A DNA stretch of 64,000 bases, from assembly GCA_949128115.1 (NCBI GenBank), contig OX421964.1, positions 21,724,892 to 21,788,891 on the forward strand, in the 5' to 3' direction. Both the position numbers and the translations under genes were made by a program. Origin of the DNA: Anaspis maculata. Lineage: Eukaryota > Arthropoda > Insecta > Coleoptera > Scraptiidae. Positions within the stretch are counted from its first letter, which is position 1. Each line of letters begins with the position of its first letter. The notes beneath the pieces are model-generated. The model did no database searches, was not told where the DNA came from, and worked only from the letters and a program-made list of their open reading frames with translations. Positions 1-64,000 of this stretch are shown here, in pieces.

Positions 1-735
1 ATTTCAATAAATTGCCGGAAATATGCATTTTGAAATTACCGAAACGATCTAGACCATTTCGAGAGTTTTCTGCTAGTAATATTTTTCAGTTAGGTATTTT
101 GAGAAACATTGTTTGAAATTGTAAAACTTATTTTCGTTAAAATTAAAAAAATCGCCAAAGAGCTTGTTTCTTCCTCTCCAGAGTAATGATAAATTCTCTT
201 TTAGCTAGATTTCATCACAAAAATCACATTCAGGAAAACAAAATCTTGAGAAATGATACCAAAAACTTCTACAAAAGCATTTCCATTCCTTCCTAAAGGC
301 TTGCTGTGTAGCACATTCCTGACCTATGTTAGGTATCAGCCCAAGTATCAACCTGTATGTTCTTGAAAAATATGCGTCAGTGTATGCAATGGAACATGAA
401 GCAAGAATTTCTTCTCAGTTTTTTTTTGTTCTCGAGATATCTCTTGTTGATATATCAATATCAGTTTATGTAAACAATCCTTAAAAACAATCCTTTCACC
501 TTGAAACAAAAATTATCTCTCACATGACACGGTATCATACTGGTTTATTGTGATACCAGCCCCAATATTCCGGCCCACATGGGTTAGACACTGCCCGCGG
601 GGGTAGTCTTTTTCAGGGGTGGGTGAGAGAAACATTCACAGGGGATGATTTTTCGAGTGAAACTATCGATGGTTCAAAATTTGCTTCGATAATTAGACCA
701 CTTTGAGAGGATATTTGCAATAAGGTGGACATTGG
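1..735. other. AT-rich sequence, nothing recognised
   Basis: No supported gene, repeat pair or structured RNA was found in this stretch. Confidence 0.5.
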
Positions 736-2990
736 TCCGCACCGGGTACCAACAGAAAGAGGGTGTCATCAGTGTCGATTATTTGTGGTGCAAACGGAGT
801 CCACAAAACTAGGACGCAAGGCCTTGGAGGGTGCAAGACAAGCTGGTGAAGGAAGACCCGTCTTCCGAACAAATTCCGTATGCGGCGCTTTTTTCTCGCA
901 TTAGTCACTATTCGTAGTGTTTTTCGCTCTGTTAAGAAATCGTTTTTCTATGTCCAAAAATACCATGTCACTAATAGGGCAATCACATGATGTTGGTTCA
1001 GCTTGTCGCCACTTGGTGGCTTTGGTTTGGTGACACAGCGTGCTTGCGCCAGATCCAGATTATCGATTAGTTTAGTTTGTTTATGTTTTGCAAATTGCAA
1101 ATAAAAGTCGAACAACGGCCCATCGCTTCTTCAGGGCTTCATTGGTGGGGAACTTGTGGAATTTTATGCTATTTCTGTTTTGTTGAATTTTGAGCGCGGT
1201 GTGGCACACAACATTTATAGGGCATTTTTCAGCGTCGACAATCAGGCCGATTCACTAACTATATTGCTTGCTCAGCTGACAAGCAAGCAAGTTGCCAGAG
1301 CTGAAACTCTGAGCAATATTGCTGAAAGATGTTGCACGATCCGTATTCAGTAACCTTTACGATAAGCAAGTTTGCTTGTGTTTTGGCGCTAGCAATCTTG
1401 CTTGGCTTTGCAACCGAGCACAGTCGCGAAATGTCATTATTGTCATTCTGTCAACGCCAATTATATGTCAACAGAGATGTCATTCGAATAAACCGCGATT
1501 TTTCTCTTGAAAGTTTTCCTTGTTTTGTTTTCGATGGCCCCGATAGTGTTGGGAAAATTGAGTGTGGTCAAAAACCTGCATGCTGTGAGAATTAGAGACT
1601 TTGAAGATGGGGAAATGAAAAACAATGTTTTCGAAATGAAAAAAGTAGGTGGGTACGCTGTGGCGTACCTAGCGTATTAGGCACCCGAGGCGGACTATCC
1701 TGTGACATCTCCTTGCCCCTAAACCTACCTATAGAATGAGCTGCTGACTACGTAGTGACACCCCCTGTGCCGAATAAGGCAATTTTGCGCCCTGAGATTT
1801 TTAGGATCGAAAAATAGCGCCCAATTGGTGACATGGTATTTTTGGACATAGAAAAACGATTTCTCGACAAAGCGGATAATACAATAGTAGTGAGATAGTG
1901 AGTAGGTACTTAATGTGAAAAAGAAGCGCCACAGCCGAAATTTTTTCGGAAGACGCGTCTTCACCAGCTTGTTTTGCACCCTCCAAGGCCTTGCGCCCCA
2001 GTTTTGTAGACCCCTTTTGCACCGAGAATAATCCGACACTGACACGACCCCCTTACTGTTGGTACCCGGTGCAGTCCACACCCCCCGCACCCCCGTTGGT
2101 ACTCAATTGTAGGTACGTAACTGAACTCTCCGGTAATTAAAATTATGGACTTCGTTAAACAGGCTGAAGCTGCGTGGACTAGTCCTCCGGAGTCAGGTAC
2201 CTACCCATTTGAGTTTCACACAAAAGTAGTATACTCTGTACCAGAATTATACTTACCTGTTTAAGGCATTATCCATCTCGTGTAAGAAATCTACATGAAA
2301 ATTCAGTTCTACAGCATCCATCTTCAAGCTCAAACACTTCAGCAACAACCAAAACTCGCTTGTTAGCTTTAGTGCACAAGCAACCAAGATATTGCTCAAA
2401 TGACATTAAGAATTGTTACGAAGTACGTTGGTGAATAGCAATTTCGAAGCAAGGGTTGCACAAGCAAGAGTGTAAGCAAGATTGCTGCGATGACATTTGT
2501 TCTTGCTTAAAAGTATTTTGGAGAATACAAAATCGTAGCAACTTGCTTGTCACAGAGCTGACCTTGATTGAAGCAAGCAATAACTTTGCTATCTCTTGGC
2601 AATGTGATTAGTGAATCGGCCTGAATATAGAGAGATGAGAAGAGAACTAATGACAGCGGGCAATTGGTGTGACGAGATAAATGTTAATTTATTCAAGTGC
2701 CAAAATCACGCGACTGACAGTTAAAACACATGATTTGGCGATTTTGAATACCAATTAATAAACCTGAAGTCCCCAGGTGGCAAACGGCGCCGCAAGCGCC
2801 CCCTACATTCAATCGCCCTTTTGGACGCGATTTTTCGATCCTAAAAATCTAACGACGCAAAATTGCCTAATTCGGCACTGAGGGTGTCACTAGCACTACG
2901 CAGTCTCCAGCTCATTCTCTAGGTAGGTTTAGGGGGAGGTGGGTGTTACAGGATAGTCCGCCCCGGATGCCAAATACGCTAGGTACGCCA
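736..2990. mobile_element. Nested inverted-repeat elements (element X inside a split copy of itself)
   Basis: A ~420-bp sequence at 1655-2075 is present again in reverse orientation but split: 740-980 matches the reverse complement of about 1820-2075, and 2815-2990 matches the reverse complement of about 1655-1815. The split copy is interrupted after a GGGC word by ~1.83 kb that contains the intact copy. The interrupting segment itself has inverted arms at 1235-1330 and 2510-2625 (shared word AGGCCGATTCACTAA, plus repeated CAAGCAAG). ORFs here are repeats, not genes. Confidence 0.7.
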
Positions 2991-3257
2991 CTTAATCGAA
3001 GGTATTTTGTCTTTGAAGAACAAACACGCCAATATGAATACTGCGCCTCTTAGAGCCTTTTATTTTGTCTTTGATTCATAATTTCAACATGAGACATGAA
3101 GCTACTATGTCGAATCGAACTAAATAGCGTCGGTTTCCTTCCCACTCGGCGACTCGATGATTTCACGTGCCAATCCGGAGTCAGAAGTTCAAATAAGCGG
3201 CAAGTAAGTATTTGAATTTGAATAAATCAACAAGAAAGGGTCCGATTGGTTACAATA
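2991..3257. other. Unique spacer
   Basis: Nothing recognised. Confidence 0.4.
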
Positions 3258-4918
3258 CTAATAGTACAGGAAAGATAGATTTCGACCTCGGAAAAAATAT
3301 GGACGTCCTGAAAATTTGATATTTCGTTCAGAATTGAGTGCTCTACAACATATCCAAAATCGCCAAAAATCGCACCCGGGGGTTTTGAGTTATTGGAGGG
3401 GGGGTAAAAAATTGCAGGTAAAAATGGAGGGGATGGAACTCGTCAATTTATTGGATGCGAATACATTATAGTTTGACGTATCATATCCCATTGATACCAT
3501 TTTGGCACAAAAAGTGTCCATCATTGTTGGAGGGGAGTAGTGGGGGGGTGAAGATCTGCTAGGTGGTCCATTTTGTTTTTCTGGACATGTAGAACCGATC
3601 ACGACAAGTTTGGTATCTTTTCCGACTAAATTCAATCTCCTGAACTCGTATCTGATGTGAAAATTTGGATGAAAACAAGTTTGAACAAGTTAACTTGAGA
3701 AAACTTGTTTTTTCTTTGACAATTTTGACGAATTTATGTTTTACTGTTGGAGGCGTTCATTTTTAGAAAATTTTCAGGGACCATTGAATTGAAGTGTATT
3801 CTCCACAAAAATCATCCACTCGATGTATAATTTTGTTTCTCGAGTTTAAAAAATCGATTTGAACTTGAGCCGGCGCGGCGGGTCGTCTACTACTGACCAG
3901 AACACTACAGCATGCATCTTCAAATGAAAACACCTCAAACTATTGAAGAAATAACAACTTATCTTTGAAAATTGGAGGATCTATGAAAAAATTAATTTCC
4001 TATAACATGAACAAAATCGCCGTGAATCGCACTGCAGAATTTTGAGTTATTTGAGTGGAGAGGTAACAGTTCATGGTGTATGAATCCTGTCAAAGTGTTA
4101 TCTTCCTCCTCGAATAACTCAAAATCCTGCATTGCGATTTATGGCGATTTTGTTCATGTTATAGGGAATTCAGTTCTGCACAAATCCTCCAATTTTCAAA
4201 GATAAGTTGTTATTTCTTCAATAGTTTGAGGTGTTTTCATTTAAAGGTGCATGCTGTAGTGTTCTGGTCAGTAGTAGACGACGCGCCGCGCCGGCTCTAG
4301 TTCAAATCGATTTTTTAAACTCGAGAAACAAAATTATATATCGAGTAGATGATTTTTGTGGAGAATACACTTCAATTTAATGGTCTCTGATTCTTTTTCA
4401 AAAATGAACACCCCCAACAGTGAAAAAAAAAGTCGTTAAAATTGTCAAAGAAAAAACTAGTTTTCTCAAGTTACCTTGTTCAAACTTGTTCTCATTCAAA
4501 ATTCACATTGGATACGAGTTCAGGAGATTGAATTTAGTCGGAAAAGATACCAAACTTCTCGTGATCGGTTCTACATGGCCAGAAAAACAAAATGAACCAC
4601 CTAGTAGAGCTTCGCCCCCCCACTACTCCCCTTCAACAATGATGGACACTTTTTGTGCCAAAATGGTATCAAGGGGATATGATACGTCGAACTATAATGT
4701 ATTCGCATCCAATGGATTGACGGGTTCCATCCCCTCTAATTTTACCTGCAATTTTTTACCCCCCCCTCCAATAACTCAAAACCCCCGAGTGCGATTTTTG
4801 GCGATTTTGGATATGTTGTAGAGCACTCAATTCTGAACAGAATATCAAATTTTCATGACGTCCATATTTATTCCGAGGTTTTGCCGATTTTTTTACTATT
4901 TTTCCTGCACTATAATGG
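3258..4918. mobile_element. Large palindrome A (foldback element)
   Basis: Left arm about 3258-4071 and right arm about 4095-4918 are reverse complements with few mismatches; the loop is about 23 bp. Landmarks: GACGTCCATAT at the outer ends, the C-rich block CCCCCCACTACTCCCC, and GAGTTATT near the centre. The two open frames in the arms (81 and 133 codons) are antiparallel copies of one non-coding sequence. No transposase is seen; a non-autonomous foldback element is inferred. Confidence 0.85.
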
Positions 4919-5404
4919 ATGGATAATTTAATATCCACCTAGGTTTTTGTTGTTTTGTGATTCCAATTCAAAATTTAAAAAGCCACCCAGTATATCTATC
5001 GCAGGTAGTTGGGATAAAATTTATTAGGTATTACTTTGAATACGTACTCTGTACTAATCTTTATAATTCCAAGCCCTTTCTCTATCAAAATGATAGCCTA
5101 GTTAGGACCTGAACCAGGCACTAGGCTGATTCCGCATTCCATAACCGTGTTCCTCAGCTTTCCAGCAGTTACATAATTCCAGAGAACTTGAGCCCTGTTG
5201 TAGATACTACACCCCTGCTTGCTGCCCCACGTTCTTGTTGCCCTGTCTACATACACGGCCTATGGCACATTGCGTGACATGGTGATGAAGCAATTAACGT
5301 CGCAGTATTTGTGTTTATTTCAACTTTAAATGAACTTTGTTATTGCTTCCTGTTTGCAATTTTAAACAGCCCTTTTCGCATGCCTACTAAACTACTGAGT
5401 AAGT
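4919..5404. other. Unique spacer
   Basis: No gene or repeat recognised. Confidence 0.4.
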
Positions 5405-5408
5405 TTTT

Positions 5409-5603
5409 TATTCTTTTTCTTGAAGTAACACCATAAAATTACTCCCTTGGCCAACTGGTTTCGCTGTTAGGCATCTTCAGGGTTGGGAATAGACATTTTG
5501 AGTTATTTAGGCAATCAGTGTCACTTCTCAACCCAGAAGATGCCTAACGGCGAAACCGGTTGGCCAAGGAAGTAATCTTGTGGTGCAACTTTTAGAAAAA
5601 GGA
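5409..5603. repeat. Hairpin / short inverted-repeat element
   Basis: Arms about 5409-5492 and 5537-5603 are inverted copies around TTGGCCAACTGGTTTCGC and GTTAGGCATCTTC, with a ~45-bp loop. Probably a MITE. Confidence 0.75.
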
Positions 5604-5605
5604 TA

Positions 5606-6011
5606 AAAACCGATCACCTCAACACCACTCTAAGGGGATGAAGTTTTTCAAATCCAATACTAAATAAGTACCCAAGCATAAATTATGTAATTCGAAAAGA
5701 GAAAAATCGTAATTCAAAGACGATAATCATGATAATTCTTGTATTGTTCGCTGGAGACTCCGACACGGCGATAGAACACAGACCCATACAATTGGTGGAG
5801 GTGCCGCTAGAGAACTTGCCGGACAAGTGATAAGTGCGCGAAACACTGTGACAGACTGAAGGCAAAGTCAAGTGCGATTAAAAGAGATATTTGAATGTGG
5901 CTTGTAAACTGATATGTATTGTAGTACCTACCATAATAATCGAACAGTTGCCAAATTCGTAGCAAAATATTACCATTTTTTTGATCATGTAGATAGGTAC
6001 CTGATTAATTT
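5606..6011. other. Unique spacer
   Basis: Nothing recognised beyond AT-rich sequence. Confidence 0.4.
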
Positions 6012-6344
6012 GTTTTTTATTATTTGTTTATTTAGCGTCGGCCTATTTCCGCAACGAGGCCTAACACCGACGCCGGTGAATGCTTATACCGGAAATTTTG
6101 CCGAGCCCCTGTGTTTCCAACACAGGGTATAGGGATATTTAACGACCACCAACATCGCATGAGGTCGGCACCATCGTTCGTAATTTACGTGCTATGTGAC
6201 ACAGACACACGGCGCGTCTTGCGTTTAGCAAGCATTCTAACTGAACCAAAAAGCTTGTTTCCGAGGCGAAAATCCGTCCCAGGCGGAGATCGAACCCGCG
6301 ACCTCTGGAGTGGTAGTCGAACGCGCTATCACACCACAAGCTCC
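6012..6344 (-). mobile_element. tRNA-derived SINE, copy 1
   Basis: Read on the minus strand from 6344 it starts GGAGCTTGTGGTGTGATAGC, containing an A-box-like segment, and reaches GGTTCGATCTCC, a good pol III B box, about 50 bp later. Beyond the tRNA-like head it shares GCCGACC(C/T)CATGCGATGTT with copy 2 at 16879. It ends in a CCGACGCTAAATAAAC tail followed by A/T-rich sequence. It is not a functional tRNA because no acceptor stem closes. Confidence 0.75.
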
Positions 6345-7142
6345 TCTGTTATATCCTAATAATATAAAATCTCGTATAAAATATTCAAGCATAACAGTAG
6401 AGGACAGAAGTGTCAGAGAGTAAGAAGAGATTACATTCTGATAGCTTGAGGTAGGTGTATACTCGTAGGTAAGTACAGACACCTTGCTCTAGTCATGCTC
6501 TAATGGAAGAGATCGGTAAGTACTTATTGAACGAAAAGGACAGAAAAAACATCTTGAATTGATGGAGAAAAAAGTTCTCGTTTTCAACACTTTGAAAATT
6601 TGCTTATACGAAATCGACTGAAACAGGTTGGTATTCGTGACGTTGAGCCAGCAAATCGTTTTCAATTCCGCACGTTAATTAAGCGGTCTTTTGTTGGAAA
6701 CTCTGGGCTAGAATTGACTGGATTGATACAACACGATCGCCGTGCCCAATTTGTTGTGCATCCAGCGCTCCTATAGAAACTCGAACAGAAATGGAGGTCG
6801 AAGTTCCGTTTTAAATTTTGATGAGTTCGCACACGCCGATGCGGGCCGAAGAGAACGGCATCAAGACAAGCATCGGAGAGCAAAGGAAAGGCCCACAATA
6901 GAGGTTCAGAGCGTTGTTAGGAAGCGAAAGAGGTTTATTTTCTATTTAGAGCGAAGGGGTTGCGGTGAGCGAGAGGGCGAACCCACCTCCGTAATTATTA
7001 CTTAGTGGCGCTGATGTCGCTTTTCGTATAAAGTGAAAGCTGAAGCTCGCCTTGTGTTTTTCACGCCGCACGATAGATAAATGATGTCTTCTGAGCTCTT
7101 CTTTTCACCTACCTACTACTTAGTACTCATTACAGATGATAA
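6345..7142. other. Unique spacer
   Basis: Open frames of 60-87 codons on both strands show no family signature. No gene called. Confidence 0.4.
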
Positions 7143-7190
7143 CAAGTGAATATACCCTCACGGACGTGAGGCTCAGTAGCGCACTTCCTT
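7143..7190. mobile_element. Fragment of the 51287-type element end
   Basis: Shares the arrangement 'AGTGA(G/A)TAT, CTCACG..CGTGAG, CTCAGTAGCGCA' with 51287-51335 and, in reverse, with 28617-28665. Only the end of the element appears to be present. Confidence 0.4.
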
Positions 7191-7315
7191 TAGGTATAAA
7201 GGATCAGTGAAGCGAACGTAAGATGTTTATCAGGGTTCTACCGTTATTTGGACACGATTTTGCCTAGCACGGTTCTCAAGACTACGAGCTGTCCATCAAG
7301 AGTATCCACCAAATT

Positions 7316-7425
7316 TCGTATCGTGCCGAGTCGTAGCTTCGCAGTGGTTTTGAAAAATTCGTAGCTACTGACCCGAGAGTCGTATCGAAATGAAGTTTTT
7401 GTCAAAAGAAAGTTCAAATTATCTG
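7316..7425 (+). repeat. Dispersed repeat, copy 1 (pairs with 10360-10442)
   Basis: Shares the words TAGCTTCG, AAAAATTCGT, ACTATTGACCCG-like and TTTTTGTCAAAA in the same order with 10360-10442. The pair flanks palindrome B. Confidence 0.5.
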
Positions 7426-7507
7426 AATACAACTCCTCAAATGTGAGTATGTATTATCTATGTATGTATGTGTGATGTGCATGTGTATATGTATGTTTTC
7501 CTAAAAA

Positions 7508-9822
7508 TAATACGTTTGTAGGCACTTACTAAATAAATCGCAAGGCACTTGGTTTCTAGGCTATCAAGTTGCGACTTTGTTCATGTTTGAGCAATAGCAT
7601 AGAGTATTTTTTGGCGGCAATATCGCCTATTTCCCTTTTGGTATCACCTTGCTGTGACACATTGATTTTGTTAAACTTTGAAGGGCCATAACTCATTTTT
7701 TTCAAATAGCACTTCCTGTTTTTATGTTTCATTCGTATCAAGCGTCTCATTTCACATCTTTTTCACCTTCCATGTTCCTTCTTAAAAGTTGATAGTTTGG
7801 GAAATAATTCGGTTTTTCTAAAAACTGGACACAAATTTCATCGATTAAACTTAGAGTGCAATGAAAGTCAACTAATTCTGACAACCAACGTCAAAGTGAC
7901 TTCTATTGTACGTCACTTTCAATTTTGACAAATTTTTTTGTCATTTTGAACAGATCTTACGATTGCAAATGTACACACATCAAAAGAATCTAGGGGACAG
8001 GCAAATTCAGACGATTTCTAAAATCATCATAACTTTTGATTGCCGTCAGCGATTTTATGTCTGTTTCCAGTGTTCGATAGCTCAATCCTTTGTTCTGAGG
8101 TCTTGATCACGTCAAATACAAACAATGTTATATAAAGTTTCTACAGGGTGATCAATGGAACAGTGTAAAATTGCCGAAAGTTTAGTACGAGCGCGATTTC
8201 CCAAAAACAAATTTTTATGCATTTCAATAGCACAGTTATGAAGACTGGTATTTCAGCTTCAGTACCGTTTTTGAATTTTGAAAATCAAAGGTAAATTGTC
8301 AAAGATATTGATCATTTTGTGCCCCCATGTTGAACTCCCAAGAAGTGATTCGATTTCATTGAAACTTGGATCACATTCATGTCTGGTTTCAATAATTGGA
8401 ATTTCAAGGTCAAATGTCTTTCTTGGTCACTTCCAAGCCGCCATATTACACTTTTACGTAAATGATTCGATTTTAGTGTGTTTCAAGTTTCATTCAAATT
8501 GAATCATTTATGTAAAAAGTTCAATATAGCGGCTCGAAAGTGATCGAAAGTGTCATTTGACCTTGAAATTCCAATTACTTGAACCAGACATGAGTGTGTT
8601 CCAAGTTTCAATGAAATTGGACCACTTTGTTTTTTCTTGGAAATTCAACACGGCGGCACAAAATGATCAATATCTTTGACAATTCACCTTCGATTTTCAA
8701 AATTCGAGAACGTTACTGAAGCTGAAACACCGATCTTTATAACTGTGCTATTGGAATGCATGAAATTTTTTTTTTTGGGAAATCGCGCTCGTACTGAACT
8801 TTCGGCTATTTTACACTGCTTCATTGATCACCCTGTAGCAACCTTATGAAATAATGTACGTATTTGACGTGATCTAGGCATGAAAACAAAAGATTGGGCA
8901 ATCGAACACTGGAAACCGATATAAAATCGCTTGCGGAAATCAAAAGTTATGATGATTTTAGAAATCGTCTGAATTTGCTTGTCCCCTAGATTCTTTTGAT
9001 GTGTGTAGTAGTAAATATTATCACTATTGATTTGTTGCACTACCTCAATAAATAATATTGTTGAGTTTCTTGCTCCGACATTTTGAGTTTTTTAATTTTT
9101 ACATAATGGTTTCTTGTCGAAATTTGGAAGTGACGTACAATAATAGAAGTCATATTGACGTTGGTTGTCAGAATTAGTTGATGCAGTTTGGATTTAGAAT
9201 TGGTTTGATTTTTAGGTTGATAACTTGATCCGGTGCCATGGCCTGGAAGGTCACCTGACTTGACTAACCCGATTTTTTCTTCAGAGCTTTGTATACTATA
9301 GCATGTATGAAGCTTAAGTCAATACCAGGAAAAATATGCAAGAAATAATTAGAGAGGCTTTCCGTAGCATTCTTCATTTTCACTTGATAATTTCTTGTCA
9401 AAATTCAAAAGTGACGTACAATAGAAGTCACTTTGACATTGGTTGTCAGAATTAGTTAATTTTCATTGCACGCTAAGTTAATTCGATAAAATTTGTGTCC
9501 AGTTTTTATAAAAACCGAATTATTTTCCAAACTATCAGCTTTAAAGAAAAAACATAAGAAGTAAGAAATATGTGAAATGAGGCGCTTGATACGAATGAGA
9601 AATAGAAAACAGGGAGTGCTATTTGAAAAAATGAAGTTATAACCCTTCAAAGTTCAACAAAATCAATGTGTCACAGCAAGGTGATACCAGAACGGAAATA
9701 AGCGATACTACTGCCAAAAGATACCCTATGCTAATGCTTGAACATGAGCAAAGTCGCAACTTGATAACCTGAAAACCAAGTGCCTTGCGATTTATTTAGT
9801 AAGTGCCTACAAACGCATTAAT
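7508..9822. mobile_element. Large palindrome B (foldback element, ~2.3 kb)
   Basis: Left arm about 7508-8474 and right arm about 8496-9822; the loop is ~21 bp. The right arm is longer because it holds about 300 bp extra (near 9090-9420), including a second copy of the GTGACGTACAATAGAAGTC block. Outer ends match as TTTGTAGGCACTTACTAAAT. An inner element with CTACAGGGTGATCA ends spans about 8141-8839 within the palindrome. Open frames here are mirrored non-coding sequence. Confidence 0.85.
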
Positions 9823-10129
9823 TTCTAGAAGAAAATTTATAACTTCTGAATGGTTGAAGCGAATTGCGAAAACTAAACAAATTTGTAATGCCTGAGAAAG
9901 GGCAAATCCAAATATGCAAAAATATACAGGGGGTGCCATTCAAAAGAGCTCGTTCAAAAACTGCTCTGCAAAAATGGGGCACCCTGTATGGAGCAAAATA
10001 ATTTTACAAACTGCACTTTGACCTCCCGTTTGCAGTGCCGTTTGGTTCATTTCGATATCATCAATGACGTAGGTGTAATTGAGCTCGCCCATATCAATGA
10101 CTTGTATAAGGACATGTACTGGCCCGCAT
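9823..10129. repeat. Spacer with a short CAGGG-type hairpin
   Basis: A ~63-bp hairpin at 9927-9989 has ends ACAGGGGGTGCCA and GGGGCACCCTGT, with a GAGC..GCTC inner stem. The rest is unassigned. Confidence 0.5.
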
Positions 10130-11250
10130 CTTGTAACTTTTGAAGTTCAATTGTGAATTTCAACACCTAATCGACGACGCCGCCCCACACACAGTTATTG
10201 CAATTGTTTATCGATGCTGTGGCAAGATTATTCTTGGGTTGTGTGTTGTGTACCAAGGCCATGAGTTACTCATTTGAGTTGAAACTTCTCCTGTCCAGGA
10301 TTTCGTCTCGTTCGAAGAAGAAAATATCAAGCGTCAGCAAGTAACAAATAATCATTTGCCGCCAAGTCTTAGCTTCGGGGTCATTTTTAAAAATTCGTGA
10401 CTATTGACCCGTGAGTGGTACCGATGTGGAATTTTTGTCAAAATTAAGTTATTATTATTATTATTATAATTTATTGTTCATCAAGAATTACATCCTTATA
10501 ACAAGAAAAATTAATTGATATCGATGTTCTTCTGTCTATACACTACTTAATAAAATCGTTGTCTATTTTCTGACCAATATATATTTCGAGCTGATGGCGC
10601 TCATCTTCAGGGTTTTTTTGCTACAAATAAATATATAAATGGTATGAGCATACAGAAACCAAAATTCAAAATCACTCACTTTTTAGATTTTTGAAAAAAG
10701 TTTTATGTCAGGATGGAAAATTGTCAGTTTGAATTTTGGTAATTGTTAACAATAATTGCTTAGATGAAATTACGAAATTCCTATGGAAAATTAAGAAAAA
10801 TTAAGTTCAAATTCTCTTTTCCAAATCGCTAGATTTACCAAATCGGTTCTAGATCCAGTTTTCTGAAATAAAAACTCCCCAATTCACAAAACGTGAAGTT
10901 GATTAATAGTTAGGATTTTAATGTAGATCACTAACTCAAAGAGTATTCATGTTAATTTTTATATATTGTTATCTATGTTGCACACTTTGTTTATTGCCTC
11001 CGGGCAGATTGTGAAGTTTATTTGGGGTTGAAAAAAAAAAAAAAATCTCCTTTAAATATAACTCCCGATATAGATTATCGTAATTTGATAAGAACGGGCT
11101 TCTGAAATGCAACACTCATCGGCGATGCTGCCTGCACCACGCTAAATCATTACGATTGTAATCGATTATCATTATTTCGTCAAGATTTTTTTTTCTCCCG
11201 AGGTTATGAGCTACCCACTGGAGCACTGGGGTCTAGTACTAGATGCTGTG
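10130..11250. repeat. Two diverged copies of one dispersed repeat with a spacer
   Basis: 10130-10320 and 11095-11250 share CATCG(G/A)CGA..GC, GTTTATCGAT/AATCGATTATC and GAG(G)TTATGAGCTAC-like words in the same order. An ATT microsatellite lies at 10445-10470. The ~650-bp spacer between them is AT-rich and unassigned. Confidence 0.45.
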
Positions 11251-12458
11251 GCGGACGAAAAAATACAAATACATACGAACAGACGGACATACGGGCGGAC
11301 GGACGAAACGAGGACATAAGCGCAGTGCCGAGTTAGAAAGTGCGCCAAAAACAGAACGATTGCGTTATGCATTTGTGTTGATTCCTTGCTTCTGAAGATT
11401 TTTATGGATTCATCTTTCTTGTAAGTATACAGTTCCCTCGAGTTTACTCGGCTAACAATTAAGTTTCCGGTGGCGTACCAACTGATGAAAAGAATCCAAC
11501 AAAGAGTAGTATGCCAATAAATTATATTTTTTGTCAGAAAAGAGATCTTAGCTACCTGAGCGAAAGAAGACAAAAAAAGTCTGTTCTAGAAAATCCCCAA
11601 TGGTATACAGGGTGATTTATCATTATATCAAAGGACTTCAACTCCTTGTATGAGAAGTTGGCGCCAATACGAGAACGGACCTAAGTTTTCTTCCGGAGAA
11701 ATGAGGTGTAATAATAATTGTATATTAAATACCGAGAAATTCATTATTACTGGTACCTGAGGCCAAAGAGAGCCTTCGGATTGTAGCGGGAATTAGGCAT
11801 TCATCGTCGCCAGTAGGTAATATAGTAGGTAGTCATACCGATATTACATTGCGCCAATTTTGAACGAATACTCACCTCACCTCAAAGAGATTCCGACTTG
11901 CTGACTCGAGATGAAAACAGTGTTGTAGTTCCATGGTTTCGTTACATACCTGCAACAAAAATGGACCGGTATTAGCAAGCTTGGAAAAACAACAGTATTT
12001 ATTTTTGCTTAGAAATAACCAGCAAAAATGTCTGCAAGCACACAAACGTAAATTTTCAAAATTGCACCACGCCCGCGAAATGCGAATATACAACGTGAAT
12101 CACGTTGTTTCTTGGCTATTCATAAACTTGAATATACATTTATATTATGCTTTTATACTCCATGATTCTCCCAGTCTTTGAAGGGAGAACATAAAATATT
12201 TGGTTTTCTTTTCTCGTCTAGCTACCTCCAGCTATCTAACCTAAACAATCCGAAACTTTTTGGGTGGAACTTTACACAGCAGAATCTTTTTGGATCCTCC
12301 CTATATTTCATATTTCGTGCACTAAGCCATGGTAGTAAGTCTTAAAAGTGGAACGATACCTCGAATATGATACTAGTTTATTGTTTTTCGCGCGGCTAAA
12401 GCTGTTGAATTTATTCGAGATATATGTGCGAGAACTGTGGCGATATACAATGTATATT
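11251..12458. other. Mostly unique sequence
   Basis: Contains a degenerate GGAC/CGGACGGA stretch at 11278-11306 and a lone ACAGGGTGATT MITE end at 11607. Open frames up to 120 codons (minus, 11211-11573) have no family signature. Confidence 0.4.
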
Positions 12459-13527
12459 TGTAATGAATTCCCGCGGTACCGCCAATGCTCCGGCGAGCGC
12501 ATCGGGTGGGGAGGTGCACTCGCGTAGCGTGCGCGCATCTCTCCCACCACCGACCGCGTCCATATAACGGCGCACACGGCCACCGGACGGCCAGTCTCGT
12601 GTTGGCTTCGCTCCGCAAGGAACTCAGCTAAGACAACGACTCCGCCTAGACGTGCTGGTGACAAACCACACAGGCTCTCCTCTCCATAGCGCCTAGACGT
12701 GCTGGTGGTAAACCGCACAGGCTCTCCTCTCCATAGCGCCTAGACGTGCTGGTGGTAAACCGCACAGGCTCTCCTCTCCATAGCGCCTAGACGTGCTGGT
12801 GACAAACCGCACAGGCTCTCCTTTCCTTCCGATTTGCCCAACGTGTCTGGTGAACAACCACACGGGCTCCCTTTCGACTGGCCCAACGTGTCTGGTGCAT
12901 AACCACACGGGTCTTTCCTCCCGATTCGCCCAACGTGTCTGGTGTCAAACCACACGGGCTCTCCTCCGACTGGCCCAACGTGTCTGGTGCATAACCACAC
13001 GGGTCTTTCCTCCCGATTCGCCCAACGTGTCTGGTGTCAAACCACACGGGCTCTCCTCCGACTGGCCCAACGTGTCTGGTGCATAACCACACGGGTCTTT
13101 CCTCCCGATTCGCCCAACGTGTCTGGTGTCAAACCACACGGGCTCTCCTCCGACTGGCCCAACGTGTCTGGTGCATAACCACACGGGTTTTTCCTCCCGA
13201 TTCGCCCAACGTGTCTGGTGTCAAACCGCACGGGCTCTCCTCCGACTGGCCCAACGTGCCTGGTGCATAACCACACGGGTCTTTCCTCCCGATTCGCCCA
13301 ACGTGCCTGGTGTCAAACCACACGGGCTCTCCTCTCCATACGCACACGTCCAAACGCGCCAAGCCTACACAGACTCGTGCAACGTTTTCGCTAACAAATC
13401 TCTTTGTCCTCGTGCCATCATCTACGACCCCCGACTCTCGAGCAGGAATCTACGATCGCCCACCCTTTAATTTTTTAAATAAAAGAATCTACAGACCCTC
13501 GTCTTTTCATTTTCCACGTTTTTAACA
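12459..13527 (+). mobile_element. LTR of a retrotransposon with internal tandem repeats
   Basis: Proposed ends TGTAATGA at 12459 and TTAACA at 13527. AATAAA sits at 13478-13483, ~45 bp before the right end, as expected for the R region. It is followed at 13536-13542 by TGGCGCC, which matches the start of a Lys-type tRNA primer-binding site. The region is much more GC-rich than its surroundings. No gag-pol follows, so only the LTR and ~85 bp of leader remain. The left boundary is less certain than the right. Confidence 0.55.
12643..13345. repeat. Tandem repeats of 47 bp and 92 bp
   Basis: Four 47-bp units start at 12643, 12690, 12737 and 12784 (CGCCTAGACGTGCTGGTG). They pass into a ~92-bp dimeric unit (GCCCAACGTGTCTGGTG twice per unit) with GCATAACC landmarks at 12897, 12989, 13081, 13173 and 13265. 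The 92-bp period is not divisible by 3, yet stop codons are rare, so long overlapping frames appear on both strands. Those frames are not counted as genes. Confidence 0.9.
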
Positions 13528-13535
13528 AAACGTGG

Positions 13536-13615
13536 TGGCGCCTGAGCACCTAACCGGCCCCGTACCCTCGACTAGGTCGAGGAGAGTGCACGCTACCCAA
13601 GCAGTAGCGTCACAT
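13536..13615 (+). promoter_or_regulatory. Primer-binding-site-like sequence and retroelement leader
   Basis: TGGCGCC at 13536-13542, 8 bp after the proposed LTR end, then a GC-rich stretch with a CCTCGACTAGGTCGAGG hairpin at about 13566-13582. GC content falls sharply at about 13615, the likely break point. Confidence 0.45.
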
Positions 13616-14020
13616 ATTGTGGACTTTAATCGAAATTGTTGAGGAAAGTTTCAAAAGCGAGCATCATCTTGCATAATATAAAAATATAGGAGACGAGATC
13701 GCAGAAATGAAGTTGCGGTGGGAGTTTCATATGAATTTCACTTTGTAATGTAATAAAGTCGAATTGTATCCTTTTGTGATAAATATTATGCTAATAAAAA
13801 ATTGTTGCTTCGTTGCTTCTATCAACGTGCAATGAAAATTGGTTTGGAGAAAAATTCAAACTAAGTAGGTAGGTATGGGGTATGGGTACCTCTAAGGACT
13901 GGTATTTCCATATCTTGACGAAGTATCTGATGATAATCACAAGATAGATATAATTATTAATAGTAAAGTTTTTTAGCCGAATTGTGCCTCAGTGTTGCAA
14001 CGGATTTGGTATAACTCATC
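13616..14020. other. AT-rich spacer
   Basis: Nothing recognised. Confidence 0.4.
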
Positions 14021-14024
14021 GACA

Positions 14025-14460
14025 CTCAACTCATCGACAGGATAACTTGCCGGTCGGGTAACAGAATATCCCAGCCAAAAATATCCCGGCAATAATATCC
14101 CAACCGAAAATATCCCCGCGACAAAATATCCCATGCCAAAAATATCCCCGCCAATAATATCCCGGCCAAAAATATCCCCGCGACAAAATATCCCATGCCA
14201 AAAATATCCCCGCCAATAATATCCCGGCCAAAAATATCCCCGCGACAAAATATCCCTTGCCAAAAATATCCCCGCCAATAATATCCCGGTCAAGAAGATC
14301 CCCGCGACAAAATATTCCAGGCCAAAAATATCCCCGCCAATAATATCCCGGCTAAAAATATCCCCGCGACAAAATATCCCCGCCAATAATAAATAACCCA
14401 GCCAAAAAGACCCCACCCAAAAATATCCCCGTGACAAAATCCCCAATCTGGAAATATCGT
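14025..14460. repeat. Minisatellite 1 (ATATCCC family)
   Basis: The words CCAAAAATATCCCCGC, AATAATATCCCGG and GACAAAATATCCC alternate with a unit of about 61 bp. Reverse-complement units of the same family occur at 16440-16620. A short CTCATCGACAGGATAAC phrase of minisatellite 5 precedes it at 14025-14050. Confidence 0.85.
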
Positions 14461-14497
14461 AAGGAGAGGTAACAGCTCTTCAGCCACCGGATCTAGG

Positions 14498-14672
14498 ATA
14501 AAACGTCCCCGGAAAAAATGTCTCTCACAATACGTCCCGTGGAAATTACGTCCCCGGGAAAAAAACATCCCAAGGAAAAGACGTCCCAGGGAAAATACAT
14601 CCCCAGGAAAATACGTCTTAGGGGAAAAAAGTCCCTCGGAAGAAACGTCCCTGGGAAAATACGTCTCCCTTC
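14498..14672. repeat. Minisatellite 2 (ACGTCCC family)
   Basis: About nine imperfect ~18-bp units of the form AAAATACGTCCCNGGGAA. Confidence 0.8.
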
Positions 14673-14779
14673 TGGATTACTCTGGATATTCACTCTGATA
14701 AGCTTCTTTGCGTCGTCATATTACTTCTCCATCAGTGGAGACTGCCTCTTGTGTCCTTTTTGCGTGTGCTAAGCAGAGC

Positions 14780-16390
14780 TTCAAACGATATCGAAAACAC
14801 AAGGAGGCCCAGTGAAGTTTCATAGCTTTCATAGCTCAAAAAACACAGGAGCTCATTAGGACTCCAAACGACACATGAGGACACAAGGGGGCCCAATAGA
14901 GATCCAAATGCTACGGAAAAATGCAAGGCAGTAAGGCTTCAAACGATACTGAAGACACAAGGGGGCCCATTGGAGCTTTACATAACAATGAAGGAAAAAA
15001 GAGGGCTCACTGGTACTCTAGAAGCCAACAAAAACATAAGTGGTCCAATTAGGCTCCATCTCGGGCTCTGAACTACACTTGAGGGCACAAGGGGACCCGA
15101 TAGGGCTCCGAATATCACATCAAGACACAAGGCGCTCACTTATGCTCCAAGAGTCTCGGAAGATGTGAGGGGGCTCAGCAGCGCTTCAAAAGACATTGAA
15201 GAAATAGGGGGGCTCAATGGAGCTCTGGATAGCAAGTAGGCAACAGGGGGCTAACAAGGGTTCCAAACTACACTTCAGACACAAGGGGCCCCATATAGCT
15301 CCGAAAGCCATAGAAAAACTTTAAAGGAGGCCCGCAATGAAGCTATACAGGGTGTTTCAGGGATGATAGCAAAAAATTCAACTGTGAGTAGATTTCGTCA
15401 AAATATGACGAAAACCTTCATACCATTTTGCAAAATTCGGCCTAATAACGAAGATACAGCCCTCCAAAGTTCACTTTTTTCGGATTTCAAAAATTTGTAA
15501 CTCAGGAACGTTTCGACGAATTTAGCTTTAATTCAGCAAAAGCTGGTTCGTCATAATTATCTATGAACCTGTCAAATTTGAGAAGAATCCAACCGGTGAT
15601 GAAGGAGTTATGATGGATCACCTTAAGTCAACTTTTCATCGGATGCTTCTAAATTATTGACCCTCATAACTCCTACATCACTGATTGGATTCTTCTCAAA
15701 TTTGGCAGGTTCATAGATAATTATGACAAACCAGCTTTTGCTGAATTGAAGCTGAATTTGTTAAAACGTTCTTGAGTTACAAATTTTTGAAATCCGAAAA
15801 AAGTGAACTTTGGGGGGCTGTATCTTCGTCATTAGGCCGAACTTTGAAAAATGGTACATAGGTTTTCGTCATATTTTGACAAGATCTACTCACAGTTAAT
15901 TTTTTTGCTATCATCCCTGAAACACCCTGTATAATAGAAGAAGGCAAAGGGGGGTTACTGGAATTTTGATAGTCATGAAAAAAACATGATGGGGCTTATC
16001 AGGGCAAATTATACTTGAGAATACAAAGAGGACCCAATTTGGGGCCGAATATCAGATAAAGGCACAAGGGGCCTACTAGTGCTCGGAAAGCCTCGGAAAA
16101 GTGCAAAGGGGCTCAACAGAGCTTCGAACGGTATTGAAAACACAAGGGGGCCCAATGGAGCTCTGTGTAACAAAACAACTTGAAATTGGACTCACCGGTA
16201 TCTATTCCGAAAGTCAATTAAAAACATAATGGGGCACAACAGGGCTCCAACTACACTTGAAGATACAATGGGGGCCTAACAGGGCTCTCAACATGACATG
16301 ATGGCACACCGCTGTTTGCTGCTTCGAAAATCATAAAAAATGCGAGAGGACTCAGCAGGACTTTGAATTATATTGAAGACAGAATGAAGA
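14780..16390. repeat. Minisatellite 3 (GACACAAGGGG family), copy 1
   Basis: Degenerate phrases such as GACACAAGGGGGC, GCTCAGCAG and GGGCTCCAAACGACACTTGA repeat every ~50-65 bp. Palindrome C (15346-15931) interrupts it. The same phrases recur in the same orientation at 38330-40470. Confidence 0.85.
15346..15931. mobile_element. Palindrome C: CAGGGTGTTTC foldback element with TA duplication
   Basis: Element 15348-15929 begins CAGGGTGTTTCAGGGATGAT and ends with its reverse complement. It is flanked by TA at 15346-15347 and 15930-15931. Arms are about 270-280 bp with a ~36-bp centre. The TA target suggests mobilisation by a Tc1/mariner-superfamily transposase (inference). It is inserted in minisatellite 3. 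Confidence 0.85.
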
Positions 16391-16439
16391 CGATACTTTA
16401 GAGGACAATAGACTCGTTATCGGGTGGGTCTGAAATTGT

Positions 16440-16620
16440 CTATATTTTTGCCCGGGACATTATTGGAGGGGATATTATTGACGGGGATAGTTTTGGCTCG
16501 GATATTTTTTCGCGGGGATATTTTTGGCTGGGATATTTTTGGCCTAGGATATTATGTCGCGGGGATATTATTGCAGGGATATTTGTGGTTGGGATATTTT
16601 TGGCTGGGATATTTTGTCGC
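16440..16620. repeat. Minisatellite 1 in inverted orientation
   Basis: GGGATATTTTTGGCTGGGATATT-type units, reverse complement of 14025-14460. Open frames rich in G-Y-F/D-I are by-products. Confidence 0.85.
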
Positions 16621-16805
16621 CGCACCAACTTGCCGACAACCAACTCATTGACAAGACAACTCGTCGACAGGACAACTCACCGACAATAAAACTCACCGAC
16701 AGGATAACTCGCCGACAGAACAATTCATCGACAAGACAACTTGCCGACACTTAACTCATCGCCAGGATAACCTGCCGACACCCTACTCATCGACAGGAGA
16801 ACTAT
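16621..16805. repeat. Minisatellite 5 (CGACAGGACAACTCA family)
   Basis: About ten ~17-bp units of the form CTCACCGACAGGACAA. Inverted units recur at 17338-17580. Confidence 0.85.
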
Positions 16806-16878
16806 GAAAACTTGCCGACAGCACCTGACCCCGTCCTGTTGTATTCGAATCAAAGAGCTCAATTATTGCCTGACTTGA

Positions 16879-17073
16879 GGAGCTTGTGGTGTGGTGGTCA
16901 GCACGTTCGACTACCACACCACAGGTCGTGAGTTCAAGTCCCACTGTGCGGGCGCTGGTGCGATAATGCCGACCCCATGCGATGTTACACGGCTTCATCA
17001 TGTCCAAGTTGTCTTCTCATCAAATAACTTAGTTGCTCGACTTTATCTGACCGGGTCGACAATAAAAAAAAAA
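16879..17073 (+). mobile_element. tRNA-derived SINE, copy 2
   Basis: Starts GGAGCTTGTGGTGTGGTGG. A-box-like TGGTGGTCAGCACG is followed by the B-box-like GAGTTCAAGTCCC, then a body sharing TGCCGACCCCATGCGATGTT with copy 1. It ends GGGTCGACAATAAAA with an A-run. At 195 bp it is shorter than copy 1. It lies between two inverted arrays of minisatellite 5. Confidence 0.8.
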
Positions 17074-17337
17074 CTGGGACCTGACGAGGTCCACGTACAC
17101 TGCTTTGACATGTCTAAGTTGTCTTTAAGGCGATTCACTTTGCATTTTGTGTTAAAAAAAAAGCCACCTGGCAAAGTTGTAGCATGGAACTCAGACATAC
17201 CAAATCAGCTTTCTAGCCAAATTTGCACCCCGTGTAGAGTGGCGCGGGGGTCTCTGAAAGTTGGAGGTTTGAGAGTTTTTCCAAACCACGCTACAATATT
17301 TTGATTATTTTCGTAAGTTGAAGGTGTTATCGTATAA
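17074..17337. other. Spacer with partial SINE-like duplication
   Basis: 17090-17145 repeats a CATGTC(C/T)AAGTTGTCTT phrase found in the SINE body. The rest is unassigned. Confidence 0.35.
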
Positions 17338-17580
17338 GTTCTCTTGTTGATGATTTGTCCTTTTGTCGAGTTATCCTGTCGATGGGTCGTCCTGTCGGTG
17401 AGTTGTCTTGTCGGCCAGTTGTCCTGTTGACGAGTTGTCTTGTCGGTGAGTTGTCTTGTTGGTGAGTTCTCTTGTCGGCGAGTTGTCTTGCCGGTGAGTT
17501 GTCTTGTCGATGAGTTGGGTGTCGGAAAGTTATCCTGTCCATGAGTTATGGGTGTCAACGAGTTGTCCGACTCCCAATGA
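17338..17580. repeat. Minisatellite 5 in inverted orientation
   Basis: TGAGTTGTCTTGTCGG-type units, reverse complement of 16621-16805. Open frames rich in R-Q-D-N-S are by-products. Confidence 0.85.
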
Positions 17581-17637
17581 AACTTGCCAAGTCTATGCTT
17601 GCTTATACGCCTGGATGGGTGGACAACCAAACATACT

Positions 17638-17810
17638 TCACTTTTCCCGCTTTTGGGACTGCTTGGCCGGTGATCACCTAGTGTCAGGACGCCATCTTGT
17701 TATGTTTTCTTCTTGCAGTTCGAGGATAGAGCTCTTGAGAGTGTTGAAATCGACTTGACCACTAGTTTGAACACGATATGAACCAGAAATTATGCTGTTA
17801 TAAGGTGTAT
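17638..17810 (+). repeat. Dispersed repeat (pairs with 22806-22960)
   Basis: Shares in the same order ACTTTTCCCGCTTTTGG, GATCA/TC-CTAGT, ACGCCATC(T/C)TG, AGAGCTCTT and GA(A/G)ATC(G/A)ACTT with 22806-22960. Confidence 0.55.
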
Positions 17811-17814
17811 GTTT

Positions 17815-18010
17815 ATAATTATAGGGTGTCGCATTCAAAATGGAAAAGATACATGTCACACCCTGTATACGGTACGAATTAGAAACTTTTAGACAATCGA
17901 TTCAAGATCCCTGGGAAAAATCGTTGAGAAAAAATTCAAAGTTTTTCGAAGTGTCTTGAAGGGGAATCTTCTAGCTGGAGGTGAATTTTATCGTGAACAC
18001 ACATTCCTTG
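17815..18010 (+). mobile_element. CAGGGTGT-type MITE (pairs with 47598-47795)
   Basis: Contains TAGGGTGTCGCATTC, ACACCCTGTA, TAGACAATCGATTCAAGATC and a CACGATAAAATTCACC-related end; found inverted at 47598-47795. Confidence 0.55.
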
Positions 18011-18563
18011 ATTTTTCTCGTCCATTTTTGCCGCGAATTAAATGAGGTGGGCTTCAGTGGAAAGATGCCCGATGGCAATCACTTGCCGAATACAATTGAA
18101 AATTATAGGAAATTCACTGGGAGATAGTGTGGTGTTCTAATCTGTATTGTTAAGATCCTGTGTTTTTATCTTCATAATGTTTTATTTATATTTTATATTT
18201 TTGAATGTTACCAGAAGAGAGTGAAAGATCGGCCAGAGCTGAACTCTCTCCTCAACTTGATTTGTATTGCCACTACATTTAGTCCAGTCAAAATAGGTTT
18301 TAACCGGAAAGAAATTCGGAAGTTGACGAAATTTGGTGGATCAATGCAAAATTTAACGTGGAATAACATACTGAAATTCCCGAAAATTCCAATGCTTGGC
18401 TTTTTTTCTAGGACCAATAAAAGAGCGCCATCCTTGTAAATTTTCGATTTTTTCTGAATAACTTGTAAAGTATCCCCTTTAGAACACAAAAACCAGCAAA
18501 GCAAATGTAGCGCGTTAAATTCTCAAGAGATCAGTATCAAATTCATCACTTTGTGGTTAATAG
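18011..18563. other. Unique spacer
   Basis: Overlapping 98-codon (minus) and 72-codon (plus) frames have no family signature. Confidence 0.4.
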
Positions 18564-19711
18564 TCTCCGAGATACAGCGTCTGCTAGAACGCAGTGAAAA
18601 TGACTCAAAATTTATTTCCGGATTTTTCGTAACAATTTGCATAGTGTCAGTTCAAGGGCTGTAACGTGGACAGCAAATGTGCGGATTTCAGTGTGTTTTA
18701 CAATCTTGGAGAGCCAATTCAATATTTGGTATCACACTTTTGTCTAGAAGTCGCCAACTTCAAAATGGTACTTTTCCTCGACCTTTCAAATCTATACTTG
18801 AAGTTCCGAAGAATCCCCAAAAATCGATTATTTTCATACCATACCATTTGTTTCTTTTTCCAATAATGGAAAAACCATCTGGAGAATATGTGAAGGATTG
18901 AATACCAAAAAAATAACATGTTTCAGAATCTTTTTCCTAGTGATGGTTCCTGAGGTATATGGGTTAAAAGACTAAAACGACCTACTTGGAAAAAAAATTG
19001 GTAGTTCGGACACTAACTGCTGAATACTGTACGGACCTTGCATTTTAGGTGTAAGATGCCACTTGACAGACGTGGAAAGTACATAAATATATTCACTACG
19101 TCTGCTAAGTGGCATTTTGTATCATCAAATGATAAGATAAGATAGATAAGATAAATTTTATTGGTTGTCAAGGCGCATAACAACATGTCCAAAACTGTAT
19201 AACAAAAAACATAATAACATAAAAACATAATGCAAGGTCCGTACAGTATTCAGCAGTTAGTGTCCGGACTACCTATATTTTTCTCCAAATAGGTCGTTTT
19301 AGTCTTTCAACCCATATAACTCAGAAACCATCACCGGGAAAAACATTCTGAGACATCCTATGTTTTTGGTATCCACATCTTCACATATTTCCTGGATGGT
19401 TTTGCTCTACTCGGAAAAGTAGGCAAATGGCATGGTATCAAAATAATCGATCTTTGGGGATTCTTCGGGACTTCAAGTATCGATTTCAAAGGTTGAGGAA
19501 AAGTACCATTTTGAAGCTGGCGACTTCTGGACAAAAGTGTGATACCGAATGTTGAATTGGCTTTCCAAAAATGTGAAACACGTTGAAATCCGCACATTTT
19601 CTGTCCACGTTACAGCCCCTGAACTGACACTATGCAAATTGTTACGTAAAATCCGGAAATAAATTTTGAGTCATTTTCACTGCGTTCTAGCAGACGCTGT
19701 ATCTCAAAGAC
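18564..19711. mobile_element. Large palindrome D (foldback element)
   Basis: Left arm 18564-19044 and right arm 19228-19711 are reverse complements (outer word GAGATACAGCGTCTGCTAGA, inner word ATGCAAGGTCC). The 183-bp centre holds a further hairpin (AGATGCCACTTG..AAGTGGCATTTT, about 19054-19120) and a GATAA microsatellite with AATAAA on the minus strand (19128-19165) that looks like a LINE 3' tail. Confidence 0.85.
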
Positions 19712-20021
19712 GTTTGTATGCCAGTTATGGGGGAATTAACGTTTTTTTTTGGTGGAATAGTCAATGCGAATTGACATTTCATCTCACCTTTCCTACCTTT
19801 ATTCTTTCCAAAAATGAGTTTTGTTGTCACCTAGTGAATTCAATGGATAATCTAGTCCTTTGGGCAGATATACCAACTGTTCTATGACTAGAGCAGAATC
19901 ATTTGAAAAATATGTTCCCTAAATTTTGATTTTGTAGTGACGTCAAGCATTGTATGAAAAAGCAAAAATGTTCTGACTTGCGAAAATAATATACTCTAGA
20001 TGGTACCAATGCATTTGAGTA
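19712..20021. other. Unique spacer
   Basis: Nothing recognised. Confidence 0.35.
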
Positions 20022-20250
20022 ACATCTGTATCCCGTACACTTTCCATTCTCAGTAGAATGACTTTTTGGAGCTAAAATACAGTCACAAGCTAGAGGGCTA
20101 CGGCTACAGCTGATGCGCACCCGCAAAGTTTTGGAGAGAAACTATCAGCGGCCGATCCGCCTTCTCCCAGCGCTCAAGCTTGTCACTTTATTTTTGCCCC
20201 AAAAAGTCATTCAACTGAAAAAAAGAAAGTGTATGGGATATAGCTACTAT
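20022..20250. repeat. Hairpin element with GGGCTACGGCTAC motif, copy 1
   Basis: Arms about 20027-20110 and 20150-20245 are imperfect inverted copies (AATGACTTTTTGG / CCAAAAAGTCATT; CACAAGCTAGAGGG / CAAGCTTGTCAC). The centre GGGCTACGGCTACAGCTGATG is shared with the hairpin at 60138-60322. Confidence 0.6.
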
Positions 20251-20288
20251 ATTCACCCTTGCAGTTGGAGCCTATATACTACTTATAA

Positions 20289-20415
20289 AGAGTGATCAAA
20301 TAAATCTCTCCTCAAAGTATAGGCCTCGGTCTCCTTGGTAGCCACGATTTTCCGCCAAATTTTCTGGAATCATAGGCGAAGGCGACTTGAGGAGAAATTT
20401 ATTCGATCATTCGTT
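20289..20415. repeat. Short inverted-repeat element
   Basis: Ends TGATCAAATAAATCTCTCCTCAA and its near-perfect reverse complement, ~80 bp apart. Probably a small MITE. Confidence 0.6.
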
Positions 20416-22805
20416 ACTTACCACCTTAACACACACAACTTTTGGAAAAGTTTCAAGTTTTGCACAAAATAAACAAAGGCGTCCAGTACGTCCCTGTTAA
20501 ACCTCAGGGGACAAAACAAAGGGGTTTAAAAGGTGTGTACATTGCGGTAGGCAGGTAGCGCAAGGGAGGGATCGTCAATTATCATCCCTAGCAGGGCTTA
20601 CCCCGACCCAGGTGTGCATTTAAGGGTTGCGGTTCCCAGGAAAATACGCAGGATTATGCCTTTCTCCTTCTCTTCGCACAACGCAACCAAATGCAAAACT
20701 CAGAGCTGAGCTGTGGATTTGAACCGTATAAAACCTTGCTTTGAAACAGCAGCACTTTTTATTGACATTTATTCAGTTGTTTCATATTTATTTAGTTCTA
20801 AACATAATAGATTCATAGGAAGCACAAAAAAAGAAAAAAATAATGTAAGAAATAAGTATAACGATAACGGACGAGAAAACTCTGGAGGTTGAAACGAAGT
20901 GGCGGGATAAACGCGCGGATAATTATTTCAGCCACGGTTAGTGTAATAACCTGTTGGGTAATCTCCGAAGTGCCGTTCGTTCTTGGGGTATTGTCTGTTA
21001 ATGAGGCACCGAAGTACAGTTGGCCTCCTGCAGGGGAAAGGTCGGCCCGGCCATGTATTATAAATTGGGATAGGTGTGTACAGGTGGGAAATGGAGGAAG
21101 AAGAGAGGGATAAGGAGCTAAGTGACGCACCAAGATGGGCGCTCGGGGAGCTTCCAGAAAATCCTTTATAATTTCTTTTGTGAAATCCTGGCGCAACCAT
21201 CTCAAGATTTATTTTTATTTTCAAACTAGGTACATTGGAAGTAATTGCTAAGCATCAGTCTTGGTAGTCCAAAGTTTCGGTTGATCTCATATTATTATAG
21301 TTTGTAACAATCTAAAGCATCTGAAGCCCTCTTCTTTCGATAAATCAGATTTGAATAAGCCTGCCTCTGAAATACCTGTTTGAAAGTGACCACAAAGTAG
21401 CGTCTGAAAGCTTGTTGTGAAATATCCGAAACACAGCCATTCCTTTCGCTCCGTTAACTACAATCCATATAGCGATGAGCACCAATGCGTTTATAGCCCC
21501 ACTCGCTGCCATCACTTGACTTTACGCCATCCTTTGTAGTATGTTGTCTTCATTTTATTGCCCGTATTCGAGCACGAAAACTTACGGAAAAAAAAAGAAC
21601 CAAAGAAAATCGCCAATTCATCGCTCTTTTCTTGTCTGGAAGAACAAATTAATATGTGCTTGAGGGCTGATTTTCTTTATTTGAATGTGAAAATAGTAGT
21701 CTACGCCATAGATAGGGTAAAGTCAGGAGAGTTCGGCCACCGGGAGAAACCAATAAGTATGCGGGCATTTCAATGAGATGGCTCATGTGGCGGCTGAAAA
21801 ATTAACTGGACTAACTTGTTGCCGTCATTACCACAACGCTGGGACGCTGCCTTCCTTCTGTCAATATTATCGCTGTGGTACTCTGGTCATTTCCCCTTCA
21901 TCAGAACAAGGCACTCTTTAAATATAATGCGTGGTACGCTTAATCGTCTGGTAGTTTTTCAATAATATAATTTCGTAATAATCTGAATGCACAAAAATAC
22001 TCATGTGAATACCTGTTTACAAAGAAAGTCTTACTTTCTTGACTCAAAAAGAGCCTGTGAAATATTCATCATTTGACAGTTTTGCGGGTAAATAGAATTG
22101 CACATAAAGTGCCAACTACAGGTTAAAAAAAAACGTATGATGAAAAATTCCGACTGCTTCCACGTATTGGAAATGTGTGAGCACGAGAGCAACAGTCGGA
22201 GAAAAACGCAAAACAAGTAGTTCATTAATTGATTCGGCCCGCGAAATTGGTTCTGGCGGCGACGGCGACGAAGCCGACCGACGCCGGGCGTCGTCCGTGT
22301 TGCGGAATTAAAACTCGCCTGTCGGTGAGAGAATAAAAAATAAAATTAATTAGAACGTTTTAGTGGACGTTTAAAAAGGCAAAAGGGAGTACACCGGGCT
22401 GAAGCTCGCGGGGATATTAAAATATGCGCGCGAGCAGAAAGAGTTTGCTGTAGTGCGGCTAGGAGTCGGAAGTTGTGAAAAACGTGCTTTCGCCTATAGC
22501 GGACGGATCGTTTTATTAAGCTCAAGAGAGCCGTATGCATTTTGCAACTGGAATGATTTAATCTCGCGTAGGAACTGTAAATAAGTTTGACATATTATCA
22601 ATTGGAAGCTATGCTGAACAAAGCAAAACTAGGAGCCAGTTCATGGGGAGTTCGAGATTTCAAACTCAAGATTTGTCGCCGATGACAACAGCAATTGGAG
22701 TTGTGAAACTCCTCAATTCTCTGGTTTGTACCCCTGGATTGATAGACAACCTATATCTCGACCTATATTATACTTGTTTCAATTTAACTCAACTATTTTG
22801 AAATG
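20416..22805. other. Mostly unique sequence, no supported gene
   Basis: Contains a 130-codon minus frame (20813-21205) without a recognisable family and a GC-rich CGGCGACGGCGACGAAGCC stretch near 22255-22275. It could be intronic or intergenic host DNA. Confidence 0.4.
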
Positions 22806-23070
22806 AATCACTTTTCCGCTTTTGGAACCGCGTGGTCGATGATCTTCTAGTATAAAAACGCCATCCTGGTGTGCCTTTCTTTTTGTTATTTGATGACAGA
22901 GCTCTTACGAATATTGAGATCAACTTAACCATGAACGTTTATTAGTTATCCTGAAACTACACCACAATTTTTTGTATTGTTACATGTATTGCATTCGTTG
23001 TATATTATTTTTTATATTGTATTTTTGTGAGAGAATACAAAAAAATGTGGTGTACTTTAAACAACACCAC
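22806..23070. repeat. Dispersed repeat and adjacent hairpin
   Basis: 22806-22960 is the partner of 17638-17810. 22945-23055 folds through CACCACAATTTTTTGTATT and its inverted GAATACAAAAAAATGTGGTG. Confidence 0.5.
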
Positions 23071-23754
23071 TGCAAGATTGAATGGATTTTTACCTAATCT
23101 TATTATTTAAAGACACAACAATTAGTTTTAACCTAAAATCCATTCCATTCACTGACTTTTATATGTAGGTATACATGTTGAAGTGTTGTTAAGTAGAAGC
23201 TCGTTTGTTTACCTGACCCTACTTCAAAGCTGTCGACTATAAGCTCGATTTTAATTTCAATTCCAATTACTATAAGCTTTTCTCATGTTCTTGAAACTCA
23301 GAAAATTGTAATTTTCTAGATCTGACCCATCAGAGTCATCAGGTCTGGCTCTGTGTTTACCGGGATCACAACGCGATTATTCGATGGACCTAAGGAAATA
23401 ATAACATTTACTGTGAAAGATACTCGACTAAGGGCAAGGCGGAAACTGTGACTCAGTGAAAGAACAGAAATCAGTACTATGTTGGTAGCTTGAGTTGAAA
23501 AGGATCCAATGGAAATTACTTTTGCGGAAGATTTTCGAATGATTGTGTGAAAATCAGTTTATAGGCCCATTTTTTCATGAAATTTGGTGAAATATCGGTC
23601 GTTAAAAATGTAGCCAATTTCATGAAGCCGATTTCTGAGCATCATAGGTGACCTGCAAATATGAATACTAAGGAGCAAGACGCACATGAATGCGCCTCTA
23701 AGGACCAAAGCAAACCCAGAAGTTTGTTGATAACTAGAGCTCCCAGACTGCGCA
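23071..23754. other. Unassigned sequence upstream of gypsy remnant
   Basis: No readable gag or protease was found; it may hold decayed 5' pol sequence. Confidence 0.35.
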
Positions 23755-24248
23755 ACAACCACTCCCATGCTGGGGAGCGCGGAGTTCTTATCTTCAGTCG
23801 ACTTGAGAAGCGCGTTCTGGCAGATTCCACTGGATCCAAGTTCAAGGGGGAAAACGGCTTTCATTCTACCAGAAAGAGGTTTGCTTCAATTCCGAGTTCT
23901 CCCACTCAGGTATGTAAAAGCAGCGCAGGCGCAACAAAGATTGATGTATGCCGTCTTTGATCCCGATCTTGAGCCGAACATATTCGTTTGAACTTGATAT
24001 CATGATCACCTCCTTGTCCTTTGAAAAGTGCAGGACGTGAGTCTTTTTCGGGAGGTTGCCGACCGTCTCCATCAGGCGAACCTTACCGTGAATTCCGAGA
24101 AGTGCCAGTTCTTTCGACAGAGTTCAAACTTCTTGCGCTTCGTTGTCGATTCCCAGGGATTCCGGACCGACCGAGAAAGGATCCAGGCCATGGTGACGTA
24201 CCCGAGACCCAGAGATGTGACGGAGGTCAAGCGCTTTCAGGGGATGTG
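23755..24248 (+). pseudogene. Ty3/gypsy pol remnant, reverse transcriptase part (5' segment)
   Basis: About 23755-23985 reads as the RT palm with VDLRSAFWQIPLDP and KTAF..PERGL.QFRVLP, then QRLMYAVFDPDLEP. The catalytic YxDD box that should follow at about 23990-24000 is destroyed by stops and a frameshift. From 24028 a new frame gives the classical F.REV..RL..ANLTVNSEKCQF segment, the VVDSQGF(R)TD..R..AM..YPRP block and EVKRFQGM. The frame breaks at 24248 inside a conserved run whose continuation is at 31601. Dead copy of a gypsy-type retrotransposon. Confidence 0.9.
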
Positions 24249-24328
24249 ATATGATATGCTTTATTCAACCTTGTTGATTTACATTAGAGATTGGTGACGT
24301 CAAAAAATATATGAAAATAAGCGAAATA

Positions 24329-25036
24329 TACAGGGTGATTCACAACTTATGACTTTCCTTTCAAGGGGTTATGGGGCCCCGAAAACTTGACTTCATGTGC
24401 TTGAAAATAATTCAAAAAGCTATATGGTTTACGAGGAAAAAAATAATGAAAATTTGCCAAACATATGTGGGATTAATGGGTTTATTTTTCTATCTGTTGA
24501 TGAGACATACGATTTAACAATAGTTTAACGATAAGCGAAAATGTTTCTATGTAAACACTCCTCCTTTAGCAATAATCGGAGGTAAAAATAAATAATTTGT
24601 CAGTGTCAACCTCAACTGATGATGCCTCGACTTACTCCCTCTCCTTGTCTCTTTGTCCATTACATAAGGTAAGGACCCTTATGTTAGGTTGATGGTCGCA
24701 ATTATCCACTTGGGTTACCTATCTAACTGTATTTGTACCCGCTACTTGTAAATTTCAGTTGAATAGGTAATAATAATGGTCAACTAATGTCATTCTTGAC
24801 AATAATACGTTATTATCGATCAACTATTATTGAGTATGTTTATTTCCATAGTATCAGATTCGAATTATCCACGTCAGGCATTGCATCGGCGATCCTCAAA
24901 ATTTTCTTCGATGTTGAGTTCAAATAAGTCAATATTTCAAGATTTTTTTTCAACTTTTTTCCCTCAGAAATAGTTTTTCTGGCACATCCTGAGCTCATCC
25001 GTGAAAGAAAAGTCACAAGTTGTTAATCACCCTGTA
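24329..25036. mobile_element. CAGGGTGATTCA element with TA flanks
   Basis: Terminal inverted repeats ACAGGGTGATTCACAACTTA (left) and the matching AAGTTGTTAATCACCCTGT (right), with TA on each side. About 700 bp, no transposase seen. Non-autonomous Tc1/mariner-like element inferred from the TA target. Confidence 0.7.
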
Positions 25037-25109
25037 TGTACGAGTATGAAGTTCATACCCAAGAATGAATTATATGAAAGAATAAATTATCGACAATATA
25101 AAAACAATA

Positions 25110-25510
25110 ACATTTTACAATACAATACAATACAATCTTTATTCGTGCTATTATGTACAAAATAACATTTACACCCGTCAAAACATAACAAAAAAAAAAT
25201 GAGATAAGGTAATAAAGTAGGTAAATACTTGAATGGCAAATGAACAACTAATTTTTGGTGAGTAGGTACCTAAATCTAACTTACAAACTCAAAAGATAGA
25301 AATTCGGCTATTGAATAAAAAGCATTTCTTAACAAGACGTCTTTGATGGATCTCTTGAGCTGCGCTGGAGACTTATCTTTCAGACTACATGGCCTCTCGT
25401 GATCGTTTAAGTCTGTGAAAGAGTATTACAAGATGATCCTTATTTCGAGTATTGTAAGTGTGTGGATATGCCTGGTAGTGGGAGCGGTACGCAAAAGCAT
25501 ACCGCATTTT
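25110..25510 (-). pseudogene. LINE 3' end (reverse transcriptase C-terminus and 3' UTR)
   Basis: On the minus strand from about 25510 the frame gives YRSHYQAYPHTYNTRNKDHL, then after a frameshift SPAQLKRSIKDVLLRNAFYS and EFLSFEF, stop at 25276-25278. These are hallmarks of the C-terminus of CR1/jockey-type LINEs (YNTRNK box, FYS..EF ending). The 3' UTR has AATAAA at 25138 followed by ATTGT repeats (25115-25137). It resembles but is distinct from the LINE C-terminus at 30031-30300. Confidence 0.75.
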
Positions 25511-25759
25511 GGAGTGCAGTAACGAGATTTTGCATGGGCGTACTTTATACCAAGACAAGCGATTTGACTCGCAGCACTCGATATTTCGTCCCTTAGGGGG
25601 CAATGGGGGCCCTCCAAATTTTCAAGATGCAAGAACTTTCACAAAATGATCATTGAGTATCGTCATGTATGTCATAAGTGGAGCTTACGGGTCTATTGAA
25701 AACGTGTTCATCAAATGTCGTCGTGTTCGATTCATTCTTCACATTTGAAAAAAAAATTC

Positions 25760-26620
25760 TTTCGCAGAGGTCAGAAAAACTGTTTTTATTTTTTCTGCTG
25801 TGCATGGAAACGATAAATTCATATGTTTTGTGGCGTTCCCAACTAAATCGCGTTCCGTAAGCCCAAATATGAAGACAATTTTTTCGCAATATCATTTTCC
25901 CAAGAAGAGGTGACCTCTTCAGTACACTTTTTTCAACAGCATTTTTTTCAATGTTCCTAGTATAAAACTGTCAATTTTCGCAGATATGAGAAGCTTGAAC
26001 TCTTTTCTTAGTAATTTCCATGCAACATGGCTTCAAAACACACAAGAGAGCCCTAAAACTTTTTTTTTTTCTGCTGGGCCGTCAAATTTTTGGCATGTCG
26101 ATTTTGTAGTAGGGGAGACGCGCAAATAAGTAAGATCTAGTCTAGGCGAATAAAATCTACCGGAAAATATACCTACTTACACCTAACGACTCTGCGTTTT
26201 GTTGTACTGCAATAAAACACGGCATGGAAGAATATTCTCTGTTGAAACCAAATCACCTGCGCCTGCAGCCTGGATTGAATACTGGACCGCGTCTCTCCTA
26301 CTATAAAATCAAAATATCGTAAGTTGGACGGCCCAGCAGATAAAAAAAAAATTGGGCTCCCTTGGGCGTTTTAGAGTCATATTGCTTCGCAACTACCAGG
26401 AAAAGAGTTCGAGGTCTCCATTCCCGCAAAAATTACGAGTGATATCCAGTGGGGACATAGAAAGAAATGCTCTTGGAAAAGAGGTACTGAAGAGGTCACC
26501 ACTTCTTTGAAAAATACCATTACAAGAAAAATTTCTCTATAATTAGGTTTAGGGAATGCGATTTAGTTGGGAACGCAACAGAACAAATGAATTTATCGTC
26601 TCCTTGCATAGAAGAAAGAA
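25760..26620. repeat. Inner palindrome of the composite foldback
   Basis: Left arm about 25760-26115, right arm about 26289-26620, shared through GGCGTTCCCAACTAAATCGC, AGAGGTGACCTCTTCAGTAC and CTGCTGGGCCGTC. Centre ~170 bp. Confidence 0.75.
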
Positions 26621-26677
26621 TGAGAACAGTTTTTGGCGCATTTTCCATCTTGATGAAAATCGCCATTGCAACCGCTT

Positions 26678-26716
26678 TGTCCGTCCGTCCGTCCGTCCGT
26701 CCGTCCGTCCGTCCGT
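26678..26716. repeat. (CCGT)n microsatellite
   Basis: About nine CCGT units; the matching stretch in the 51287 copy is a shorter GGAC run. Confidence 0.9.
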
Positions 26717-26929
26717 TTCTCAAACTCCTCCCAAACTAGACGACCTAGCTTTCTAATTTTTTCGCTGTAACATAGCTGCCACTCCCAAAGGAGGGCTAGG
26801 CTATGTTGGATGTCCATATTGCGCCGCCAACATAGAGAAAACCGCCCCCGATAAACTTGAAATAACATAATATTGCACGTTCTACCAGACCTGATGCTCT
26901 AGTGCTCTCATTTTTTGAATAACTCATAG

Positions 26930-28450
26930 TTGCCACTTATAAACGTGAGCCAAGAAACATTCCGTCTTTAATATGCGCCGCCGACATGAAAAAACTGCTA
27001 AAAACCGCCCCCAATCACTTTAAAATGAAAAACATGAACCCGAAGACATAGCGATCTGATTCTTTCGGTATATAAATAGCTGACTAAAAATGGGAAAGGA
27101 TAGGCTACTTTTGGTTAGTCGCCGCCCCCAGATTCCGCCCCCAAACGATAAAAAGTGCAACTTTCACAAATGTTACTGATTGAGGTGTTCCCTTCAACAA
27201 TTAGGAACTGCCAACTCAAATTGTGCAACATTTGCTAAGCCGAACGCTGCCGCCCCCACACGCCGCCCCCAAAGTGAGAGATAAATGAAAAACATGAGCC
27301 CGAAGACATAGCGATCTAAGTTTTTTGCTATGTGGATAGCTGACTAAAAATGAAAAAGGATAGACTACTTTTGATATGGCGCCGCCTCCAGCTTCCGCCC
27401 CCAAAAGAAAAAAAGTGCAACTTTCAACAATTTTCACTGATTTAGCTGATAATGTTACCTCGTACATTCAGAAACTCTTGACTCAAACTGTGCAAGAATT
27501 TCTTTGCCAAACTCTGCCGCTCCCACACGCCGCCCCCAAAGTGAGAGATGAATGTAAAACATGAACCTGAAGACATAGCGATCTAATTCTTTCACTATAT
27601 TGATAGCTGACTAAAATTGGAAAAATATAGGCCACTTTTAATTAGCCGCCGCCTCCAGCTGCCGCCTCCAAACAAATGCAACTTTTACAATTTTCACTGA
27701 TTGTCATATTTCCCTTACATTCAGTAACTTCCAACTCAAACTGTGCAACAGTTACTTTGCGAGAATGCTGCCGCCCCCATACGCTGCCATCAAAGTGAGA
27801 CATGAATGAAAAACATAAACCCGAAGACATAATGATCTAATTCTTTCGCTATATAGATAGATAACTATGAATGGGAAAGAATAGGCTACTTTTGATATGA
27901 CGCCGCCTCCAACTTCCACCCCCAAAAGAAAAAAGTGCAACTTTCAATAATTTCCACGGATTTACATTTTAATGTTACCTCAAACATTCAGAAACTCCCA
28001 ACTCAAACTGTGGAAGAATTTCTTTGCCAAACCCTGCCGCTCCCACACGCCGCCCCCAAAGTAAGAGATAAATGTAAAACATAACCCTGAAGACATACCG
28101 ATCTAATTGTTCCGCTATATAAATAGCTGACTAAAAATGGGAAGAGATAGGCCACTTTTGATTAGTCGCCGCCTCCAGCTCCCGCCCCCCAAACAAAAAA
28201 AATGCAACTTTCACAATTCTCACTGATTGTCATAATTCCTTAAACATTTAGAAACTTCCAACTCAAACTGTGCAACAGTTACTTTGCCGAATGCTGCCAC
28301 CCCCACACGCTGCCCTCAAAGTAAGAGATAAATGGAAAACATAAACCCGAAGACATAGCGATCTAATTCTTTCGCTATATGGATAGCCGACTAAAAATGG
28401 GAAAGAATAGACTACTGTTGATTAGTCGCCGCTCCCAGCTCCCGCCCTCA
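26930..28450. repeat. ~260-bp tandem array (GAAGACATAGCGATCT units)
   Basis: The landmark GAAGACATA begins at 27042, 27302, 27569, 27823, 28089 and 28349, giving periods of 254-267 bp. Each unit carries CCGCCCCCA blocks, GTGCAACTTT and AGCTGACTAAAAATGG. Apparent open frames are not conserved between units. Confidence 0.9.
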
Positions 28451-28773
28451 AACAAAGAAATATTGATGAATGAAAGAATTTTCATTCAAATCTATTTCAT
28501 TGACAAGTACCCCATTCTGATAACAAAATACCACAATGAGTTTCGAATGAAGAAACTGGGCAAGGAATGGTGTTTCTCCTTCAACCAAATTTCTTTACGT
28601 TCACAATATGCCTCTTTCAGAAAATGCGCTACTGAGACTCACGCACGTGAAGGCATACTCACTTGTTTTGACCTCTGCCAAAGAATTTTATTTCAAGTGT
28701 GAAGAATGAATCGGACACAACGACAATTGATGAAAATATTTTCAATAGACCCGTAAGCTTCACTTATGACATA

Positions 28774-29752
28774 CAGTACGTTTTTTAATCAAAAAACCAC
28801 CACCTGTTGCTTTCTGTTGGCAGAAGAAAAAAATTCCTGTTGCACGATTAATGTTGTTATGTTGGCATTAGGTCAAAAAAGAAAAAATGTCAGGGATGTC
28901 AGGCCCGTCAGGTCATTCAAAATTAAAACTCAAAAAGCCGCCTTGACAAGTATATGCCGAGAAAACGCGGAATTTGTTGAAACGCGAGTTGAAAATATCG
29001 TTGGTTAAATCTATTACGGTCGAAACAGAAGATAAAAATCGTGTCGCAAACCTTTGGCAAGAGGCACTCGTCAAGTTTTTCAGCAGAACAGTGGCAGAAA
29101 AATATCCCTCACTGCAGAAAATTGATTCATAAAGACTGGGACAGAGACATGGGGAATTTCAGCGTCAAGGACATTCCACCAATTATAATAAGTTTGGCAG
29201 AATCCGACTCATCGGATGCAGAATTGGCTGATTCTTCTGCTTCAGACTTTGAAGATGAAGCTGGTGATGCACATGAGGTTGTCACTGGAACTTCTGATAA
29301 TGCCGACGAGGATATTAGCGCGATTGCAGTATTCACGGGCACCACAACTGCGAGCGCGGGCTGCAGCAACAGCAGCCAGTTTCTATCCGTTTTGTTCCTT
29401 GTTCTAGTTTTCTTTTTCATGGTTAATTTGATGTAACTGCTAGGTAGAGGCCGAGGTATGTTCTGAAATAAATGAGTACCTACCTCATGTAACCAACCAG
29501 GCTCTTCATCATGAATAGGAAATTATCGTATTCACAATATTGCTTTAAATTATCTACAAACTTCACACAGCATATTTTTTTGACATAAACCTGTGTCAGT
29601 GTGAAGTGCGACAATAACCTAAATAATTACAGACCGTCTGTACTCTCAACAGTGTCAAAAATATTCCTAAATTTTCACACTAGACAGCGTTGCCGTTGTT
29701 CTTTTGGGGGTAGAATGCGACGTTGGTGGTTTTTCAATTAAAAAACGTACTG
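28774..29752 (+). mobile_element. pogo/Tc1-mariner-like element with TA target duplication
   Basis: 979 bp. Left end CAGTACGTTTTTTAATCAAA matches the reverse complement of the right end at about 27 of 30 positions. Flanked by TA at 28772-28773 and 29753-29754. The uninterrupted target is visible in the opposite arm near 25655-25670 and contains a single TA. CAGT ends and a TA target suit the pogo/Tigger branch (inference). It contains a decayed plus-strand frame. Confidence 0.85.
28859..29436 (+). pseudogene. Decayed transposase C-terminus inside the pogo-like element
   Basis: The first frame (to 29006) reads K..KAALTSICRENAEFVETRVENIV. A one-base shift at about 29006 continues as VKSITVETEDKNRVANLWQE to a stop near 29130. 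Another frame (29041-29436) carries WQKNIPHCRKLIH, IPPIIISLAESDSSD and a Glu/Asp-rich stretch ending in a hydrophobic tail. The acidic end and basic-aromatic segment resemble C-termini of DNA-transposon transposases, but no DDE triad is visible. Assignment rests mainly on the surrounding terminal repeats. Confidence 0.45.
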
Positions 29753-30368
29753 TACATGACGATACTCAATGATCGTCATGTGGAAGTTTTGCATCTTGAA
29801 AATTTGGAGGACCCCCATTGGCCCCCTGAGGGACAAAATATCGAGTGCTGCGGGTCAAATCGCTTGTCTTGGTATAAAGTATGCCCATACCAAATCTCGT
29901 TACTGCACTCCAAAATGCAGTATCGATGTGTTTTAAGGTGTGTACCGCTTGCACTATGGTAGTCCCCTTCATTGCACTTCACGTACAAGACAGCTTTTAA
30001 AACAAGTTCGTCTCGATAGTGTGGCACAGCTCACAAAAACGAGTTCTGCGTACTGGACAGGAACTCCTCAAGCTCCCCGATCGTATAAAACCAGTGCTCT
30101 GGAAGACATGTTTTCAACTTTCCCACGAAAGTCCGTAGAGCAAGTTCTCTCAAAGCGGGACAAAGCATATCATAGATTCTTGACCCAACATGTTCAGGTG
30201 ACCTCTCGTGGTATAAATAAGATAAAATCTTCCAGAGATAATGTTGTTTTTCTTTCTCGTGTTGTAAGAATGGATATCTATTCTCTTCCTTAGCTGACCC
30301 ATTATCTATTTTGAATGAGGGTGTTTTAGAACCTTCAAGAGGTAGATGGATGCCACTGTAATGGTGGC

Positions 30369-30511
30369 CTTACATTGAGCATCACATGCTGCAGTTTTTC
30401 TAGCTGCCGAGCTCTCATTGGTCAGATGTTGGTCATTGACAGCAATAACTGGCGTCAGTTCCAATCAGAACTCTGCAGCAAAAAAAAACTGCAGTATTTG
30501 ATGCTCAATGT
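30369..30511. mobile_element. 143-bp MITE with 9-bp target duplication
   Basis: Flanked by AATGGTGGC at 30360-30368 and 30512-30520. Inverted ends share ACATTGAGCATCA and CTGCAGTTTTT, and the centre is also partly palindromic. Removing it with one duplication copy restores the LINE reading frame. Confidence 0.8.
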
Positions 30512-30557
30512 AATGGTGGCATTAGTATTCCAGCTTCCCTAAATACAGGCCTGCAGG

Positions 30558-30969
30558 CAGTGGCGGATTTACTTATTTGGGGGCCCTGGGCGCGATGGAA
30601 TTTGGAGGCCCCCAAGGGGTGTCTGGGAAGGAGTGCGCCGCAGGCGGAGTCTTTCGCGGATAATGAAGTGTTTTTTGGTCAACAGTCGACATAAACCAGG
30701 TGATTGAAATTCAATTCCAAAGCAAATAAAAGTGAAAAAAAATTAAACTGATTTTTTTCTCAGTTTTGAGGGTCACCCAACCTTCGCATGGTGAAGTTCG
30801 AGTTTCAGACCCTTTCTCAAAGTGGCTGGCTGAAAGATCCCAAACAAAAAACCTCAAATTCACAAAAATGCTAAAAAAAAAACAGTTATCAAGCTGGGGC
30901 TCCTTCGATGCATTTTTTTAGGAGGCCCTAGGCGCGCGCCCACTGCGCACATGGGTGAATCCGCCACTG
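30558..30969. mobile_element. hAT-like MITE with 8-bp target duplication
   Basis: 412 bp with ends CAGTGGCGGATT and AATCCGCCACTG, flanked by CCTGCAGG at 30550-30557 and 30970-30977. The 8-bp duplication and CAGTGG-type ends are typical of the hAT superfamily. GGGGCCC-rich subterminal stretches are also inverted. No transposase is encoded. Removal restores the LINE frame. Confidence 0.9.
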
Positions 30970-31600
30970 CCTGCAGGAGCCCATGTGCGCAAAACCGAAC
31001 ATTCGACAAAAAGTCCTTTTTTGTGAAATCAAAAACCCTGTTATTGTGAGTAGTTGGACCCCAATCCTTAATACCATGAGATAATATGGAGTGAAAACTA
31101 GAGTAGTGAACATATATTAGATCATTCGCGTTTGAACTTTTTTCAAAGCTTGAGATGGCAAAAAATGATTTGTGTAGTCTGGCGCACACCCCGTCCACCT
31201 GTAGACTCCAATCCATTCGCCTGTGGCTTGCCAGTCTGCCATCAATTGGAATACCCAGGAACCTACAATTATCTGACAGCGGCAGCTCAGCACCATCAAA
31301 CCTGAGACCACCCCGCCACAGCCCCGTTTTGGCGGGCCCTGTAAACTCGACATAAATGATTTGCGGTAAGCGATTCTTTTCACACCAACTGGAAAATTCA
31401 CGAACTGCGCGAGTCACAAGACCAGTCAACTCATCCCCATCACGGCTTTCCACTAGAATGGTAGTATCATCAGCATACAAAAAATACCCTCTCCACCGAT
31501 ATATGCCCCGAAAGGTCATTGACGTATAACAGGAAAATCTGGGAACCCAACGTGCCTCCCTGAGGAGTACCGAGTTCAACGTCATATACTTCTGTGCTCA

Positions 31601-33165
31601 TGATGTGCTACTGGTATCGTCGCTTCATCCCCGATTTTTCTTCGTTGATCTCGCCTATCAACGACCTCACCAAGGGAAGGAAGGAACACAAGGTGTCACA
31701 TAGAACGACGACGTGGCGAGGGCATTCGTAGGCATCAAGGAAGCCAAGACGCGAATCTTATCGGGTCCGGACATTGCCCTGCCGTTTGTAGTGCAGTGCG
31801 ATGCTTTCAACACTGGATTGGGTGCCGTACTCACTCAGATGCTGAATGGCAATGAACGGGTTATAGCGTAGGCCCTGAGCGCTGTCAAAAGCAGAACGGA
31901 GCCACAGTGTAACAAAAGGAGGGGGTGTCTCGTCGTTCTCCACGCTATGAACAAGTTCATATCGTACATCGAGGGAATCTCATTTGAGGCCATCATGAAT
32001 CACGCATCTCTTTTGTGGCTCTTCCAGATGAAGGATCCAACGGGAAGACTCTGAAGATGAAGCCTTTACCTTTCACAGTTCGACTTCACCTTGGAACATC
32101 GAAAGGGCCGAGTGAACGTCGTTTGGGTCTGGAGTGACCACATCGACTGCTAGCGTAGATTCTATTGCCGGATGGGTCATGTATCATGTTCCCACTCATT
32201 AGGTGTCCAAGGGGAAGGCCATGAGAACATCACCATAGAAATAGAAGAAGAATAACAGCATCAAGAACCGTGAGAAGATAAGTTCGATCTCTCCATCCAT
32301 TCGGAATTTTCCCCTCAAAATTAATAAGTCCTGTACAGTTCCAAAATGAACAACATCATTTAAATTTCGAACCCGTGTTTTAACGTCCTTCCAGAGTTTC
32401 TCTTTCAGACCTCAGAACTGAAACCCCTCGAGAGGCCACTCCAAGGTCGTTCCGGATGCGCTGTTCCGTCGTATTTCCGGCTTGGAAGTGGCTCAGATTT
32501 CACGGGATGTGGATGCTCAGGATGTCACCGATCTTCTCTACTTGGGCCTAAGGAGAAAGATACTCGCCAGTTCCGACGTATACCCTCAGTGGATGATTCA
32601 CAACGACCGAGTATTCAAGTTCGTACCGAACAAAACTCCCGTCAAGCAGCAACGTTCCTGAGTAGGAAGGAAGTTTTGGTCTCGGTGAACAGACGAGAGG
32701 CGATACTTTTTGCGGCGCATGACGAACAACTAGTTCCCATTTTGGCTTCCCAAAGACCTACGCCAGGATTGGCGTCAACCATTATTGGCTGAAAATGAGA
32801 ATCGACGTCTATCTAACATTTTGTCCAAAAGTGCAAGGTTTGAGAGGCGCAAAAGGCAACCAACCAGAGCGCGGCAGGCTTCACGGGATACGATGGGAAG
32901 GTGAAGTGGCCTTGGCGAGGTGAAGAGAAGGAGGTCTTTCTGCTCTACGGTTCCCCTCAATACGTCATCTGCGACAATGGCGTACAGTTAATCAGGAAGA
33001 AGTTCATCTGCGACGACTTTCACTTCCAAAAGCTTGCCTACAGGTACACCGCAAGGTATCACCCGCAGACCAACCCTGTCGAGAGATGCAACCGGACGAT
33101 TGGCACTGCCATACGCTCGCACATGAAGGACGACCACAAACGAACATCTACCTGAGATTCTTCAC
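31601..33165 (+). pseudogene. Ty3/gypsy pol remnant, RNase H and integrase part (3' segment)
   Basis: Begins with CYWYRRFIPDFSSLISPIN, the direct continuation of the 5' segment. RNase H hallmarks follow at 31765-31850 (PFVVQCDAFNTGLGAVLTQM), then HAMNKFISYIEG and EHRKGRVNVV at 32090-32125. Integrase sequence is readable near 32440-32640 and at 32935-33160 (YGSPQYVICDNGVQ, RYHPQTNPVERCNRTI); the ICDNG aspartate and the downstream PVER glutamate of the DDE core are visible. Frameshifts and stops throughout. It shares the 6-bp word GATGTG with the left segment, which marks the insertion that separates them. Confidence 0.9.
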
Positions 33166-33649
33166 GTCATGTGAACTGCTGTTACTAAGATCACTGGGTA
33201 TACTCTAGCATACCTCAATTTCGGCCAAGAAATTTGATGTAGGGATTTCTATTATTATCTCTGGATCAAGCATCTGAGACCTGTAGATCGATACTAGCTC
33301 TTAGGATCCCAGAAAGATAGCCCTCCCAAAGAGACATTCAGTCACATGATCAGTTGATTTAGCAACATTTCTTTAGATTTTTGTGAGGCAAGATCTCTAT
33401 TGATCGTGGGTTGAGGGATTTGAATATCGTGGAGCGAAATATTGAAAATGCCATCTTGGTCTCAGAGCGACATCCTGTGAGTCATTGGTGAGTTCCTGGA
33501 AATGACATGGATTTTAGTCCGAAATTACCGAAAATTATGGAGTGATATTTTTGAGAATCACAAAACAATACTCCAGCAGATTGGAGACTCAATTAGGTAT
33601 AAAATCGTGGATAGTTATACTTGACGTTGTTTCCAAAGCTGAGGAACTA

Positions 33650-33868
33650 GGCTCTAACCTCATTAAAAACAAGCGCCGGCCATTTTGTTAGCGCCCTATA
33701 ACTGCGCTTGGAAATCTTATTGCATTCTTGCAGGACGATGATCAACGTTCCACAGAGAATCACAAAGAATAAGGTAAACAAAGCCCCAAACTCCCAGATT
33801 CTCCTCGCATGTCCTCCATCTCGCAGCTGATGCCTGCTGATTAAATCTCGAACGCTCAGCACTGCCAT
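33650..33868 (-). CDS. Possible first coding exon or short ORF with one membrane segment
   Basis: 73 codons from an ATG at 33866-33868, stop at 33647-33649. Residues 1-28 are polar and basic (SRHQLRDGGHARR), about 29-46 form one hydrophobic segment (FGALFTLFFVILCGTLIIVL), followed by a Cys and basic residues. This matches a type II membrane-protein N-terminus. The sequence is not shared with any repeat in the window. No convincing splice donor or promoter is seen, and a chance ORF is quite possible. Confidence 0.25.
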
Positions 33869-34036
33869 CGTAAAAAACTATACGCCGTCCATCACATTCC
33901 CAAACGTTTATCTATTGCCTCGGCAGTATATTTCGGACTACTGCAATATAAAAGCTCCCGCAAGAACAACACCAATATGTCAATATAAAACGAAAGCTTT
34001 ATTTTTGTCGGGTGCTCTGCTCTCTTTCGCCCTGCA

Positions 34037-34037
<1 letters not shown>

Positions 34038-34068
<31 letters not shown>

Positions 34069-34070
34069 AC
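34038..34070. repeat. (AC)n microsatellite
   Basis: A run of ACACAC with one interruption (CAAACAC). Confidence 0.9.
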
Positions 34071-34728
34071 TCTGTCCGACCTAGCGTCGTGCCCTCTTCT
34101 AATCCCCCGAACTCTAATAAAAATCCAAGACGGGGGATCATAGACAAACAGCGAAAGTTACTTACCGAAACGTCTCCGGATATACGCGTCTCTTAAATAT
34201 CACATTTGAGCGAGAAAAGAAGGAAATGTGGAATATAAAATGAAACACTCGAGAGGAAGAGAGCGTAGGCACACCTCGGCGGCATCATATCAGCCGAGGA
34301 ACATTTTTACTTAGTGCCTCTACACCTTTCGACGTAAGTATAAAAATGAAATTTGTGTCTGCGAAGCGGGAGCTGCTGCAGAGCTAAGTCTTTTATAGAA
34401 TTTGCGTTATATTTCTGCGTGTCGTATAATAACAGACGTGGATGGAAGGAGGATGTAAAAAAAACAGCGGTGATGTCGAATTAGGCTTTAAAGCTCGATT
34501 GCTCAGCGATGAAATTGAGGAGTTTGAACTGAAAAGGCATTTTTTTATTTATTTTTATTCACGTACAATTTTATGTAGGAAAGGTCAATAATACCTGAGC
34601 GACTATAACTTCCAGCTGAATTTATTAAATAAAGAAGAAAAGACTGGACGTTCTGAGCATCAGCTGATGGCCCAGAACAAATTTGTTGGAGACTCTCTGT
34701 TTCCAGTCATTACTTTCCGGATTATTTT

Positions 34729-37700
34729 ATGATGGGGAATCAGCCCAAAGGACCACTCCAGTCGGGTAAAAGCTCGATTGCAGCAACGCTCAGCGCGGTC
34801 GAAAGTGGGAGAGAAACCGAAGGCGCAGTTAGGGGGAAAGACGGAGTCAGGAACGTACCATCGCAGGGCGTGGATATGTCTGATATCTACACCTGCGTCG
34901 AAGGGTTAAAGGCAGAGTCCCGATCAACCGTGCGCTTGTCAGCTTGGATGGACCAACCACTAAACATCCAAGCAGCACATTGTGGCTTGATGAGTTCAGC
35001 TGGTCTGGCAAGGGGTACAATGGACCCACTAACAAGATCTACGTGCCGGATAGAGCTATGTTCCATCAACTCTCCACAATTATTCCAGAATTTAGTTATC
35101 GAAGTTTGTAACACTAACTTAGAAACACCCTGTATCCAACCATTGATCGTGTGATCAAATGAGTTCTTGACTTGGGCAGACTGTGGTCTGGTGAAATCCA
35201 GGGGTGCGAAGCAGAAGCTGCGTTTGGCCAGAGCACAGCCTGCCTGAAAAAAAATGCAGAACGGGGTTTAATTTATTTTATTTACGTCCAAACTCCAAAC
35301 TGGTCGTTGTTTGTAATATTACGACCGGTTAATTTTCACGACGCGTAACAATTTTAATTCAATAACAAAAAAAAAACGCTTTTTGCTTTGCTGCACAAAA
35401 AGTGGTAACATAAAAATTAGGCATCGCGCCGGGTCATTCAGAATAACAATCGGAGCGTATTTGAACGCATGCACCCGTTTTAATTAATAATTTGATATCA
35501 TTGTGTTCCGTGTTTGCCATAGGGTCATTCGTATATGAGTTATTATTGCAATAATTATTGTGGAATTTTATTATGGAATGGTTTTTGCTATTATTGATAA
35601 TAATTCATTTGAAATGAGTATAAAATTGTCATGTCATGTTTTTATTTCAACATTACGGGTACAGATTAATGCACTAGTAATGTTGAAAAAAAAAACTATT
35701 TGTGCTTCTTTATAACTTGAAACAAGGGTGATCTGATCACAAAATGGCGCACTCGAGCAGTAATACGATATATGGAGTCTTCTATGAAAATCGCAAAAAT
35801 AAGGAAACATTTTTTCAACTTTTATCAGATATCAAAGTTATGAAGGGTCAAAGTATGGTCCAACCTAGTCGTTACCACTAGGTTTTGGAAGTGGAGGTTC
35901 CTGGTTCAAATTCGCACTGAGCCAGATGGACTTTTTCACGAGTTCCCTTATACTGGAGCATCTACTACTGTGCTGCGAGGCCTCGGGAAGAGGGAGAAAA
36001 CAAGAAAGCCATCGGAACAAAACCCCACTAATAAATCACCCACTGATCCAAAAATATGAATCTTCGTTGTAAGCGTCATTTTATCGTTTGCTGAGAAACC
36101 TTCGCGGAAAAAAAACTGCTAGTAAGTATTCAGTTGATGCAGACAAAAAAAATTGTTCTACTGAACTCTTCCAGTCTTTATATTCCAGAATATTTTGGTA
36201 AACTGTTGGGTTGGCGGTAAAATTATGAGAAAGAAATACCAACCACTGAGTGTGTACTCAGTCACTTAGATTTCCACTTCCAATAGAGAGTGAACCATGA
36301 AGTAAAAATATACAATTTCCCTGAAAAGCTCCTCCCAGAAACATTTCTTAATTTCAGAGTTTTCAATTCATCCTGTATAGTACCCAAATGAAAATTTAAT
36401 ACACATTCGGTGGTTGATATTGTTATGGCCAGCTTGAAACCAGAAAAGGGAATATTATTTTCGGAATAAATTAGCGTTACGGGTGATATTGGGGAGGAAA
36501 GAAGTGGTACATGGAAGGCTGCTGGAGTCGCGCGGCATTCCAGAGTGGCCGACTTGTAGGCCAGGTGTAGTCACACTCGAAAGGTTGGTAGAAGAGAGAG
36601 CGAGAATCCGGGAATGAGGAAACGGGACTGGTGTAGTGGAGTTCGACACGATACGAACGGATATGTGGCCGGAGGAGATTTTGTATTCGTGCAGAATAAA
36701 TTACCAAGAGTGCAAATTAACTGTTAATAATTATTGTGTATAATCTACTAGGGACAGACTGCATCAAGGCACGTTACCTTCTATGTAAAAATGATAATTG
36801 TTTGAAGGGATGAACGTATTTGTTTCTTTATAACCTTTAGTGAGTTGTTCTGAGTATTTCGATAATAGCCAAAGGCCAAAGGTTTTGTTAAACCAAGTAG
36901 ATATTCAACAAATGGCTGTGAGTTTTGACTACATCGTTTTCCGGTCTTCCAGTTACCTTGTAAAGCTGTAGGTAAAGTCACCACGGTGATACATCAACCA
37001 AAATTAGCCTTCGTCAGGTGCTTATAGGTCCTGGCTGCTGAGAACAAAGCGCTAGAACTGGGCTGATTACGATATCGCGATAATGTTTCCTTATGAAATT
37101 TGATAGATTCAACCTTTTTCTCAGCACCAAGTGGCCCTTTGCATTCAAGTAGCGTTCCTTGAAACATGAGAACCGCTTTAGACAAGTCAAGGGGTCGATT
37201 GTTACTCAGAAAATTAACTACCACACATCGAAAAGTAATAGAACTTCCCAGTCTAATAATTTAAGGGCCCACATCTAAATTGCGTACCTGAAGAATCTGT
37301 AGAGCTACCCTGTTTGACACATGTATGCTTCCCACACACAATAAAATTACTGTTACTGTTACGTAGTGAATGTACATCAAGTTCATCTATAGCTGAGTGG
37401 TAATTCTGTAAGTTAAAAGTACAGCACCAGCTTAAAGTAAATTGATCCAACTACTACAGTCAACTTCCGTGTGATTTATTTTGATCCGTAATTACAAGAA
37501 TGGCTATGATTTTGAAATACAAAGACAATACTCAGTCAATAATAGCTTCTCTCTGAGTGGCGTGACTTATGTCTCCTTGAGTACAAGTAGGACTTCGTTA
37601 TGGAAGATTTAATCGAAAGTAAAGGATTAATTGAAGTTGAAGAATTAATAAGGCAAGGAATCAAAACTAAGTGTGTCTTGAACGTAGGGAAACGTAACTC

Positions 37701-38329
37701 ATCTATGCCTCTACTTTAAATTAATAGGAATACTGAAACGGGAGTTCAATTGAGAGTCTGATCCTGATTATTAAATCAGGCGCAGATTTTTGCAGGTAAT
37801 TGGGATGTTTTTAATTTCAGGAACCAAATGTGAATTGAAGTAACTAGTTTTTCATTGTTAGCTGGAGTTAGCACGATATAAGAGTAAAATAACCAATTTA
37901 TTCAAATGAAGTGAGATGAGATGTAAAAGGAAAGCGCTTATTGACATCAATCAGTAGATTTAACTTTGAAAAACACAATTCCAATGTCGGAGCTAGCCAC
38001 TTCTCACTGGTTTTTGAAAAATCGAATTATTTATTCTGAATTATCATACAAGTTTTCTGAAACGTCACTGTTCTACGTCAAAAATTTACGAATGCCAGTC
38101 ATAGATCATGCCAGTATACAAATGTTGCTCAATTGAAACCACCGATTAGGGATAGTTGCTTTGACTCCAGTTTCCTTCTTGAATCACCGTTCCTACATGT
38201 AGTTTGAGGATTTGCTTCAAGCGAGGCTTCAACTCTGGATGATGCTTCGCTGGACAATTCTTTCCGGGGACAATACTTTGCCGGACATGCTATAGTGTAG
38301 ATATAATAAGGGTGGATTCTGCTCCGAAT
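34729..38329. other. Mostly unique sequence, no supported gene
   Basis: Contains a 141-codon plus frame (34729-35154) and several minus frames (36455-37450) without a recognisable family, and isolated CACCCTGTA MITE ends near 35129 and 36370. Could be intron or intergenic DNA. Confidence 0.4.
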
Positions 38330-40470
38330 AACACAAGGAAGCATGACGAAGTCCAACGGGGCTTCAAATGACACCTGAAGACACAATATGGTGCTCAGCA
38401 GGGCTCAAAACGCTACAATGTAGATTGTAGACACAAAGAGGATAGGGCTCTGTATATCACAAGAAAACCTGATGGAACTCAATGGGGCCCTAAACGACCC
38501 TCCGAGACAAAAAGAGGCTTACCAGGGCTCCAAACGACACTTGAAGACACAAAGGGGTTCAACAGAGCTTGAAACGCTACAGTGTAGACACAACAGAGAA
38601 TCAAGCTCTGATGGATTACACAAGATGGCCTGACGGGGCTCACTAGGGCTCTAAACATTTTTTTGGACCCAAGTTGGAGCCACAAAGGGACTTATCAGGG
38701 CTCAAAGTCACTTGAAGAGACAAAAGCGCTCAGCAGGTCTTCAAATACTATAGTGTAGACACTTCGAATAAGATAAGAAAACATGATAGGGCCAAATGGG
38801 ACTTAATAGGGCTCCAAACGACATTCAAAGACACAACAGAGCTCAGAAGGGCTTAAAAGACTACAATGTAGACACAAGGAGCGATACGGCTTCGAATAAC
38901 ACAAGAGGACAAGACGGGGCTTAATGAAGTTATAAGGGGGGTCCAAACGACAAAGACACAAGAGGGCTCAGCAGGGCTTGAACCGCTACAATGTGAACAC
39001 ATGTGAGAATAGGGCTCTGAGTATTATAAAAACACCTGATGGGGCCCGCTATGGTTCTAAATAATACTTGAAAAACACAAGGAGGTTCAGTAGATCTGCA
39101 AAAGATGCTTGGAGACACAGGTGAGCCTTATGGGGCGCTGAGAAATCTAGGTAGGCACAAAGAAGATTCATCAAGTTCAGAAACAGTGAGAAAACATGGA
39201 GACTCATCAGGGCTTCAAATGATACTTGAAGATACAAGGGGGCTTATCGGGGTTCCAAAAGGCACTTGAAGACACTGTGAAGCTCTGCAGATCTAGACAC
39301 GGTGGAGGATATGGCTTTGAATATCATAAGAAGGCCTAACTGGGCTCACCAGGGCTCTCACCGGAACTTGGAGATACAATAGGGCTGCTTAGGGCTCTAC
39401 ACGACACTTGAAGACATAAAAGGGCTCGGCAGGGTTTAAAACGCTGAAGTGTAGACACGACAAGGGATAGAGCTTCGAATAATACAAAGGAGCAAGACAA
39501 GGCCTAATGGGGCTTTATAGAGGCTCCAAACGACAGTTGAAGACACAATGGAGCTCAGCAGAGCTCAAAGCGCTACAATGTAGACACAAGGGAGAATCGA
39601 ACTTTGGGTGATACAAGAAGGCATGGCGTGGCTCACTAGGGTTCTAAACATTTTTTTCTGGGCCATAAAGGGGCTTATCAGGGCTCCAAAGACACTTGAT
39701 GAGACAAAGGGACTCAGCAGGACTTTAAACGCTACAATGAAGACACAAGAAGGAATAGGGCTTCAAATAACATAAGAGAACATGACAGGGCTTAATGGAG
39801 CTCTATAGGGCTCCAGACAACATTTAGAGACACAACAGAGCTCAGCAGAGCTTAAAAGACTGCTATGTTGACACAAGGAGGGATACGGCTTCGAATAATG
39901 CAAGAAAGGTATAACGGGACTTGATGGGGCTTTGAATGACATTTAGGGCATAAGGGGGCTGAGCAGGGCTTGTAACGCTATAGTGTAGACATAAAGGGAA
40001 GATAGGGCGCTGAATATTACAAAAAGACTTACCAGAGCTCACTAGGGCTTCAAAGGTACTTGAAATCACAAGGGGGCTCTGTAGGACTCCGCTCAACACA
40101 TGGAGACACAATAAATCAAATCAAATTCTTTACTTCTTTTTGGCTACATGGGGAGCAATGGGGGCATATATAAGTGGCTTACTAGAACAAGAGGGCTCGG
40201 TAGGGCTTGAAAAGCTACAAAGTAGATACAAGTGAAGGTGGATACTGCTTCCAGTGATACTAGAAGGCAATACGGGGCTCAATGGCGCTCCAAATGACAC
40301 TTAAAGACACAACGGGGCTCAGCAGGGCTCAAAATGCTAGGTACATTGTAGATACAAAAACGGATAGGGTCTCGAATAACACAAGATGACATGACAGGGT
40401 TCAATAGGGCTCAGTGGGGATCCAAACGATACTTACTTGAACACAAAAGATGGGCCCCGCATATCAGGCC
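38330..40470. repeat. Minisatellite 3 (GACACAAGGGG family), copy 2
   Basis: Same phrases and orientation as 14780-16390: GGGCTCCAAACGACACTTGAAG, CGCTACAATGTAGACACAA and GGGCTCAGCAGGGCT. The CTACAATGTAGACAC landmark recurs roughly every 115-170 bp (for example near 38410, 38577, 38868, 39568, 39730), suggesting a compound unit. A LINE-like 3' tail (AATAAATCAAATCAAATTC) interrupts it at about 40110-40175. Confidence 0.85.
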
Positions 40471-40489
40471 CCTGAATTTTCCAGGTTGG

Positions 40490-40975
40490 GTGTTTCAACT
40501 GTCAATAAGTTCTTGACGTTGCCATTTTGAAATCCAGTAGCGGCGTGCGGGCTATACGTAAGTCATAAAACGTCAAAATTAAAAGATTATGGATAAGTAA
40601 AAATGAACTTCCTGTAAAAAATACTTTGCTCCGATAGCGGAATTGGGTTTTTTGGAGTGAAATCTGTCTATTTGTACCTTTTCCTACCAAAAATTATGGT
40701 TTCTTGATGTTTCACCGCTTACTGTACTATTACTCCGCGGTAATTGTTTGGTATGTGGTGAAACATTTGAGGTAAGTGGAAGAAAACATCTTGTTAAAAA
40801 AACTTTGCTCCGACATCGGAATCGTGTTTCCCAAAGTGAAATTTATCGATTAGTGTCTTCTTTCATCAAAAATATCGATTTTTTGACGTTTCACCGGATA
40901 CTGTACTGTTACTCTGTGGTAATTGTACGGTATGTGGTGAAACTCTTGAGGTTCATCACAAGCCCCCCTTGAGGA
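40490..40975. repeat. Two-copy tandem duplication of ~178 bp
   Basis: The block AAACTTTGCTCCGACATCGG..GATGTTTCACCG..TACTGTACT..GGTATGTGGTGAAAC is present at about 40605-40780 and again at 40783-40960 with moderate divergence. Confidence 0.75.
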
Positions 40976-43410
40976 AAAGGGGAGCTTTATCACAATATCT
41001 CTTTACCATAACTCTGCCAATAACAGTACCAGTTCACTGAAATATCTTGAAATAACGGAACTGGAAGGGTTTGAAGCTTCCCTCATGGCTGTCGACTATG
41101 AGAAACCGATTCCGAGTCAAGCAGAATAATTGCATTCGTCTTCAGTGTAAGACTTTGCGAAATCTATCATGCGTTTTCGAGTTTTCCTTGAGGGAATACA
41201 TCTCTATCAGCTGTACCAATGAACCGTTTCTCGTCAAACAAACTGTGAAATGAGGCCGAATTTATTGGACGATTTTCACAATGGGACGGTTTTTACAATG
41301 GGACTATTTGGTTTCGAGGTCTTTCCGAAAAAGTCAAATATAACCTTAGATTCATACACAACTTATATAGGTAGGTATAATTTTTTATCATGAGAGTGCT
41401 TCAAATTTTTTCCAGTCTTCAAGCACCAGCTTTCCATGCACTCGAAAGGACACCTCGAAGGAAAGTTTTCATAGAACACAATGATGGGATGGAATAAATT
41501 TGTTAAAGCCTTGCAATTCGCTTTTCCTTCCAAGCTCGTAAGCATGATTTTTCTAATCTGTTCAATTCCTCCAATATATCTTCTCACCGAGATGATAAAC
41601 AAGATCTGTGGAAACTTCAGACTGGAACCCAAGCCTGAAAAGATGAAATACCCAATAAAACTACTCCGTATATCCAAACTAGACTCCAAGATTTCGCAGT
41701 AATTACACGCCATCCAGAGCTTCTGCGACTACTGTGAGATGTAAACATGTACATTTTAATGGCTCAATTAATTTGTTTTGTGTCTCTGCATCAACTTGAC
41801 GGAGCGTAATGCGCTGCTCTTTCTATCCCTCGAGGTCCTGTACCAAGAGATCCAGAGAAGCACTCAAACCGTCCTGGATATGCGGTGCACTTCGAAACGC
41901 AGGGGATTATAACGTGAAACCGCCCGCATATGCATTAAACCGCATTTTATATCTTCCACCAGTTCCACTCTGCACAATATACGTCATCATCATATGCAAG
42001 AGATCGATTACCCCTTGTCCTCGCGGCGGGTGCATGCAGCATCCAGAGCAATTTTTAAGCCTCGAGAGAACCCTCTGGGAACTGGAAAGGAGAAGTTTAG
42101 CCGATGCATTAATCTGTCTGACATCATAAAACTCCGCGAATGTTGAGGACGCACATAAACTAGAAGAGCCAGTAAGAACCCCGGTTATAATAATAATAGA
42201 GATATTGCGAGAGGAGGCAGTGGGAAGTCGAAGAAGCAAAAGCGCAAGAACTTAATTTGAAGGCGCTTTGGAAATCACGGATTGTACTCGGACAGAATCG
42301 TAAACCACGGATCCATAATTCACTAATTGAAACTTCTTGTGCTGCCAAGCCAATTAAATCCCTAAAATCTGTATAAATCGCGGTTATATACGTATGGATG
42401 TGCGATTTATAGGTCGCCGAGAACGGGTACACCTAATGCCTAATTGGAATTAACTTTATCGCAGCAAGAATGTCGGAGATCATCACGGGGTGTAATATGG
42501 CGTAAGTTATGTCGGGTCGTATAAAAGAACTTCCAGGGGTGCGCCGGCCGAAAAAAAAAGGAGGGCAAAAGTCGGCGTGTCGTCCTTTATTCATTCGATT
42601 TTATGAGCGGCGTGGGGCACCATCAGGGGTGCGAAAGTGAAAGAATTAAGATCGTAATGTTCATTCCTGCGGGGCGCTTTTCGTAATATTCAACCAATTT
42701 GGCGGGTCGGACATGGAAACTTTAGGTGTGCTGATGGCTGGTGCGGCTGGGGGTTGGAAGAAAAATGAGAAAAATTCGAGGAATACACAAGGCTCGTGCT
42801 GATGATGATGGTTATTAAAGTCGAGCCAATGGAGCAATTATTGTTGTGAGAATGCGGGCTGGAGAAAAACAGAGTAGATATTTCAGATTCATAATTGAGA
42901 ACCTCAGTTTGTTCCAGAGGAAATGCATGGATTCATCTAGTAACTTCGGCTCCCTTATAAACCCATAGAGTTGCGTTACTTACCCAGGTACATCGGAAAT
43001 CGAAACATCCAAATTTTTTGAACAAGTCATAGAACAGTACCGAGGTGCAGGAAGCTGACTAGGAGCTGCTTTCTTTTCGTGAGTTCAATTTTAGGATTTT
43101 ATTGAACAAGTCAACTGATCATCATTTGTACTGGATTGACGCTTTTACCATTTTTGTGGCTGCAGAAAAGGTTTGCCGCTTACCGCTGTGGTTGTTTCCA
43201 CGATAAAGGGATAAGTAATTTTATAGAATTTTCTCAGCTCCACCAATCTTACTTACATTTTGGTCATATGATTTCAATCCATTCCAAGCTTGAACTTGGA
43301 AGTTACTCAAGGAGGGAGAAATTTGAAATTAAAAAAAAAATCCCTTCAATTTATCCTTTTTTATGACAATGTTATTCTTCCCCGTCACTTCTTTTCTTTG
43401 GCGATAAAAC
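40976..43410. other. Mostly unique sequence, no supported gene
   Basis: Open frames of 73-116 codons overlap on both strands at 41363-41713 and 41809-42239. None shows a family motif. The 42550-42800 part is more GC-rich than its surroundings. Confidence 0.4.
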
Positions 43411-43414
43411 GATA

Positions 43415-44985
43415 TCATCTCAAGTAGGCTGCCAACAGAAAGATCCCACAAGACCTATGGTTTCAGTCTTGCCATTCACCAGATTGTCAAAAGCCTGATT
43501 TCTGATTCTGATCTAAATCTATTTTACGTAGATGACGGTGTTTTAGAGGGATCTGGATATTGGCCTGGAAATCAATCCTTTCAAATGCGAACTGTTTTTT
43601 TACTTCCCGAAAACCTGACCAGGACATCGACAGACGTTTCCGAAAGATTCTTGGAATTCGCACAGTAAACGCAGAACACCTCACTCTCTTGGTACATCGC
43701 TTCTGGAAGAGGGATTTTACAAAATTTCACTACAACGTTTCGATAATTTGAAAATTACGTTTGACCGTTTGGAAACACTGACGCGTCATGTGTCTTTTTA
43801 TTTACTTAAAAACTGTCTTGGATTGCCAAGATTAGTTTACACTCTATACGCAAAGTTTCAACTTGAAAGATTCGAACTTTATTAGATGATATGGACATAT
43901 TTTTCAAAACCAGCCTTGAGTCATTATTGAACATCTCGTTGACTGAGAAACAATTAACACAAGCAAGCCTCCCTATCCGTTTGGGTGGCCTTGAAATATA
44001 AGAAAACTGTCGGATCTTAGCCTTCCAGCTTTCCTCGCATCATGCTTTGGATCGAAGCAACTAGTCTCCAACATTCGCTCTGCTTCAGTTGACGAAGTTG
44101 TTATCGATCACATGACCGAAGGTGTTGAAATTTGGAAATCGAAATTCAACAACATACTCCCTGCTCCAACGGAATCAGCTATTCAAAGAAACTGGGACAA
44201 CATCTATCTAAATTCGATCATTGAACGAAAATTGGTTTTTAACGACTCAGTGGATGTAACGATGTAGCTCGTATGAAATCTATCGGCGCGAAAGAATCGG
44301 GAGCTTGGCTGCAAGTGGTGCCCTTTAAAAAAATCGAAACATTACTAGATGGAAAGTCATCAAGTTTCTGCATTGCTTTAAAACTCGGCGTACGTATTTG
44401 TCGGGAGTTCATTTGTGAATGTGGTGATCTGGTTGACGGGACTGGTTTACATCCTCTTAGTTGTCCCAAAAGTTCAGGTAGATGGTCAAGACATGCCGAG
44501 ATGAATGACATCATCAAACGTGCTTGTCAAGACTCACTCTATCTTGGAGCCACCCGGCCTGTCACGTTCCGATGGTAAACGTCCAGATGGTGTGACCATG
44601 CATTGTCTTCTGGTCCAGAGGATTGACACTGGTATGAGACGCCACATGTGTCGACACATAGGCGCCTTTCAACCTCTCATCAAGTTTGAAAGACGTTGGC
44701 GGAGCAGCGGAGTTGGCTTCCAAACGGAAACATTCGAAACATTCAGATATCAGAAAAACTTATCATTTTGTGGCATTCGCTGTCGAGACAATGGAAGCGT
44801 GGAGCAAGGAGGCAATGAATTTCATCAATTCTGTTGGCTCAATGCTCAATTTAGAATCAGGTGATCGGCGCTCCAAGTATTTTCTTACCCGAAGAATCAG
44901 CCTTGCTGTAAAAGGGGAAACGCTGCTAGCATTCTGGGAGCTCTCCCAAATTCGGCCTCTCTTGAAGAGATTTTTTATTTAAGCT
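43415..44985 (+). pseudogene. Decayed reverse transcriptase gene of an invertebrate non-LTR family
   Basis: About 43425-43480 holds a GCQQKDP..P segment (RT motif). LNLFYVDDGVLEGS follows, with catalytic YVDD at 43525-43536. 43780-44000 reads SFYLLKNCLGLPRLVYTLYA and KQLTQASLPIRLGGLE, a hallmark thumb region. 44273-44500 reads SGAWLQVVPF.., LKLGVRIC and a zinc-finger-like C.CG..H.LSC..S..R..RH cluster. 44560-44600 gives LSRSDGKRPDGVT, followed in another frame by a W-x-x-T segment. That arrangement resembles a PD-(D/E)XK (restriction-like) endonuclease. 44720-44950 reads TYHFVAFAVETMEAW and RISLAVKGETLLAFWE. At least three frameshifts; no upstream ORF or 3' tail is recognised. Confidence 0.8.
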
Positions 44986-46167
44986 GATTCGAGAGCTGAT
45001 TTGTTCAACATATACTTTCGACTTATACATTCATGTACATTTTACTTGTGTCAATTCTACATGATTTTGAGCTAATAACATCAGAAATTGAAGAGAATAT
45101 TTGATTCTAGCTGAAATTTTTTTCTCTTCAAACAAATTGTTTATTTCACGTAAAAAGTGGGATCAAGTTATTTTGGTACACTGTGATCAAAACCAAAATT
45201 TTCAAGGGTAAGGTACAGCCATTTCCACCTGACAACCACAAATGACACACAAAAAACATCAATAAACTCAAGAATTAACTAACATTTTCTTCGAAAAAAA
45301 ATCGATTTTATGAACTTTAGAAATCAAAAAGAAGAGTACATGCTTTTTGTGTTGAAAGTACTTCAAACTTATGATCCGCGGGAGGATTTTGAAAATGAGA
45401 GCTTCGGGTTCAAATTGGAAAATGCCAAAAGTAGGGCCTCACAAAACATGTTTCTTTATGTTTATGTTCATGTTATTCATATTGAATTTTTGACAGTGGA
45501 TTTTGATTCGGAAGAGAGAACTTGGTAAGAAATTATACGAACTGATACCAGACACTTGATCATAAATCCTGTATTAGCAAAAAACGAAAATCGTGCAAAC
45601 ACTGAGATAATCCTTCCAAAGCTCCCGGAGTGGAATTTAGGAGAGCCTCTCAAACCTCTCAACAAACTCATGAATAAATTATACAAAGGAATTCATGTGG
45701 CTCCTCCCATTTCATGTAGAATCAAGCGAATGATACCAAGGGCCAAACATTTTTTTCTTCTTTTCCCAGAGACAAAATCCAGAAAGGCTCCATCCCACAG
45801 AAATTCCTGTTAGGAACAGAGAACACAAAAATAACATAATCTCGCTTATGGCAGAAAGCGCACAATTCATTAAAAATATGGTTTCAAGGCTGTATTCGCA
45901 GAGTAATGATATTATTTCTCTCCCAAAAATGAAGATAAAGAGATATAGATATTTTGATGGGATTCCATTGAATGTCTGTTTACCTTGTTTTCGTTTGGAT
46001 TTTAGAAACCGAATAGCTCTAAATCATTGGAAAGTTTTCTGAAACATTGCTGTCATTTTTTGACAAAAAAATAACAACTATTTGATAATTCTGAGGGACA
46101 AGACGTAGAGAGTTCTATACATGGCCGTTTCAAAAAAAAAGTTGTCACCAACAAAAAAATATTTTTT
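44986..46167. other. Mostly unique AT-rich sequence
   Basis: Small open frames (60-85 codons) have no family signature. Confidence 0.4.
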
Positions 46168-46809
46168 TTTTCACATAATTGGAAAAACTAAGTAACACTG
46201 AGTACACCGTGTGAAAAAAATTGCGTTTTTATCTTTCATTTTTGAGGAATAAATATTAAAGATGAATCAGAAACTGCGTATACAGCCTTTCAAGCAGCCA
46301 GACTAGACGATCAGCAAACTCATCGACATCATAATTATTTTGTGCTTACTTCACACTCAAGATCTACTTTTAGTACTAAAATGTAAAGTTAGATCCAGGT
46401 GACCGAAAAGGCAAGTTACTATCAATTCAATCAAATCAGATCGGGCCTTCTCTTCAACTTCTGTAGAGTCGGGCGAGTCTATAAAGAATCCATAGAATGA
46501 ATGAAAAAAAGAATCTTACCAAAAGTTTCAAATCTATGAAGTCTCTAATTTCTGGAATGCTAATACTAAGACGATTCGATAAGTTCAAATGTAGTGAAGT
46601 ATTGAGTAAGAGGAGTAAGTAGGTACTATTGTACATATATGAACTTGTATGTGCAAATTAAACGATCAACGAGACGTTTTACGACTTTACCGTGTAATTT
46701 CGAATCAGACACGGTCAGACGTAACGTGCCACGCTAATTAATATGAATTTCCTTATCTAAACTGTCTAAAAACGTGCCGAAAAGCTCTAACGCGTTCAAA
46801 AAATTTTAG

Positions 46810-46836
46810 TATAAATTCCAATGGACTCGAATCATT
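46810..46836 (+). promoter_or_regulatory. Core promoter of peptide gene copy 1
   Basis: TATAAAT at 46810-46816 is followed by a TCATT initiator-like motif at 46832-46836, about 24 bp downstream. The ATG is at 46866, giving a 5' UTR of roughly 30 nt. The same arrangement is conserved upstream of copy 2. Confidence 0.7.
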
Positions 46837-46865
46837 CCCCAACAAAAAACTACACAGCCAACAAA

Positions 46866-47509
46866 ATGACTTCTGGCAAGACTCTCTTGGTTGTGGCCGT
46901 AGTTGCCTCCGTGTTGATGCTCAACATTGTTGTTGGTAAATATTATTGCATATAGCCGCATATTTAGTCCATATTATTCCATATGATATGCATATTTAGC
47001 CAATATTCTGGCCATTCTATCTATCTGTGCTAGAAAATCACGATTTTTTTTTATTTGAAAAAAAAAAATTGAAAATTCTCAAAGAGAATTTTTTTTTCAA
47101 CTTTGATGATCAAAGCTAGTTGGTTGATTTTCCATGTAAATGTTCCAATTTTCAATATCTTTGCAGCATACTTATATCGCATATTCACTCACATATATTT
47201 TTTCACTTTTTGAGCTTTTGTCCAACATATAAATCCGCCCTCTAGATATGACTGGAAGAAAAATTATATAAAATATGTATTTTTTGGCAAAAAGATCGTT
47301 AGTAATAGAAACTTAATTTTCCAGACGCAGCTACTACACAACAAGTCAGCAAGGGGAAACCGAATCTTTTGGAGAAGGCTACAGCTAAATTGGCCACCCT
47401 GACGCCATTGTTGCCGTTAATCACCATTATGATGCCACTCATAGTTCCATTCATCTTGCCACTTTTGCCCGTCATCATTCCAGGAATGTTGATCTGGTTC
47501 CTTACATAA
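46866..47509 (+). CDS. Small secreted hydrophobic peptide gene, copy 1 (two exons)
   Basis: Exon 1 coding 46866-46935, intron 46936-47324 (GTAAAT donor, TTTTCCAG acceptor), exon 2 coding 47325-47509 ending in TAA. The product is 84 residues. Residues 1-5 are a short basic N-terminus, 6-23 a hydrophobic signal core, and cleavage probably follows Ala25 or Ala26 (V-x-A pattern). Residues 26-46 are a polar Thr/Gln/Lys linker. Residues 47-84 are almost wholly hydrophobic, with prolines at 51, 54, 61, 65, 69, 72 and 76, a single Trp near the end, and no cysteine. The intron is phase 1 and sits at the signal/mature boundary, a common layout for small secreted peptides. The ATG is in an insect-like CAAAATG context about 32 nt after the likely start site. 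A near-identical second copy lies 5.5 kb downstream. I do not recognise the family; secretion is well supported, function is unknown, and membrane activity is only an inference. Confidence 0.85.
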
Positions 47510-47560
47510 TTTATTTGAGTAGCCACTGCTGCAGTTCAATTATGAAATGATGACGGTACT

Positions 47561-47603
47561 AATAAATTACAAAAATTGAAAAATTGTGTTTGATTTTGTT
47601 ATG
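47561..47603 (+). terminator. Poly(A) signal of peptide gene copy 1
   Basis: AATAAA at 47561-47566, 52 nt after the stop codon, followed by a GT-rich stretch at 47584-47603 typical of a downstream element. Confidence 0.65.
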
Positions 47604-47795
47604 TTCACGATAAAATTCACCCTTCCTCTAGGAGATTCCCCTTTGAAATATTTTGAAAAACTAAAAACTTTTTCTTAACGGTTTTTTCCAGGGATCTTGA
47701 ATCGATTGTCTAAAACTCTGTGACTGCTACCGTAAACAGGGTGTGATATGTAATTTTTCAATTTTAAATGCAACATCCTATATTTTATTACGCCA
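47598..47795 (-). mobile_element. CAGGGTGT-type MITE just after peptide gene copy 1
   Basis: Reverse-complement copy of 17815-18010. Both share a CAGGGTGTGA-type end, TAGACAATCGATTCAAGATC and CACGATAAAATTCACC in mirrored order. It begins exactly where the duplication with copy 2 ends, so it marks or created that boundary. Confidence 0.6.
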
Positions 47796-47829
47796 TTTGA
47801 TGTAGTCTTTCTTTCTGATTGCAAAGATA

Positions 47830-50280
47830 ACTTTCAACATTAAAAACTTCGACTTCGAATACGGAAGATCTAACGAGGAAAGTTTCGCCTTTTTTCTTGT
47901 GATTTTAACTTAAAAACCGATAACTTTTGACTTCTGTTGCAAAATTTTGATTCAGACACGGAAAACTTTCATCAAAGCTCCGATATTTGACCTCGATAAC
48001 AAAATTTTGACTTCTACCGTAAAAAACTTCGACTGTCAATTATTATCCACATTTTGACTCCAACCACAAATTTCGCTTCAAGTAAATACAAAAAACTACG
48101 ACTTTTGACAAGAAAACTTCGACTTCGAACAAAAAATATTCTGACTATTACCACAAAAAACTTGAATTTTTTCTTCGCCATTGTGACTTTGAAGATGACA
48201 ATCTCCAATTTGATTATCAAAATTTCTATTCAGGGTACAAAATTTCGACTTCAAACACGAACGACTTCGATTTTGATCTTAACATTTCGACTTTGTTGCA
48301 AAATTTTGACTTGGAACAGGAAAAACTTGACTCAAGTCTCGAAAATTTGGCTCAAACACAAAATTTTCACTTCGAAGATGAAAACTTTGACTTTAACCTG
48401 GGGACTTCGACCTAAACACAAAAATTTAGACTTATGAAGCAGTAATTTGACAGTTATCTCTCTTTATATTCTTGAAATCATTTCAACACGTTCAAAATCA
48501 TTTCGTTAGTTTTGGAATTACATATCCAGAAATTTTTCAAACTATTGTTACGATATTTCGCGTACGGGTTCGAATATAATTGAGACAATTGTTTCAAACA
48601 CACACTGTTTATTACTGCGTACTACCACAATAAATAACGTCAACAGTTATCCACCTGGAATGATTTCGCAGGTACTTCGCTTGTTTCGCACTCGTTACCA
48701 CTTCGCATACCAATTCAATACTCCGCGAGCTGCCGGCTGATGCCTTATATAAGACCTCCGAACAGCGTTCTCGAGCTTCCTGTCTACTTCCAGCAAATTT
48801 CATAGTGCCTGGCATATGCGGTTTCTGGACCATTCCTGAATAATCACACACACCTTCCGCGTACTTTCCATGTGTTCTGGAATCTGCACCTCCGCCAAAG
48901 TGGACTGATGTGTCTTGATCGAACGTTGGAGTCTCCATTCAGTTTCACATACACGAACGCTCTGGAATGCACCAGATCGCTCTAGACTTCTACACTGCGA
49001 TCTAATGGATGTAAGGATCCAGAAAGATCGAGTGTTTACCAATATAAACGGGATGGCCGCTCGTAACACTATTTTGGCATTGAGCACGAAAGATGTAGCA
49101 CAAAAGACTTCGACTTCATCTCGAAACTTCGACTTCAAATACAGAAATTGTCATTTTGATCTAGAATTTTTGACTCGAAACAAAAAACTTTGACCACAAC
49201 TAGAAAATTTTCACTTCAAACATGGGAGTTCCGATTTTAATTTCGAAATGTTGTCTTTGAAAACAAAATTTTGACTACAAACACGAGAGATTTCAACTTT
49301 GATCTCAAAATTTTGACTTATGACTTGAAATTTCAATTTGAAATACAAAAAACTTCGACTTTGGGCACAAAAGATTCAACACAGGAAACTTTGATTCCAA
49401 TCTGGGAGTTTTGACCTCAGGTGCTAAAACCTTTACGTGCAACATGAAACTTCGACTTCAATATCGAATTATAGAGCATGGGATACAAAATTTCGACTTC
49501 AAACACGGAAAATTTTGGTCTGGATCTCGACTTGGAAAACGAAAAGCTTCTACTTCAATCTGGAAACCTCGACTTCGATTACTTCGAACACAAAAAAACT
49601 CCAAACTTTCAACTTTAAACTTCGACTAGAAAAACGACAAACAACTTTGACTTTCTTTTGCGGAAATTTGATTGTAAATACAAAGAACTTTGACTTTAAA
49701 CGAAGAAATTCTACTCCAAACAAGAATCTTCGATTTTTATTTCCAAATTTCGACTCCAGACGCAGAAACTTTCGACTTTTATCTCGAAAATCCGACTTTG
49801 AATACGGAAAACTTGACTTTGATCTCGATAAATAAACTTCAAACAAAAAAAAAACTTTGGCTTTTGACTTGAAATTTTGAGTTGGAAAACGGCAACTAAC
49901 TTCGACTCTAACTTCAAAAATGTGACTCCGAACATGGAAAACTCAGACTCCAAACATGAAAACATCTCTTCCAAACACACAAAAACTCTGACGTTTATCT
50001 CAAAATTTTATCTTTAAACTGACTTCTTCATTCTGACTTCATTCTGACATTGAACAAGAAAAACTTGACCTTAATCTTGAAAGTTTGACTCAATATACAC
50101 GAGATTTCGACTTTGAACGTGAAAATTTCGACTAACAAAAAAAAAGTTGACTTGCCCGACCCCGCGACTCTCAGGTCTCGAAACTTCTACCTAAACTACG
50201 GAATTTCGCTTCAAGGCACAAAAGATATTCAACTTTCAACATAAGAGGCTTTGTTTTCCACTCCAAAATTTGTACATGCT
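47830..50280. repeat. Degenerate 'cttcgac' minisatellite between the peptide genes
   Basis: The words ACTTCGACTTCGAACAC, AAAATTTTGACTT and AAAACTTTGACT recur every ~20-45 bp across the interval. Units are too diverged for a clean period. The array is broken by a solo LTR at 48546-49068. ORFs read through it on both strands are low-complexity by-products. Confidence 0.8.
48546..49068 (-). mobile_element. Solo LTR (gypsy-type) with 4-bp target duplication
   Basis: 523 bp with ends TGTTACGA (plus-strand left) and TCGTAACA (right), forming a perfect 8-bp terminal inverted repeat. It is flanked by CTAT at 48542-48545 and 49069-49072. On the minus strand it has a TATA-like CTTATATAAG at 48744-48753 and AATAAA at 48608-48613, the expected order for U3-R-U5. 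No internal retroelement coding lies next to it, so it is a solo LTR left by LTR-LTR recombination, inserted into the cttcgac minisatellite. Confidence 0.85.
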
Positions 50281-50896
50281 ATAAAAACATGAAATAGTAT
50301 ATTATAATACAAATTTTATAAGACATCGTATTGTCACTTGCGTGATTTTGAAGCTCGAGGAGCGAAGCGACGAGTGATTCAATTGACGAGTGTGACAATA
50401 GGTGTTATGAAACGTGTGTTATATACAATTTTTTCTATTTTGTAACTATTCCATGCTTTTTTCATTGAAAAAATGTAAAAAATGTGCCTCTGCTAACAAA
50501 ATTGTTGGGAATTGCTCCTGATGGTGAAAGCCCAGATTATCATCAGAAATGAGCCGTATTTTTCTGAAATAAACCCCTTCTGCGAAGTGATGTCACCTGA
50601 GCTGCCTCTGCTGTCAGTGAGTGCTGTCATGTCGATGCCATGTCCGCTGATATTGCCAACATTTGAAAGTAAAAAAAATGCGTATCGAAATGGACCTTCT
50701 TACGATACGCGAGTGACGTCATTTGCGTATCGCAATGACTCTGACTAATGATTGCTTCTTACTCATGAAGATGCAGTTTGCCGACACGAGCCTTGGCGAG
50801 TTGCGAGTAGAATACTATGCTTTATACAGTCTTATTGAAAAATGCAGTTATGTATGCGCGTGATAATGTGTTCATTATTAATTAGGATTGAATGAA
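50281..50896. other. Unassigned interval before duplication unit 2
   Basis: Contains repeated GCGTATCG/CGATACGC words around 50690-50735 and the inverted words CGACGAGTG and TTGCGTG near 50340-50400, suggesting a decayed MITE. A 78-codon open frame from 50512 has no recognisable family signature. No gene is called. Confidence 0.4.
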
Positions 50897-51286
50897 AATA
50901 TTTTTCTCACATAATTGAAAAAACGCTGTGCATTATAATATTCTCCTAGATATTTTCTAACACACTCAGTACACCGTGTGAAAAAAATTGAGTTCTAATC
51001 TTTCATTTTCAAGGAATAAATATCAAAGATGAATCAGAAACTGCACATACAGCCTGTTAAGCCGCCAGACTAGACGATCAGCAAACTTATCGACATAATA
51101 ATTATTTTGTGCTTACTTCACACTCGAGATCTACTTTTAGTACTGAAATGTGAAGTAAGATTTAGGTGACTGAAAAGGCAAGTTACTACCTATCAATTCA
51201 GTTGAATCAGATCGGGCATTTTCTTCAACTTCTGTAGAGTCGGGCGAGTCTATTATTAAGAATCCATAGAATAAATAAAAACAAGT

Positions 51287-51996
51287 GAGTATGCCTTCAC
51301 GTGCGTGAGTCTCAGTAGCGCATTTTCTCAAAGAGGCATATTGTTAACGTAAAGAAATTTGGTTGAAGGAGAAACACCATTCCTTGCCCACTTTCTTCAT
51401 TCGAAACTCATTGTGATATTGTGTTATCAGAATGGGGTACTTGCCAATGAAATAGATTTGAATGAAAATTCTTTCACTCATCAATATATTTTTTTGTTTG
51501 AGGGCGGGAGCTGGGAGCGGCGACTAATCAACAGTAGGTAGTCTATTCGTTCCCATTTTTAGTCGGCTATTCATATAGCGAAAGGATTAGATCGCTATGT
51601 CTTCGGGTTTATGTTTTACATTTTAAAGTGATTGGGGGCGGTTTTTATCAGTTTTTTCATGTCGGCGGCGCATACTAATGACGGAATGTTTCTTGGCTTA
51701 CGTTTATAAGTGGCAACTATCTATTATTAAAAAATTAAGAACACTAGAGCATCAGGTCTGGTAGAAAGTGCAATATTATGTTATTTCAAGTTTATCGGGG
51801 GCGGTTTTCTCTATGTTGGCGGCGCAATATAGACATCCAATATAGCCTAGCCCTCCTTTGGGAGTGGCAGCTATGTAACAGCGAAAAAATTAGAAAGCTA
51901 GGTCGTCTAGTTTGGGAGGAGTTCAAGGAACGAACGGACGGACGGACGGACAAAGCGGTTGCAATAGCGATTTTCATCAAGATGGAAAATGCGCTA
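51287..51996 (-). mobile_element. Non-autonomous element upstream of peptide gene copy 2
   Basis: Absent from the matching site of copy 1 (about 46510), so it inserted after the duplication or was lost from copy 1. It is the reverse complement of about 26633-28665: it shares the TCACGTGCGTGAG end, the TCGGCGGCG and GGGGGCGG stretches, the GGAC/GTCC microsatellite and the GCGCATTTTCCATC end. It carries only one of the ~260-bp repeats that are present about six times in the other copy. No coding capacity is seen. A-rich flanks prevent a firm target duplication call. Confidence 0.75.
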
Positions 51997-52298
51997 AAAA
52001 GACTTTTACCGGAAGTTTTAAATCTATGAAGTATTGAAGTCTCTGATTTCCAGAGTGCTAGTACTAAGACGATTCGATAAGTTCAAATGTAGTGAAGTAT
52101 TGAATAAGCGGAGTAAGTAGGTACTATTGTACTTTTATGAACTTGTATATGTGCAAATTGAACGATTAACGAGACGTTTTACGACTTTACCATGTAATTT
52201 CGAATCAGACGTAACGTTCCACGCTAATTAATATGAATTTTCTTATCTAAACTGTCTAAAAACGTGCCAAAAAGCTCTACGCGTTCGAAAAATTTCAG

Positions 52299-52328
52299 TA
52301 TAAATTCCAAAGGACTCGAATCAATCCA
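52299..52328 (+). promoter_or_regulatory. Core promoter of peptide gene copy 2
   Basis: TATAAAT at 52299-52305, the same distance (56 nt) from the ATG as in copy 1. The initiator region reads TCAAT rather than TCATT. About 300 bp of upstream sequence is shared with copy 1, and beyond that lies the TE insertion. Confidence 0.68.
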
Positions 52329-52355
52329 CAGCAAGAAAACTACACAGTCAACAAA

Positions 52356-53094
52356 ATGACTTCTGGCAAGACTCTCTTGGTTGTGGCCGTAGTTGCCTCC
52401 GTGTTGATGCTCAACATTGTTGTTGGTAAATATTATTGCATATAGCCGCATATTTAGTCCATACTATTCCATATTACTTTATATTCAGTCAATATTTAGG
52501 CCATTCTATCTATTATGTGCCAGAAAATAACGGTTTTGTCGTTTTAAGAAAGGAAAAAAATTTAAAATGTTTCAGAGAGTTTTTTTTTTCAACTTTGTGA
52601 TCAAAGCTAGTTGGTTGTCTTTACATGTAAAGGTTCCAATTTTCAACATATTTGCAGCATACTAACTTATATTGCATATTTACTCGCATATACATATTGC
52701 TCCGTTGCTTGAACATTTATTTTTTACGCATATTTTGATTCTTTTTGAGCGCATATAAACTGCGCTGCTATATGCATTTTCTACACATTTTATCGAACTT
52801 TTTTACCACATATAAATCCGCTCTCTAGATATGATTGGAAGAAAAATTATGAAAAATATGTATTTTTTTTGGCAAAAAGATCGTCGGTAATGGAAACTGA
52901 ATTTTTCAGACGCAGCTACTACACAACAAGTCAGCAAGGGCAAACCGAGCCTAATGGAGAAGGCTACAGCTAAATTGGCCACCCTGACGCCATTGTTGCC
53001 GTTAATCACCATTATGATGCCACTCATAGTTCCATTCATCTTGCCACTTTTGCCCGTCATCATTCCAGGAATGTTGATCTGGTTCCTTACATAA
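52356..53094 (+). CDS. Small secreted hydrophobic peptide gene, copy 2 (two exons)
   Basis: Exon 1 coding 52356-52425 is identical to copy 1. Intron 52426-52909 has the same donor and a TTTTTCAG acceptor and is ~95 bp longer than in copy 1, carrying extra CATAT-rich sequence. Exon 2 coding 52910-53094 ends in TAA. The 84-residue product differs from copy 1 at residue 37 (Ser for Asn) and residue 39 (Met for Leu); the signal peptide and the proline-spaced hydrophobic tail are unchanged. The introns differ far more than the exons, which suggests a recent duplication with constraint on the coding sequence, or gene conversion. The open frame, splice sites, TATA box and poly(A) signal are all intact, so both copies look functional. 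A ~710-bp TE sits about 300 bp upstream of its TATA box and could change its expression. Confidence 0.85.
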
Positions 53095-53159
53095 TTTATT
53101 TGAGTAGCCACTGCTGCAGTCCAATTGTGAAATGACGAGCAATTATTACTGACGGTACT

Positions 53160-53204
53160 AATAAATCACAAAGATTGGAAAATTGTGTTTGATTTTGTTA
53201 TGTA
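53160..53204 (+). terminator. Poly(A) signal of peptide gene copy 2
   Basis: AATAAA at 53160-53165 followed by the same GT-rich stretch as copy 1. Homology between the copies ends just after it, near 53204. Confidence 0.65.
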
Positions 53205-53518
53205 GGTACCGAGGTAGGTACCTAGGTACAAATTAAGGTAAACCGAAACAAAAGTTGGGCGCAGTCGGACATGAGAGAAACGTCAAAGTGGCTTAATCTA
53301 CGACGTGCGTTTGTGTTTTTCGGGAATCTTATAACTGTGGTTCAGAATCTGATAGGTGAGTGAGACCGACCGAAATATGGGTATTGTGCTACCCCTACCC
53401 TTCTCCTTGTACCCTGGTAAAGGTTTCCCTCTGGCTCAATAATTATTTCCCACATGCCATGAAGTGGTGAAGAACGAAAAATTATAAGAAACTGATTACT
53501 TACCCACCTCATCCGCGA
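53205..53518. other. Short unique spacer
   Basis: Begins with GTAGGTACC repeats (53203-53225). Nothing else recognised. Confidence 0.4.
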
Positions 53519-55560
53519 ACTAAACTGCTTGACAATTGAACTGCAACACCTAAAAATTAGGTGCGTTTTCAAATTGAGATAGCTCGAAAAATATTTGACG
53601 GATTCCAGAAATTCAGGCATGTGAGGAAAGGTCATTCCTTTGACTATCGAATGCTGGTATTGATGATAAGTTTGATTGCACAATTTGTCATATACAGGGT
53701 GCCAACGGAGAGCGTGCAGATATGGGCAATCTTTCACCTTGTACAACTTTCGAAAAACAAAATCGAGATTTTTTCTATCGCTTGCTTTTGAAAGGTTGAA
53801 TCATTACGCCGAAACGGTTTTGAAATTTTGACCCTAACTTTTTTTTTCAAAAAATTGTGCTCAATTTTCTGAAATATGCACTTTCTGATTAAGAAAAAGA
53901 AATAGACATTGTTTGTTTTCAAACGGATCCATATTGAATTTTCTTACGAAGATTTTCATTTGAGCCTCCACATCCCCTAGAAACTACCCCTTTTGGGACA
54001 CCGTCTCACAACAAGATATGCAATGCTTCATTTAAAAGGCATAAGGAAATTACTCATCAATAATTGGATTGAAATAAGGATACTGCGATGACCCCACACG
54101 TACAGCTCCCTAAAAACCACCCCTTGACTTCAAGGGACAGGGTTGGTATGATAAGACATGCAATATGTACATGAAAATTCCAAAAAACGTCTTTTTCAAT
54201 TGTTCCACTAAAAAAGTGATGCTACACGATGACCCTCTGCGTAGGTCATCCCAACAGTAGCTACCCTCTCGGAAAAAGAACTACCCTTTGAAAAACCAGT
54301 ACTTCCGCAATACCTCATTTGTTGGAGTTTTTTCAAAATCTTTAGCAATAGTTTGCCGCTACGATGATTTCATTCACATATCTACCCGAAACTACCCCTT
54401 CAACTACCCCTCCAATATCGCATAGCCTTTACCTTGAGGCGTGTAAGGTCATTGCGAAATCATTTTGAACTCAATCAATCGCACCTTCTCTGAGCTTCCA
54501 AATGAGGTATTGCATACTTTTCACCAAAGAGGCGATTTTAGGGGTAGTTTCAGGAAAGGTTTTGTACTATTATCGTAGAAAACACCATCATTTCAATGAA
54601 ACGGTTAGTAGGCAAAAGTTCTTTCAACTTGTAAATAACGCATCAAGGTAGAGGCTATGCGATATTGAAGGGGTAGTTGAAGGGGTAGTTTCGGGTAGAT
54701 AATGTGGATGAAATCATCGTAGCAGAAAACTATTGCGACAGATTTTAAAAACATCCTAACAAATGAGGTATTGCGGAAGTACTGGTTTTTTAGAGGGTAG
54801 TTCTTTTTTCGAGAGGGTAGCTACTGTTGGGATGACCTACGTGAAGGGTCATCGTGTAGCATCACTTTTTTAGTTGAACAGTTGAAAAAGACGTTTTTTG
54901 GAATCTTCATGTATTGCATGTTTTATCATACCAACCCTGTCCCTTGAATTCAAGGGGTGGTTTTTAGGGAGCTGTACGTGTGGGGTCATCGTGGTATACT
55001 TATTTCAATCCAATTATTGATGAGTACTTTTCTTAGGCCTTTTAAATGAAGCATTGCATATCTTGTTGTGAGACGGTGTCCCAAAAGAGGTAGTTTCTAG
55101 GGGATGTGGAGGCTCAAATGAAAATCTTCGTAATCAAATTCAATATGGACGCCGTTTGAAAACAAACAATGTCTCTATTTCTTTTTCTTAATCAAAAAGT
55201 GCATATTTCAGAAAATTGAGCACAATTTTTTGAAAAAAAAAGTTAGGGTCAAAATTCCAAAACCGTTTCGGCATAATGATTCAACCTTTCAAAAGCACGC
55301 GATAGAAAAAATCTCGGACTTTTTTTCGAAGGTTGTACAAGGTGAAAGATTGCCCATATCTTCACGCTCTCCGTTGGCACCCTGTATACGACAAATTGTG
55401 CGATCAAACTTATCATCAATCCCAGCACTCGATAGTCAAAGAAATGATCTTTCCTCACATGCCTGAATTTCTGGAATCCGTCAGATATTTTTTGAGCTAT
55501 CTCAATTTGAAAACGCACCTAATTTTTAGGTGTTGCAGTTCAATTGTCAAGCAGTTTAGT
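53519..55560. mobile_element. Large palindrome E (foldback element, ~2 kb)
   Basis: Left arm 53519-54440 and right arm about 54639-55560 are reverse complements (outer word AAACTGCTTGACAATTGAAC); the centre is ~200 bp. Each arm contains a CAGGGTGCCAACGGAGAG word (about 53695 and 55384) that looks like the end of an inner element. The two mirrored frames, 134 codons on minus and 79 on plus, encode the same residues because of the palindrome and are not genes. Confidence 0.88.
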
Positions 55561-55960
55561 ATCTATGGTTAAAGATTGCTTCAAGTACTTTCATATTGAG
55601 GAGACGAACATTTAAACACACTCTGTTTATTACTACGTACTACTAAATATACGTCAATTATTATTCACACTTGAATAATGCTTCGATAACCTCCACCAAT
55701 CTACTCCCTCACTGTCACTGTATATTTATATTTGATGTCGATTGGCTCATCTTCGCTTATAAACTCCAAGCGTTACCTTCGGGAGGTTCCACACGTTTTC
55801 CGGCATATTCCAGAATAACCCGTCCCAGATCGTATTGGCTAAGATATCAAAACAATAGGGCTATCCAATACACCAATCAAGTTCAATTATTTTGCGATAA
55901 CGATCGAATTTAAACATATTCATAGAAAAATTTCAGCTTTCCACTGTACAAGTTTGCAAA
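55561..55960. other. LTR-like fragment
   Basis: 55611-55655 shares AAACACAC(A/T)CTGTTTATTACT(G/A)CGTACTAC with the solo LTR at 48596-48640, the R/U5-like part on the minus strand. The rest of that LTR is not recognisable here, so this is a diverged relative or fragment. Confidence 0.45.
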
Positions 55961-56520
55961 AAGAACGTTATGTAAAATATTTTTTGTGTAAGGACAAGAG
56001 CGCTAACAACTTGAAGGACACGAGTAATCTCAAGAGAGCTGAAGGCCTGTCCGGTCCGTTATCTCCGGACACTCTCCTCCCTCTCTGTCGTGAAGGGTTG
56101 ACGTTGCAACTACAAAGTAATGATTTATTATCGTCTCGTCCCCGTCCTGTTCGGACCACTTTGGGGAACTTGCGGAATCGTGATGGTTGTTGGCCCTGCT
56201 TGGTGGTGCGGCGGCGGCGGGGTGTGGAAAACTTCGCCTTTTTTCTTTGTGCCGAAAAATAAATACAAAATGAGCCATACACCATAACAGAACGGCACGC
56301 AGAGTACAAAAGGGATGGATGGATGCCGGATATCGGAAAGAGAAGGTACGTATTGTGTTTGGCTTCTTCTCTTCGCTATTTGCCAAGTAGGTTATTGTGG
56401 ATATTGTGGGAGCCCTCGCGAGGGATGTGCATCCCAGACATCCATCGACCGACTTTCTCTCACATATACACAGGATTCATATAGCCACTCACACACACAC
56501 ACACACACACACACACATTC
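55961..56520. other. GC-richer unique segment ending in (AC)n
   Basis: Overlapping frames of 102-118 codons on both strands (55954-56386) show no family motif. An AC microsatellite occupies about 56487-56516. Confidence 0.4.
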
Positions 56521-57660
56521 CCATGTATCTTGCACGAATTCAACCAACCCCCACTCCTTCAAAACTACCGCCTTTTCCAAGTTGCTCCGATCTGAACCGG
56601 AATTTCTCGGTTGGATGAAGGAACTTGCGAAGAGAAGATAACTCAATGTTTCTCAACATCCCCCCCCCCCCCCCGAAACCAGGTGAGAGAGTGAAAAGTT
56701 TTAATTTCTATGATTTCAAGAGAATTGTTATGTTAAATAGAGAAGTTCGCGGGAGGAAAACCTCTTTTGTACCTTTTACAAATTCAACCAACACGCACTC
56801 CGCCCCACCCCTTCAAAACTACCCCCTTTTCCCAAGAATCTCCGATCTTAACCGGAATTTCTCGGTTAGGATAGAGGAACTCTTGAAGAGAAGAAAACTC
56901 AATGTCCCTTTCCCCTCTCGCAAAACCGAGTGAGGGGGGGGGGGGCAAAAAGTTTTCATTTCTCTGATTTTGAGCGGATTTTTTGTGTTTGAGAGAGGAA
57001 CGCGCGGGAAGAAAACTCGCATAATACCTTGCACAAATTCAACCAACCCGCACCCCACCTTACCCTTTAAAAACTACCCCCTTGGCCTTTTAGTGTTTTA
57101 TTCAAGAGGAAACTCACGGAGATAAAATCTTCTATAAACCTTTCACAAATTCCACCAATTCCCGCATCACCCCACTCCTTCAAACTACCCTCTTTTCTTA
57201 AGTACCTATCTCCGATCTGAACCGGCATTTTTTGGGTGGATAGAAGAATTCGCGGGGACAAGAAAATTCCATGACACTTTCCATCCCCTACATCCGTGAA
57301 CAGGGGAAGGGGAAAGGGGCAAATTTTTTAACCTCTTCGATTTAGAGCAGCCTTTTTTTGTTTGATAGGGAAACTTGCGGAGAGAAAATCTCCTAAGTAT
57401 ATGCCTTGCACAAATTCCCCAGCAACCCCCACCTCACTCCACTCTTCCAAAAACCACCCCCTTTTTCCAAGTAGCTCCGATCTAAACCGGCATTTTTCGG
57501 TTGGATGAGAGAATTCGCGGGGACAAGAAAATTCTATGACACTTAATCCCTCACATCCTTGAAACCGGGGAAGAGGGGAGGGGCAAATTTTTAAACTCCT
57601 TGATTTAGAGAGGCCTTTTTATGTTTGATAGGGAATCTCGCGGAGATATAATATCTATCC
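56521..57660. repeat. Degenerate tandem array (TCCGATCTGAACCGG units)
   Basis: The phrases CACAAATTC(A/C)AC, AAAACTACCCCCTTTT, CTCCGATCT.AACCGG, TTCTCGGTTGGAT and GGGGCAAA.TTTT recur in the same order about four times, with landmark starts near 56585, 56840, 57208 and 57476. Includes a poly-C run at 56660-56676. Confidence 0.8.
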
Positions 57661-58470
57661 TAATGCTAATATTAAACAATATGGTGTCGTATTTGAAAAT
57701 CAAATGTTGATGGCTCTTCCGATTATTTCCGGAAGTGCAGTTCAGTCAAGGTTAGGTGCAAAAGATAGGAAAAGAACCTAGTCCTCGATATTTCATGAAC
57801 ATTTCAAAACTAAAGATGTAATTGGAAACGTCATAGGCTATGGGGTCTATAGTCTATAATAAAAAAAGTTACCTATCTATATTTATCTACTTCTACATAA
57901 TATTATTGTATTGTATAGCAATATAAAAATGTAATGGAAAAAAAAACAATTCTGAACATGATAGTGTAATTTTGAGGCAAAAATAACAATAAAATAGAAA
58001 TATTTTGCAAGAGTGAACATATTTGAACTAGATTGTTGAGGCACAACTTAGAACAAAATAGAAATACATTGGGCAAACAATCATAGTGAACGAGAACAGC
58101 TGCATTACTGATTGGCCTTTGAGGTAAAAATGAAAATAATATAGAATACACGCTTGGCAAACAACACATGTAACAGAGGGAAAATGCATGATGACTGAAC
58201 AAGAACATAGTTATCGAGCTTGAATGTTGAGGCACAAATTAGAACAAAATAGAAATACATCGGGTAAACAATATATAAAAGAGAAAAAGTAGATGCAGAC
58301 TGAGCATAATTCAGTTTGGATGTTAAGTAAAAAAAAATACATAAAGAGTGACCATAATTGAACTTGAATGTTGATGCACAACTTCGAACAAAGTAGAAAT
58401 ACATTGGGCTACTTCGGCTACGTGATGATGTAAAGGATAGTTTCATAATTGAAAATGTACATGATATACA
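57661..58470. repeat. Degenerate tandem repeats (AAAATAGAAATACAT units)
   Basis: AGAACAAAATAGAAATACATTGGGCAAACAA-type phrases occur near 58050, 58238 and 58385, each after a GTTGAGGCACAACTT-type phrase. Only about three clear units (57950-58430). Confidence 0.6.
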
Positions 58471-59127
58471 GTGCGCCAAAAGGAAGAGGGTCAAAAGGGT
58501 AAATTGTCAACGTTGTGTCACTTTTCTAAAAAAAATTGTAGATTATTTATAATATCGTTTTTTGAAAGGTAGCAATAATATCCCGAAATGGTTTTTTAAT
58601 TTTCAAATATTTCTTTCTTTTCAAAGGCTATGTGATTTTTTCAAAAATTAACATTTTTTTATTGCAATTCTCTTATTGGCCATATTATTGACGTAAATTT
58701 GGCAGATATGCATAAACTCACTTTAATACACCTTCCCACGAAAAAATTCACCTCAACGACCCCCAAGGGGGCTGCCACCCGGTGGACGCCAGCATTCGCT
58801 TTTGGAATGGGTTGAAATGAAGCATGCTGTGGCGGATACGATGCGTTTACCAATTCGGGGATCTTGACGTAACATCAGTAACTTCATGTCACATCGTAAT
58901 TACCATGGTTACGATATCACCCCCCTTCTGGTCATTTTTGTACAGGGTTATTAATTCCGAAAGTTGAAAATCGATAATTCGAGAACGAATGCGCGTAGAG
59001 TTGAACTTTTTTTAAAATTTTATTGGAAATATTGGCGCATTTTTTGACATGTTGGAAATATTATTTAAGATATCCTCCTAAACTACGGGTAGGATAATTT
59101 GTCGTGTTTGATGTTTTACGTAAATGT
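58471..59127. other. Unassigned sequence with isolated MITE end
   Basis: ACAGGGTTATTAATTCC at about 58943 resembles a CAGGG-type terminus. No partner end was confirmed. Confidence 0.35.
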
Positions 59128-59797
59128 TTCACCAATGTCATTGGCAACATAAGCATACACTCATGGCATACACTGTCATTTTCAAAATATTATTCAAAGT
59201 AAAAGGAGTCATTTGAGTTTCATACAATATTTTTTTATCAATAGCAGAGCATAAAACATAACCATGGACATATGGACACCCTGTAAAATTAACGTAATGG
59301 AGTATTATACTAGAATGTTTTTTTGTCGAAATGGAAACTACATCGAAAAATAATTGACCCGTATTTTTTTATTCGGTCGAAAATCGAATCGTTTGGGCGT
59401 AGTCGATAAAAGAAGATCAACTACTTGTGACTGCCTTTGTAAATGACGTCAGAACTAGTAAGAATTTAAGAGTTTCGTTTATTTATTGCGGCCAAACGAT
59501 TCGATTTCTGGCTAAACAAAAAAATATGGGTCAGTTATTTTTCAATGTAGTTTCTGTTCCCATCAAAAACAAAATATTTTTTTCAAAATATAATACTCTA
59601 TTGTGAACTCGGCATTTCCTAATCACATTTTCACCAATTTCGTTGTGACGGTTTATTTAAATATAATTACTATACAGGTTGTGGGTTACATGTTTTGTAC
59701 TCTGATATTGATAAAATATATTGTATGACGCTCAAAAATGACTCTTTTATTTTTAACCTAATTTTGAAAATGACAGTGTATGCTTATGTTGACACTG
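59128..59797. mobile_element. Inverted-repeat (foldback) element F
   Basis: Inner arms 59296-59400 and 59491-59604 (CGAAAATCGAATCGTTTGG / CCAAACGATTCGATTT; GGAGTATTATA / TATAATACTC). Outer arms about 59145-59230 and 59735-59790 (ACACTGTCATTTTCAAAAT / ATTTTGAAAATGACAGTGT). Imperfect, older than palindromes A-E. Confidence 0.7.
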
Positions 59798-60014
59798 AGA
59801 TTCACTAATCAGGCTTTATTTGAAATGTTTTAGATTTTTTCATGGGGTCCCCTTTGCCCTCTAAAATCTCGAGTCCTAAGGGAACATTTTTTAGGTGCTG
59901 CGGGTCAAAACTTTCTAATGGGTGTGGACAACAACTGTGCAAAATGGCTTGCTTGTATCATCAAATGCCACTTTTTTTTTGCGTACCGCAGGCACCTAAT
60001 TCCAGTTGAAGTTT
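59798..60014. other. Spacer related to the composite foldback arm
   Basis: 59840-59915 shares AATCTCGAGT..TAAGGGA and GGTGCTGCGGGTCAAA with the foldback arm at 29815-29870 (CGAGTGCTGCGGGTCAAAT). Confidence 0.4.
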
Positions 60015-63000
60015 TAAAGTTGAGGTGGGTGAGGGCAAAAGGGGGGTAATAAGAAATATTCATAATATTTTCCTCAACAAAAAAGATAATAATTTTGTTC
60101 AATTTGATGTAAGTACCACAAAGTAATGCCCGTTCACGTTGCAAATTCAGCACAAGAAATTTTTTAATCAAAAATAAAGTGAAAAGCTGGAAAGGTATAC
60201 GGCTGATGGGCCCTGATAGATTTGCGCCAAAACTTTGCAGGTCCCATCAGCCGTAGCCGTAGCCCTCTAACTTATCACTTTGTTTTTGATTCCAAAAGTT
60301 CTAGTGCTGAATTTGCAACCTGAAGAACAGCATATTATAGATGTTTCTACTTGAAATTGTAAAATAGAGGTCGGTGGGGGCAAAAGGGGAAAATTGAAAA
60401 ATTTTTGAATATTTTTCTCAGTACAATTCTCTTCTGATGTATCACAAGGTAGGTGGTTTCATTTGAAATTTTAAAGTAAAAGGGTGGGTAGGGACCAAAG
60501 GGGATGATTGATAATTTTTATATTTTTCTTGGAAAAAGAGTTCAATCCTCTCTAATCTGGTGAAACAAAAAGTACGTGTCAGTTATCATTTTTAGTTGGA
60601 ACTTAAAAGAGTGGATAGAGCAAAAGGGGGTTGATTAAAAAAAATTATAATATTTTTCTCACAAAGAAAATTTGATGTTTTCAATTTGATTTATCACAAA
60701 GTAAATTATCCTACATGAGTTTTTGAAGTAAGGGTGGGTGAAGACGAGAAGGGGTGATTAATATTCTTTATATTCTTCTCAGAAAGAGAATTCAATTCTC
60801 TTCAATCGGATGAACCGAGAAGTACGTGGTTTCATTTGAAAGCTAAGGGTGTTTGAATATTTTTTTCACAAAGAGAATTTGATGTTTTCAATTTGATGTA
60901 CCACAAAGTAGATAAGCCTACATGAATTTTTTCAAGTGGGTGTGGGGGGGGGGGGACAACAGGATGTGATAAATAAGTTTTATATTTTTCTCAGAAAGAG
61001 AATTCAATTCTCTTCAATCTGGTGAACCATGCAAAAGTACGTGGTTCCATTTGAAATTTGGAAATCAAGGGTGGGTGGGGCAAAAGAGGGGTTAATAGAA
61101 AAAAAATGTTTTTCTCACAAAGAGAATATGATTTTTTCTGATTGATGTATCGCAAAGTTCATTATTCTACATAAAATATTAAAGTGGGTGGGTGGGGACG
61201 AAAGAGAGTAATTATAAATTCTTATATTTTCATCAGAAAAAGAACTCAATCCTCTTCAATCTAGTGAACCGAAAGTACGTGGTTCCATTTGAAATTTAGA
61301 AGTTGAGTGTGGGTGGGCCAAAAAGGGGGTTGATCAAAAAAATTCATGATATTTTTCCCACAAATAAAATTTGATGTCTTCAATTTGATGTATCACGAAG
61401 TAGATTACTCTACATGAAATTTTAAATTAAGGGTGGGTGGGGACAGAAGGGGGTTATTACTAATTTTTATAATTTTTTCAGAAAGAGAGTTCAACCTGGG
61501 GAACCAAAAAGCACGTGATACCATTTGATATTTAGAATGTAAGGGTAGATGGGGCAAAAGGGGGGTTGATCAAAAAAATTTATAATATTTTTCTCATAAA
61601 GAGAATTTGATGTTTTCAATTTGCAATTTTCAGTTTTTTTCAATATACATGAAGTTTTTTAAGTAGGGGTGGGTGGGGACGACAGGGGGTGATTGATAAT
61701 TTTTATATTTTTCTCAGAAAGAGAATTCAAGACTCTTTAATCTGGTTAATCAGAAGTACGTGGTGCCATTCAAAATTTGGAAGTTAAGGGTGGGTGGGAC
61801 AAAAGGGGGGTTGAACAAAAAAAATTATAATATATTTCTCACAAAGAGAATTTGATGTCTTCAATTTGATGTATCACGAAATAGATAATTCTACATGGAA
61901 TTTTAAATTAGGGGGGGGTGGGGGCAAAAGGGGGTTATTAATAATTTTTATAATTTTCTCAGAAAGAGAGTTCAACCTGGGGAACCAAAAAGCACGTGAT
62001 ACCATTTGATATTTTGAATGTAAGGGTAGATGGGGCAAAAGGGGGGTTGATCAAAAAAATTTATAATATTTTTCTCACAAGGAGAATTTGATGTTTTCAA
62101 TTTGATGTACCACAAAGTAGTTCAATATACATGAAGTTTTTTAAGTAGGGGTGGGTGGGGACGACAGGGGGTGATTGATAATTTTTATATTTTTCTCAGA
62201 AATGGAATTCAAGACTTTTCAATCTGGTTAATCAGAAGTACGTGGTGCCATTTAAAATTTGGAAGTTGAGGGTGGGTGGGACAAAAGGGGGGTTGAACAA
62301 AAAAAATTATAATATATTTCTCACAAAGAGAATTTGATGTCTTCAATTTGATGTATCACGAAATAGATTATTCTACATGAAATTTTAAATTAGGGGGGGT
62401 GGGGGCAAAAGGGGGTCATTAATAATTTTCATAATTTTCTCAGAAAGAGAGTTCAACCTGGGGAACCAAAAAGCACGTGATACCATTTGATATTTTGAAT
62501 GTAAGGGTAGATGGGGCAAAAGGGGGGTTGATCAAAAAAATTTATAATATTTTTCTCACAAGGAGAATTTGATGTTTTCAATTTGATGTACCACAAAGTA
62601 GTTCAATATACATGAAGTTTTTTAAGTAGGGGTGGGTGGGGACGACAGGGGGTGATTGATAATTTTCATATTTTTCTCAGAAAGGGAATTCAAGACTTTT
62701 CAATCGGGTTAATCAGAAGTACGTGGTGCCATTTCAAATTTGGAAGTTGAGGGTGGGTGGGACAAAAGGGGGGTTGAACAAAAAAAATTATAATATTTTT
62801 CTCACAAAGAGAATTTGATGTCTTCAATTTGATGTATCACGAAATAGATTATTCTACATGAAATTTTAAATCAGGGGGGGCAAAAGGGGGTTATTACAAA
62901 TTTTTATAATTTTCTCAGAAAGAGTGTTCAACCTGGGGAACCAAAAAGCACGTGATACCATTTGATATTTTGAATGTAAGGGTAGATGGGGCAAAAGGGG

Positions 63001-63410
63001 GGTTGATCAAAAAAATTTATAATATTTTTCTCACAAAGAGAATTTGATGTTTTCAATTTGATGTACCACAAAGTAGATTAATATACATGAAATTTTATAA
63101 GTAGGGGTAGGGTGGGGACGACAGGGGGTGATTGATGATTTTTATATTTTTCTCAGAAAGAGAATTCAAGACTCTTCAATCTGGTTAATCAGAAGTACGT
63201 GGTGCCATTTGAAATTTGGAACTTAAGGGTGGGTGGGGCAAAAGGGGGGTTGAACAAAAAAAAAATTATAATATTTTTCTCACAAAGAGAATTTGATGTC
63301 TTCAATTTGACGTACTCAAAGCAGGTGATTATATTTGTCATTTTGAGAGGGGGTGAGTGGAGTCGAAGGGGGTGAGTGGGGACAAAGGGGGTACGTTTGG
63401 AAATATCTTT
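60015..63410. repeat. Satellite array with ~480-bp higher-order unit
   Basis: Basic units of ~110-125 bp alternate GGGTGGGTGGGGCAAAAGGGG and GGGTGGGGACGACAGGGGGTG types. From about 61400 four basic units form a higher-order repeat: AGAAGTACGTGGTG begins at 61752, 62234, 62715 and 63191 (periods 482, 481, 476), and CACGTGATACCATTTGATA follows the same spacing. The 60015-61400 part is older and less regular. Non-coding. Confidence 0.9.
60138..60322. repeat. Hairpin element with GGGCTACGGCTACGG motif, copy 2
   Basis: Arms GTTGCAAATTCAGCAC..AAAGTG and their reverse complement, with ATACGGCTGATGGGCC against GGTCCCATCAGCCGTAGCC near the centre. Shares the centre motif with 20022-20250. Sits at the start of the satellite. 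Confidence 0.65.
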
Positions 63411-63464
63411 TTATGCTCAGGTTGGTGATTTTAAAAAATCTGAATTTTCTACGACTTTTTGCAG

Positions 63465-63732
63465 GTGGGTGCCACAAAAGTACACTGATGCATTATGTGT
63501 GTGTGCAGATTGCGAAAGAACAACCAACACCATTGAATATATTCTTGGTTTAGTACTAGTGTGTGAACTCAAGGGGGCGCTTCAGCACAGGAGGTCACAA
63601 ATGGGTGTCATACCCAAACTTGCACAAAGCACTTCTAATTACTTGTGGCAACCTGATGAATTCACTTATACACCACTAAGTTTTGAAGATCCGAGGATTT
63701 CCTTCATATGCAAAGTCAATATGCTTCTATAA
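63465..63732 (+). CDS. Possible terminal coding exon (unknown protein)
   Basis: A plausible acceptor (CTACGACTTTTTGCAG, ending 63464) precedes an open frame of 88 codons to a TAA at 63730-63732. It contains a C-x-C-x-x-C cluster (VCADCE) and QPDEFTYTPLSFEDPRI. The sequence is outside the satellite and not repeated in the window. No upstream exon, poly(A) signal or family match is seen, so this may be chance or a TE exon. Confidence 0.3.
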
Positions 63733-64000
63733 AAGCTGTTCTATAAGTTCTAGCCTTAAGCGGTGATTATTTTTGAGACAGTGAAGGTTTTTGCTGTGGC
63801 AACCGTGTGTAAGACGCCACAACTAGAGCGGACGCCACAGCATAGGTCGTTGCACGCACAAGTCGCCACAGTTAATGGGGTACAAACACACACAGGGAAT
63901 GGTATTTTGCAAATAAATCCCCGGGGCGATGGAAATTTCCGCGTTTTGTTTGGGGACGACGGGACACCGGGAGCAGGGCGAGAGGGTTAGCAATAAAACG
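63733..64000. other. GC-rich segment at the window end
   Basis: A 75-codon frame (63763-63990) shows no family motif. The segment may belong to a feature cut by the window edge. Confidence 0.3.

Follow-up and report, generated by a model that had tools for sequence, protein, structure and literature searches.

A four-copy, intron-split gene family in the beetle Anaspis maculata encodes leader-bearing peptides with a proline-phased, uncharged core

In this study, we found that the genome of the false flower beetle Anaspis maculata carries four intact copies of a two-exon gene with a common gene structure, a conserved promoter and a constrained coding frame. Two copies, genes A and B, lie in tandem on chromosome 4 in the window, the 64,000-nt stretch of DNA that was analysed. 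A genome-wide search located two further intact copies, genes C and D, on chromosome 5. In the precursors, a signal-like leader is followed by a rapidly changing linker and by a core of 39 residues that has no charged residues and carries phased prolines. The four copies almost certainly form a real coding gene family, because the gaps among their coding sequences are all in-frame (3, 6 or 9 nt) and a codon model rejects omega = 1.

Structure of genes A and B and their promoters

All features described here lie on the + strand. Gene A (46866-47509) has a 70-nt coding exon 1 (46866-46935; 23 codons and 1 nt, encoding the signal-like leader), a 389-nt GT-AG intron in phase 1 (46936-47324) and a 185-nt exon 2 that encodes the predicted mature peptide and the stop (47325-47509). 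Gene B (52356-53094) is built in the same way, with a 70-nt coding exon 1 (52356-52425), a 484-nt GT-AG intron in phase 1 (52426-52909) and a 185-nt exon 2 for the mature peptide and stop (52910-53094). Each gene encodes an 84-residue product, and the two products differ at two residues (N37S and L39M). The poly(A) signal AATAAA is found at 47561-47566 in gene A and at 53160-53165 in gene B. It is followed by a T/GT-rich element at 47584 and 53183, respectively, and TTGTGTTTGATTTT is common to both genes downstream of AATAAA. The sequence-only reading had described two complete two-exon genes with near-identical 84-residue products, 2 differing residues of 84, and conserved TATA boxes, splice sites and poly(A) signals. 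All of these were recovered, the gene coordinates exact to the base and TATAAA at 46810 and 52299. It had also held that the gene is hidden from ORF scanning. The spliced product was indeed missed by a stop-to-stop scan at 60 codons, but frames were listed for exon 2 of A (66 codons), exon 2 of B (67) and exon 1 of B (61). The open frame of gene A exon 1, at 46 codons, falls below that listing.

The promoter and 5' leader extend over 46677-46865 in gene A and 52177-52355 in gene B. Four elements, TTTTACGAC, CTAATTAA, CTTATCT and TATAAAT, occur in identical order upstream of all four genes; they start at 46677, 46734, 46752 and 46810 in gene A and at 52177, 52224, 52242 and 52299 in gene B. CTTATCT reads AGATAAG on the opposite strand, and we take it to be a GATA-type site. 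When the 210-bp promoter of gene D was searched against the genome, it matched only at the four family loci. Within 200 bp upstream of the ATG, 124 of 188 sites were invariant among the four copies, compared with 30/83 at -300 to -200. The promoter is only moderately above nearby non-coding sequence, since the 3' part of the intron also has 41 of 75 sites invariant.

Four copies and constraint on the coding frame

Genes C and D have the intron phase, TATA box, poly(A) signal and approximately 200-bp promoter of genes A and B. The two loci are at C5:44875200-44875720 and C5:44879740-44880440 on chromosome 5. All four introns are GT-AG in phase 1 and follow 70 coding nt (A, B and C) or 76 (D). 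With the A and D proteins as queries, the coding part was found at four places with E < 1 in 758 Mb, and all other matches had E above 1. The earlier description as a tandem pair was thus correct for a real two-exon, leader-bearing gene in tandem but incomplete, as the genome holds four members. Among the weak matches, the sequence surrounding L017-L020 (E 1.25 to 6.7) was inspected in a single frame; by eye, L018 and L019 have one repeat-like sequence in common, and L017 and L020 resemble its opposite strand. L033 and L034 had E values of 1.96 and 5.95.

The divergence between A and B was counted at ungapped sites from 46530. Differences were found at 27 of 325 sites in the 5' flank, 0/70 in exon 1, 57/387 in the intron, 5/185 in exon 2 and 6/96 in the 3' flank. 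The coding differences comprise 3 synonymous and 2 replacement changes (Fisher p 0.10). Coding constraint, as suggested by the sequence-only reading, is not evident from the dN/dS of this pair by itself and emerges only with the chromosome 5 copies, whose addition settled the question of selection. The MG codon model for the four copies gave lnL -680.45 with omega free and -685.59 at omega = 1 (2dlnL 10.3, 1 df, p ~0.001), and the GY model lost 4.1 lnL when omega was fixed at 1 with kappa 2. Pairwise tests covered A/B, A/C, A/D and C/D. The A/D pair gave dS 0.497 and dN 0.151 by Nei-Gojobori (Fisher p 0.0003), and C/D gave p 0.018. Purifying selection was not evident from A/C alone (omega 0.59, Fisher p 0.20), and part of the family may therefore be relaxed.

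Gene conversion between A and B had been offered as another explanation of their similarity. Two long identical runs of 166 and 115 nt, lengths reached in 0 of 5000 shuffles, hint at it. However, it is unproven because the shuffles ignore coding constraint and the divergence at fourfold sites (2/46) is not clearly lower than in the flanks.

The intron of gene A contains a dispersed repeat of approximately 310 bp, starting at intron position 5, which occurs at no fewer than 37 other places in the genome. The same repeat is present in the intron of gene B. The many-copy transposon family considered earlier as a refuting case thus applies to part of the intron but not to the coding part. A transposon origin was rejected for the coding part, which matched four genome places with E < 1, but is true of part of the introns of A and B.

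Searches for relatives

A Pfam scan of A and B returned no family for A and one match for B at E 7.6, below its cut-off. Ten chosen frames of the 321 window frames of at least 60 codons gave one weak reverse transcriptase match in Pfam and nothing else. Across the window, Rfam gave no match at gathering scores, and a tRNA scan with the bacterial code found none. In a set of 5.8 billion proteins, A alone yielded 5 candidates, none at E <= 1, and the four-row alignment yielded 974, none at E <= 10. Profile matches in the PDB comprised 20 distinct sequences, all galectin-3 constructs. This likeness spans about 24 residues at E 0.29 to 7.9, below useful significance, and was taken as chance. Foldseek with a weak AlphaFold2 model gave two matches (E 9.2 and 10) and nothing useful. 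A text search of the literature, with figures and supplements outside its coverage, found none of four core strings in the papers covered. Excerpts of papers on hydrophobic peptides secreted by beetles, on the glands of Scraptiidae and on orphan genes did not name the family.

Within Pfam, the protein set and the literature searched, the family is thus undescribed, as claimed earlier. There is nevertheless close to an even chance that the family has already been recognised or annotated in other beetles, which is compatible with every other explanation considered below. Our genome search covered this beetle alone, the protein set may lack beetle proteins, and short fast-evolving genes escape detection. 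The failure of both A and the four-row alignment to match anything in the protein set, together with the result for the core strings, argues against it. Insects have families of small secreted proteins that are restricted to particular taxa, such as those of aphid bacteriocytes (PMC3574423). The Anaspis family resembles them in its putative secretory leader and in consisting of orphan genes with no recognisable relatives, and differs from them in its uncharged, proline-phased core.

The predicted product and its possible roles

VVDA is invariant in the leaders of all four products, and the putative cleavage site follows from the (-3,-1) rule, which calls for small residues at these positions. 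The putative leader ends in VVDA and spans residues 1-25 in A and B; its removal would leave about 58-61 residues, in which a short and variable linker of net positive charge precedes the core. The core is shared at 39/39 residues between A and B, 30/39 between A and C and 34/39 between A and D, and the linker at 18/20, 11/19 and 11/19, respectively. The predicted mature peptide has no cysteines and a net charge of +2 to +3 located in its N-terminal part.

Seven invariant prolines of the core lie on one helical face. At 100 degrees per residue, their mean resultant was 0.87 (p 0.0002 at that angle; p 0.021 for any angle from 60 to 180). This phasing counts as one independent pattern, common to all four products. 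Under random substitution of the core, the retention of all seven prolines had p 0.10 (C) and 0.20 (D) and is not itself significant. The absence of charged or amide residues and stops had p 0.04 (C) and 0.11 (D), and so few replacements had p 0.11 (C) and 0.02 (D).

Although the core is very hydrophobic, its 19-mers scored +1.8 or more on a residue-insertion scale with position-independent values. The best 19-mers scored +1.8 to +2.9, and -5.5 to -6.6 when proline was counted as alanine. Three of the leaders also lay above zero (+1.3 to +2.0 for A, B and C, against -1.0 for D), and absolute values are therefore no reliable test of export. An AlphaFold2 model of the exon-2 peptide, weak and based on two rows, placed helices at 15-25, 29-43 and 47-59 (mean pLDDT 71, pTM 0.31).

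We tentatively favour, at somewhat less than even probability, an exported peptide that interacts with lipids or membranes. The precursors would enter the secretory pathway and lose the leader, and we infer that a secretory gland exports the product, whose site of action would be membranes or the surface of lipids. The phased prolines would stop the hydrophobic core from anchoring in the membrane during export and still permit a kinked helical hairpin on lipid. The tissue, perhaps a posterior abdominal or reproductive gland, is a guess.

A small integral membrane protein, with the leader cleaved or kept as a first anchor and the core forming a helical hairpin in the membrane, is possible but clearly less likely. 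The core spans 39 residues without a charge, and the low-confidence model is hairpin-like, with two helices and a break. However, the seven prolines make every core 19-mer unfavourable on the insertion scale, and the fast-changing linker would better suit a secreted product.

A more specific proposal, rather unlikely as it stands, concerns tissue and is compatible with an exported lipid-interacting peptide. The genes might encode a reproductive or posterior-abdominal gland peptide controlled by the posterior Hox protein Abd-B, the insect counterpart of HoxA9. Insect accessory glands commonly express small, duplicated genes for secreted products. All four promoters carry TTTTACGAC at a position between -195 and -179 relative to the ATG, and TTTACGAC corresponds to the HoxA9 part of a selected HoxA9:Pbx site (PMC6532930). 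The regulatory clue is nevertheless a single 9-bp motif.

An antimicrobial or defensive peptide, which would combine a hydrophobic tail with a cationic helix at the N-terminus to act on membranes, is a special case of the exported peptide and appears improbable. The N-terminal charge, the hydrophobic tail, the small duplicated family and the putative GATA-type site in every promoter are consistent with such a role, whereas the lack of cysteines and of a meaningful Pfam match for A and B argues against it. Cecropins are linear insect antimicrobials. They resemble the Anaspis peptides, as do andropin and melittin, in having a leader, a small mature peptide, predicted helices and a positive N-terminal part, but the Anaspis core is far more hydrophobic, proline-rich and without charges, and no match was found.

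A bolder version of the exported-peptide reading, and a long shot, is a new structural class confined to Scraptiidae or neighbouring families of beetles. Invariant prolines at one helical turn would make an uncharged, hydrophobic 39-residue segment exportable; the translocon would release it rather than let it anchor, and it would then form a kinked helix that coats lipid or membranes. Least credible of all is that the copies are non-working relics of duplicated non-coding or transposable sequence, as the intron repeats might suggest, given the four intact copies with in-frame indels only, the codon-model test, the conserved promoter and poly(A) region, and the restriction of the coding part to four places.

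The published annotation of the Anaspis maculata genome used BRAKER2 in protein mode. This family would be a clean case of small intron-split genes that protein-guided annotation is expected to miss. Orphan families of secreted peptides are common, and the finding, though solid, is therefore no surprise when taken alone. It offers a testable idea, namely that periodic prolines determine whether such a peptide is exported or anchored. Should the product prove to be glandular or seminal, it would be a new component of beetle secretions.

Genes A and B and their copies on chromosome 5

The window is part of Anaspis maculata chromosome 4 (C4:21724892-21788891). The two tandem peptide genes in it, A and B, were rebuilt from sequence. 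Gene A has exon 1 at 46866-46935, an intron at 46936-47324, and exon 2 at 47325-47509; gene B has exon 1 at 52356-52425, an intron at 52426-52909, and exon 2 at 52910-53094. Their products are 84 residues each with 2 residue differences, and both genes have a TATA box and a poly(A) signal followed by a T/GT-rich downstream element. Rebuilding thus bore out the sequence-only reading, which had described two complete two-exon genes with common TATA boxes and poly(A) signals. A and B sit in a longer direct duplication (46195-46433 versus 50962-51200, 89%). The unit of B is lengthened by approximately 0.7 kb of inserted sequence, the spacing changing from 4771 to 5498 between the direct-repeat pairs D11 and D7.

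The product of A was searched in six frames against the whole genome (757,842,296 bases in 50 contigs). The A. maculata genome note (PMC11252652) gives a total of 757,844,310, which is 2,014 bases above the sequence searched here, in 49 scaffolds plus the mitochondrion. The search gave 11 rows. Four genes were hit in exon 2 (E 1.6e-30, 1.2e-29, 3.5e-20, and 9.5e-20), three of those four also in exon 1 (E 0.002, 0.004, and 0.38), and four rows had E > 1. The two further genes lie on one strand of chromosome 5 with starts 4.7 kb apart: C (C5:44875273-44875620; product 83 residues, intron 96 bases) and D (C5:44879954-44880339; product 88 residues, intron 119 bases). With the product of D, seven rows were obtained, comprising the same four exon 2 places, exon 1 of D, and two rows with E > 1.9. 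The proposed tandem arrangement was confirmed, but the pair is not the whole family, as C and D are intact on chromosome 5. It is nearly certain that A-D are a real four-copy, intron-split gene family, which would code for a hydrophobic peptide of exported type.

A dispersed repeat in the introns of A and B

When the DNA of A was searched against the genome, 42 rows were found, five of which were A, B, and C, and D was absent. At least 37 other places matched solely within query 127-454, which is the final bases of exon 1 plus the intron. The repeat (46940-47253 in A and 52430-52828 in B) is part of a dispersed element of approximately 0.5 kb, four copies of which (L005-L008) inter-align at 91-93% along some 450-520 bases. 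In both genes, the matching stretch opens at intron position 5, adjoining the 5' splice site. Neither C nor D has an intron long enough to contain the element. The likeliest history is that it inserted into the intron of the A/B ancestor after the split from C, which would explain the intron length differences between A/B and C/D. Membership in a transposable element family, raised earlier as a refuting case, thus holds for part of the intron but not for the coding part, where exon 2 was found in four places only at E < 1.

Other repeats were observed in the window. Between A and B, a degenerate short-period repeat of words like TTCGACTTC occupies 48000-50250, broken by eye at about 48460-49060. 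Tandem arrays lie at 60856-63314 (units 481/236 bases) and 27023-28452 (unit 260 bases), and about 51500-51640, also between A and B, looks by eye like the 260-base unit in opposite orientation. A long foldback-like inverted repeat, whose nested arms measure 212, 89, and 64 nt and show 91-95% complementarity, was found at 54077-55000 and may extend beyond, as the search region stopped at 55000. A 244-codon open frame on the minus strand at 30866-31597 weakly resembles a reverse transcriptase (RVT_1, E 0.088, under the cut-off).

Constraint, possible conversion, and promoter conservation

Nei-Gojobori analysis was run on all six pairs among A-D; Fisher tests were applied to A/B, A/C, A/D, and C/D. 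The dS and dN values were 0.049 and 0.011 for A/B (p 0.10), 0.219 and 0.129 for A/C (p 0.20), 0.497 and 0.151 for A/D (p 0.0003), 0.220 and 0.142 for B/C, 0.498 and 0.151 for B/D, and 0.436 and 0.191 for C/D (p 0.018). The A/B comparison, which is the dN/dS check suggested for the two copies, by itself proves nothing on constraint; the A/C comparison suggests relaxed constraint. In the four-gene MG codon model, lnL was -680.45 free versus -685.59 at omega 1, and in the GY model -675.43 free versus -679.55 when omega was set to 1 and kappa to 2. Variable sites at codon positions 1, 2, and 3 numbered 25, 13, and 29, each of 83, and all CDS gaps were 3, 6, or 9 long. All four genes are rows of the alignment, and gap columns were excluded from the counts.

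The near-identity of A and B had been attributed to coding constraint or gene conversion. Constraint is supported by the four-gene codon models, not by A/B alone. A and B differ at 27/325 sites in the 5' flank (from 46530), 0/70 in exon 1, 57/387 in the intron, 5/185 in exon 2, and 6/96 in the 3' flank. The longest identical runs at ungapped sites, 166 nt (47370-47535) and 115 nt (46859-46973), were equalled in 0 of 5000 shuffles. Because 38 nt of the 115-nt run are intronic and 26 nt of the 166-nt run are 3' UTR, conversion between A and B is plausible. However, the exons are constrained, and divergence at fourfold sites (2/46) is not clearly under the flank level.

Four-way invariant sites in 50-base bins upward from the ATG were 29/49, 32/49, 36/47, and 27/43; the stretch from -300 to -200 has 30/83, and the 3' intron part 41/75. 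The 200 bp upstream of the ATG are conserved across A-D, in moderate contrast to the intron. The 210-bp promoter of D matched four places in the genome, which were A, B, C, and D. Words common to the four promoters were TTTTACGAC (-195 to -179), CTAATTAA, CTTATCT, and TATAAAT. Of the sequences here, TTTACGAC may be a site for Abd-B, and CTTATCT may be a GATA site. In a published study, a selected HoxA9:Pbx site has TTTACGAC as its HoxA9 half (PMC6532930).

The predicted peptide

The hydrophobic, signal-like leader closes with VVDA, which is invariant and lies at residue 25 in A. After it, a mature part of 58-61 residues would remain, with a mean hydropathy of 0.94 to 1.24 and a net charge of +2 or +3. 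A variable linker containing the 3- and 9-nt gaps follows the leader, in which the 6-nt gap falls. The core has 39 residues, zero of them charged, and keeps prolines at 51, 54, 61, 65, 69, 72, and 76. All seven lie inside an 80-degree sector of the helical wheel, with p 0.0002 for a turn of 100 degrees per residue and p 0.021 over any angle from 60 to 180. When the core was randomly substituted at the observed numbers, all prolines were retained in 10% of trials for C and 20% for D, no charged residue, amide residue, or stop arose in 4% and 11%, and replacements were as few as observed in 11% and 2%; these trials are weak because there are so few differences.

No relative was found for A or B in Pfam, apart from a single chance match for B, and none for the family in the protein set searched. 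Matches in PDB were taken as chance, and none of four ten-residue core strings was printed in any paper covered by the literature text search. No name for the family was found in these four sources.

On an insertion scale, the best core 19-mer scored +1.8 to +2.9, and treating Pro as Ala brought it to -5.5 to -6.6. The scale is crude, as it places the A, B, and C leaders above zero too. The prolines would shift the core from anchor to passenger. A structure model from the two window sequences gave three helices (mean pLDDT 71, pTM 0.31), which supports helix but not any fold. As a reasoned guess, the peptide most likely acts at lipid surfaces.
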